From positions 1 through 35,517 of the IMG/VR virus record IMGVR_UViG_3300046167_000229: a stretch of 35,517 nucleotides of DNA, one strand, 5' to 3'. Under the pieces are notes generated by a model. The model was not told the origin of the DNA. It saw only the letters and a list, made by a program, of their open reading frames with translations, and ran no database searches. The translations under genes were made by a program, and so were the position numbers. Shown in pieces: positions 1-35,517 of this stretch. The first letter of the stretch is position 1. The number at the start of each line of letters is the position of its first letter. The DNA is from a virus.

Positions 1-264
1 TAGTTTTTCTACCATAGCCTTAACTTCCGCTAATTCTTCTTTGGTAGCATAAGACATTTCAGATTTAGGCTCCATAGCCTCAACCTCTTCAGAAGCCTCC
101 ACTTCAGGAGCTTCTTCTAATTCCGTCATAACTTCTTCCTCTTTAACCTCTTCAGTGGCATCTTCAAGTTGTACTTCTTCTTGTGCAATATCTTGAGTTT
201 CCACCTCTTCAGTTGAAGACAAAAGAACTTCCTTTAGTTTGGAAACGATTTCTGTTGCTTTCAT
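1..264 (-). CDS. capsid scaffold-like protein, 3'-truncated copy
   Basis: N-terminal 88 codons of the same acidic, Glu-rich protein that is complete at 34014-34457. The reading frame runs off the window at base 1. It starts at ATG 264 and differs from the complete copy by one visible substitution, Thr versus Ala in the 'SSxEEV' stretch. It belongs to the terminal overlap of the contig (offset 34193), so it is probably the same locus from a second strain and not a second gene. Confidence 0.85.
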   Translation of the reverse strand, partial: MKATEIVSKLKEVLLSSTEEVETQDIAQEEVQLEDATEEVKEEEVMTELEEAPEVEASEEVEAMEPKSEMSYATKEELAEVKAMVEKL

Positions 265-314
265 AAAAATTGATGTTTATAATTATTACTGATTAAAAAT
301 ATATTGTTGTATTT

Positions 315-470
315 TCAAGTGCCGTCACCAGTCACATTACCAACTCCTTGAGCCTGTAAAGAACCATCACAACATTTTCTTGAATACGTTTTACCATCTT
401 TACATAAACAGCCTCTACTTCCACCTTTAGGTGAAGAGTAGCTTGGTGTAGCTTTCATTCTCTTTTTCAT
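315..470 (-). CDS. small Cys-rich phage protein (copy A)
   Basis: This 51-residue basic protein starts at ATG 470. The A of that ATG is the last base of the TAA stop of the upstream variable gene (TAATG), which favours this start over a 15-codon longer one. It has a Cys cluster of the pattern CxC...CC around 'GCLCKDGKTYSRKCCDG' and a Gly-rich end. The protein is identical to copy B at 34508-34663. It lies between the variable virion protein and the scaffold, so a minor head role is possible. Function unknown. Confidence 0.7.
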   Translation of the reverse strand: MKKRMKATPSYSSPKGGSRGCLCKDGKTYSRKCCDGSLQAQGVGNVTGDGT

Positions 471-1096
471 TATCCTGCGTTTTGAGTTCGTTGTATAAAG
501 TAAATAACGTCCCATATTAATGAATCACCACCAACAGAATTTACTTTTAATTGAACACCATCAGCGACAAATGTTGCATCTGTATAATACTGCATCATTA
601 TATTTTCAACGTGTTCCTCATCATTTCCTTTTGGATAAGCTATAGTTCCTGCTACTCTTGATATTTGACCACTACCCTCTAAATTGTATTCTAAAAACGT
701 TTGATTTGCATTAACAGCAGAGGCCTTAAAAGCTACTGTAAAAATGTAAACATCATTCTCGTTAATACCTAGTATCTTTTTTGTAGTTGAATTATAAAAG
801 TCAATACTTGAATGGCTTCTTGTAACGCTACCTCCATTGTTTGGAAGTACAACTTCTGTATCTTCTACTAGTGTTAGTTTACTACTTGAAGTATATTGGG
901 TGTCATCATACCTAGCCCAACCTAAATTAACTGAACCTGTTTGAGGATATACTATTACATTTTGGTTATTATGACCCATATACAATGCATCATCAGTGCG
1001 TAGCATTGCACCGTTCTCTATATTCACAGAATCCACCTCAGCTTGGGTAGTGTCTTGAACGTGTACTCTATATGAAGTATTCTTTGTTGTGGCCAT
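470..1096 (-). CDS. variable virion protein (head decoration/fibre candidate), allele A
   Basis: A 208-residue protein with no recognised enzymatic motif, rich in Asn, Thr, Ser and Asp like a beta-rich virion surface protein. Residues 1-53 are identical to allele B at 34660-35289. From about residue 54 the two diverge to roughly half identity, and they match again at the C-terminal 'FIQRTQNAG'. It sits between the head protease and the scaffold/capsid genes. A conserved head-anchoring N-terminus with a variable exposed domain is inferred; a decoration or head-fibre role is likely but unproven. Confidence 0.75.
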   Translation of the reverse strand: MATTKNTSYRVHVQDTTQAEVDSVNIENGAMLRTDDALYMGHNNQNVIVYPQTGSVNLGWARYDDTQYTSSSKLTLVEDTEVVLPNNGGSVTRSHSSIDFYNSTTKKILGINENDVYIFTVAFKASAVNANQTFLEYNLEGSGQISRVAGTIAYPKGNDEEHVENIMMQYYTDATFVADGVQLKVNSVGGDSLIWDVIYFIQRTQNAG

Positions 1097-1098
1097 AT

Positions 1099-2118
1099 TT
1101 ACTGTTTAGGTACGCAGTTAGGTACTTTTCTACCATTCTTAGTCTTAAACCCAACCATTTCATATCCTTCTTGGCAAGGGTTTACATCCTCTAGTTCTTC
1201 TAAACCTCTAAGTTTAGACTCAGTCCAATTAAGCATACTTTTGCCTCCCCATAGAAGATAACTGATAGTTCCACAAGCCTCAGGCTTACTAGGATCATAA
1301 TATTCAGCAGCTCTACTTAGATAAGAGTAAATTCTCTTCAAAGTTGACACTGTAAACTTCTCTTTTCTAGCTAATTGCTGTCCTCTGACTTTCCCCACCT
1401 GAGTAGCACACTTATTACCTAACTCTTTATTCCTTTTTATACCTAATTTAGCATTATTAGATGCAGATTCTGGATATCCACCATAAGATTCTAACTCAAC
1501 CTCTTCAGATAGGCTTTCTAAGGCTTCTAGGAGCTCGTATTCGGCATTTAATTCATCTAGACACTCAGAACACATTTGTTCGGGTAAAGACTCCTTAGGG
1601 CCGTCCATTTTGTCTGCAAAGTAACCCTCAATAGAGAATCCTTTTACTTCACCTGCCTTAACTTGATTCCAAACGTCATCATTGTTAACTTTTACAGATA
1701 CCATCCAGGTTCCTACGGGTAAATCGAAGTCATATTTTCTAGATTTATCCTTTTTTTCGTCTTCTATAATCCAAGATTCGACCACAGACATCCCTTCGAG
1801 CTCTACATTATGTTCTAGAGTGCTATTATTTTGATTACCCTTCATTAAAAACAGTTCAGAAGCCTTTCTGACGGTATCTTCAGAGAAAAATATGTAATAT
1901 TCCTCTTCACCACTGTTTCTGTATATCTTTTTGTTAGGAATTAGGGCTGCACCCATCAAAATCCTCTTCTCTTTGTCTACTTCAGCAAGTTTTACCTCTT
2001 TATGCTCTTTCAAAGCGATAAAATCCTCTTCAATAGCCGGATTTTCTACAACTGAGATAGCTTCTATACCGCTAAACTCGTTTTCCTCGTCTATAATAAG
2101 TTCTATAATACGTTCCAT
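1099..2118 (-). CDS. head maturation protease, XkdF type, with C-terminal domain
   Basis: A 339-residue protein. Residues 1-180 match the XkdF-like (Peptidase_S78_2) prohead protease pattern: 'SVVENPAIEEDF' near the start, a 'TLEHN' histidine near residue 100, 'VVESWIIE', 'GTWMVSVKV' and the candidate nucleophile serine in 'KGFSIEGYF'. The C-terminal half (about 200-339) is an additional domain with 'YGGYPESASNNAK', 'WGGKSM' and paired cysteines, of a kind fused to or near head genes in other marine phages. It would cleave scaffold and capsid during head maturation. It lies directly upstream of the variable protein and scaffold. A partial second copy is at 35292-35517. Confidence 0.85.
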   Translation of the reverse strand: MERIIELIIDEENEFSGIEAISVVENPAIEEDFIALKEHKEVKLAEVDKEKRILMGAALIPNKKIYRNSGEEEYYIFFSEDTVRKASELFLMKGNQNNSTLEHNVELEGMSVVESWIIEDEKKDKSRKYDFDLPVGTWMVSVKVNNDDVWNQVKAGEVKGFSIEGYFADKMDGPKESLPEQMCSECLDELNAEYELLEALESLSEEVELESYGGYPESASNNAKLGIKRNKELGNKCATQVGKVRGQQLARKEKFTVSTLKRIYSYLSRAAEYYDPSKPEACGTISYLLWGGKSMLNWTESKLRGLEELEDVNPCQEGYEMVGFKTKNGRKVPNCVPKQ

Positions 2119-2155
2119 ATATAATTAACTATTTATTGTTTATACGTTATATATT

Positions 2156-4009
2156 TTACCCTAAAGACCTATTGAAATCAATAGTTCTATCCAATTCTTC
2201 TGCGTCTTTGATGTCTTTGTTCACAACGAATGCTCTTAATGGTTTTTCTTGTTGACCTGTAATAGATTGTGCTAGTTGCGATTCAGGGGACGCACCTACT
2301 ACATTGAAGTCTGGAGCTTCCACACTAGCACCTGGTCCTCCACCAACACTTCCGCCTATACTTCCTCCTGATAATATAGATTTTGCTCTATTGGCTGCTG
2401 CCAATACTGCTGCTATCTGTGAAGCATAAAATAGTGGAAATGCTAATGCGGAAACAGGTGCAGCTTCTTTGGCTTGTTGTTGTGCAAGAGTCAATCCTTG
2501 TGAAAATCCTATAGCTGTGTTTGCAGCAATCTCTAATAATGCAAAAGTTTTAGATGCTTTTGAGTTTTCCTTCATTAATCCAGATATACTACCTAATGAG
2601 TCTGCATAATGACCAAACATTTCCATCCTCATTGCATACCCCTGCCTGTCTAGCCTCTCTTGCTCTTGTGCTAATAATTTACTATAAAAAAGATTAACCT
2701 CATATTTAGCTACAGCTAATTCAGTTTCTAGAAGTCCCAATTCTTTTAAGGCATTGAGTCTATTTAGATTCTGTTGCTGTTCTAATTCTATAGCTTGTAT
2801 GGTGTTTTCATTAGACATAGCATCAATCTCTAAATCTCTATTAAAGAAGTACTCTCTAATTTGACCCATTTCTACTAAGCCTCTTATCTTTTTATCAAAA
2901 TTACCTATTTCTAGGGCATCATAGTCTGATTTTTCCTTACGATCTTTCTTCCCTTTTTTCTCCGCATAATCCTCTAGATTTATTCTTTTTACTAAAAGAT
3001 TTATTTGCTCTTGTATTTTTATGTTTTCGGTATCTAAACCATCTACGATATCCGCTACAGCATCTAAATTGAATTTGTTAAATTCTTCCTTTCCTTCTAC
3101 TATAGAGTCTCTAAACAATTTATTAATTGCAACCTGCTTCTCTGCTTCAGTTAATGCTTCATTTTGCCTTATTTCCTCTCTTTTAGCCCAAAGTTCTCTA
3201 GCCTGATCTAAAGTTTTTCCGCCTTCTTTTAGTTTATCTATCGCTTCTAATTCTTTATCTATAGCTTCTCCTGCAAGTTTTTCTATCTTTGCTTGAGCTG
3301 CTTTAGCAAAAGCCAACTTAACAATTTCTTGTCTATATTTATTTATAGCAGCAGAAGCTGCATTTGTTTTGTTTTTTATATCCTCAAAACTTACGCTAGA
3401 GTCATTTAATTGTTTTATGAAGTCAGGGAATTCTTTTTTAAGCCTTTTTATTGCTAATTCTTGCTGTTCTTGAGAAGTGTTTGCGTCTTGTAATTTTCTT
3501 ATATAAACCTCAAAGTCTCCTGCAGTTTTAGACACAAAATCACCTAACGATTTGGTTGACTTCTTTAGTTTTTGAGCCTCCATATCCTGCCTCTCAATCA
3601 AAGTGATTACAGTTTGAAAAATAAGTATAAGACCCAAAGGACCCATTAAAGCACCAAGAAGAGCTCTAAAACCATTAACAACACCCCCCGTCGTAGTTAT
3701 TAATGTAATCATAAGGGTAGATAGCTGAGACAAGTTGTTTGCCATACCTCTTATACCATAGTTAGAGTCAGATATAGTACGACCTAATTCCACAAGCGTA
3801 GCTCCTGCAAGACCAGTCTTATCAATCATTGGGTTAAGACCATCCTTAGTAACCCCACCCATTGCAGCTTGTTGAGCTTTTAAATCAGCCGTAAGTTTGT
3901 TCACTGCAGCGTCAGCCTTTACAAAACTCTTGGTTAATCCCTCTATCTTTACTTTGCCCTTGTCGTTTATCTCAACGACATAAGTCAGTTTATTTGTTTT
4001 ATCAGCCAT
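2156..4009 (-). CDS. tail tape measure protein
   Basis: A 617-residue protein with the layout of a short tape measure. It has a polar N-terminus with 'VEINDKGKVKIEGL' and hydrophobic segments at about 95-140 (including 'GFRALLGALMGPLGLILIF'). A long Lys/Glu/Gln-rich helical region follows at about 145-440. Then comes a second hydrophobic, Ala-rich part (about 490-560) with 'FALLEIAANTAIGFSQGL', followed by a Gly-rich stretch. It sets tail length and occupies the tube lumen; by the usual 1.5 angstrom per residue it suggests a tail near 90 nm. It overlaps the upstream 47-codon ORF by 8 bases and is followed by the head genes. Confidence 0.9.
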   Translation of the reverse strand: MADKTNKLTYVVEINDKGKVKIEGLTKSFVKADAAVNKLTADLKAQQAAMGGVTKDGLNPMIDKTGLAGATLVELGRTISDSNYGIRGMANNLSQLSTLMITLITTTGGVVNGFRALLGALMGPLGLILIFQTVITLIERQDMEAQKLKKSTKSLGDFVSKTAGDFEVYIRKLQDANTSQEQQELAIKRLKKEFPDFIKQLNDSSVSFEDIKNKTNAASAAINKYRQEIVKLAFAKAAQAKIEKLAGEAIDKELEAIDKLKEGGKTLDQARELWAKREEIRQNEALTEAEKQVAINKLFRDSIVEGKEEFNKFNLDAVADIVDGLDTENIKIQEQINLLVKRINLEDYAEKKGKKDRKEKSDYDALEIGNFDKKIRGLVEMGQIREYFFNRDLEIDAMSNENTIQAIELEQQQNLNRLNALKELGLLETELAVAKYEVNLFYSKLLAQEQERLDRQGYAMRMEMFGHYADSLGSISGLMKENSKASKTFALLEIAANTAIGFSQGLTLAQQQAKEAAPVSALAFPLFYASQIAAVLAAANRAKSILSGGSIGGSVGGGPGASVEAPDFNVVGASPESQLAQSITGQQEKPLRAFVVNKDIKDAEELDRTIDFNRSLG

Positions 4010-4145
4010 TTGCTCTTCTCTTTACGGATTCCTTAAATTCTTTTAATTTTGTAGGGGCTTTGTATTTACCTTTAGCAATATCTATTATAGGATCAACCCC
4101 ATAAAAATCATCAGCCTTCAATAAATCTATCAATTGCTTTATCAT
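4002..4145 (-). CDS. small basic protein between baseplate and tape measure genes
   Basis: A 47-residue ORF, MIKQLIDLLKADDFYG..., ending in KRRANG. Its ATG at 4145 overlaps the TGA of the upstream 792-residue gene (ATGA), and its own TGA lies inside the first codons of the tape measure gene. It fills what would otherwise be a 130-base gap in a tightly coupled operon. It is charged, predicted helical and has no membrane segment. Function unknown; the position suggests tail assembly. Confidence 0.6.
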   Translation of the reverse strand: MIKQLIDLLKADDFYGVDPIIDIAKGKYKAPTKLKEFKESVKRRANG

Positions 4146-6520
4146 TCTACTATCTCATTTGAAAATATATTCAACAATTCTAATTCGGATTCTCCGGTCA
4201 TTAGGTTAGTAGTTATTGAGTTAATTCTAAATATCTTATCCCTAATCTTTATCTGGTCATTAAGTCTGTAGTTTATGATAATATTAGGTGGTAAGAATGC
4301 TTTTAACTTAAACATCCTTTTAAGTGGATTAAATACACTCTCTACATAGCTCTTATAGAATACATAATACAGTGACTGAGATTCTAACTCATCATATGGA
4401 GGATTTAATTCTGAATAGTTTATTTTCTGCCATTCATCAACTTCAGCATCAAAATTCAATGTGTATGCCGGTGGAGTTGTAGAATTACCGTCTTCATTGC
4501 TATTAGATGGTCTCCAATAAGAATCAACATATGAAGCAGTTCCACCTTCAATCCAATTTATTCTACCATCCCTATTGTCATTAGCGACAGATGCCTCTGG
4601 TAAATTTGTTTCTCTTATTGCATAAAACAATAATGGTTTTACATTTAATGAATCGTAATCACCTGTTGGTGGGGTAACATCTGTATTTGCATTAAAATCA
4701 CCTCCTGCAGAATACCCCCACTGTATCAAAGTATTGTCTATTGCTTCGGCTGCATTATCTAATCCTGCTTCATCTATAAGTCTTTCATACTTCATATGAG
4801 CAAAAGGAATATCTATCTCATATTTCTTTCCTCTATCGATTACATACTCACCAGTTGTTGGGTCTTTTGTCCCTTCCCTAACATTAAATTCAGCATCCCC
4901 AAAAACTTCACCAAAAGCCTCTTCGTGCTGCCTCATAAGCAAGGAACTGTTTTCTTTATATTTAAAATGTATATCTGTAAATGGTAGCACTGAGTTTACT
5001 GTATGTTCAGAAGCATCTACATATTTCTCTATTTCTATTAGACCACCTAACTTATTATTTACAGCATCAGCATAGAAGTTGTCTAAAGTATCAACGTATA
5101 TTCTTCCATATTGATCATCTCCTTGATCATCTATAAAGTATGCAGTTAAATTAAACATCTTAAATAATCCAGTTAAAAAGTCAATAACTTTCATTTCTGG
5201 AACTAAATATTCTCTATTCTTACCCGACAAATCAAAATCAAAAGATATTGGGAAATCTGACTTATCGTATGCTTCTACCGCAGGAGTCCCTCCAGAATCT
5301 TTTATAACGTGTAGTATTGGTGTTAAATATGTGAAATTCTTTGTTTTTATCTTCGCTTTAAACCTTCTTGTTCCTGCAACACTAGAAGAATCAAAAGCAG
5401 TGTAAAATCCTATAAAAAAGCCATCAGTAGTAGTAAATCCAACATTACCAGGCTTAGTTACAAATTCATTTATTTCGTTTCCGTCTGAATCTAATTCAGT
5501 GAAAATAATATCAAATTCACCCTGGTTACTATATAAAGCCCTAAAAGCTATTTTATATTCGTCACTCCCAGTTGATTTTGTTATCTCTATAATATCATCT
5601 TGAAATGTTACCTCAGGGATATCTTGATTTAGGAATGCACCTCCACCTGTATATGTAGTATTTAATGAATACTCACTAGTCTTTGCTTGATGCTCAAATA
5701 ATTTAACATCATCCTGTTCGTCAAATTCTCCTTTAGTATTGTTAAGCCATAAATATAAATTTGAGAAAGCTGTAGAACCAAAGAATTTATCAAAATCACC
5801 ATTAGTATCTCTTGTGAAGGATATTCCATATTTAGATTCTATGGCTTCTATAATGTGTATGGCTCTTATAGCCGGTTTTAAATCGGTAAATTCTAAACCT
5901 CTGGTTGTGTCTGGTGTTCCAACAGAATCGTGATACAAATTACCACTTGAATTAAAAAATATATCAGAGTCAGGATCAGAATTAATAAATAATCTTTTCT
6001 TGGATGTTATTAATGGATATATAATTGAATTAGTTTGACTGTTTAAGTCTAGACCTGTGGTAAAGCCAGTCTTTACTGTAGTGTCAGTATATTCGTGATT
6101 GTAGTTAGATAAGTAATCTAAGTCAGTCAATTCATCATCCCCAAGTAAGTCTTTTAATGAAACTGTATTGCCATAGAAGATAATCTCATAAGCATAGGCT
6201 TTATTATTCCTCATCTTAACACTATTCAAGAATATCTTACCCTCCCTGAATGGTGCGTAGTTTATATGAATCTTAGCCTTCCTTTTCTTTCTTGCATCAA
6301 AAGCATTGCCAGTAATATTGTAGTTATAGAAATGCCTAAATATTTTATTATTGGTTTCTGATGCAGGTACAGTGAAGGGCATAGAGAAGTCAGTGAATAC
6401 TTTGCCGATATCTTTGACGTCTTGTATAGTTGAGGTCAGTTGTACCGTCTCATTATCAAACATATCAACTAGTGGATAATTGCCGTCATTATCCTCAATA
6501 TATAATTGAATCCTCTGCAT
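4142..6520 (-). CDS. distal tail/baseplate hub-like structural protein
   Basis: A 792-residue protein with 'MQRIQLYIEDNDGNYPLVD' at the start and 'FTDFSMPFTVPASETNNKIF' around residues 43-62, a signature of a large tail structural protein common in Bacteroidetes phages. The rest is mixed beta-rich sequence with no enzymatic motif. It lies directly upstream of the tape measure, and its stop overlaps the next start. A role as baseplate hub or distal tail component is inferred from size and position. The product type is sure; the exact position in the tail is not. Confidence 0.75.
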   Translation of the reverse strand: MQRIQLYIEDNDGNYPLVDMFDNETVQLTSTIQDVKDIGKVFTDFSMPFTVPASETNNKIFRHFYNYNITGNAFDARKKRKAKIHINYAPFREGKIFLNSVKMRNNKAYAYEIIFYGNTVSLKDLLGDDELTDLDYLSNYNHEYTDTTVKTGFTTGLDLNSQTNSIIYPLITSKKRLFINSDPDSDIFFNSSGNLYHDSVGTPDTTRGLEFTDLKPAIRAIHIIEAIESKYGISFTRDTNGDFDKFFGSTAFSNLYLWLNNTKGEFDEQDDVKLFEHQAKTSEYSLNTTYTGGGAFLNQDIPEVTFQDDIIEITKSTGSDEYKIAFRALYSNQGEFDIIFTELDSDGNEINEFVTKPGNVGFTTTDGFFIGFYTAFDSSSVAGTRRFKAKIKTKNFTYLTPILHVIKDSGGTPAVEAYDKSDFPISFDFDLSGKNREYLVPEMKVIDFLTGLFKMFNLTAYFIDDQGDDQYGRIYVDTLDNFYADAVNNKLGGLIEIEKYVDASEHTVNSVLPFTDIHFKYKENSSLLMRQHEEAFGEVFGDAEFNVREGTKDPTTGEYVIDRGKKYEIDIPFAHMKYERLIDEAGLDNAAEAIDNTLIQWGYSAGGDFNANTDVTPPTGDYDSLNVKPLLFYAIRETNLPEASVANDNRDGRINWIEGGTASYVDSYWRPSNSNEDGNSTTPPAYTLNFDAEVDEWQKINYSELNPPYDELESQSLYYVFYKSYVESVFNPLKRMFKLKAFLPPNIIINYRLNDQIKIRDKIFRINSITTNLMTGESELELLNIFSNEIVE

Positions 6521-7599
6521 TATCTAACTGAGTTTAGTTCACTGAAAGCGTAATCAAACCTTACTGTGAAGTTCAACAACTTGTCGTATCTATCGTCTTT
6601 GTAGTCTATAGTATTGTCTGAAGGTGTTACCGGATAAACCTCGTTGTCTTCGTGAATCCATACATATTCAGACTGCATCATTTGCTGTATCACTTCATTA
6701 TAATCACTACATAAGAATCCTGTGTTTAAGACTAAGGATTTCTCTGATTCTACATTATGGGTTTTGTTTGTAGGTGAATATGTAGGATAGAATTTACTAG
6801 TTGCAGTAGATTGTATTGTGTTTATCTTGTACTGCTCTCTAGTTACGTTAGCACTCTCTTTTCTTCTACCAAAGAACCATACGTCTTGTAACGCACCAAA
6901 TTTATTTAAGAATGTAACCTTATAAGGAGTGTTTCTACACTCTTCAATATAAGTTACAGTTAGTGTTATCTCTTGGTTTGTTTCAGTTGTTATAACTACA
7001 GTTTCTGTACCTACTGGGGCTGTTGTAGCGGATTGTATTGCTTGTGCATTACTACTCATCAATGAAGTAGCATCAGCCTTAATTAGTGTTTGGTCTGCTC
7101 TGTAATCTGTTGTGTCAGCAGTTAATGGAGTAAGAGTTTTACCAAAGGTTTGAGAGCCTAAAGAAGTTGTTCCTTGAAAGAACTCCACACTATATAATTC
7201 ATTTTCTTTATATAATGGTACTCTAACTTTCTCTCCACTCTTCCAATAAACACAAGTGTTTGATTGCTGCAAAGGTGAAGTTAATTGAGGGTTTATCTCA
7301 TCCTCAAAATAACCATATCCGTGGGTTACAAGTCTAGTACCTAGGTTTACTGTATCAGGTGCGTTCCCAGTAAAACTATTCGTTATTTTCCAAGATGCCC
7401 AAGATACTAAGTCAGCAGTACCATAATTACCATCAAAAGATACAGTAACGTAATCCTTTATCAATTCAGATATTTCAAACAATATAGTTTCTTCTCCAGG
7501 GATTTTAGTTTTGGTTATAGTATATTGAGGGTCTCCAGTATAAGAGTTTATCTGACCTGTATATATCCAAAGTTCAAGTTTTGCTGATGATAATGCCAT
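6520..7599 (-). CDS. tail structural protein
   Basis: A 359-residue protein, predominantly beta-strand-like and Thr/Ser-rich, with 'SSAKLELWIYTGQINSY' near the N-terminus and 'GRRKESANVTREQYKI' in the middle. Its stop overlaps the start of the 792-residue baseplate-type gene. Proteins of this kind sit beside that family in flavobacterial phages. It is probably a distal tail or adaptor protein. No catalytic motif seen. Confidence 0.65.
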   Translation of the reverse strand: MALSSAKLELWIYTGQINSYTGDPQYTITKTKIPGEETILFEISELIKDYVTVSFDGNYGTADLVSWASWKITNSFTGNAPDTVNLGTRLVTHGYGYFEDEINPQLTSPLQQSNTCVYWKSGEKVRVPLYKENELYSVEFFQGTTSLGSQTFGKTLTPLTADTTDYRADQTLIKADATSLMSSNAQAIQSATTAPVGTETVVITTETNQEITLTVTYIEECRNTPYKVTFLNKFGALQDVWFFGRRKESANVTREQYKINTIQSTATSKFYPTYSPTNKTHNVESEKSLVLNTGFLCSDYNEVIQQMMQSEYVWIHEDNEVYPVTPSDNTIDYKDDRYDKLLNFTVRFDYAFSELNSVR

Positions 7600-7601
7600 A
7601 G

Positions 7602-9239
7602 TTATATATTAAATCCGTATCCTCTTAGTGCTGTAATAATCAAGTCGTGATAATAACTTGAGGTTCCTGTTTGAAGGACTGGTTGAACAACAGAAACTTC
7701 TGACCTGTCAGAAAGACCTTTAGAACCATCAAATCCTTCATCTCCACTAAATATGTTATTAATGAAGTAAGTTTCGTAGTTGGGATAATTTCTCGCATTA
7801 AATAATGTCAAGAAGTAATCTCCATAACTTTTAGACTCTAGAAATGTTCTAAAATTTGCTAAATCTGAATCATAAAGAGGATTTGCTGTAGTATAATCAC
7901 TAACTCTATTTATAAAGAATTCGTCTCTTTGTCCGTCTTGATAATTGTCCAATTCTCCAGAAACTTCATTTGTAAAGTATAAAAATATTTGTTTGCTAGA
8001 ATCTGCATTTCTTAATGGAGTGCTAGATAATTTTAAGAAATCCTCTTTATTAATTGAAATATAATTATTATCTAATGCGTGGTCTTGAGATTTTACTATC
8101 TTAACTCTTTTATTATATTCCACCACATCATTATTATAATATTCCAATAATGTATTTTTTAGTTCATTATCTGCCATAATTAATAACTGGTCAAGAATAG
8201 TCCCCATAGAGCCAGAACTATCAAAAATTATTGTTATTTCTGTTTCACCATCAATTACTTGTTCAGGAACGCCTAAATCAAAACTCTGACCACCCTCTTC
8301 AATAGTTCCAGTACCACTTGTTACAGACACAGTGTCTTCTTGAGCAGAGACTAAATCCGTTTCTCCTTCTTCTAGTGAAACTGTTTGAGTGACACCATTT
8401 ACATCAGTATAACTAAAATCAGTAGTACCCCCTGCTGTAGTACTTTTTACAGTATAAAACTTAGTTATTGTTTCCTCTACATCTGGGCAATTAAGTCTAA
8501 AGCTATAACTATCATTAGGAATTAAAGGTTCTGCGGTTAACGTAACTTGCGTTGGTGTGGCAGACGTTTTATTTATGATTAATGTAGTCGGTTGCTTCTT
8601 ATTAGTTGGTGATGACGTATTATCTGGTGCTGGTATTGGGTCAGTAAGTCCAAAACTAGAATCACCTATAAAACCAGTTGTCTCTGTATTTCCATCCCAA
8701 GTTATATCAAATTTAACAGGTGTATTTTGTTCTCCTCCACCATCTAAGAACTCAATCTCTACATCACCTATCTTGTCTCCTACACCTACTAAATTATAAG
8801 TTTTAGTACCAAGAAAAGCCCCTTCATTTATTACATCCCCACAATTAACATCTAAACCTGTATTTGTAGTTTGCTCAGGTATCTCTTGCCAGTTAATAGT
8901 GATTTGTGCAACCGCTACATCCCCATCATCATCTGTTACTACAACATTAAATATTTTAGATTCAGCTTCTGGACTAGTTACATCTATAGATACTGAAGTT
9001 TGTGGCGAAGAAGTGCCACCCCATAAATAGGATACGATAGTCCCATCACTATCCGTAGCTACCGCAGTTAACGTAACTGTTTCTTTAACATAAGGATTCT
9101 CGTTACTAGCAGTAATTGTTACTGTAGGTGGTATATTGGTAGGTGGGTCTGGAATCTCAGGTGTTTCAGGAATTGTAGGTTCCGTAGGATTCGCCTCAAT
9201 ATAATATGGACTCCTAGTATTTATTCTAACATCACTCAT
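7602..9239 (-). CDS. tail protein with PKD and vWA (MIDAS) domains
   Basis: A 545-residue protein. After a Pro-rich N-terminus (about 15-38), residues 38-118 form a PKD/Ig-like domain (PPTVTITAS..., 'TAVATDSDGTIVSYLW', 'NVVVTDDDGDVAVAQITI'). A further beta-rich region follows. From about residue 330 there is a von Willebrand A-like domain with a DxSxS metal-site motif, 'TIIFDSSGSMGTILDQLL'. Together these suggest a surface-exposed, metal-dependent adhesion module on the tail. Its place between neck and distal-tail genes supports a virion role. Receptor binding is inferred. Confidence 0.75.
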   Translation of the reverse strand: MSDVRINTRSPYYIEANPTEPTIPETPEIPDPPTNIPPTVTITASNENPYVKETVTLTAVATDSDGTIVSYLWGGTSSPQTSVSIDVTSPEAESKIFNVVVTDDDGDVAVAQITINWQEIPEQTTNTGLDVNCGDVINEGAFLGTKTYNLVGVGDKIGDVEIEFLDGGGEQNTPVKFDITWDGNTETTGFIGDSSFGLTDPIPAPDNTSSPTNKKQPTTLIINKTSATPTQVTLTAEPLIPNDSYSFRLNCPDVEETITKFYTVKSTTAGGTTDFSYTDVNGVTQTVSLEEGETDLVSAQEDTVSVTSGTGTIEEGGQSFDLGVPEQVIDGETEITIIFDSSGSMGTILDQLLIMADNELKNTLLEYYNNDVVEYNKRVKIVKSQDHALDNNYISINKEDFLKLSSTPLRNADSSKQIFLYFTNEVSGELDNYQDGQRDEFFINRVSDYTTANPLYDSDLANFRTFLESKSYGDYFLTLFNARNYPNYETYFINNIFSGDEGFDGSKGLSDRSEVSVVQPVLQTGTSSYYHDLIITALRGYGFNI

Positions 9240-9283
9240 TTAACTTCCTTTATAATATAACTCTGTTTTGCTAAAGTGTAACC

Positions 9284-9751
9284 TTAACTCTTCTTTGCAG
9301 TGGGTGTAGCTGCATCTATCTCTTCTTGTATTTCTCTTCTGTAAGCATCTACTAGGTCCATTGTCATTCTAGCCTCAAATTTATCAATAACAACATCTAT
9401 AAATCTGTGCGGTCTAATACCCTTTTGTGCAATTGATCTACCTATTAAAAAAGACAATTGTTTAAGGGTGGGTGTTTTACCACTCCTTAATGTTTTAGGT
9501 TTAATACCTTTTCTTTCAATCCAATCGTTTATCTTTTCTATCGGAGGAAATTTACCTGCACTGCGACCTCGATCTACATTAAGACCGTATTCATTCATAG
9601 ATATTACAAAACCATCTCTCTTTGGTATCTTTCTACCAACAATACTTTTCTCTAAATTACTCCCAGGTTTATTTAATTCCTTCTTTAATTCAGAGACTAT
9701 TATCTTCTTGTAGTTTTCAAGAACCTTTGCTGTATACTTCTTCTTGGCCAT
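9284..9751 (-). CDS. tail completion / neck protein (HK97 gp10-like)
   Basis: A 155-residue protein. A Lys-rich N-terminal helix precedes 'VDRGRSAGKFPPIEKINDWI' at about residues 60-79 and 'LSFLIGRSIAQKGIRPHRF' at about 99-117. This pattern is typical of phage HK97 gp10-like or minor tail-completion proteins. Its ATG overlaps the TAA of the upstream gene (TAATG). It probably acts at the head-tail joint. Confidence 0.7.
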   Translation of the reverse strand: MAKKKYTAKVLENYKKIIVSELKKELNKPGSNLEKSIVGRKIPKRDGFVISMNEYGLNVDRGRSAGKFPPIEKINDWIERKGIKPKTLRSGKTPTLKQLSFLIGRSIAQKGIRPHRFIDVVIDKFEARMTMDLVDAYRREIQEEIDAATPTAKKS

Positions 9752-10224
9752 TATTCTTCAGGGGGGCAAATAGTATGTTCGTTATTAGCCATCTCTATAT
9801 TGATTGTGGCAGCCCACCCGGCTAATTGATTCTCAAAGTTGTCTATAAACGGTGAAGCTGTTATATCAGTGGTTAACTGTAAGTTGTCTTCAAAGAGCTC
9901 CCCCCTCCTTAATTCTTGCTGTATATCATTTACAACTTGTAGTTGAGTGTTTAAGATATCTTGTAAGTTATCATTACCGTAGATGAGGTCTTCATCTGTC
10001 AATTCATTAGTTTTATCTACGACATCAAGACAGAATATCTGTATGGTAGCGGTTATGATATGTGGTTGGAATACGACATCCCCCATTGATATATGGGATA
10101 ATGGATAGATAGTTGTTTTGTCCAGATCAACCTCCAATATGTCCCCGAAGGTGACTGTATTAGTAACTCCATTCTCCTTTAGTTTGTCGTTTAGCTTTTG
10201 TATTACGGTGTATACTTGTCTCAT
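9751..10224 (-). CDS. tail terminator/neck-like protein
   Basis: A 157-residue acidic protein with 'MRQVYTVIQKLNDKLKENG' at the start and a central 'YPLSHISMGDV' followed by a beta-rich stretch 'HIITATIQIFCLDVVD'. It has the size and layout of proteins encoded between the tail chaperone and the gp10-like gene in Bacteroidetes phages. Its ATG at 10224 overlaps the TGA that ends the -1 frame of the chaperone gene. A tail-terminator role is inferred from position. Confidence 0.55.
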   Translation of the reverse strand: MRQVYTVIQKLNDKLKENGVTNTVTFGDILEVDLDKTTIYPLSHISMGDVVFQPHIITATIQIFCLDVVDKTNELTDEDLIYGNDNLQDILNTQLQVVNDIQQELRRGELFEDNLQLTTDITASPFIDNFENQLAGWAATINIEMANNEHTICPPEE

Positions 10225-10993
10225 TTACTTTTTTGTTTTATCATTTTAGCCTCTAACTCGTTTTTCTCCTTTTCAAATTCTAGCCAGGTTAAACATTCGG
10301 AAGCCGATAGTTTTGCAACTTCTTTAAATTTTGTGACATCTCCTCTAGCGATTGCGTATATTGACTGATACCACCCCCACTTTGCTCCAAATCCTTTGTT
10401 AGTTGTTTGTCCGTCTTCAACTTCTGCGTCAAAGAGTCCAGTAAATAACTCGACAAAACGTTCCCTAAACGATAAAAAAAAACAACTGCACCTAGAGCTA
10501 CATTTACCGGAGCATCTTTCATTACCTCAGCATACTTATCTGAACCTTCATATTCCTCTATCAAATACAAATCCCCTTTACGGAATGTTATTGGTCTATA
10601 TAGCACCGCCATTGCCTTATGTATCTCTTGCCAATCACCAATATAATTATCTAAATCTATAAACTCACCTAAACTAATATCATCTAACTTAGGGATGAAT
10701 CCAAACGTCACACTATCCCCTTTTGGGTCTGTTAATGTAAAGTCTCTCTGTAATGGAGTATCCTCCTTAAATATCTCTACAATGTGATTTATGATAAATG
10801 AAAACTCTGCTAGAGGTAATTTATAAGCCTCCTTCATTGTGACCCCACAGAATATCTCTAATACCTTTAGATTGATAAACTCTGTATCTTCAGCATCCTC
10901 ATTCCCCTCCATAACCTTAAGGTACTTCTGATATTGCTGTAGTGTGATAGCGGACAGTTCTTGTGGTACTTCTAAAGTAAACTTTTGACTCAT
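10221..10993 (-). CDS. tail assembly chaperone, long (GT-like) product by predicted -1 frameshift
   Basis: The same start as the short product, with a -1 slip in the T9 run (codons GTT GTT TTT TTT TAT; heptamer T TTT TTT at 10475-10481). Reading then continues TTA TCG TTT AGG ... to TGA at 10221-10223. This gives 173 zero-frame codons plus 84 residues, about 257 in total. The -1 extension reads like a real T domain: 'FRERFVELFTGLFDAEVEDG', 'WGWYQSIYAIARGDVTKFKE', 'LTWLEFEKEKNELEAK'. Its stop overlaps the next gene's ATG exactly (ATGA), as at most junctions here. Lambda G/GT works the same way. A homopolymer sequencing error is the main alternative. Confidence 0.72.
10289..10993 (-). CDS. tail assembly chaperone, short (G-like) product
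   Basis: A 234-residue zero-frame protein. ATG 10993 (MSQKFTLEVPQEL...) is preferred to an in-frame GTG seven codons upstream. It has features of the Bacteroidetes-phage tail chaperone: 'LQQYQKYLKVMEG', 'FGFIPKLDDISLGEFIDLD' near the middle, 'AMAVLYRPITF', then 'ALGAVVFF'. After a T9 run (10474-10482 on the plus strand as A9) the zero frame continues for 61 residues, ending '...SGGGISQYTQSLEEMSQ...' at 10289. It is the first gene of the tail operon. A longer -1 frame product is listed separately. Confidence 0.75.
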   Translation of the reverse strand: MSQKFTLEVPQELSAITLQQYQKYLKVMEGNEDAEDTEFINLKVLEIFCGVTMKEAYKLPLAEFSFIINHIVEIFKEDTPLQRDFTLTDPKGDSVTFGFIPKLDDISLGEFIDLDNYIGDWQEIHKAMAVLYRPITFRKGDLYLIEEYEGSDKYAEVMKDAPVNVALGAVVFFYRLGNVLSSYLLDSLTQKLKTDKQLTKDLEQSGGGISQYTQSLEEMSQNLKKLQNYRLPNV

Positions 10994-11080
10994 ACCTATA
11001 TAACCTACATACACTTGTTTTGTACTAGAATAGAAAATAAAACACTTTGTAAATATTCAGTTATATCTATAGATAATCAA

Positions 11081-11104
11081 TAGGGGCTCCTACAGAGACC
11101 CCTA
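11081..11104 (-). promoter_or_regulatory. leader hairpin upstream of tail operon
   Basis: Inverted repeat TAGGGG / CCCCTA with an inner CTC/GAG pairing and a small loop. No T-run follows on either strand, so it is not an intrinsic terminator. It lies about 90 bases upstream of the first tail gene and could be an mRNA leader structure or a protein site. Confidence 0.35.
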
Positions 11105-11202
11105 AACTATTAACTAGACCTTAGATTATCACAACGCTTCTATTCAGGTAAGGGTAAATACATTCTTTTCTCAAATCATTTTTTTATTTCAACCTACTTT
11201 AT

Positions 11203-11210
11203 TATATTTG
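11203..11210 (+). promoter_or_regulatory. plus-strand Bacteroidetes-type -7 box
   Basis: TATATTTG matches the TAnnTTTG -7 element of Bacteroidetes primary-sigma promoters. The -33 position, 21 bases upstream, reads TTT instead of TTG, so that half is weak. It points toward the small-RNA candidate and its terminator. The motif alone is common by chance in AT-rich DNA; the paired terminator raises its value. Confidence 0.45.
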
Positions 11211-11214
11211 TAAT

Positions 11215-11298
11215 AACAATGCTTTGTTTCATTGTTAAATTTAGTTTTTAGTTATTTATCTAAGCCTCCTGTTTTAAGCTCTTTCAGGGGGCTTTTTT
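11215..11298 (+). ncRNA. predicted plus-strand small RNA (~84 nt)
   Basis: Downstream of the -7 box lies a perfect 7-bp inverted repeat AACAATG...CATTGTT (11215-11236). An AU-rich linker follows, then a 10-bp stem AAGCCTCCTG / CAGGGGGCTT ending in a T6 run. This is the only convincing plus-strand intrinsic terminator in a genome whose genes are all on the minus strand, and no plus-strand coding frame is present. The left arm of the terminator contains CCTCCT, an anti-Shine-Dalgarno-like sequence. The transcription start is estimated from the promoter motif. Target and function unknown. Confidence 0.5.
11262..11298 (+). terminator. plus-strand intrinsic terminator
   Basis: AAGCCTCCTG pairs with CAGGGGGCTT (one G-T pair) around a 13-base loop, followed by TTTTTT. 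On the minus strand no T-run follows the stem, so it works only for plus-strand transcripts. Confidence 0.7.
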
Positions 11299-11308
11299 AA
11301 TACCCTTT

Positions 11309-11406
11309 GATTTTTTAAAACTTGATACCTCAACCTACCGCATCTTCATTTTACGTTGATTTTATAAAACTGCATACCTCACTACCCATACGATTCATTT
11401 TACGTC
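11309..11406. repeat. imperfect tandem repeat, 2 x 49 bp
   Basis: Units at 11309-11357 and 11358-11406 abut exactly. Both begin GATTTT(T/A)TAAAACT and share ATACCTCA and TTCATTTTACGT; the middle is diverged. The repeat lies just downstream of the plus-strand terminator. Possible roles are a protein-binding or replication-associated site. Confidence 0.6.
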
Positions 11407-11452
11407 GTTTTAAGGCATTATCTCGGGCTTAGTGGTATTAAAGTATGCTTAG

Positions 11453-11482
11453 GGGGCTGAAAGGCTCTGTAAGGGGCTGAAA
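11453..11482. repeat. paired GGGGCTGAAA boxes, 20-bp spacing
   Basis: GGGGCTGAAA occurs at 11453-11462 and again at 11473-11482, a direct repeat with a two-helical-turn period in the same non-coding region. It may be an operator or part of the repeat-rich control region. Confidence 0.4.
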
Positions 11483-11551
11483 TAAAGGCAATCGGCTACA
11501 CTCTAACAAATATTTATATTCATTCTCAATTAATTACTAAAATAATGATAC

Positions 11552-11586
11552 AAAAAATACCCCCTAAAAAATTAATCTTAGAGGGT
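11552..11586 (-). terminator. intrinsic terminator of accessory cassette
   Basis: Read on the minus strand, ACCCTCTAA pairs along its whole length with TTAGGGGGT (one G-T pair) around a 10-base loop, followed by ATTTTTTG. It lies 34 bases after the stop of the last cassette gene and closes the 13674-11620 transcription unit. Confidence 0.75.
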
Positions 11587-11619
11587 AACCAAACAAAATC
11601 AAATTGAAAAAAAGTATTG

Positions 11620-11754
11620 TTATTCTTTAGTGTTTAGTTTATCGAATTGCTCAAAAGATATTCTTTTACTAAAGCCGTTTTGATTAGATAAAAAGTACTT
11701 GTTATCTAGTTCAACAGTGTAGAAATGCTGTGTAAGTTTCTTGATATATTTCAT
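11620..11754 (-). CDS. small accessory protein
   Basis: A 44-residue protein, MKYIKKLTQHFYTVELDN..., ending LNTKE. Its ATG overlaps the TGA of the upstream gene (ATGA), and the cassette terminator follows. It is charged and aromatic, with no membrane segment. Unrecognised; last gene of the accessory cassette. Confidence 0.6.
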   Translation of the reverse strand: MKYIKKLTQHFYTVELDNKYFLSNQNGFSKRISFEQFDKLNTKE

Positions 11755-12110
11755 TCCTCTGTCTTTTTAGGTTCGTCCCTTTCGTCCCATTCGTCAACAA
11801 ACAAAATCCTAGTTTGTATTAAGCTTTCATAATCTTGGTACATATGCTCTAAACTTTGGGCCATTCCTTTTATATCATTAAACATAAAACCATTTGCTGT
11901 ATTGAATGGGTCAAAATCTATTGAATGAATTTGTTTACCGTTTTTTAGTACTGTTATTCTAACTTTGCCAAAGTGCTGCGTTTCCCAAAACAAACGTTTG
12001 TGTTTTTGTTCCTTATTGTCTAAGCGGTCCAGTATTTCCTCAATACTTTCTTTTTTTATTTGTTCAATTTCATAGTCTGTCAAGTATGTATATTTTTTCT
12101 CTGTCTTCAT
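11751..12110 (-). CDS. accessory cassette protein of unknown function
   Basis: A 119-residue hydrophilic protein. It has a Lys/Glu-rich helical N-terminal half ('YEIEQIKKESIEEILDRL') and a beta-like middle 'FGKVRITVLKNGKQIHSIDF', then an acidic, Trp-containing end. It is the penultimate gene of the cassette, 4 bases after the GP88-family gene. No known family recognised. Confidence 0.65.
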   Translation of the reverse strand: MKTEKKYTYLTDYEIEQIKKESIEEILDRLDNKEQKHKRLFWETQHFGKVRITVLKNGKQIHSIDFDPFNTANGFMFNDIKGMAQSLEHMYQDYESLIQTRILFVDEWDERDEPKKTEE

Positions 12111-12114
12111 TTTG

Positions 12115-12864
12115 TTAAAGTTTAATTAATTGCTTTTTCCTTTGTTCTATTGGGGCCGTTACTACAAAGCCGCTTTTATCTTTGCGTGCCTCACCTTTTG
12201 CTCGTAAACCCAAAACAACATTTTTGTTATAGATCATTACCAGGTCACTGGTATCCCCGTCCACAACCTTAAAGCCCCGCCAATATTGTGGGAGCTCCCC
12301 GTTAAAAACAATAGAAACGTTTGAACCGTCGTTTAAAGCTGCAATAGCTGCGGACTCATTATCTTCAGCCCTGGAAAAAGTTAAAAAGTAGTTTGAATGA
12401 TCTTTATATTTTTTGACCTTACCTAGTATTTTAGTATAGTCATAAAAAATTGCGGTCGGTTGTAGGTCCTCAATATCTAAACCGGCATACTTTTTAAGTA
12501 AGTAGATAAAATCCTGGTCACTGGTCCCGTTTAAACGAAAGGCTATTTTTTCACCTTTCTTTTCGGCTTTCGCTGTTTCTCTTACTATTTCCTTTGCAAG
12601 CTGTTTAATAAATAAACTTTTATTATAAATAAAGTAGTTTGTTTTATTAATCCTAGAGCTCTGTACATTTGAGAATTTACCACGTCCGGCTGTGAATAGG
12701 CAAGCCTTTGCACAACCTTTAGAAGCACTGGGACAAATATTTATTTTCTTTGCGTTTTGGTTATATGGTGACAAATAAAGTATAAACGTTTTTAGATTAT
12801 TCTTTTTTGTTTTGGCATTGGTGAAACCTTTACTTAATAGGTTTTTTGGTATAGTATATTTCAT
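12115..12864 (-). CDS. GP88-family phage protein
   Basis: A 249-residue protein matching the Gene 88 (GP88) family known from mycobacteriophages and many other phages. Residues about 43-75 hold the signature 'CPSASKGCAKACLFTAGRG' followed by 'VQSSRINKTNYF', and about 110-118 has 'AFRLNGTSDQDF'. The three conserved cysteines (CxxxxxxCxxxC) suggest metal or cluster binding. The biochemical role of the family is not established. The gene is the longest of a self-contained cassette and its codon use looks like that of its neighbours. Confidence 0.8.
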   Translation of the reverse strand: MKYTIPKNLLSKGFTNAKTKKNNLKTFILYLSPYNQNAKKINICPSASKGCAKACLFTAGRGKFSNVQSSRINKTNYFIYNKSLFIKQLAKEIVRETAKAEKKGEKIAFRLNGTSDQDFIYLLKKYAGLDIEDLQPTAIFYDYTKILGKVKKYKDHSNYFLTFSRAEDNESAAIAALNDGSNVSIVFNGELPQYWRGFKVVDGDTSDLVMIYNKNVVLGLRAKGEARKDKSGFVVTAPIEQRKKQLIKL

Positions 12865-12868
12865 TTTT

Positions 12869-13120
12869 TTAATATGTTAAATTTGTTTCATCTCCTAAAA
12901 TATCTAATAAAATACTTTTTATTTTGTCTTGAATTTCATTAGGTAATTCATCAAAAATATTTGTGTCGGTTATTTCTTCTATACATTCAACATCTTCTAA
13001 GCCGTCACCGTTATAACATACCCCAAAAATCCTACATTCAATATCATTTATATTTGCTGTGAATTGTGGATATGTTAAAACAACATAGTTTTCAACATTG
13101 TCAATTTTATCGATTTTCAT
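12869..13120 (-). CDS. acidic accessory protein
   Basis: An 83-residue strongly acidic protein (MKIDKIDNVENYVVLTYPQF...) with 'ECIEEITDTNIFDELPNEIQ' in the second half. Its start overlaps the upstream stop (ATGA). No family recognised. Small acidic proteins in early phage cassettes sometimes mimic DNA or bind host enzymes; nothing here proves that. Confidence 0.6.
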   Translation of the reverse strand: MKIDKIDNVENYVVLTYPQFTANINDIECRIFGVCYNGDGLEDVECIEEITDTNIFDELPNEIQDKIKSILLDILGDETNLTY

Positions 13121-13482
13121 TTTAATATAGTTTTATTTAGTTCCTTAATGTTTTTTATACTTTCATCAATTACCAGGTCAGTAACGAAAATAGTTTTCCC
13201 GTTTATTTTAACCCATATCAAAGTATTAAGATTAACGAACCTTTTAGCCTTATTAATATTATCTTCACTTTGTGAAAGGTCCATATCTAGGACGGGTAAC
13301 AAACCTTTTGCCATAGGATCAAAAGAAAGTCCTATTCCCTTATTCCCTTTTTTTACGCCAGTACGGGCGGTCATTGTGCGAGGTATTGTAAACTCTTTTG
13401 TCTTCTTATCTTTTTTAAGGAAGTGAGCTGTGAATATTTTACCGCTTTGCATTTCTTTTAATAAGTCTTTAAATGTTTTCAT
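13117..13482 (-). CDS. small beta-barrel-like accessory protein (WYL_2/DUF2693-like?)
   Basis: A 121-residue basic protein. 'FTAHFLKKDKKTKEFTIPRT' near residue 18, 'TARTGVKKGNKGIGLSFDP' and 'VLDMD...RFVNLNTLIWVKI' resemble the Sm/SH3-like WYL_2 (DUF2693) pattern of phage and plasmid proteins. The match is by eye and weak. A nucleic-acid-binding role would fit. It overlaps the next gene by 4 bases. Confidence 0.55.
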   Translation of the reverse strand: MKTFKDLLKEMQSGKIFTAHFLKKDKKTKEFTIPRTMTARTGVKKGNKGIGLSFDPMAKGLLPVLDMDLSQSEDNINKAKRFVNLNTLIWVKINGKTIFVTDLVIDESIKNIKELNKTILK

Positions 13483-13509
13483 TTTGATATAGTTTTTAAT
13501 AGTTAATAA

Positions 13510-13674
13510 TTAAAGGCCCCAGGAACCGGAAGAAAAACCGCCCTGTATTAAACCGTTATAAAATACAATTGCAATAAGACAACCAATAACGGCAAATATT
13601 AAGATTTTAGTCAAAGGCCCGTCAATAAAGCTCAAAACTTTGTCCTCTGTTTGTGTGTGTGTTTGTGTATTCAT
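13510..13674 (-). CDS. small single-pass membrane protein
   Basis: A 54-residue protein: polar Thr/Gln-rich N-terminus (MNTQTHTQTEDK), one transmembrane segment about residues 24-42 ('ILIFAVIGCLIAIVFYNGL'), then a Gly/Ser-rich tail. It is the first gene of the accessory cassette, 28 bases after the -7 box of a consensus promoter. Expression early in infection with an envelope function is possible; no family recognised. Confidence 0.65.
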   Translation of the reverse strand: MNTQTHTQTEDKVLSFIDGPLTKILIFAVIGCLIAIVFYNGLIQGGFSSGSWGL

Positions 13675-13701
13675 TTTATTAGTTTTTATTGTTATTCATT
13701 A

Positions 13702-13733
13702 CAAATATAAACAATTTTGTTAATATCTACCAA
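13702..13733 (-). promoter_or_regulatory. Bacteroidetes-type promoter of accessory cassette
   Basis: On the minus strand, TTG (13733-13731), a 21-base spacer and TATATTTG (13709-13702) match the TTG / TAnnTTTG consensus. It lies 28 bases upstream of the first ATG of the cassette. It is the clearest promoter in the window and faces a transcription unit that ends in its own terminator. Confidence 0.7.
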
Positions 13734-13880
13734 ATAAAAGAAAAAATATTTTCCCTTATATAATTAAGGTACGCACGCGAATAATAAAAACTTTTTTATT
13801 GTGCAAGTGTAAACACAGTTTTTTTCGGTTCAATAGTTTCCAAAGTTTACAGAATGAAACCGCAAAGAATATCAACCTTA

Positions 13881-13924
13881 ATTGTATCAACAACAATTGT
13901 ATTGACAACATTTGTAGGCACAAC
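13881..13924. repeat. degenerate ~15-bp direct repeats
   Basis: Three related units begin at 13881 (ATTGTATCAACAAC), 13896 (ATTGTATTGACAAC) and 13910 (ATTTGTAGGCACAAC), spaced 14-15 bases apart, directly before the 17-bp array. They are less conserved than that array. Confidence 0.45.
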
Positions 13925-13945
13925 AGTCAAAAAGGCAAAGCGACC

Positions 13946-14030
13946 GAACCTACTGCGTTTAAGAACCTACTGCGTTTAAGAACCTACTGAGTTCAGTGAC
14001 CTACTGCGTTTAATGACCCACTGCGTTTAA
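13946..14030. repeat. five tandem 17-bp repeats (iteron-like array)
   Basis: Five contiguous units of exactly 17 bases start at 13946, 13963, 13980, 13997 and 14014. The consensus is GAACCTACTGCGTTTAA. Units 1 and 2 are identical, unit 3 is most diverged (GAGTTCAG end), and units 4 and 5 begin TGACC. CTACTG or CACTG plus CGTTTAA is the conserved core. The length and contiguity resemble replication iterons or a multimeric operator. There are no spacers of CRISPR type. Confidence 0.8.
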
Positions 14031-14060
14031 TAGAATTTTTGGACGGGAGGAAAAAATAAT

Positions 14061-15266
14061 TCACCGAATAACATAACTCCCTTTGTTTGCATTTGCAAGG
14101 AAGTATTGAGCTGCATAACGTAAGCTATCCATATGGTGATTCCATTTATCTATTGGCCTTTCATTCCTACTGTGCCATACATAGTTGTTGAGTTCCTTTA
14201 TAAGTTCTAAGGAATCTGGGTCAACAATCAAATCAAAATCCTGTATCAAAGCTATACCAGTTAATATACTACCTTGCCTCTTTATTGCAGGTTTTACATT
14301 ACAATATACTTTGAGCTCCTGGAGCAACCTAGGCTCTGCTGAGTCGCATACAATAAGTTGATCCTGGGCATATCTTCTATTCATCTCCCCTATCTCTTTT
14401 GTAGAAAGACCAACTTTGCAGTACATTGTCTTTAACCACATTTTCTTCCTATCCTTATCAATACCTACTTTAAGTAGAACCGTAGGATCTACAGAGAACC
14501 CAAAATCTTGACCATATACATAAGGGGTGTATTCGTTGAATGGTCCAATAGTCCAACGAGTGAATACAACACCATCAGCTTTATCTAACCAACCACCCAG
14601 TATCTGGTGATTATATTTATCCGGTCTGCGTCTACGAATCTCTTCTATCTGCATAAGGAATGAATCAGATAGATGCTCCATATTATCTTTGAATGTAGTG
14701 TGAATATAAGTTACGTTATCCTTCCAACCATTGTGTCCACCATTAACGGCTTTAGCTGCAAAGAACCTTTGGTATATCCAGTGCTCTTTAGTTGTAGGGT
14801 TTAATATTAATATAACTCTATTAGGTTTATTCTTTGCCCTTACAGACTGATCTATCTTATCAAAAGTATCTTCATCAACAAGTTCCTCTGCCTCATCTAG
14901 TACAAAGGTTGTAATACCTTGTAGGGACTTCAGGGCAGCCGTTTGATTACCTGCTGAGGTCTTGATACCTTTAAATATAATAGAGCTCCCTGTGGACATA
15001 TTTAGTATCTCATCTTTAGTTATCCTAAAGTGTTCAGAGATACCATACAACTCTATCTTTTCGATAAACTCTGGAATGATAGATGTAGAAGCTGAAGACA
15101 TAGTGTACCTAGTGAATAGTATCTTATGGCCTTGTTCCATCGTTAGGAGGGCTAGGAATGCCCCTACAGCAAATGACTTACCACTACCTCTACCACCAGT
15201 AACTACAAAGTATCTACTGTCGTTACCTAGGGCTTGATATTTATCGTTTAGTTGTGGTACTGACAT
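14061..15266 (-). CDS. terL: terminase large subunit
   Basis: A 401-residue PBSX-type large terminase. It has the Walker A motif GGRGSGKS at residues 24-31 and Walker B 'TFVLDE' at about 120-125. The C-terminal nuclease has 'YGQDFGFSVDP' near 250 and 'VCDSAEP' near 315 as candidate metal-binding aspartates. It powers DNA packaging through the portal and cuts concatemers. It follows the putative small subunit with two micro-genes between them. It is last in the long replication/packaging operon and is followed by the repeat-bearing control region. Confidence 0.93.
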   Translation of the reverse strand: MSVPQLNDKYQALGNDSRYFVVTGGRGSGKSFAVGAFLALLTMEQGHKILFTRYTMSSASTSIIPEFIEKIELYGISEHFRITKDEILNMSTGSSIIFKGIKTSAGNQTAALKSLQGITTFVLDEAEELVDEDTFDKIDQSVRAKNKPNRVILILNPTTKEHWIYQRFFAAKAVNGGHNGWKDNVTYIHTTFKDNMEHLSDSFLMQIEEIRRRRPDKYNHQILGGWLDKADGVVFTRWTIGPFNEYTPYVYGQDFGFSVDPTVLLKVGIDKDRKKMWLKTMYCKVGLSTKEIGEMNRRYAQDQLIVCDSAEPRLLQELKVYCNVKPAIKRQGSILTGIALIQDFDLIVDPDSLELIKELNNYVWHSRNERPIDKWNHHMDSLRYAAQYFLANANKGSYVIR

Positions 15267-15381
15267 TGTTCTTCTCCTCTCTAAATCTCACTGGTTTAGT
15301 CTTACCATCCGGCATATACCTATAACCTAATATAGGGTTGATACCACAATCCCACCAATTGTCTGGCATATCATCCTTCAT
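15241..15381 (-). CDS. small protein between terminase genes
   Basis: A 46-residue protein starting MKDDMPDNWWDCGINPILG and ending in a basic tail. It overlaps the upstream micro-gene by 11 bases and the large terminase start by 26. The WW and single Cys are notable. It could instead start at the internal Met at codon 5. Unrecognised. Confidence 0.55.
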   Translation of the reverse strand: MKDDMPDNWWDCGINPILGYRYMPDGKTKPVRFREEKNNVSTTTKR

Positions 15382-15547
15382 AAATCATCTCATTTTTTAT
15401 ATATTTAACCGCAAGATAAGGCGAGTGATAAACACCAAGTTTAACTCCAGTTTGGCTCTCGTACAGACACCAATTATCTTTACTAAGTTTAATTATATCA
15501 AAAGCACCAAAGCTGTAATAGTTACTATTTAGTTTACGAATCTTCAT
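15371..15547 (-). CDS. small protein downstream of putative terminase small subunit
   Basis: A 58-residue protein, MKIRKLNSNYYSFGAFDIIK..., with 'NWCLYESQTGVKLGVYHSPY'. ATG 15547 is chosen over a TTG four codons upstream. The start lies inside the end of the upstream gene. The aromatic, beta-rich character is visible; function unknown. Confidence 0.55.
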   Translation of the reverse strand: MKIRKLNSNYYSFGAFDIIKLSKDNWCLYESQTGVKLGVYHSPYLAVKYIKNEMIYEG

Positions 15548-15947
15548 CTGTAATATCAATTATATCAGGGTCATCATTCTCAGTGTCATCATCTTGATTC
15601 CCTGCAAATAGATTCTTAATATTTATATTCACTTTAGGTTTTCCTTCATTCATATCTTGATCCTCTGGCTTACCATATTTATATTCAAATAATAATTTAA
15701 GGTGAGGGAATGAATCCTTAGCTTTCTCTGCTAGTGATTCCCAGGCTGCTTCCTCAGACCCAAATACCTGCTTCATTGCGTTTAAAGCGTAGATGTTAAC
15801 TCTATCCCTCTTAGCCTTGTTCATAGCACTAGGAGTAGCCATAACCTTCTTGACGGGCTTGTTTACTTTCTCCCCCCTCTTCCTACCGTTATTCTTTCTA
15901 CCATCAGTAGACTTGACGTACTTCCTTTCTTTAGGTTTCCTACCCAT
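15534..15947 (-). CDS. putative terminase small subunit
   Basis: A 137-residue protein with a very basic N-terminal third (residues 1-50, Lys/Arg-rich) and a helical middle ('VNIYALNAMKQVFGSEEAAW'). It then has 'LKLLFEYKYGKPED' and an acidic C-terminus (DDDTENDDPD...). The basic DNA-binding and acidic halves, and its place just ahead of the large terminase, suit a small terminase. Only two micro-genes lie in between. Sequence similarity to a named family is not certain. Confidence 0.6.
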   Translation of the reverse strand: MGRKPKERKYVKSTDGRKNNGRKRGEKVNKPVKKVMATPSAMNKAKRDRVNIYALNAMKQVFGSEEAAWESLAEKAKDSFPHLKLLFEYKYGKPEDQDMNEGKPKVNINIKNLFAGNQDDDTENDDPDIIDITDEDS

Positions 15948-16203
15948 TATGTTTATTATATAAGAAGTTATATATGGACCATATTGCTATTGGCCATTCT
16001 TTTTGTGTGTATAGTCTCTCACCTATCCTCTTATCACCACCAAACTCAACCATAAGTTTAAACTTCACCCCAAGTTTATTACCGTACTTAGCATCTTTAA
16101 ACTCCACCGGTATAGGGTATATCTTATAACCCCTATCCATACACCATTTAGATGCATCAAGATTAATAACTGACTCAGGTATTCTAGACTTTTTGCTTGG
16201 CAT
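15940..16203 (-). CDS. hypothetical protein upstream of packaging genes
   Basis: An 87-residue protein with a basic N-terminus ('MPSKKSRIPESVINLDASKW'), then a beta-like region 'GNKLGVKFKLMVEFGGDKRI' and Trp-rich helical end. It overlaps genes on both sides. No family recognised. Confidence 0.65.
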   Translation of the reverse strand: MPSKKSRIPESVINLDASKWCMDRGYKIYPIPVEFKDAKYGNKLGVKFKLMVEFGGDKRIGERLYTQKEWPIAIWSIYNFLYNKHNG

Positions 16204-16664
16204 ACTTCTCCTCCTTTAGTGCGAATACATCTGACTTAACCCTGTTAGGTTCATACTTAGATAAAGAAGATCTTAGGAATAAAAACTTCCTTGCTAGTTC
16301 ATTGTAATCCTCTAACAACACCTTGTATTTAGACTCATACAGTTCCTCAGTATCTTCAAAGCGAACATAACCTTTAGACTTATAGCTAACCTCACAAACC
16401 TTTTCGTTCAGCTCTGCATATATCTTTTGTATTCTATCTTCATAACTGAGCCAACCCTCAAGCCTCTTGATACCGTTTATAGTAACAGCGTGATCCCTAT
16501 CAACTTCTTTACCTATTCTATCTAAGGATAGCTGAGGGAAGTGTACTCTACATAGCTTGTAGTACATAGCCCTAGCTTCTACATAAGCAGTCTTCCTAGA
16601 CTTCTCGTTTAAATCTTACTTTATAATAATCTTCTACAATTGCTCTCACTAATTCTTGTTCCAT
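16184..16664 (-). CDS. DnaA domain IV-like DNA-binding protein (apparent frameshift)
   Basis: The conserved part 'SLDRIGKEVDRDHAVTINGI' resembles the helix-turn-helix of bacterial DnaA domain IV (IG..x..RDHxTV...I). A helical, charged C-terminus follows, and no AAA+ domain is present. ATG at 16567 would cut off the preceding helix. ATG 16664 opens MEQELVRAIVEDYYK and changes frame near 16608-16613; one base fewer in ATTTAAAC joins it to 'NEKSRKTAYVEARAMYYK', the helix that normally precedes this motif. The single-base frameshift is therefore probably a sequencing indel. A role in origin or operator binding is inferred. Confidence 0.65.
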
Positions 16665-16673
16665 ATTTGTTAT

Positions 16674-16925
16674 TTATAAATTATACTTACTATCCAGTTC
16701 TAGGGCAATTAATTTTAATTCAGAATAGGTTTTGTAGTCTGCCTCATCTATAGCTTTCTTAATACCAGAACAAGCCTCGTAGTTCTCCAACTTCTCCTGG
16801 AACTTAAGCTCCAAGTCCAACTCATAAACAGAGACTCCTTCTAGCAAACTTAATATGGTGAGATAATAATACAAACCTTCTTCTTCTTTGAACTTCTTAG
16901 AGGATTCCCCTAATCGTGTAGTCAT
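16674..16925 (-). CDS. hypothetical helical protein
   Basis: An 83-residue, Glu/Leu-rich protein, mostly predicted helix ('YYYLTILSLLEGVSVYELDL', 'LKLIALELDSKYNL'). It overlaps the end of the exonuclease gene by 29 bases. Possibly a partner of that nuclease by position only. Confidence 0.6.
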   Translation of the reverse strand: MTTRLGESSKKFKEEEGLYYYLTILSLLEGVSVYELDLELKFQEKLENYEACSGIKKAIDEADYKTYSELKLIALELDSKYNL

Positions 16926-17685
16926 TCAATTTACTTCTTTTATCTATAAAGTATTCCTTATAGGTGTTAACGCACTGCTTGACTTTATTACCGCCAAGTT
17001 CTCTAGTCTCATCACTGAGTTCAAATATTCCTATATCACCAGTGCCCTTTTCTATTACGACAAAAGTGAACTTAGTCACCCCGAAGAGCTCACAATAAAT
17101 CCATCCTTGCATATCGTAATGCCAAAGGTATTTAGCAGTTCTCTCCCAACCATCTAACTTAGCTGTAGTCTTAAGATCAATAAGGTGACCATCCTTAAGG
17201 TAGTCAGCCTTACCCCTAAAAGGTAGACCATACAACTCACCTATTGCAGGTGTTTCTGCTGTACCTCCGGTGAAGAGTTCATTAGCGTGACTATTAAATC
17301 TAATAGCATTACAAAGTTCATTAGCCTTGTTGAGTTCACTAGTGAGCATAGTCTCTTTACCTTTGCTTTTGGCTTCAGCTTGAGCTGCCTCAAACTTCTT
17401 TGTTCTTCTACTACCTATATTGACAAAGTCATATTTATCATTCAGCTTCTCTTCCTCCAGGACAACGGTATGTATTAGTCTACCCTCTCTTAGAGGAGGA
17501 GCGTCTGAATTAACTTCTTTTGTTTTATTGAAGTATGTCTTTGGTGACTTGTATAAATCTTTAGCTGATGAAGACGATAAAGCATTCTGACCTAAGTAGC
17601 CATAATAAAAGGAGTCATCATCCATTTGTTTAAGGATTTCATCTACACCCCAGTTCTTACCGTCAAATAGTTTTATTCTTTCCAT
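16897..17685 (-). CDS. RecE/Cas4-like PD-(D/E)XK exonuclease (DUF3799-like)
   Basis: A 262-residue protein from ATG 17685 (MERIKLFDG...). A TTG 12 codons upstream is open but less likely. It has 'SSSSAKDLYKSPKTYF' near residue 40, 'REGRLIHTVVLEE' near 67-79 and the nuclease core 'GKADYLKDGHLIDLKTTAK' near 160, with the D-x(n)-DLK metal/catalytic residues of the PD-(D/E)XK fold. 'DMQGWIYCELFG' gives the following Q-helix. It would resect DNA ends for recombination with the ERF annealing protein in the same operon. Confidence 0.82.
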   Translation of the reverse strand: MERIKLFDGKNWGVDEILKQMDDDSFYYGYLGQNALSSSSAKDLYKSPKTYFNKTKEVNSDAPPLREGRLIHTVVLEEEKLNDKYDFVNIGSRRTKKFEAAQAEAKSKGKETMLTSELNKANELCNAIRFNSHANELFTGGTAETPAIGELYGLPFRGKADYLKDGHLIDLKTTAKLDGWERTAKYLWHYDMQGWIYCELFGVTKFTFVVIEKGTGDIGIFELSDETRELGGNKVKQCVNTYKEYFIDKRSKLNDYTIRGIL

Positions 17686-17721
17686 ACTGACTAAGCTAAT
17701 CTTTTTTTTAGATATACACAA

Positions 17722-17970
17722 TCATTTCTCAGTTAAATCTTTCTCATTCATATGAGCCTCTAGTATATATCCATCCAAGGGACTGATAACTGATATAGCT
17801 TTGTATATCTTTCTACTAACCGACTTAACCTTTTTCTTCTCTGTTGCTGTTGAGTCTATACCTAAATTAGTATACATCCAAGCATCCTCTTTTAGGAGCT
17901 CATCAACTTTCCTTTTTGTCGACCAGGTCTTGTACCCCTGAATCTTCCGTATTCTTTCCTCTGTTATCAT
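17722..17970 (-). CDS. hypothetical basic protein
   Basis: An 82-residue Lys-rich protein ('TEKKKVKSVSRKIYKAISVI') with 'KTWSTKRKVDELLKEDAWMY' in the first half. It precedes the exonuclease gene. Its 5' part overlaps the 53-codon ORF in another frame, so a later start is possible. Unrecognised. Confidence 0.6.
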   Translation of the reverse strand: MITEERIRKIQGYKTWSTKRKVDELLKEDAWMYTNLGIDSTATEKKKVKSVSRKIYKAISVISPLDGYILEAHMNEKDLTEK

Positions 17971-18064
17971 TTTCTATTTTTTCTATTTTGTATAAAGCTA
18001 CCGCCAATGCTTGTTGAAGTATTTTGATATCCTTCTGCATCATTATTAATGTTGATTCTTTCAT
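17903..18064 (-). CDS. small coiled-coil-like protein
   Basis: A 53-residue ORF, MKESTLIMMQKDIKILQQAL..., then an acidic tail. Its ATG overlaps the TGA of the upstream MazG-like gene (ATGA). It shares 68 bases with the next gene in another frame, which lowers certainty. Confidence 0.45.
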   Translation of the reverse strand: MKESTLIMMQKDIKILQQALAVALYKIEKIENDNRGKNTEDSGVQDLVDKKES

Positions 18065-18324
18065 TTCAGCTTCTTTAGTTTCTCTATATATAAAGTAGCA
18101 TCCATCAATTCCTCTTGTAAATGATTAAGGAATTTATAGAATCCATCAGGGGAATCATATAACGTAGTTCCATACTTCGTTATCCCATCCCTACTCCTAA
18201 CCTTATATTTGTTGATTACATTTTCAACTATAGGGTCTTTGGGTAAATGATTATACCCTGTTGAGTCTGTGGTCCATTCTCCAGACTCTAACATTTCATT
18301 ATACTTTTTTATACTATCACTCAT
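18061..18324 (-). CDS. MazG-like nucleotide pyrophosphohydrolase domain protein
   Basis: An 87-residue protein. The second half, 'KYGTTLYDSPDGFYKFLNHL' followed by 'QEELMDATLYIEKL', matches the phage MazG-like pattern, with the metal-binding EExxD helix at 'EELMDA'. It is short and seems to hold one helical half-site. Family members hydrolyse nucleoside triphosphates or alarmones. By position it may act on nucleotide pools. Overlaps both neighbours. Confidence 0.65.
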   Translation of the reverse strand: MSDSIKKYNEMLESGEWTTDSTGYNHLPKDPIVENVINKYKVRSRDGITKYGTTLYDSPDGFYKFLNHLQEELMDATLYIEKLKKLK

Positions 18325-18701
18325 AACACTTCAGCATCGATCACCTCAAGTAAGGCAATCTCTTTATCTATTAAATTATTATTTGTAAATTCCGTCGTAG
18401 CCTTTATCTTCTTAGTAAACCACTCTGGCTCAACGTTATATAGATTCCATCTATAAACTCCCTCTGGGGTAGAATTAATATAGATAGGTATGTCTAGGTT
18501 ATCCTTGCATTTAAGGACCATAGCATCATACTTCTTTCTCTCTATAAGTAATTCACTGTAATGCTTTTTTCTGCACTTCAGTTCTATTCTGTGAAATGTA
18601 GTCGGACTGTAACAATCCCACCTACTCATTTGACTTTTAGCCTTGACTAGGTCGGGATAATAATCTTTTCTTAGGAGTTCGAAAAGTTGTTGTTCAATCA
18701 A
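18321..18701 (-). CDS. putative PD-(D/E)XK-like nuclease, small
   Basis: A 126-residue protein whose frame opens with TTG (18701) overlapping the upstream TGA; the first internal ATG is 23 codons later and would remove conserved-looking sequence. 'DCYSPTTFHRIELKCRKKHY' contains an ExK motif preceded by Asp, and 'IERKKYDAMV' follows. This arrangement is seen in small restriction-fold nucleases. The match is by motif only. Confidence 0.55.
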   Translation of the reverse strand: MIEQQLFELLRKDYYPDLVKAKSQMSRWDCYSPTTFHRIELKCRKKHYSELLIERKKYDAMVLKCKDNLDIPIYINSTPEGVYRWNLYNVEPEWFTKKIKATTEFTNNNLIDKEIALLEVIDAEVL

Positions 18702-19134
18702 GATATTCTTTATATAATCTCTCTAACTTATTAAGCCTGTTAAGTACACAGGAACCGCAACCGCTAGGAGTATCAGATACATTAAATACCCTATTGTATA
18801 TACTGTATATCTTTCTGACTTGCTCTCCATCGGGTGATCTTCTTTGCCATATTTTATCAGAGAAAATACCCTCCAGGTAATCAAATTCTTGCTCTGTAAA
18901 GCAATTAGGTTTATTGTAAGGAAAAAGGTAATTGAGTTTATCCTTACGTTTATCGCAGCCACAGTCTTCTCCGGCTACAAACTCAACAGCCTTCTTTATA
19001 CCTGTAGCTTTAGTGATTTTCTCTACGGTATCACCTAAACCGCTTGAATCGCTTTCATATCTAGCAACCCATTCTTTATACCTCTTGGTCCTTTTATCTT
19101 TAGGCTTTGGAGGGATTTGATCTTCATTACTCAT
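18694..19134 (-). CDS. Cys-containing phage protein of unknown function
   Basis: A 146-residue protein. The basic N-terminus 'PPKPKDKRTKRYKEWVARYE' is followed by 'GEDCGCDKRKDKLNYLFPY', a single Cys (PNCF) and 'SGCGSCVLNRLNKLERLYKE' at the end. The two CxC/CxxC-like pairs may bind zinc. It lies in the replication operon next to the sigma factor. No family named with confidence. Confidence 0.65.
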   Translation of the reverse strand: MSNEDQIPPKPKDKRTKRYKEWVARYESDSSGLGDTVEKITKATGIKKAVEFVAGEDCGCDKRKDKLNYLFPYNKPNCFTEQEFDYLEGIFSDKIWQRRSPDGEQVRKIYSIYNRVFNVSDTPSGCGSCVLNRLNKLERLYKEYLD

Positions 19135-19250
19135 ATCTTGTTTTTTAAAAAGTACATATACATATTAACTATCTCTCTTGAGGTCTTACCCTCTAGATCT
19201 TCATACATAGCATTATACCAATCTATAAAGTCTAGCAATTCGTCTTCCAT
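19131..19250 (-). CDS. small acidic helical protein
   Basis: A 39-residue ORF, MEDELLDFIDWYNAMYEDLE..., coupled on both sides: TAATG with the sigma factor stop and ATGA with the next start. The double coupling supports it despite its size. Unrecognised; a sigma-factor partner is conceivable by position only. Confidence 0.6.
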   Translation of the reverse strand: MEDELLDFIDWYNAMYEDLEGKTSREIVNMYMYFLKNKI

Positions 19251-19822
19251 TATTCCTGGTCTATTAGATTAAAATCTCCATTCAGATAGTCTTCAAAGTC
19301 TTCACCAAACTTACTCTTAAGTATGTCCTTGTAATTCTTACAACTATTGAATATGGATGTAACAGATATCTTAGTTTCCTTAGCGAGTTTACGCATACTC
19401 ATATCCGTCTTATAGTACAGCTTGAATAGCTTTTTATCATACCAGTGATCCCAAGACTCCACCTCTTCATTTATCTTCCTCAATATTGAAGCCTCGGCCA
19501 TCTCCTTCTCATAATTAACCTCTTCATAGATTATATTATCACTGGTGTTAAAAACATATTCGCTATCGTAATTGTCTATTCTATAAACAACATACTTTGA
19601 CTTAGCTTTTGAATAGTCACTCCAAAGGTTCTTTATGGTTATGTAAACATAAAACTTATTTACCTCCGTCTCGTTATACATTATTTTCTCAGGATTGTCA
19701 ACATACTTGTTTAGCCTAAGATAAGTCTCGTGGACAAAGTCCTCAACTATATCCTGGGGGATACCAATAGATAAACCCATAGCTATCCAAACATTATGAT
19801 TTTTACTGAGGATCTCTAACAT
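19250..19822 (-). CDS. sigma-70-like (ECF-type) RNA polymerase sigma factor
   Basis: A 190-residue protein. Region 2-like 'IVEDFVHETYLRLNKYVDNP' is at about residues 25-44, with 'FYVYITIKNLWSDYSKAKSK' after it. Region 4-like helix-turn-helix 'MSMRKLAKETKISVTSIFNS' lies near 140-160. It probably redirects host RNA polymerase to phage promoters, for instance those of the late genes, for which no TAnnTTTG promoter was found. It is a middle gene of the replication/packaging operon. Confidence 0.75.
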   Translation of the reverse strand: MLEILSKNHNVWIAMGLSIGIPQDIVEDFVHETYLRLNKYVDNPEKIMYNETEVNKFYVYITIKNLWSDYSKAKSKYVVYRIDNYDSEYVFNTSDNIIYEEVNYEKEMAEASILRKINEEVESWDHWYDKKLFKLYYKTDMSMRKLAKETKISVTSIFNSCKNYKDILKSKFGEDFEDYLNGDFNLIDQE

Positions 19823-19970
19823 TAAGTGGTATGTGTATAAAAACTATTCCTAAACTAATTCTAAGTAAGTCAAACATTATATCACCCTCCTCAAAAGAAG
19901 AGTGCTCAATGTCCTCTAAATAATCGATTCCAATAAGGAATCCTTTAATAAATTCTAATTGTATATTCAT
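19803..19970 (-). CDS. small protein upstream of sigma factor
   Basis: A 55-residue ORF, MNIQLEFIKGFLIGIDYLED..., with 'FDLLRISLGIVFIHIPL'. Its ATG overlaps the upstream TGA, and it overlaps the sigma factor start by 20 bases. It is amphipathic or membrane-associated by composition. Unrecognised. Confidence 0.5.
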   Translation of the reverse strand: MNIQLEFIKGFLIGIDYLEDIEHSSFEEGDIMFDLLRISLGIVFIHIPLNVRDPQ

Positions 19971-20089
19971 ATTGCATATTTAAGTTTCTTTATAATCACC
20001 ATAAAGATATATACCCAAAGGGTACTAGTTAGCATAAAGCCTGTAAGCAACAGACCGTAAGTAAATGTCTTCTTAATCAATTTTCTCAT
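19967..20089 (-). CDS. small single-pass membrane protein
   Basis: A 40-residue protein: basic start (MRKLIKK), one hydrophobic segment about residues 10-33 ('YGLLLTGFMLTSTLWVYIFM'), and a basic end. ATGA overlaps at both junctions. No family recognised. Confidence 0.55.
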   Translation of the reverse strand: MRKLIKKTFTYGLLLTGFMLTSTLWVYIFMVIIKKLKYAI

Positions 20090-20541
20090 TTCTTAGATTC
20101 TTGGTTTTCTAATATTAGTTCTACAACTCTATCACATTCCTTCTGGTTCTGTGGTTTATATAGAGTGTACGCAGGGTACTGTTCAGCAATCAATCTTTTG
20201 AACAGTTTCCATCTCATAGGGAATGACTCATTAGCCCTACCCTTGGTCTCAATTATAAAATCTTCACCTATAAAATCTGGTGTGTATTTGATTGGTAATA
20301 TTCTCTTTGAACCTCTATTCTTAAATTCACCTTTACTGTTGGCTTGTCTCTCATAAGATTCATTAGGAAAATCAAATCTGTCTATAAGGACAAATGTCTC
20401 ACCCTCATATTCAGCTTTAATTTTATTCTTCTTCAATACCATATACATATATCTTTCTAATCCTGAAGCAAACTTGATTCCGTCATACGTTATCTTTTTT
20501 GCTTGTACTGGACCTCTTTTTCTAGATTTTCTTCTCCTCAT
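20086..20541 (-). CDS. DUF1064-like endonuclease (PD-(D/E)XK)
   Basis: A 151-residue protein with a basic N-terminus. Candidate catalytic residues are the Glu in 'FASGLERYMYMVL' (about residues 25-37), the Asp in 'YTPDFIGED' (about 87-95) and E-x-K in 'FIIETKGRANES' (about 95-106). This is the pattern of DUF1064, a phage family related to VSR and resolvase-like nucleases. It is likely to cut branched or recombining DNA. It is coupled to a micro-gene upstream. Confidence 0.78.
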   Translation of the reverse strand: MRRRKSRKRGPVQAKKITYDGIKFASGLERYMYMVLKKNKIKAEYEGETFVLIDRFDFPNESYERQANSKGEFKNRGSKRILPIKYTPDFIGEDFIIETKGRANESFPMRWKLFKRLIAEQYPAYTLYKPQNQKECDRVVELILENQESKK

Positions 20542-20624
20542 TTATCATTATTATCTCCTACATCAAAACACATTGATGCAAGTAATACAATGAAGATAAT
20601 CAAAAATGCTATATATAAAATCAT
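20538..20624 (-). CDS. micro membrane protein (28 residues)
   Basis: MILYIAFLIIFIVLLASMCF followed by DVGDNNDK: one transmembrane helix with an acidic tail. ATGA overlaps link it to the ATPase stop at 20621 and the nuclease start at 20541. Exact coupling on both sides is the main support for such a short gene. Confidence 0.5.
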   Translation of the reverse strand: MILYIAFLIIFIVLLASMCFDVGDNNDK

Positions 20625-21454
20625 ATTTTCAAATATTTGTCCTTATCTATCTCCTCAGGTATAGACTCAAGTATGTTAGGTAGACCATCATAATCTACCT
20701 CAAAAGCAAACTTCTCAAAAGGGAAGCCTCTACTTCGCATACATTTTACTATTGCTATATTCTTTTGGTCTGATAGTTCTAGTGCTATTTGTGTCTCTGC
20801 TTTTTTCTCTAAGAAAGAACCTAAGTGTCCGGTAGGTTTCTCCGAGTTCCAATTCGAATGAATTGCTGTGATTATATGGATATTCAGTTCTTGAGTCCAT
20901 TTCATTAAGTACTGAACGACCTTGCTAGATTCCTTTAGATCATTACTGTCTAACATCAAATCTACAATACCGTCTATTATAACTAACCCAACATCCTCTG
21001 TATTGTTCAAGTGCCAATCAATAAAGTCTAATCTTTCCATTGGTGAATACTGCCTAAGGGCATAAGTAAGGTAGTCATCAGACTCACCGCAAGTATCTGT
21101 GACTCTGCGAAATACCCTGTGAGCGTGGAATCTACCTTGTTCAGTATCGTAGTGAATAAGTTTTTTATTGTCCCTATAACCTTTCATACCCTTTGTTCTA
21201 TCAGTTTCACCTGCCATATAGGCCATTGCTATAAGTGAAAGGAAGAACGTCTTCTTACTCTTTGGAGGAGCCTGTACAAAGCTGAAATTACCATAACTAC
21301 CAATACCAATGGGGACAGGATTAGTACCACTACTGAGGCCATAAGAAACGGCAATGGGCGGGAGCGATACATATCCTTTAGGGTCAACATAGCTATCCTC
21401 CAAGATTCTTTTGTATTTTGTTTCATAATCTATCTTAAGTTGGTTCATATTCAT
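20621..21454 (-). CDS. RecA/RepA-like AAA ATPase (replication or recombination)
   Basis: A 277-residue protein. Walker A is unusual, APPKSKKT at residues 62-69, with the usual Gly replaced but the Lys-Thr kept. Walker B is 'VGLVIIDGIVDLM' near 155-167. A later 'NIHIITAIHSNWNSEKPTGH' segment supplies the sensor-like region. Proteins like RepA and phage KaiC-like ATPases share this layout. It probably acts as a hexameric helicase or loader, since no DnaB is encoded. It lies between the single-strand DNA module and the nuclease. Confidence 0.7.
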   Translation of the reverse strand: MNMNQLKIDYETKYKRILEDSYVDPKGYVSLPPIAVSYGLSSGTNPVPIGIGSYGNFSFVQAPPKSKKTFFLSLIAMAYMAGETDRTKGMKGYRDNKKLIHYDTEQGRFHAHRVFRRVTDTCGESDDYLTYALRQYSPMERLDFIDWHLNNTEDVGLVIIDGIVDLMLDSNDLKESSKVVQYLMKWTQELNIHIITAIHSNWNSEKPTGHLGSFLEKKAETQIALELSDQKNIAIVKCMRSRGFPFEKFAFEVDYDGLPNILESIPEEIDKDKYLKI

Positions 21455-21863
21455 CCTTGGTGTTGTAAACTATAGCATCCTTTACGAATAGCTTTATAGC
21501 TTCAGGTATACTTCCATAAGACTTTAATTTATTGTTATTAGCAATATCCAAAGCCATAATATTATTTTCTAAACTTCTATAGTTGTATTTAGACGGTGTA
21601 TTTAATACAAAACACAATTTGTCAATCAACATATGTTTAACAAACTCATAACTGACCTCTTCAATATAGTCTTGATTAAGTTCGAACATATGATCTACAT
21701 ACCAAGAAGCTAATCTTTCAAGGTGTATTGTTTTATCTTTATAATGATTATCTAGAGCTGTGCAATGCTCTACAACATCATTAAATGCTTTCTTTTCTTT
21801 CCAAGTCATATTATTCTGCCTGGATAAGTATTCGGACAATATTTTAATCTTGTTTTCTATCAT
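21435..21863 (-). CDS. hypothetical helical protein preceding ATPase
   Basis: A 142-residue, mostly helical protein ('KILSEYLSRQNNMTWKEKKA', 'YVDHMFELNQDYIEEVSYEF'), with an acidic end that overlaps the ATPase start. Size and position resemble DnaB-N-like or loader partners. That is an inference from context; no motif confirms it. Confidence 0.6.
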   Translation of the reverse strand: MIENKIKILSEYLSRQNNMTWKEKKAFNDVVEHCTALDNHYKDKTIHLERLASWYVDHMFELNQDYIEEVSYEFVKHMLIDKLCFVLNTPSKYNYRSLENNIMALDIANNNKLKSYGSIPEAIKLFVKDAIVYNTKDEYEPT

Positions 21864-21864
21864 A

Positions 21865-21895
21865 ATAAAAAAGGAGGGACGTTTCCATCCCCCCT
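21865..21895 (-). terminator. intrinsic terminator inside replication operon
   Basis: On the minus strand, GGGGGGATG pairs with CGTCCCTCC around a GAAA tetraloop (G-T pairs allowed), followed by TTTTTTATT. It follows the 88-residue gene by a few bases and should lower transcription of the genes beyond it. Confidence 0.8.
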
Positions 21896-21903
21896 GAATT
21901 AAT

Positions 21904-22170
21904 CTAGAAGTTTAAACCGTCAATTACGGATTCCTCTGCTTTAGGTTGATTATTACCAACCGTTCTTCCATTTCCTAAGTAAACTCTAGGTGTCTTCGCT
22001 TCTCTCTCTTCCTTAGTCTGGGACACAATAACGGAAGCGTTATTCCCATACTGATCAACTTCATCATTGATAAACATAGTAACATTAATATAGCTACCTT
22101 TTTTACCTTTAATAATTTTAGACTTTTCTATTTTGCTTAAGTCTAAACTTGCATTTACAATTGTACTCAT
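21904..22170 (-). CDS. putative ssDNA-binding-associated phage protein
   Basis: An 88-residue protein. 'KIIKGKKGSYINVTMFINDE' and 'GNNASVIVSQTKEEREAKTP' suggest a small OB-like beta fold, and the C-terminus ends acidic then aromatic (ESVIDGLNF), as in ssDNA-binding proteins. It follows the ERF gene and precedes a terminator, consistent with high expression. Function inferred. Confidence 0.55.
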   Translation of the reverse strand: MSTIVNASLDLSKIEKSKIIKGKKGSYINVTMFINDEVDQYGNNASVIVSQTKEEREAKTPRVYLGNGRTVGNNQPKAEESVIDGLNF

Positions 22171-22187
22171 AATAAATAATTAATTAA

Positions 22188-22739
22188 TTAAACTAAACTT
22201 TCTAGTTCTTTTTTGAGTGTAGAACTCACACTATACTTTTTAAATACCTCATTAATATCACCTCCACCGGTAATGTAAGATACAACTCTTTCATAAGATG
22301 CATCCTTTTTAGTCAGACTAGGTTTAGCTGAATAAGTGGATTTGTGGTCATTAGTGGCATCCGCATCCTTAGTGTCATCTAATAAGAATAGATTACCTAA
22401 AGCATATTTCTTTGCATATGAAGATGCTGAACCAGACTTCTGTGGCATTTGCATACCTTTTGCGTTGAGTTCAATAAAAGCATCATCCTGGGCCTCTACA
22501 GAAGAGTTAGGGTCATCTGCATCAATAATCTTTGCTGTAGCAGTAACGCAAGGCATACCGCATATATCTGAAGTTACATTACTGATTTTTACACTAACCT
22601 TATACTTTTTAAGGTAAGGCTTTAGTGCTTCAAGGATATCCTCTGCACTTCTGTACTTGTAATTACCAAACTTGTTAAGTTGGTTCTTTGGAGCCTTGAG
22701 CTCCGTTTGAATTGCTGATAGTTTTTCTACAATGTTCAT
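22188..22739 (-). CDS. ERF-family single-strand annealing protein
   Basis: A 183-residue protein matching the essential recombination function (ERF) family: 'MNIVEKLSAIQTELKAPKNQ', 'FGNYKYRSAEDILEALKPYL' at about 24-43, and 'SGSASSYAKKYALGNLFLLD' near 103-122. ERF proteins anneal single strands in phage recombination. It pairs with the RecE-like exonuclease of this operon. The C-terminal 'KKELESLV' part is a variable linker. Confidence 0.88.
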   Translation of the reverse strand: MNIVEKLSAIQTELKAPKNQLNKFGNYKYRSAEDILEALKPYLKKYKVSVKISNVTSDICGMPCVTATAKIIDADDPNSSVEAQDDAFIELNAKGMQMPQKSGSASSYAKKYALGNLFLLDDTKDADATNDHKSTYSAKPSLTKKDASYERVVSYITGGGDINEVFKKYSVSSTLKKELESLV

Positions 22740-22750
22740 AATAATAAAAA

Positions 22751-22945
22751 TTAATCGGTTAATAATTCTTCTTTAACAATCTCCTTCCTTACTACATCCT
22801 TATATTCAACAGGACAATCTGGATCACATACTTCAAACAAGAATGTTCTGAGTCTATCAATCTCTTGAGTCTGCTCTCTGTTCTTGTCTTCTAATGCTGA
22901 TATCCTCATAGTGAAGTAAGAGGAAAGGTCATAAAAGTGTTTCAT
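22751..22945 (-). CDS. hypothetical protein, first gene of replication operon
   Basis: A 64-residue protein with a coiled-coil-like 'ISALEDKNREQTQEIDRLRT', then 'CDPDCPVEYKDVV' with two Cys. It follows the late-operon terminator and a 160-base leader. Unrecognised. Confidence 0.6.
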   Translation of the reverse strand: MKHFYDLSSYFTMRISALEDKNREQTQEIDRLRTFLFEVCDPDCPVEYKDVVRKEIVKEELLTD

Positions 22946-23018
22946 TGTTATATATTTTCAACTAAGTTACAAAAAAAAGGTTATCTACAAATATTTTAAC
23001 AAATTTTAACATTTGTGT

Positions 23019-23056
23019 AAAAAAAAGAAGGATAGACTACTTCACTTCGTCTACCC
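23019..23056 (-). terminator. intrinsic terminator of late operon
   Basis: On the minus strand, GGGTAGAC pairs fully with GTCTATCC (one G-T pair) around an 11-base loop, followed by TTC and T8. It follows the last lysis gene and separates the late and replication operons. A weak AATATTTG box lies beyond it, but no convincing promoter is seen for 22945. Confidence 0.85.
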
Positions 23057-23108
23057 TCCACTTCCAAGAATTAATGTCCGATTAATTGCACTATAAAATT
23101 ACAACAGG

Positions 23109-23474
23109 TTACGTTATAAACCAAATCATATCCGGTTTTAAATCATCATTATCAACGTGAATGTATTTACGGTGCAATCCAAACCTCCTAAATCCAACCA
23201 TATTTAATGCTTCAACTATTTTAAGACGTTTCTTGGCGTTTACACATTCAATATGTGCTGCCCTACCAATTAAGTGAGAGGATGTCGTAGAAGCCTTGTA
23301 ATGTACGTTATTATGGAAGGCACTAACATATCCACTAAGTATCTTAAATCTTATACCTGCAATATCCCTAGCTTCATCTAGCATAGCAAGGAACTCCCTA
23401 TCCATATACTTATAACCAGAACCTGGTAAATCGGGGGAATCGAATTCCTCAAAACGAAAATATTTATATTCCAT
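23109..23474 (-). CDS. M15-type peptidase paralogue with altered metal site
   Basis: A 121-residue protein aligned along its length with the M15 peptidase at 24370-24719. It has the 'SSHLIG' zinc histidine and the 'YIHVDNDD' histidine. In the middle motif the expected zinc-ligand Asp (AAD) is His (AAH), and the conserved Arg of 'SGYR' is Val. The three putative ligands are thus His-His-His. It may be a different hydrolase, a weakened endolysin or a non-catalytic binding protein. It is last in the lysis cassette. Confidence 0.75.
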   Translation of the reverse strand: MEYKYFRFEEFDSPDLPGSGYKYMDREFLAMLDEARDIAGIRFKILSGYVSAFHNNVHYKASTTSSHLIGRAAHIECVNAKKRLKIVEALNMVGFRRFGLHRKYIHVDNDDLKPDMIWFIT

Positions 23475-23668
23475 TTTGTGAAATTAACCAAAAAATATAT
23501 ATTTGCAAAACGGTAGCAGTAAATCTACCTTAAAAATTACCAAACTTCTATAGAGATATAGTTGGATCAGATACTTTGAAATTTTGTTTTTCTAGGGGGC
23601 TTTTTCTTTTCTTTCTTTCTTTTTACTCTTTTTCTTTCTTTGTTTTCTTTTAGAGCTGTATATTATAT
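23475..23668. other. lysis-cassette spacer with promoter-like motif and polypyrimidine tract
   Basis: Shorter than 300 bases but structured. Plus strand: TTG (23476-23478), N19, TATATTTG (23498-23505) fits a Bacteroidetes promoter. Hairpins GGTAG/CTACC (23512-23529) and CTATA/TATAG around GAGA follow, then an almost pure pyrimidine tract from 23583 to 23651. No coding frame fits. Confidence 0.5.
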
Positions 23669-24091
23669 TTACTTATGTAGTTTGTCACCAAAGACTTTTT
23701 CTACACCCCTTGAGCCAAAGTATCCTCCAATAACTACTGATAATAATCCAGTTATTGAAGTTAGTTCTAAACCATAAAACCAACCTATAACATAAGCTAT
23801 TGAAAAGAATGCTAAAGTTAATGGTCTAACATTACTTGCTAACCAACTACCTGATCTAGCATCAGCAACCCATCTACGAGTTACTCCATCTATCTCAGCC
23901 CTTTCTAATTCAAGTTTCTTTAATGCTACGGACTTATCCTCTTCGGACATATCAGAACCTCCTATAATGGCTTGTATAACGTTTCCTGCTAAAGTATCAC
24001 CTGCAACAGCTTCTACTACGTTAGGTATCTTATTAAGTAAGAACTGACCTACTTGGGTATCTTTAAACTTCTTCTTAGGGGTTGTTGACAT
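23669..24091 (-). CDS. holin (3-TM family)
   Basis: A 140-residue protein. The N-terminal part is soluble and helical, with 'KKLELERAEIDGVTRRWVAD'. It is followed by 'GSWLASNVRPLTLAFFSIAY' and two to three membrane segments to 'VVIGGYFGSRGVEKVFGDKL'. This is the layout of the GTA/phage 3-TM holin family. It makes membrane lesions that release the M15 endolysins encoded on both sides. Confidence 0.82.
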   Translation of the reverse strand: MSTTPKKKFKDTQVGQFLLNKIPNVVEAVAGDTLAGNVIQAIIGGSDMSEEDKSVALKKLELERAEIDGVTRRWVADARSGSWLASNVRPLTLAFFSIAYVIGWFYGLELTSITGLLSVVIGGYFGSRGVEKVFGDKLHK

Positions 24092-24242
24092 ATCTGATAT
24101 AAAGTTGTTGTGCTAATCTTACCTCGTGAGGATTATCTTTACAAATATCTTTAGTTAATTCTCTATATTCAGCTACTCTTGTTTTTCTTGCACTTGCACA
24201 ACTTACTGTCGTTGCAACAAGTAGTATTAGTATTATTCTCAT
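24075..24242 (-). CDS. small lipoprotein (o-spanin-like)
   Basis: A 55-residue protein from ATG 24242: MRIILILLVATTVSC is a signal peptide ending in a lipobox with Cys at residue 15. A short charged domain 'CASARKTRVAEYRELTKDIC' follows. An in-frame ATG ten codons upstream would spoil the signal peptide. It overlaps a hydrophilic 60-residue ORF in another frame. Position and lipobox suggest an outer-membrane spanin-like lysis factor. Confidence 0.6.
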   Translation of the reverse strand: MRIILILLVATTVSCASARKTRVAEYRELTKDICKDNPHEVRLAQQLYIRYVNNP

Positions 24243-24351
24243 AACGTTTGTTTGTTTGTTGGATGATTGCATCCGTTAGTTTGTCGATACTTTTACGTAT
24301 CTCTTTCAATTCGTTTCTAAGTCCGTTAGACTTAATCTTTATTTCAGACAT
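24169..24351 (-). CDS. small coiled-coil protein overlapping lipoprotein gene
   Basis: A 60-residue protein, MSEIKIKSNGLRNELKEIRK..., helical for about 38 residues and then Asn/Cys/Lys-rich where it overlaps the lipoprotein gene. It lacks a transmembrane helix, so it is not a canonical inner spanin. The overlapping tail is probably unconstrained. Confidence 0.45.
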   Translation of the reverse strand: MSEIKIKSNGLRNELKEIRKSIDKLTDAIIQQTNKRYENNTNTTCCNDSKLCKCKKNKSS

Positions 24352-24369
24352 ATTGTACTACCTGTTGTA

Positions 24370-24719
24370 TTAGTAAGTCCAGACTGAGTTTGGTTTAGAG
24401 TCATCTGTATCACAATGGATAAAGGTTTTTGCAACTCCAATCCTACGGAATCCTGCTTTGATAAGTGCGGATAGTATAATATACCTTTCGTTTCCGTTGA
24501 CACAGCAATATCTGCTGCGACTCCAATAAGGTGTGAGGAATTTGGTACTCCACCGACTTGTTCGTTATGTTGTTTAGTTCTGTAACCTGAAGTGATTTTG
24601 AATGGAACACCTGCAATCTCTCTTGCCTCTTCAAGTTTAGCAAGAAAACTACTATCCATATTAACCCCACTACCTTTGTGGCTCGGACAGTCAAACTCAT
24701 CTAAAGTAAAGTACTTCAT
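24370..24719 (-). CDS. M15 peptidase endolysin (apparent frameshift)
   Basis: The N-terminal two thirds read as Peptidase_M15_3: 'SGYRTKQHNEQV', 'SSHLIGVAADIAV' with zinc-ligand His and Asp. After 'VSTETK', near the AAA run at 24486-24488, the frame becomes unlike the family. One additional A restores 'RYIILSALIKAGFRRIG', 'FIHCDTDDSKPNSVW' and a stop at 24370, for 116 residues. The restored part holds the third zinc ligand. The gap is probably a sequencing indel. The enzyme would cut peptidoglycan peptides (L-Ala-D-Glu or D-Ala type). Confidence 0.78.
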
Positions 24720-24883
24720 TTTTTTAACTTACTAATCTCTTCTTTTAGTTCTTTAAACTTATCTTCTAAAGCATCAGGAATACCATCCTTGTCTTTATCA
24801 GTAAATAATCCGTAAACAGTTAACCCCATCATAATAGCTGTGGCAAACATTAAAATAGTAATAATAATAATAAGTGTGTTCAT
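24716..24883 (-). CDS. small membrane protein with DxDxDG motif
   Basis: A 55-residue protein: one membrane segment MNTLIIIITILMFATAIMMG (residues 1-27), then 'TDKDKDGIPDALED', a calcium-loop-like DxDxDG motif, and a Lys/Glu helix. Its TGA overlaps the M15 start (ATGA), and the next upstream gene ends 2 bases before it. Possible spanin, holin or antiholin partner in the lysis cassette. Confidence 0.65.
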   Translation of the reverse strand: MNTLIIIITILMFATAIMMGLTVYGLFTDKDKDGIPDALEDKFKELKEEISKLKK

Positions 24884-24884
24884 T

Positions 24885-25169
24885 TTATCTTTTTTTATCT
24901 CTTTGTAAATACTCTAAGTCTTTCATAAAATCACGCATCTCTAAAGTAATTGTTCTTACTTCAGCTTCTAACGCTCTTTGATTTTTCCAAGTGTATTCCT
25001 TTTCGTTATATTTAAGTTTAGCTACATCAGAAGCGTTAGTTTCTATCTTGGCACTTAAAGTATAATAAGAACCTATAATAGAAGCAAACATAGCAGCTAT
25101 TGTAATAATCTGTGTAATGCTGATTGATACATCAGCTTTCCCATCCCCATCTATATCTATCTTTGCCAT
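24885..25169 (-). CDS. membrane protein with N-terminal DxDxDG motif and coiled coil
   Basis: A 94-residue protein. 'MAKIDIDGDGKADVSIS' carries a calcium-loop-like DxDxDG motif. It is followed by a membrane helix 'QIITIAAMFASIIGSYYTL' (residues about 19-38) and a coiled-coil C-terminus. The arrangement resembles small holin-associated or inner spanin-like proteins. It precedes another membrane protein with the same motif on the other side of its helix. Confidence 0.65.
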   Translation of the reverse strand: MAKIDIDGDGKADVSISITQIITIAAMFASIIGSYYTLSAKIETNASDVAKLKYNEKEYTWKNQRALEAEVRTITLEMRDFMKDLEYLQRDKKR

Positions 25170-25310
25170 TTATTTTAATTTTTTACTTATTTGTATTACT
25201 GTATATGCTATTGCTAATACTAACGAAATCGTTTGTAAGTACGGATTTACCTCTGTTATACTAATTGCTAATGCTACTGCGTTCAATAAATATATCTTTA
25301 GTTGTTCCAT
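25170..25310 (-). CDS. small hydrophobic protein, holin-like
   Basis: A 46-residue protein, MEQLKIYLLNAVALAISITE..., with two hydrophobic stretches and a basic end (ISKKLK). TAATG overlap with the large fibre gene. It could be a second holin or an antiholin. No family recognised. Confidence 0.6.
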   Translation of the reverse strand: MEQLKIYLLNAVALAISITEVNPYLQTISLVLAIAYTVIQISKKLK

Positions 25311-28300
25311 TATTTAATTGCTAAATAGATATATGTTCCCCCATTTAAATTAACAAAACTACCATCTTGTACACTAAATCCATTTGACAAGAACTCAACA
25401 GTATAATTTGAAAGGTTTGGAAGATTAGCTTCCGCATTACTCTCGTCAGCAAGTAAATAAGCATCATATTGATTGTTTAGATACCTTTGATTATCAAAAA
25501 TAATCCAAGATTTTGAAGAATCAGTTTTTTTAATTAAAACAAATCTTGGCTCAAATCCCGTTTCAATAGTTTGCCTTGTAGGTGCTGTCCCCGTATAACT
25601 CCCTATCTTCTGATACCCTGTAACAGAGTGGAAGCAGTATGCGATGTAATTGTATGTATTATTTAAGTGACTTCCAAATTGTATAGTTGTGCTATTAGGG
25701 TCAGTATTATTCCAATAAGCGCTATTTGTGCTTGGAGCATTGCTTAAATCAAGATGTAATGCTTTTGTTGCCCCTATACTACTATTGTAAACAACCCAAT
25801 TATCAGCAAAATTAAGATGTTTTAAAAATATAAGTTCAGGTGCTTGAGAAAGTCCGTGACCCACAGTTGAGGTGCTTGTACTATTTCCTGTAAATTTAGC
25901 AATACTAAATCCTGCCTCTGCATTAACAGAAACTGTACTATCTATAGTACCCTCTGTGTTTATTTGTGGTAGGTTGTCATCGTGGTCTCCCGCTTTCCAA
26001 CACCAAGCTACGTAAGTATCTCCATTAGTGTTTGAATTACCATTATATTCTATAACAAATCCATCATCATTAAAAGAACTAACAATATTTGGTAATGTAG
26101 TAGCCTCTGCCCCTGTTGAATCTGATATTAAAAAGTTTTCTGCACCTCTAACCGAATCTTGCAAGAAGTTAGCCCAACTTGCGCTACTTCGTGATTTTAT
26201 CCATACTAAATCAGGTTTGAAATCTGTATCTATTTGTCTACTTGAAGTTCCATCTCCTGTATAAGTAACAACATCAAAGCTATCTTCTACTGTTGGAGTA
26301 GTTTCATCTGGGTCTGCTGCTATTGCTAAATAGATGTAAGTTGAATTACTTTGATTTATTTCATTATTTGTTCCGTTTATTGTAAAACCATTAGAATTGA
26401 AATCTACATTAAAAACACTTGTACCATCAGCCTCTTGAGCGCTTTCGTTAGCTTGTAGGTATTCTCCCTGCGGATTTGTAGTTGTTCTTTTATTGTCAAA
26501 AATATACCAACTACCTGCTCCAGATGGTCTAATAGCAGCCTTAAACATTAAAAATGCAGGTTCAAATCCTGTTACAACAGAGTTACCTGCTGCTCCTGTC
26601 CCTGTATAAGACCCTACTTTAGAGTAGCCATCTACGCTGTGGAAGCAGTAGGCGATATAATCTTCGCTTGAGCCAACATTAATACCCGCCTTACTCGGAA
26701 ATGTAGTTATTGTTGGTGTTGCAAATATGTTTGATTGACTTGCTGCTTGTGCGGTTGTATTTAATCTTAAGTATTGATTTATTCCCGTTGGCAAACTATA
26801 TACAATCCAATCTCTTGTTGATAATGATTTATAAAGTACTAATTCAGGAGCAGAGGATAATCCGTGTCCTACTGTTGAATTAGTTCCTGTTCCTGTGTTC
26901 CACTTCACAATACTAAACCCTGCATCTTGATTAGCTGAAACTTGACTATCTATACTTCCTTCTTCGTTTAATACGTCAGCACCTCCTGCTTTCCAACACC
27001 ACGCGACGTAGGTATCATTATTATCATTACTTCCCCCATAATTACCAAGAGAAAATCCGTTAGTATTAAAAGAACTTATTGATGCTCTTTCAAATTCAGC
27101 GTTAGTAGAGTTTGAAGATATTATTTTAGCATCGCCATCAGCCGCAAACCCTCTTACAGAATCTATTAATAAATGATCCCAAGAACTTTGATTTCTAATC
27201 TTTATCCACACCAAATCAGGAGTAAATTTCGTAGCCTCTTGGTAAGTTACGTTAGTAGCAGTACCATCATAAGCGTAGGTTACGTTTGATGCAGTACCAT
27301 CGTATAATTGTTGTTCGTCTCTTGCATCACCATCTAATTTGTAATATGCCTCAAGGTTGTCTGTTGGTATAGATGCTGTAGTGTTGTTGTAGATATACCC
27401 TACTTCGTCATCAGTTAATTCATCTGAATAGATTCTTACATCGTCTATTTTGCCGTGAAAATAATCTCCTGCTGAAAATCCTCTGCTACCTAAAGCACAC
27501 CCCGAATGGTTTGATATATCTAAAGCAGTATATGTATCAGTTCCTTGTGATACACCATTAACAAAAAGTTCTAAACCATTGGAAGTAGAGTTAGTTACTG
27601 TTATGTGAGTCCAAGTATTTAAAGTTGGGCTTGACATAGTAACCTCTTTTTGATTTGCACCATTTCCAACTATTGCTTTCCAACCATCAATAACATACCC
27701 AAAAGAAATGCCTCTACTACCTGAACTCGCTTGATGTGCAAAAACATACCTCACAATAGAACCTGTATAATTAACAGTTGGATACATCCATAATGAATAA
27801 GAAAAATTATCTTGTGTTATAACAGATGTTGGTAGAGTTATTCTACTACTACTCCCATTAAATATAGCAGCACTTCCAAACTTACCACTAACTCCCCCTG
27901 TATCATTTGCATTACCATCTAATTGGTATAAAGCAACACCTGAATTGTCATCAAATATATCTGTAGTAGATATTGTAGTAGATGAATGGGTTTCTCCATA
28001 TAGAGTAGTTACTTCTGAAGAAGATAATGCTTTGTCAAAGATTCTTACTTGGTCTATTGTGCCATTTAGATATTCACTTCTTGTACTTGTTTGAGGAAGG
28101 AATTGATGTCCTATGTTTATTTTAGCACTACTTTGATAGCTACTTGACCAACTACCTGAAGGTATTGAAAGTGTAGCTACAGGTGTTGTGTTTCCGTCTA
28201 CATATGCTTTTTGAGAAGAATTTGCAACATCGTGTGTAATACATAAATGATGCCAATTACCATCATCATAAGCTGCTGTTGAGGTTGCAGCTACTACCGA

Positions 28301-28660
28301 CCCATTATTATATCTTGAAGTTATTCCTAAAGTACCATTTGTTTCAATAGAAACAGCATAATTCCAACTTTCTACAGCGTAATCAGAGAAGAGCTGAACC
28401 TTTGAAGAGTTATTTAATAATCTAAACCAAAATGATACGCTTGAAGTTGTTTTGCCTAAAAATAACGAATTTACATTTGGTATATTAATGTAGGAACTAC
28501 TCCCATTAAATACAGCACCTCTATTTATATATCCACCAATACGTTGAGTACCTCCGTTTCCTGTATAGAGAACTGTATTGAAGTTTTCAGATGCAAAAGT
28601 ATTTGCTGCTACAGGAGCATCCGCTGCAACCTTTTTAAATGTCTTTCTGTTTAAAGCCAT
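25310..28660 (-). CDS. large tail fibre/adhesin with LamG and duplicated DUF7483-like domains
   Basis: A 1116-residue protein. Two LamG/concanavalin-like domains lie at about 25-225 and 240-435 ('NWHHLCITHDV', 'GTIDQVRIFDKALSSSEV', 'KIDDVRIYSDELTDDEV'). A short linker has an 11-residue tandem repeat (YDGTAxNVTY). Two long repeats follow at about 480-790 and 800-1116, each with 'DSVRG', 'TYVAWCWKAG', 'STVGHGLS.APEL' and 'YIAYCFHSV.GY.K.GSYTG'. These resemble the marine-phage domain DUF7483. It probably binds glycans on the host surface. It follows the fibre genes and precedes lysis. Confidence 0.82.
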   Translation of the reverse strand: MALNRKTFKKVAADAPVAANTFASENFNTVLYTGNGGTQRIGGYINRGAVFNGSSSYINIPNVNSLFLGKTTSSVSFWFRLLNNSSKVQLFSDYAVESWNYAVSIETNGTLGITSRYNNGSVVAATSTAAYDDGNWHHLCITHDVANSSQKAYVDGNTTPVATLSIPSGSWSSSYQSSAKINIGHQFLPQTSTRSEYLNGTIDQVRIFDKALSSSEVTTLYGETHSSTTISTTDIFDDNSGVALYQLDGNANDTGGVSGKFGSAAIFNGSSSRITLPTSVITQDNFSYSLWMYPTVNYTGSIVRYVFAHQASSGSRGISFGYVIDGWKAIVGNGANQKEVTMSSPTLNTWTHITVTNSTSNGLELFVNGVSQGTDTYTALDISNHSGCALGSRGFSAGDYFHGKIDDVRIYSDELTDDEVGYIYNNTTASIPTDNLEAYYKLDGDARDEQQLYDGTASNVTYAYDGTATNVTYQEATKFTPDLVWIKIRNQSSWDHLLIDSVRGFAADGDAKIISSNSTNAEFERASISSFNTNGFSLGNYGGSNDNNDTYVAWCWKAGGADVLNEEGSIDSQVSANQDAGFSIVKWNTGTGTNSTVGHGLSSAPELVLYKSLSTRDWIVYSLPTGINQYLRLNTTAQAASQSNIFATPTITTFPSKAGINVGSSEDYIAYCFHSVDGYSKVGSYTGTGAAGNSVVTGFEPAFLMFKAAIRPSGAGSWYIFDNKRTTTNPQGEYLQANESAQEADGTSVFNVDFNSNGFTINGTNNEINQSNSTYIYLAIAADPDETTPTVEDSFDVVTYTGDGTSSRQIDTDFKPDLVWIKSRSSASWANFLQDSVRGAENFLISDSTGAEATTLPNIVSSFNDDGFVIEYNGNSNTNGDTYVAWCWKAGDHDDNLPQINTEGTIDSTVSVNAEAGFSIAKFTGNSTSTSTVGHGLSQAPELIFLKHLNFADNWVVYNSSIGATKALHLDLSNAPSTNSAYWNNTDPNSTTIQFGSHLNNTYNYIAYCFHSVTGYQKIGSYTGTAPTRQTIETGFEPRFVLIKKTDSSKSWIIFDNQRYLNNQYDAYLLADESNAEANLPNLSNYTVEFLSNGFSVQDGSFVNLNGGTYIYLAIK

Positions 28661-28661
28661 A

Positions 28662-29144
28662 TTATAATGTTATATCGTACTGTACTACTTGTGCCTTTGT
28701 GGTCTTTGCGTTTATCTCCCCCTCTTTTGTTGAACAACTTGTTCTAATTGCTGCCCTCTCATCTAAAGTAGCTTGTGCGGTTGTGTTTCCTAGTTCAGTA
28801 TCTCTTACTATTATCCAATCAGTTTCTGATAATTTACTGTTAGCATTTGCTTTTAAGTTTGCAATCTTTTGCGTTTTAAGTTCCGCTAGAGTTTGACTCC
28901 AAGTCTTATTAGTCTTTGGGTAAGTAAACTGTGTATTCGCTGAATCCCAAAAGATATCTCCTAAATCGTGGATTGCACTATTATAACCACTCGGCATAAC
29001 AACGTCAAATAACCCCTCTGCTTTTCTTTCGCCCTCTGTTAGTTGGTCAAAGCCTCCTAGATATTCCTTTTGACTACCTTTAAATGCTTTTGGTACTGAT
29101 TGATAAACCTGTATCGTTCCGTTTCTATTTATTGCGTATGCCAT
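28662..29144 (-). CDS. tail fibre-associated protein (assembly-like)
   Basis: A 160-residue protein from ATG 29144 (MAYAINRNGTIQVYQ...), chosen over an upstream GTG because it gives a TAATG overlap. 'TWSQTLAELKTQKIANLKAN' and 'LDERAAIRTSCSTKEGEINA' resemble the helical C-terminal segment of phage fibre or fibre-assembly proteins. It lies between two fibre genes. Confidence 0.6.
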   Translation of the reverse strand: MAYAINRNGTIQVYQSVPKAFKGSQKEYLGGFDQLTEGERKAEGLFDVVMPSGYNSAIHDLGDIFWDSANTQFTYPKTNKTWSQTLAELKTQKIANLKANANSKLSETDWIIVRDTELGNTTAQATLDERAAIRTSCSTKEGEINAKTTKAQVVQYDITL

Positions 29145-29881
29145 TATGATGCTATTTGTGAGATTTGATACCACGCCTCTGACGTAGAGATAAATTTAAA
29201 TTCTATTAAGTTTTTTGCAGAACTTGTATCACTATAAGTACCGCCTAGTGTATTAAACGTACCTGATGCTCCGTTTATGTTTCCTAAAGCTAAAGTGTAA
29301 GAACCACCGCCTCCTGTGATTACCACAGCACAAGTAGAACCTACCTTAACATTTGTAAAGTCTACTGTTGTAGAATGTCCTGCTGTCCAAGTAAATACAT
29401 CTGCTGTTGAAGTATCTAGTGTGATTGATGTTGCTGATGTTACTGCACTTGAAGCTGTGTATCTGTTTGATAGTTGGTCGTGACCTACTCCATTATCTGA
29501 GATACTAACTGTTACATCTCCTGTTGTGGTGTCAACTTCTAATCCTGTGCCTGCATCTACAGTAGTAATTAAATTAGTGTCATCTAAAAGAGAAGATAAA
29601 TCAAGAGTAAAAGTAGACGTATCACTATTTGTAAAAGTAACAACACCTGCCCCATCAATAGATGCACTTGTTATTGCAGTATCATCTAAGTAAGGAGCTA
29701 AATCTACAGTATCTGTAGTACCATCAGCCTTTGTTAGCGTTAGCGTATTAGTAGCTAAAGATAAATCAGGCTTTCCATATAGCTCCGTAAAGTTGTCATT
29801 AGATTTATCAAACGCACTTCTTAACGGGTCTCCAGTGCCATCATTAGCCGTAGTCCCAATTCCTATTGTTTGTTGTGCCAT
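29144..29881 (-). CDS. tail fibre / structural protein
   Basis: A 245-residue, Thr/Ser/Asp-rich protein. It starts 'MAQQTIGIGTTANDGTGDPL' with 'DKSNDNFTELYG', a motif common at the N-terminus of phage fibres and appendage proteins. The remainder is repetitive beta-like sequence ending in a small jelly-roll-like segment. Virion appendage is likely. Confidence 0.7.
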   Translation of the reverse strand: MAQQTIGIGTTANDGTGDPLRSAFDKSNDNFTELYGKPDLSLATNTLTLTKADGTTDTVDLAPYLDDTAITSASIDGAGVVTFTNSDTSTFTLDLSSLLDDTNLITTVDAGTGLEVDTTTGDVTVSISDNGVGHDQLSNRYTASSAVTSATSITLDTSTADVFTWTAGHSTTVDFTNVKVGSTCAVVITGGGGSYTLALGNINGASGTFNTLGGTYSDTSSAKNLIEFKFISTSEAWYQISQIAS

Positions 29882-29891
29882 TTTATTTTAT

Positions 29892-30116
29892 TTATAATTG
29901 TGTTTTATCTGCCGTAAATTGTGTTGTATCTGCTTTTAAATCTCCTCCGAAATAGCTAATCATATCTGCTGTAAACGGTGTTACTGGAACAAGTCCCCAA
30001 CAAGTTGGAGCAGAAATATCGTTTATTGCATATGTTGACCACTGTTCGTCAGCACCGAAACCTCCATTGGTTTCAATCTCGCAATATGTCTTTCCCCAAT
30101 TTATTTGATTCGCCAT
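29892..30116 (-). CDS. small virion-associated protein
   Basis: A 74-residue protein, MANQINWGKTYCEIETNGGF..., Trp- and Thr-rich, with 'LVPVTPFTADMISYFGGDLK'. It lies between the connector and fibre genes; small proteins of this type are common there in flavobacterial phages. Function unknown. Confidence 0.6.
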   Translation of the reverse strand: MANQINWGKTYCEIETNGGFGADEQWSTYAINDISAPTCWGLVPVTPFTADMISYFGGDLKADTTQFTADKTQL

Positions 30117-30195
30117 CTCTCTTTTTTAAATAACTATTTAATTTAATTTCGTTTTCTTTTTTAGGTTTGTAAACCCTCTTCACTTCCTTTGTCAT
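30073..30195 (-). CDS. small basic protein overlapping next gene
   Basis: A 40-residue Lys-rich ORF, MTKEVKRVYKPKKENEIKLN.... Its ATG overlaps the connector stop (ATGA), and its last 44 bases overlap the following gene in another frame. Coupling supports it, but basic low-complexity content keeps confidence low. Confidence 0.4.
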   Translation of the reverse strand: MTKEVKRVYKPKKENEIKLNSYLKKRDGESNKLGKDILRD

Positions 30196-30689
30196 AAAAC
30201 CCAACCAGTAAAGTTTACATCTCTCTCTGGATACATACCGTCATTCTGATTAGTGACATATTCAGGATATAAAGAACTGTTATAGTTCATATGATCCATA
30301 AATCTTTGTGTATAGAACTCAGCAGTTTCAGTTGCGTGATTTGCAAGGTTCTTGATCTCAGACTCACTTACAGATGTAGCATTCTCTGAATTATGCTTAT
30401 ATATTCCCCCGTTAGATATTTGATATGCTGCGTAAGGGATATAAGTCGCTTGAGTATACCAAATAAGCATTGGCTTAATATAATCATTTACTAATGTTTG
30501 ATAATTACCGGATAATGTATCTGCAATAATCTCATTTTGTAGTTTCTCATATAATTTAGTCCCTAGGAATTGCTGAATCTCAGTATCCTGGGCCACCTCA
30601 ACAAATTGAATTAATTTATCAGCATCTAGATTTCCGTCAAATATTGACTTTCTCTTAAGTTCTTTTAGTGTTATAAATAATGCCTTCAT
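30192..30689 (-). CDS. head-tail connector-like protein (DUF6712-like)
   Basis: A 165-residue, helix-rich protein, 'IQFVEVAQDTEIQQFLGTKL' near residue 28 and 'MLIWYTQATYIPYAAYQISN' near 75-94. It resembles the DUF6712-type protein that follows the portal in Bacteroidetes phages. It lies directly downstream of the portal, which supports a connector role. Confidence 0.65.
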   Translation of the reverse strand: MKALFITLKELKRKSIFDGNLDADKLIQFVEVAQDTEIQQFLGTKLYEKLQNEIIADTLSGNYQTLVNDYIKPMLIWYTQATYIPYAAYQISNGGIYKHNSENATSVSESEIKNLANHATETAEFYTQRFMDHMNYNSSLYPEYVTNQNDGMYPERDVNFTGWVL

Positions 30690-30690
30690 A

Positions 30691-31971
30691 TTATTCTTCC
30701 TCGTTAGGTTCTACTATTTCTTCTTCAACCTCTATGTTTAATAACTCTTCTTCTTCCTCTACTTTCTGACTAGATAATTTCTCACCAGTCTCTTCCTCTC
30801 TCTTAATCTTAGTTGCAATATTATCAAGTTCTGTAAACTCAATTGGTTGAAGAGTTGTAAAGTATAAGTCTAGCATAATGCCATTGAATGCAAGTAACTC
30901 TTTGAGTGCATCAATAAGTAAAGTTTGGAATGGTCTAATAACAATATTATCCATAAGGATAGAAGCAGTTCTAAGTTCTTCGGCATTATTACCAAATCCG
31001 GTATTGTCTTTAATACCTAATAAAATAGGTGATACAACACCGTGACCAATCATAATCTTCTCTCTACTCTCCTTAGCTAGGAATTCATATTGAGCGTGAG
31101 CATCTGGTAAGTGTATAGGTTCAACCGTAGACTGATCCTCTGAGCTCTCATTAAATGCTAGTATAAATCTACCTGCATTAGAAGACCCACTGAATTTATC
31201 ATATATCTTTCTTTCGATTCTCTCTTGAATCTCATCAGAAGGAATACCATTATTAAAGTTCAATAACAAAGAAGGTTGCAATCCATTCTTAATATTGTTA
31301 AGGTGATAATTAGATACCTCTTCCTCTAAAGAACAATATTGTAGACACCCTTGATAATCTACTGGTGAGTAATAATAGAACCCTGCTCTATACGGTTTAA
31401 CGCAGTATATTTCAATCTTCTCTGACTTGCTACCGTTCTTGTATGAAGGTATTCTTTTGGGCTTCTCAGAGGGCTTTATATTGGCCCAGTCGGGATGATA
31501 ATAATAACCCTTAACTCTACCATCTTTAGCCTTCTCAGCTCTTAACGTTTCCATTGGGAAATGATACAGTCCTGCTATCTCTCTCTTACCTGTTTTGTAT
31601 ACAACCTGGATAGCTGCTTGACCTAACATCTTAAGGTCATTAACCATCTTCTTAACATCACTAGGTCTGAGTATACTTTGCATCTTACCGAACATCTCAG
31701 GCTTCTCTGTTGAGTCTGTTGCGTTTAGTCCTCTACCATAAACCATATCAACGATACCATTGATACATCTTGAGTTTGTAGGACTGCCTAAATATCTTTC
31801 TATAAGTTCAGTGAAGTAATCATTATTATCACCATACTCAACCCAATCATTACGAGTATTCTCTTTGATGCTTGGGATTTCATAGCCGGATAGATTAAGT
31901 ACTCTCATACTGTTTTTAACTTCCTTAGGAGCCTCTATCTTTCTAGCTGACCTTATTGTTTTTCGACTCAT
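30691..31971 (-). CDS. portal protein
   Basis: A 426-residue protein with portal features: 'WVEYGDNNDYFTELIERYLG' near residue 43, 'HFPMETLRAEKAKDGRVKGY' near 137, 'EFLAKESREKIMIGHGVVSP' near 300-319, and a highly acidic C-terminus (EEEEELLNIEVEEE...). It forms the dodecameric ring at the head vertex and contacts the terminase and connector. It overlaps the upstream gene by 4 bases. Confidence 0.82.
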   Translation of the reverse strand: MSRKTIRSARKIEAPKEVKNSMRVLNLSGYEIPSIKENTRNDWVEYGDNNDYFTELIERYLGSPTNSRCINGIVDMVYGRGLNATDSTEKPEMFGKMQSILRPSDVKKMVNDLKMLGQAAIQVVYKTGKREIAGLYHFPMETLRAEKAKDGRVKGYYYHPDWANIKPSEKPKRIPSYKNGSKSEKIEIYCVKPYRAGFYYYSPVDYQGCLQYCSLEEEVSNYHLNNIKNGLQPSLLLNFNNGIPSDEIQERIERKIYDKFSGSSNAGRFILAFNESSEDQSTVEPIHLPDAHAQYEFLAKESREKIMIGHGVVSPILLGIKDNTGFGNNAEELRTASILMDNIVIRPFQTLLIDALKELLAFNGIMLDLYFTTLQPIEFTELDNIATKIKREEETGEKLSSQKVEEEEELLNIEVEEEIVEPNEEE

Positions 31972-32324
31972 ATTATAATATATTGTTGCTCTTCTGTTTC
32001 GGAATCGTGCTGATTATATTCATCAGTATTTAAAGTATGTGATATTGTAGTATCCGTTTTAGAAGTGCAATAAACCTTGTCTCTGTAAAGTAAAGTATCA
32101 CCTTGCTTGATTTCTATAGAATAAGAACTTTCCTCAGATAGAATACTAAAAGTACATTCTATATCTAAAAAGTTACCGTTTATAGTAGACGTTAAGGCCT
32201 CTAATGTTTCTGTCTTTCTAGTACCGTCTTCCCTAATTGATAACTCTAAATCACTAGCCTCAGTATATTCTCTAGGAACAATACTTATGGTCTGAGCATC
32301 TGTATTTGGTAATAACCTTATCAT
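31968..32324 (-). CDS. small structural protein upstream of portal
   Basis: A 118-residue protein with beta-strand-like sequence ('AQTISIVPREYTEASDLELS', 'SSYSIEIKQGDTLLYRDKVY') and a polar Glu/Gln-rich tail. It overlaps the portal start (ATGA). Small Ig-like or head-associated protein by position; no family named. Confidence 0.6.
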   Translation of the reverse strand: MIRLLPNTDAQTISIVPREYTEASDLELSIREDGTRKTETLEALTSTINGNFLDIECTFSILSEESSYSIEIKQGDTLLYRDKVYCTSKTDTTISHTLNTDEYNQHDSETEEQQYIII

Positions 32325-32356
32325 ATAAGTATAACTAAATAACTTGATTTCTGTTC

Positions 32357-32389
32357 AAAAAAAAAGGGTTACATCTCTGCAACCCCTTT
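32357..32389 (-). terminator. terminator after tail-tube gene
   Basis: On the minus strand, GGGGTT pairs with AACCC around a short internal stem, followed by T9. It is located directly after the stop of the 181-residue gene and may set expression of the portal region below that of the tube. Confidence 0.7.
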
Positions 32390-32408
32390 AGTTATCAAAT
32401 GAATACTA

Positions 32409-32954
32409 TTAAGAGTTAGTTCCCTCTGTAACAGTAACTGTTGAAGTTAATCCTCCAAAAGGACTTCCGCTAACAGCACCTTCTAAGAAATTTGCAGGTT
32501 TTGTCTCCATACCACTCAAGGTAAGTGTATACCCTGAAAGGTCTCCCATAGCAGCACCCGTTACAATTGTTCCTCCAGACACATCAGCTCCGTGCTCAAG
32601 ACCCATAAGGAATACGTTTCCATTATAGTCTTCAACCGCAACGTGTGGTCTTCCGTATGCTAACAACTTGATTTCTTTGTGATCTTCCTTAGAAAGTTTC
32701 TTAAGAGTCAAGTTTAGCGTTTGCTCAAAGAATGTCGTACCATTCTCTCTTGAAGAAGTAACAGTTTGCTCGAAGCTACTATTACCTTTCAATTCGTATT
32801 TGTAAGCAGTAAAAGTACCAGACAAATCAGTAATCTCGTCATCAGTTTGCGTTACGGTTCCTAAATCACCGAAATCCACAAAATAAATCGCTCTGAGACC
32901 TCCAACTACGTCTTTGCAGGGTTCTTTTCTACCTTTAGTTAAATCACAAGCCAT
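32409..32954 (-). CDS. probable major tail tube protein
   Basis: A 181-residue protein, 'MACDLTKGRKEPCKDVVGGL' then beta-rich sequence. 'SSFEQTVTSSRENGTTFFEQ' is near residue 57 and 'DLSGYTLTLSGMETKPANFL' near 140. The C-terminus is Gly/Thr-rich. Size, beta content and flanking terminators suggest an abundant structural protein. Tail tube is the best fit, but a head structural protein is possible since it lies among head genes. Confidence 0.6.
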   Translation of the reverse strand: MACDLTKGRKEPCKDVVGGLRAIYFVDFGDLGTVTQTDDEITDLSGTFTAYKYELKGNSSFEQTVTSSRENGTTFFEQTLNLTLKKLSKEDHKEIKLLAYGRPHVAVEDYNGNVFLMGLEHGADVSGGTIVTGAAMGDLSGYTLTLSGMETKPANFLEGAVSGSPFGGLTSTVTVTEGTNS

Positions 32955-32967
32955 ATTATAAGGTATT

Positions 32968-33003
32968 AAAAAAGGGTAGGTAGGCTTTTCGGCTTACCCA
33001 CCC
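32968..33003 (-). terminator. terminator after major capsid gene
   Basis: On the minus strand, GGGTGGGTAAGC pairs with GCCTACCTACCC (one G-T pair and one mismatch), followed by TTTTTT. It lies 25 bases after the capsid stop. It should make the capsid message more abundant than downstream genes. Confidence 0.82.
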
Positions 33004-33027
33004 TTAATATTTATTAATTATTGTTTA

Positions 33028-33986
33028 TTAGTCGTTAGCAGAGTTAGTGATACCGTAAGTTACGATGTCATCAACAATACCATACTGTACACCTGCTGTA
33101 AATCTCATTACGACTCTTACGTTTTGAGAACCATCTAGGTCAGCCATATCGATAACTTTAACCTCGTTGTGGTCAGATAATAGACCAGTACCGAAGAATA
33201 AGTTAGACTTCTCAGCAGCTACTGCAGTATCAGACTCCTAGTCCGTTAGCAACGAAGATTTTCACTCCGTCAAAAGATAAGTGAACCGTTATTCCACCAC
33301 TGAGTACCCATTGCATTTGTACCTGCAGCACCTAGTCCGCTAGATCCAAATCCACCTAAAGCTCTTACATAAGCTCTAGCAATGTTTTGAGATACATAGA
33401 TGTTTAAGTCTTCAGCACCGTAAAGAGCAGAAGGAACAGCGTCTACGATTTTACCTAGCTCAGTGATTACGTTTCCTGCAGTAACTGTAGTACCAGAAAC
33501 TTCATTAGCTTGTGGTAAAGCAGCATCAGCAGCTAAGATAGTAGATAGTCCGTCAAACTGTCCGTTTGTAGAAGTTGAACCTGCCCAGATAGACTGCTCA
33601 GTTCTTTGAGCAACTTTAGCTGCAACGTGTGCAATTAAGAAGTCAGAGAATTGAGAAGGCATATTGCTGTGTGCAGAAAAGCCCATTGATAAAGCCTCCC
33701 AATCAGATACAAAGTCTTTCTTACATAACTGTAGGTTAACTTGTTGCTCTTCTGGTTGAAGGATTCTTTCTGTAAGTGTAACAGTTGAAGTAGGATCAAA
33801 ATCACAAGTTGCATCCTTAACGATATCGTCAGTAGCCACTTTTTTGATAACCTCTTTTAACTTTACATTCGGTTTTACGGTAATACCACCATTAGCGATA
33901 GTAGAACCTTCGAGTAGAGCAGCAGCGATATATTCACCTGCGAACTCTCCTGCGTAAGTAGTAGTAATTGATGTAGTTGTTGCCAT
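33028..33986 (-). CDS. major capsid protein (two apparent frameshifts)
   Basis: Residues 1-238 read continuously: 'TYAGEFAGEYIAAALLEGST', 'EQQVNLQLCKKDFVSDWEAL', 'DLNIYVSQNIARAYVRALGG'. A stop then appears at 33270. Removing one base from the TTTT run (plus-strand A4 at 33272-33275) restores 'FDGVKIFVANGL'. Removing one more near 33237-33238 restores 'ESDTAVAAEKSNLFFGTGLL' and the end '...YGITNSAND' at 33028, about 318 residues. This is the main shell protein, between scaffold and tube. The indels are probably sequencing errors. Confidence 0.85.
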
Positions 33987-34013
33987 TTTTGGTAATTTAG
34001 ATAATTGTGTTTA

Positions 34014-34457
34014 TTATTTATTTAATCTTGCTAAAACTCTATCAAGAGTAGTTGCAGGTGCGTTTTGAGAGTATAAATGTAAATTCTTGCTCTCTGTTGC
34101 GTTCTCTGGGCTGTGAGTTAAAGGCTCTTCATCAGCAGATAGTTCTTGAGGAACTTCTTGCTTAGACTCTTCTTTAGCCTCTAATTGACCCATTAGTTTT
34201 TCTACCATAGCCTTAACTTCCGCTAATTCTTCTTTGGTAGCATAAGACATTTCAGATTTAGGCTCCATAGCCTCAACCTCTTCAGAAGCCTCCACTTCAG
34301 GAGCTTCTTCTAATTCCGTCATAACTTCTTCCTCTTTAACCTCTTCAGTGGCATCTTCAAGTTGTACTTCTTCTTGTGCAATATCTTGAGTTTCCACCTC
34401 TTCAGCTGAAGACAAAAGAACTTCCTTTAGTTTGGAAACGATTTCTGTTGCTTTCAT
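34014..34457 (-). CDS. capsid scaffold-like protein
   Basis: A 147-residue, very acidic protein with long Glu-rich stretches and a coiled-coil-like middle ('KEELAEVKAMVEKLMGQLEA', about residues 73-92). A polar C-terminus ends 'TLDRVLARLNK'. Composition, length and location just ahead of the major capsid gene fit a scaffold. The basic C-terminal helix could be the capsid-binding end. The 5' part is repeated at 1-264. Confidence 0.75.
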   Translation of the reverse strand: MKATEIVSKLKEVLLSSAEEVETQDIAQEEVQLEDATEEVKEEEVMTELEEAPEVEASEEVEAMEPKSEMSYATKEELAEVKAMVEKLMGQLEAKEESKQEVPQELSADEEPLTHSPENATESKNLHLYSQNAPATTLDRVLARLNK

Positions 34458-34507
34458 AAAAATTGATGTTTATAATTATTACTGATTAAAAATATATTGT
34501 TGTATTT

Positions 34508-34663
34508 TCAAGTGCCGTCACCAGTCACATTACCAACTCCTTGAGCCTGTAAAGAACCATCACAACATTTTCTTGAATACGTTTTACCGTCTTTACATAA
34601 ACAGCCTCTACTGCCACCTTTAGGTGAAGAGTAGCTTGGTGTAGCTTTCATTCTCTTTTTCAT
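34508..34663 (-). CDS. small Cys-rich phage protein (copy B)
   Basis: A 51-residue protein identical in sequence to copy A. Its ATG at 34663 overlaps the TGA of the variable gene here (ATGA), whereas copy A uses a TAATG overlap. Both versions keep translational coupling despite the different stop. Confidence 0.7.
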   Translation of the reverse strand: MKKRMKATPSYSSPKGGSRGCLCKDGKTYSRKCCDGSLQAQGVGNVTGDGT

Positions 34664-35289
34664 AAACCTGCGTTTTGTGTACGTTGTATGAAGAATATAA
34701 TATCCCATATCTTAGCAGGACCACCATCAGCTTGTATCTTAGGTGTCAATCCATTTGCTAAAGCATTTGCATCTAAATAGTATTGGAACATTATATGTTG
34801 ATTTTGTGTTTCATCATTTCCTTTATAGAAACCTAATGCCATATTGATTCTATCATAATCATCAGCACCTCTTAATATAAAGTCTAAGTGAGTCTGATTC
34901 GCATTACCGGATGATTTCTTAAATACAACGGTCACACTATATACATCATTTTCATTCACCCCCACAAACTTATTAGTGGATGAATTATAGAAATCAATGC
35001 TCGAATGACTCCTTACCACACTAGCTGCATCATTAGGTAGTGTGACCTCAACTCCATCTGTCAGTATTAGTTTATTTTCAGCGTGATATGTTGAATCATC
35101 ATATCTTGCCCAACCTAAACCAAGTGCACCTGTTTGAGGATATACTATTACATTTTGGTTATTATGACCCATATACAATGCGTCATCAGTGCGTAGCATT
35201 GCACCGTTCTCTATATTCACAGAATCTACCTCAGCTTGGGTAGTATCTTGAACGTGTACTCTATATGAAGTATTCTTTGTTGTGGCCAT
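34660..35289 (-). CDS. variable virion protein (head decoration/fibre candidate), allele B
   Basis: A 209-residue homologue of the 470-1096 product. Residues 1-53 are identical, residues 54 onward differ at roughly half of positions, and the C-terminal 'FIQRTQNAG' is shared; this copy has one extra Leu. Conserved islands in the variable part include 'GWARYDD', 'RSHSSIDFYNS', 'NENDVY', 'NANQT' and 'KGNDE'. They suggest the same fold with different surface residues. Confidence 0.75.
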   Translation of the reverse strand: MATTKNTSYRVHVQDTTQAEVDSVNIENGAMLRTDDALYMGHNNQNVIVYPQTGALGLGWARYDDSTYHAENKLILTDGVEVTLPNDAASVVRSHSSIDFYNSSTNKFVGVNENDVYSVTVVFKKSSGNANQTHLDFILRGADDYDRINMALGFYKGNDETQNQHIMFQYYLDANALANGLTPKIQADGGPAKIWDIIFFIQRTQNAGL

Positions 35290-35291
35290 AT

Positions 35292-35517
35292 TTACTGTTT
35301 AGGTACGCAGTTAGGTACTTTTCTACCATTCTTAGTCTTAAATCCAACCATTTCATATCCTTCTTGGCAAGGGTTTACATCCTCTAGTTCTTCTAAACCT
35401 CTAAGTTTAGACTCAGTCCAATTAAGCATACTTTTGCCTCCCCATAGAAGATAACTGATAGTTCCACAAGCCTCAGGCTTACTAGGATCATAATATTCAG
35501 CAGCCCTACTTAAGTAA
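35292..35517 (-). CDS. head protease C-terminal fragment (5'-truncated copy)
   Basis: The last ~75 codons of the XkdF-type protease, corresponding to 1099-1324, cut off by the window edge. Nearly identical to the first copy, with a few base differences. It belongs to the terminal overlap. Confidence 0.85.
   Translation of the reverse strand, partial: YLSRAAEYYDPSKPEACGTISYLLWGGKSMLNWTESKLRGLEELEDVNPCQEGYEMVGFKTKNGRKVPNCVPKQ

Follow-up and report, generated by a model that had tools for sequence, protein, structure and literature searches.

The E/E+E' frameshift of phage P2 is a -1 slip on a T-rich heptamer, T_TTT_TTG, in a tail gene. In lambda and numerous tailed phages it is the tail assembly chaperone gene that undergoes a -1 shift, and up to now the shifts reported for such genes have been attributed to the ribosome (PMC5009743). 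In lambda, gpG and gpGT come from one gene of the tail operon by a -1 shift; the two products have a common N-terminus, the longer one is extended by a further C-terminal domain, and no strong RNA structure is needed (PMC5009743). The locus described here resembles lambda in these points of layout, and P2 in its T-rich heptamer. Another group of systems changes frame on runs of a single base: IS elements use 9A/9T runs, and in many bacterial genomes selection against A/T runs is evident from nine bases (PMC1088944). With the IS elements and with Thermus dnaX (PMC1088944, PMC5009743) our locus shares exactly nine identical A/T bases at the frame junction, the avoidance of such runs elsewhere and the lack of a stimulator.

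The gene lies on the minus strand of IMG/VR record IMGVR_UViG_3300046167_000229, whose 35,517 nucleotides we call the window. Its zero frame runs from the ATG at 10993 to the TAA at 10291-10289 and encodes 234 amino acids. It carries a run of nine T, and the features around this run are as follows.

10289..10993, minus strand: zero-frame open reading frame, G-like short product of 234 aa, kept in the 74 first-round relatives (AlphaFold2 mean pLDDT 80)
10474..10482, minus strand: T9 slip run, GTT TTT TTT TAT (A9 on the plus strand), with nine or ten T at this phase in each of 258 distinct contexts
10475..10481, minus strand: heptamer T_TTT_TTT, in phase within the T9, candidate ribosomal slip site by sequence
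10221..10475, minus strand: -1 frame tail with a T-like domain, 84 codons and a TGA stop, carrying a conserved motif and predicted to form three helices
10289..10473, minus strand: dual-coded overlap, in which 61 zero-frame codons and their stop are also read in the -1 frame, with selection on both
9751..10224, minus strand: next gene, 157 aa, whose start shares ATGA with the -1 stop; relatives keep it immediately downstream
9284..9751, minus strand: possible tail-completion or neck protein, 155 aa (weak PHROG 5 match, E 0.098; gene order conserved)
2156..4009, minus strand: tape-measure-like protein, 617 aa, about 6 kb downstream, from its sequence and a BLASTP match

After TTT TTT the zero frame continues for 61 residues up to its stop. 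The -1 reading past the slip, TTA TCG TTT AGG and onward, stays open for 84 codons (10475-10224), and its TGA at 10223-10221 forms an ATGA with the ATG of the next gene (10224-10222). A frameshifted product would have 173+84 = 257 amino acids, and some 185 bases belong to both readings. Every number in the original prediction, from the A9 at 10474-10482 and the zero-frame end at 10289 to the length of the fusion, was reproduced from the sequence.

The original prediction also called the gene a tail assembly chaperone. Its G/GT-like anatomy, its conserved place in the tail operon and a weak structural match speak for that name, but searches of PHROG, Pfam, NCBIfam and the PDB gave no match that names the protein a chaperone. 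The structural match, the best named one among predicted viral proteins, is to the 'Tail assembly chaperone protein' of ctCpR1 (E 0.21). Since no family model names it we infer the role, and we believe a G/GT-type tail assembly chaperone is likely and the best reading, because the gene has a two-product anatomy and an operon position before a tape-measure-like gene. The order terL, chaperone-like gene, neck-like genes, tape measure is conserved: the chaperone-like gene follows the large terminase region, and the conserved series then ends in the tape-measure-like gene, whose 617-aa product matches the protein annotated as tape measure in Flavobacterium phage 6H (BLASTP E 6e-08). That gene also lies downstream of the chaperone-like gene in the relatives L020, L028 and L038. 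It belongs to the same operon, but is five genes away. No major tail gene was identified.

Three other observations concern the surroundings of the gene. A 545-aa protein with a PKD-like domain (window 7602-9239) lies between the neck-like and tail genes and is poorly conserved in relatives. Near the terminase gene is a Gene product 88 family protein (PF17338; window 12115-12864). The approximately 740 bases directly upstream of the chaperone-like gene (window 11015-11750) have no open reading frame of at least 50 aa.

The scheme we have in mind is this. The gene would belong to a phage whose hosts are marine and Bacteroidetes-like. Translation would mostly yield the 234-aa protein, made up of a 173-residue common N-terminal domain and a 61-residue tail, and a slip on the T run would give a 257-aa GT-like product with a T-like C-terminal domain. 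By this scheme the common domain would hold the tape-measure protein, the T-like domain would recruit tail-tube subunits, and the short and long forms would be made in unequal amounts.

The case for recoding comes from relatives. A first scan of IMG/VR gave 74 of them; three more scans searched viral contigs and a fourth genome contigs, and the loci they added share as little as about 26-30% identity with their queries. Pooled and made non-redundant, all scans give 258 distinct contexts; these come from phages in metagenomes, two cultured Nonlabens phages and three bacterial contigs. Every first-scan relative that reaches the site has T9 in the same phase, with the exception of one T10. Among the 258 contexts the run is T9 in 247, T10 in 11 and shorter in none, the site always reads NTT TTT TTT TNN and the offset is always -1. 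Codon 1 is GTT, CTT, ATT or TTT, codons 2 and 3 are invariably TTT, and codon 4 (Tyr, Trp, Ser, Cys, Phe or Leu) invariably begins with T. The deepest scan found the halves offset by -1 and a T run of at least 9 at 80/80 loci, and the 14 loci that a motif filter dropped from the tally likewise have runs of 9 or 10. The cultured phages, P12024S and P12024L, have the same T9 site, phase and -1 tail. A nucleotide-level DNA search of the phage collection gave no match. What marks the G/GT type, a pair of overlapping open reading frames with a conserved frameshift between them at a slippery site, is present throughout.

The -1 frame is conserved from the first codon after the run (LSFR), and its tail carries the conserved motif WGWYQSIYALA...CLTWLEFEKEKNELE. 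One relative, L063, speaks against the pattern: its -1 frame meets a TAG 33 codons past the slip, about 100 bases after the run and just before WGW; the zero frame is open at this TAG and the close relative L060 is intact, so it is either an error or a natural variant.

The two halves of the 257-aa fusion were modelled separately. The common N-terminal domain gives a confident model (mostly pLDDT 83-94), as does the -1 tail with its three helices (pLDDT ~93), while the model of the zero-frame tail is helical with confidence that drops from pLDDT 61 to 29. Searching PDB structures with Foldseek and VIA-align gave no informative match, and the VIA-align rows aligned only a long helix. Among predicted viral proteins, 34 entries match the common domain at E <=0.001, nearly all of them unnamed. 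Some viral proteins in BFVD encoded by a single open reading frame (A0A6J5N0W0, A0A516L611, A0A6J5SVK3 and others) match both the common and the -1 domains by structure, and because of this we think that distant relatives may hold both parts in one frame. The homologue with a single uninterrupted frame, which the original prediction named as evidence against itself, appears at none of the approximately 300 loci; those structural matches, and a few distant relatives whose zero frame runs on for just 16-25 residues past the slip, qualify this. A weak structural relative, gp10 of Flavobacterium phage 6H (L241, 10352-10927), has an FFY motif without T9; its -1 frame stops at once at FFY, and a -1 open reading frame opens only past that early stop.

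The overlap shows its dual use in the way it diverges. We compared 4-fold sites across 25 disjoint pairs of relatives. Upstream of the run, where coding is single, 312/1156 such sites differ (0.27), and in the -1 frame past the zero-frame stop 15/55 (0.273). Within the overlap only 18/381 of the zero-frame 4-fold sites differ (0.047) and 48/511 of those of the -1 frame (0.094). Rates by codon position are flat within the overlap; elsewhere position 3 dominates. Constraint extends from one end of the overlap to the other, easing close to the zero-frame stop, and rates recover past the stop. Resampling, in which the -1 protein was kept, its codons were redrawn synonymously and the open length of the zero frame was scored, points the same way: the zero-frame tail averages 60 codons where 18 are expected, and it is at least 48 codons long in 70/73 lineages. 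Since these 73 lineages are not fully independent, the combined P is only indicative. Judged by these substitution patterns, selection acts on the overlap in both its readings. The frameshift layout is far beyond chance, because 258 contexts have an in-phase T9 or T10 and the zero-frame tail exceeds what synonymous resampling gives.

Several readings would do without a programmed shift or without one of its two products. The long homopolymer invites the suspicion of a sequencing or assembly error in a gene that is truly one continuous frame, and homopolymers are prone to error under some sequencing methods. We reject this, giving it practically no credence, because hundreds of independent assemblies, and two cultured phages as well, show the run at identical length and phase; selection beyond the run also acts on both frames. 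The -1 domain might instead be a separate gene with its own start. The depositors of P12024S and P12024L annotated two genes, gene 39 of P12024S beginning at an internal ATG, and an ATG precedes the conserved motif in 12/231 distinct tails. However, in 157/231 tails, that of the window included, the -1 frame lacks ATG, GTG and TTG alike from the run up to WGWY, an ATG upstream in that frame occurs in only 3/231, and the -1 frame is kept from the first codon after the run. For most members we therefore reject an independent start, the usual internal start being absent, and judging from these codons independent initiation is unlikely, very much so as an account of the family. It could also be argued that only the -1 reading matters and that the zero-frame tail is an accident of constraint on the -1 protein. 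The low confidence with which that tail is predicted would fit, a GDGINQ-like motif in it is largely imposed by the WGWYQS of the -1 frame, and the distant relatives L075, L076/L077, L161 and L243-L245 have zero-frame tails of just 16-25 residues. Yet at sites where a change is silent for the -1 protein and alters only the zero-frame one, divergence is 0.094 against 0.27, and the zero frame is open for much longer than resampling permits. We reject the passive by-product on these two tests and consider it quite improbable. Programmed -1 recoding with a dual-coded overlap, conserved in T run and offset and selected in both readings, is strongly supported by this comparative evidence; leaving aside whether ribosome or polymerase slips, we hold recoding of this chaperone-like gene to be probable.

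The harder argument is over what changes the frame. The original prediction had the ribosome slip by -1 at T_TTT_TTT, and this may well be right; we give it an even chance. The heptamer it relies on is in phase in all 258 contexts, but the exact length of nine T and the lack of an RNA stimulator (mean z ~0 in windows past the site in 42 representatives) leave room for transcriptional slippage, in which RNA polymerase would add one U (or drop two) on the T9 and a fraction of the mRNA would then be translated normally in the -1 frame. We regard this as a serious possibility, short of an even chance. A run of at least nine A or T, which such slippage calls for, is found in 258/258 contexts. The eighth T (10475, the Z position of the heptamer) is T in 255/255 contexts, although a C there would be mostly silent in both frames and comparable sites have C in 32%. 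The heptamer rule leaves the Z position free, though a UUC codon could lower the efficiency of the shift. Elsewhere, in the other open reading frames of the window and related loci, T runs of at least 9 are seen once where 8.2 are expected and A runs of at least 9 seven times where 60.7 are expected. Long A/T runs are avoided there in every codon phase, and of the T7 runs the in-phase heptamers are the least avoided (28 seen, 61 expected). The minimum of nine, the fixed eighth T and this avoidance suit polymerase slippage no less than slippage of the ribosome. Against the polymerase stands the fact that the run always includes the in-phase heptamer T_TTT_TTT. The flanking T1 and T9 are not decisive as proof of transcriptional slippage, for hydrophobic residues could explain them: other buried positions are equally limited to V, L, I and F. 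The shifts of phage tail chaperones have also been ascribed so far to the ribosome (PMC5009743). Both kinds of slippage acting together, or some other route, we consider improbable. The fullest form of the polymerase reading, in which a large marine Bacteroidetes phage family makes two chaperone forms by polymerase slippage on an invariant T9 and the unshifted reading encodes another tail under selection, some 60 residues long, we put forward tentatively.

We believe this locus matters for several reasons. It offers a probable function for an unnamed phage family (phrog_32199 with a -1 extension) that is present in hundreds of marine phages and is annotated in the cultured Nonlabens phages as two separate genes. 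The hundreds of natural variants make it a clean case for asking whether ribosome or polymerase changes the frame, and the overlap is also a case for studying selection on DNA that codes in two frames. The literature searched, which took in few subscription papers, gave no description of the frameshift in this family and no report of transcriptional 9A/9T slippage in phage tail chaperones.

How far the known systems resemble the locus differs from one to the next. Genes 38/39 and 40/41 of P12024S and P12024L (phrog_32199) are homologous, down to the T9, its phase and the -1 tail, but their zero-frame tail has only 25 residues and they were deposited as two unrelated hypothetical genes. Transcriptional slippage on 9A/9T is known from IS elements and cellular genes, unlike the phage tail gene here. 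In the E/E+E' frameshift of P2 the second codon is UUG rather than UUU, the run is not T9 and no homology was found. Lambda G/GT has no detectable sequence relationship to our gene either, slipping at G_GGA_AAG where our gene has T9, and here the tape-measure-like gene is five genes away. The G frame of lambda stops a few codons past the slip, and the overlap of 61 codons here is much longer. A -1 frameshift in a tail gene is well known; a long overlap selected in both frames, together with so rigid a T9, is less usual.

Follow-up and report, generated by a model that had tools for sequence, protein, structure and literature searches.

The OOP RNA of phage lambda is a short phage transcript that has its own promoter and terminator, runs against the neighboring genes and is antisense to cII, and the lambda pO promoter has an importance for DNA replication that goes past the RNA sequence (review PMC12197685). 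P22 sar, lambda aQ and other phage antisense RNAs are also small RNAs made against the main direction of transcription (PMC12197685). In Flavobacterium psychrophilum, intergenic small RNAs such as Rfp18 are independent short transcripts, and the main promoters of that bacterium are of the TAnnTTTG type (PMC9723704). Here we describe a predicted plus-strand transcription unit of comparable build in an IMG/VR virus record, IMGVR_UViG_3300046167_000229. The window, meaning the whole stretch analyzed (positions 1-35,517 of the record; 35,517 bases, about 35% G+C), carries all of its substantial, annotated-length genes on the minus strand. On comparative grounds the unit, at 11203-11298, is a real, conserved and previously unnamed element.

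Results

Positions 34194-35517 of the window are a partly diverged second copy of 1-1324, which makes a circular genome of about 34.2 kb probable. Two versions of one gene, at 470-1096 and 34660-35289, have near-identical ends and a strongly diverged middle, which suggests a hypervariable gene in the sampled population. The nearest isolates by large terminase are the Nonlabens (Persicivirga) phages P12024S and P12024L (53% amino-acid identity), making a flavobacterial host likely, and the phage group, an uncultivated one, probably has marine, Flavobacteria-type hosts. Searching GTDB species genomes for a prophage or host returned no related terminase and no match to the tandem repeats described below, and a database comparison with known phages gave no DNA similarity of substance to the unit region. 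A 190-aa protein encoded at 19250-19822 has weak similarity to sigma-70/ECF factors and is a candidate phage regulator of later promoters.

The unit opens with a predicted -7 promoter box of the Bacteroidetes sigma-A type TAnnTTTG, TATATTTG (11203-11210, plus strand), recognized from the sequence and the alignment. In F. psychrophilum this box sits at -12 to -5 (PMC9723704), a rule that would place the first RNA base at the A at 11215, which coincides exactly with the first base of a hairpin beginning 4 bases past the box. This 5' hairpin (11215-11236), seen in the window and its near relatives, pairs AACAATG (11215-11221) perfectly over 7 bp with CATTGTT (11230-11236) around an 8-nt loop. It is followed by an unpaired linker that is U-rich and C-poor in base composition (11237-11261) and by an intrinsic terminator (11262-11298) with a 10-bp stem (AAGCCTCCTG at 11262-11271, CAGGGGGCTT at 11285-11294), a 13-nt loop and T6 at 11293-11298. 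With its start set by the -12 to -5 rule and its end by the terminator, the predicted untranslated RNA is about 84 nt long (11215-11298, plus strand), and the unit folds with a z-score of -3.9. The first-pass annotation had read a short motif, a perfect 7-bp hairpin within 5 bases of it and a 10-bp terminator with T6 from this DNA, and the letters on the plus strand confirm all three. It had also stated that no plus-strand ORF is present; none is conserved or of annotated length, but one 22-aa frame with a TTG start does lie inside the unit, the only one there of at least 15 aa.

We scanned both strands for TAnnTTTG boxes with a stem (9 bp or more, at least 5 G-C pairs) and a T-rich tail no more than about 120 nt behind them. 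This combination of box and strong terminator turned up once in the window and never in first-order Markov shuffles (0/200); the arrangement is not a chance pattern. The plus strand has no TAnnTTTG between 10308 and 11203, for which reason we rejected a longer plus-strand transcript beginning ahead of the first conserved block flanking the unit (block 1, below). Rfam gave no matches in the window at the gathering threshold and only chance-level, sub-threshold matches at a permissive one; a tRNA or tmRNA remnant was rejected, as none was found. A minus-strand leader ORF running through the unit (ATGAAACAAAGC.. in the window) was discarded because its start and frame are not kept in relatives. 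No minus-strand gene overlaps 11203-11298, so no overlapping coding message is complementary to the unit.

To place the unit among relatives, we searched with gA (10289-11014, minus strand; PHROG 32199, of unknown function), which heads the downstream operon and is divergent from the unit. This search yielded 34 loci, and pattern and GP88 searches supplied further ones. Sixteen distinct related viral contigs carry the box and a plus-strand terminator in the same place, antisense to the genes, with predicted RNAs of about 65-108 nt. The box is in register in all 18 aligned close sequences (18/18), as TATATTTG or TATCTTTG, and the unit is also present in the divergent L019 (box TATCTTTA) and L021. 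Partial forms occur: in L115 and L141 the terminator is present but no clear promoter stands at the right distance, L020 keeps the promoter and is missing the terminator, and L009 has a promoter without a terminator and a plus-strand ORF instead of the small RNA. More distant relatives, L022, L107, L110, L121 and L127 among them, keep both flanking conserved blocks and are without the unit, so the blocks do not depend on it. In L028-L034 and P12024S the terminase and gA are adjacent and the whole region is missing.

Set against L028-L034, window positions 11014-14061 mark the terminase-gA junction as an insertion zone, which in the remaining relatives holds accessory genes, GP88 among them, that take up as much as about 4 kb. 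The plus-strand ORF in the small RNA's place (L009 1-260; L097 5526-6234) has a promoter resembling one at window position 13709, and the other end of the contig carries the terminase and 17-bp repeats. In L036, from the same contig as L002, a plus-strand GIY-YIG-like ORF is inserted between g44 and gA; it sits between the small-RNA terminator and the direct repeats, which resume behind it. A link of the unit to the GP88 gene was rejected, since GP88 is missing from L115 and L141 although the terminator is there, and the unit is missing from L107 and L110 although GP88 is there.

Across 14 terminators, 130 of 140 stem cells are paired, compared with a mean of 97.7 and a maximum of 123 under permutation, and the pairs include 12 GU and 0 AC; these counts are over sequences, not independent events, and the arms were registered by hand, MAFFT having failed to align them in register. 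Several stem positions show three or four different pair types, and the terminators of L010, L011, L042, L007, L012, L115, L141 and the window type all differ from one another. A strand-neutral stem search gave 135 Watson-Crick, 15 GU and 0 AC pairs for the terminators, and 97, 2 and 1 for the 5' hairpins. Since pairing is kept despite sequence change, with GU and without AC pairs, we conclude from this comparison that the terminator is a selected plus-strand RNA structure. The GU and AC counts exclude its being read on the minus strand, in agreement with the earlier description of it as plus-strand-only.

The first-pass annotation had looked to covariation of both hairpins in relatives, and this held for the terminator but not for the 5' hairpin. 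Folding ahead of the terminator is no better than in shuffles across 12 representative bodies (Fisher p = 0.36; window alone, p = 0.06), so the 5' hairpin is not a family feature: it occurs in the window and some relatives, and by this comparison not beyond chance across the family. The sequence CCTCCT, singled out earlier in the terminator arm, is there in the window's letters but is not conserved. We rejected it as an anti-Shine-Dalgarno element because it is missing from many relatives' terminators and because Bacteroidetes mRNAs are naturally without SD sequences (PMC6847099). The broader proposal of a dedicated plus-strand transcription unit in a minus-strand genome stands, given the 16 relatives, the covarying plus-strand terminator and the position beside the start of a long operon.

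Conserved DNA lies on both sides of the unit. Block 1 (11034-11176, from an alignment of 17 sequences) comprises AAAATAAAACA, TTATATCTATAGATAA, an inverted repeat GATAATC/GATTATC that encloses an imperfect hairpin, AGGGGCTC-CTACA-GAGACCCCT, and a motif TTCTTTTCTCAAAT. The inverted repeat shows T-A to C-G double changes, reading GATAACC/GGTTATC in several relatives. AAAATAAAACA is nearly invariant and on the minus strand gives a TATTTT-like box upstream of gA, which in L006, L010, L014 and L042 reads TATTTTTG, about 26-38 nt upstream of gA. The stretch at 11060-11176, with the inverted repeat, the imperfect hairpin and TTCTTTTCTCAAAT, is recognizable at a gA identity of only about 50%, and block 1 can also be made out in distant relatives that have no unit. 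In most members, the window included, the gene strand has no canonical TAnnTTTG from gA to the upstream gene; the plus-strand box, in contrast, is always present. Block 1 may be the promoter region of the gA operon, with the plus-strand unit as its divergent partner.

Block 2 (11307-11411) consists of two 49-bp direct repeats, TTGATTTTTTAAAAC..ATACCTCA..TTCATTTTACGT, kept as one or two copies across the family. Beyond it, a predicted minus-strand terminator at 11558-11587, with varied but retained stems in relatives, closes the upstream gene cassette, so that block 2 is flanked by terminators facing each other. A 17-bp repeat, TTCTTAAACGCAGTAGG in minus-strand sense, stands in five tandem copies at 13946-14030, just behind the large terminase gene. 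About 50 IMG/VR contigs from the wider family have same-strand copies of this repeat, in some cases within the terminase gene as well, and so do the element-bearing relatives whose contigs include that stretch. The array looks iteron-like or packaging-related, and the region with the blocks and repeats may be a cis-acting control or replication zone.

The RNA body is the least conserved of the parts compared. Mean pairwise identity is 0.69 for block 1, 0.68 for the spacer and promoter, 0.56 for block 2 and 0.48 for the body, with 0.605 at gA fourfold-degenerate sites and 0.35 for shuffled bodies as references, the comparison with fourfold sites not being a strict one for a non-coding body with indels. 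Between L007 and L012, identity is 97% in block 1 and falls to 35%, the shuffled level, in the body. By these numbers the body is almost free to change, or is exchanged. What varies less is composition: in 12 representatives the 25 nt directly ahead of the terminator contain on average 56% T and 5% C, against a mean of 36% T in the window's plus-strand intergenic 25-mers, and this U-rich, C-poor linker persists in most otherwise unrelated bodies.

Discussion

Given a preserved promoter and terminator around a drifting body, we favor a role for transcription over sequence: host polymerase would make a short, untranslated RNA that diverges from the gA operon, and the making of this RNA would count for more than its letters. 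We put the probability of this reading at roughly 40%. Host RNA polymerase would initiate at about 11215 from the TAnnTTTG promoter, copy about 84 untranslated nt and stop at the dedicated intrinsic terminator. The unit and the start of the gA operon would be transcribed divergently, with a conserved control region that they share. Such short transcription could open or supercoil the neighboring control or origin-like DNA; alternatively, the unit could set the balance between two divergent promoters. At the level of sequence comparison we establish the promoter, the terminator, their strand and position, and their conservation as one unit; from these we infer transcription during infection, and that the act of producing a short RNA here outweighs its letters. 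Its position makes a role of the putative RNA in the early/late switch possible. In favor of this reading we count the 16 relatives together with L019 and L021, the terminator covariation, a body below fourfold identity, the unconserved 5' hairpin, the lack of target preference described next, the flanking repeats and the mostly absent gene-strand TAnnTTTG. Against it stand L020 and L009, without the terminator, L115 and L141, without a clear promoter, and the more distant relatives in which both blocks persist although the unit is missing, and a sequence-indifferent role does not predict the U-rich, C-poor linker across unrelated bodies.

Since that composition is otherwise unexplained, we regard a trans-acting phage sRNA as almost as likely. 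Here the U-rich linker and terminator would form a protein-binding or base-pairing module acting on A-rich phage or host leaders, and the body would change fast because targets or hosts change. The anatomy is sRNA-like, the T-rich linker is kept across unrelated bodies, length is held at 65-108 nt, and regulatory sRNAs exist in Flavobacteria (PMC9723704). The searches for targets speak against it: a conserved seed or covarying target complementarity was not found among phage targets, own leaders were not favored over foreign ones in duplex energy for any of ten phage genes, and the window linker showed no enrichment on phage start regions (mean -6.4 kcal/mol, vs -6.6 for the rest of the minus strand). 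The 5' hairpin, too, is unconserved. A conserved targeting sequence, for which the first-pass annotation proposed to search with the unpaired linker and loops, is not supported, given this lack of preference among phage targets and a body identity below that of fourfold sites. A variant that we consider unlikely is a phage sRNA family with exchangeable bodies, in which the fixed promoter, U-rich linker and terminator would make up a cassette flanked by blocks of invariant DNA, and its variable portion would be swapped or diversified between close phages, retargeting host or phage messages.

The two terminators that face each other around block 2 could instead serve for insulation only, blocking transcription into the repeats from either side, with the RNA as waste. 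L115 and L141, which retain the terminator without a good promoter at the right distance, fit such a role; the close group, however, keeps the promoter no less well than the terminator, and L020 and L009 have a promoter without a terminator, so that we think insulation alone improbable. Least probable is a relic, a promoter formerly serving a plus-strand accessory gene with a terminator closing the emptied slot, for although L009 has a plus-strand ORF behind a promoter at the same spot and L002 a GIY-YIG-like plus-strand ORF just behind the terminator, 17 sequences with a covarying terminator and an unchanging promoter box show continued selection, and L009 has a promoter of another sequence, one resembling that at window 13709.

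In a phage group that is uncultivated and apparently widespread, the locus offers a non-coding transcription unit whose place is known and which can be tested. It marks the boundary of the terminase cassette and the gA operon, beside conserved repeats resembling a control or origin region. With start and stop kept and content drifting, it lends itself well to asking whether the function lies in transcription as such and not in the RNA.

As to known systems, the unit has the features of the general kind of independent phage-encoded small RNA: a host-type promoter in 18 of 18 close sequences, its own same-strand intrinsic terminator with a covarying stem, and no conserved ORF, the window unit having only the 22-aa TTG frame and the body being variable. 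It resembles the flavobacterial sRNAs of the Rfp18 type in being an independent short unit in a TAnnTTTG-type promoter setting, but those are chromosomal and conserved in sequence, whereas the window unit is phage-borne and its body unconserved. It opposes the main direction of transcription, as do P22 sar and lambda aQ; those overlap a coding target, whereas the unit overlaps none and, unlike antisense RNAs of the OOP and sar type, is not complementary to an overlapping coding message. With OOP and pO it shares the form of a short RNA unit that has its own promoter and terminator and opposes the neighboring genes. OOP overlaps cII, whereas the window unit is intergenic with no overlapping message, and the two are unrelated in sequence and belong to different phage groups with different promoter types. 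Although the unit is not a member of the OOP type, lambda OOP is its nearest precedent in behavior.
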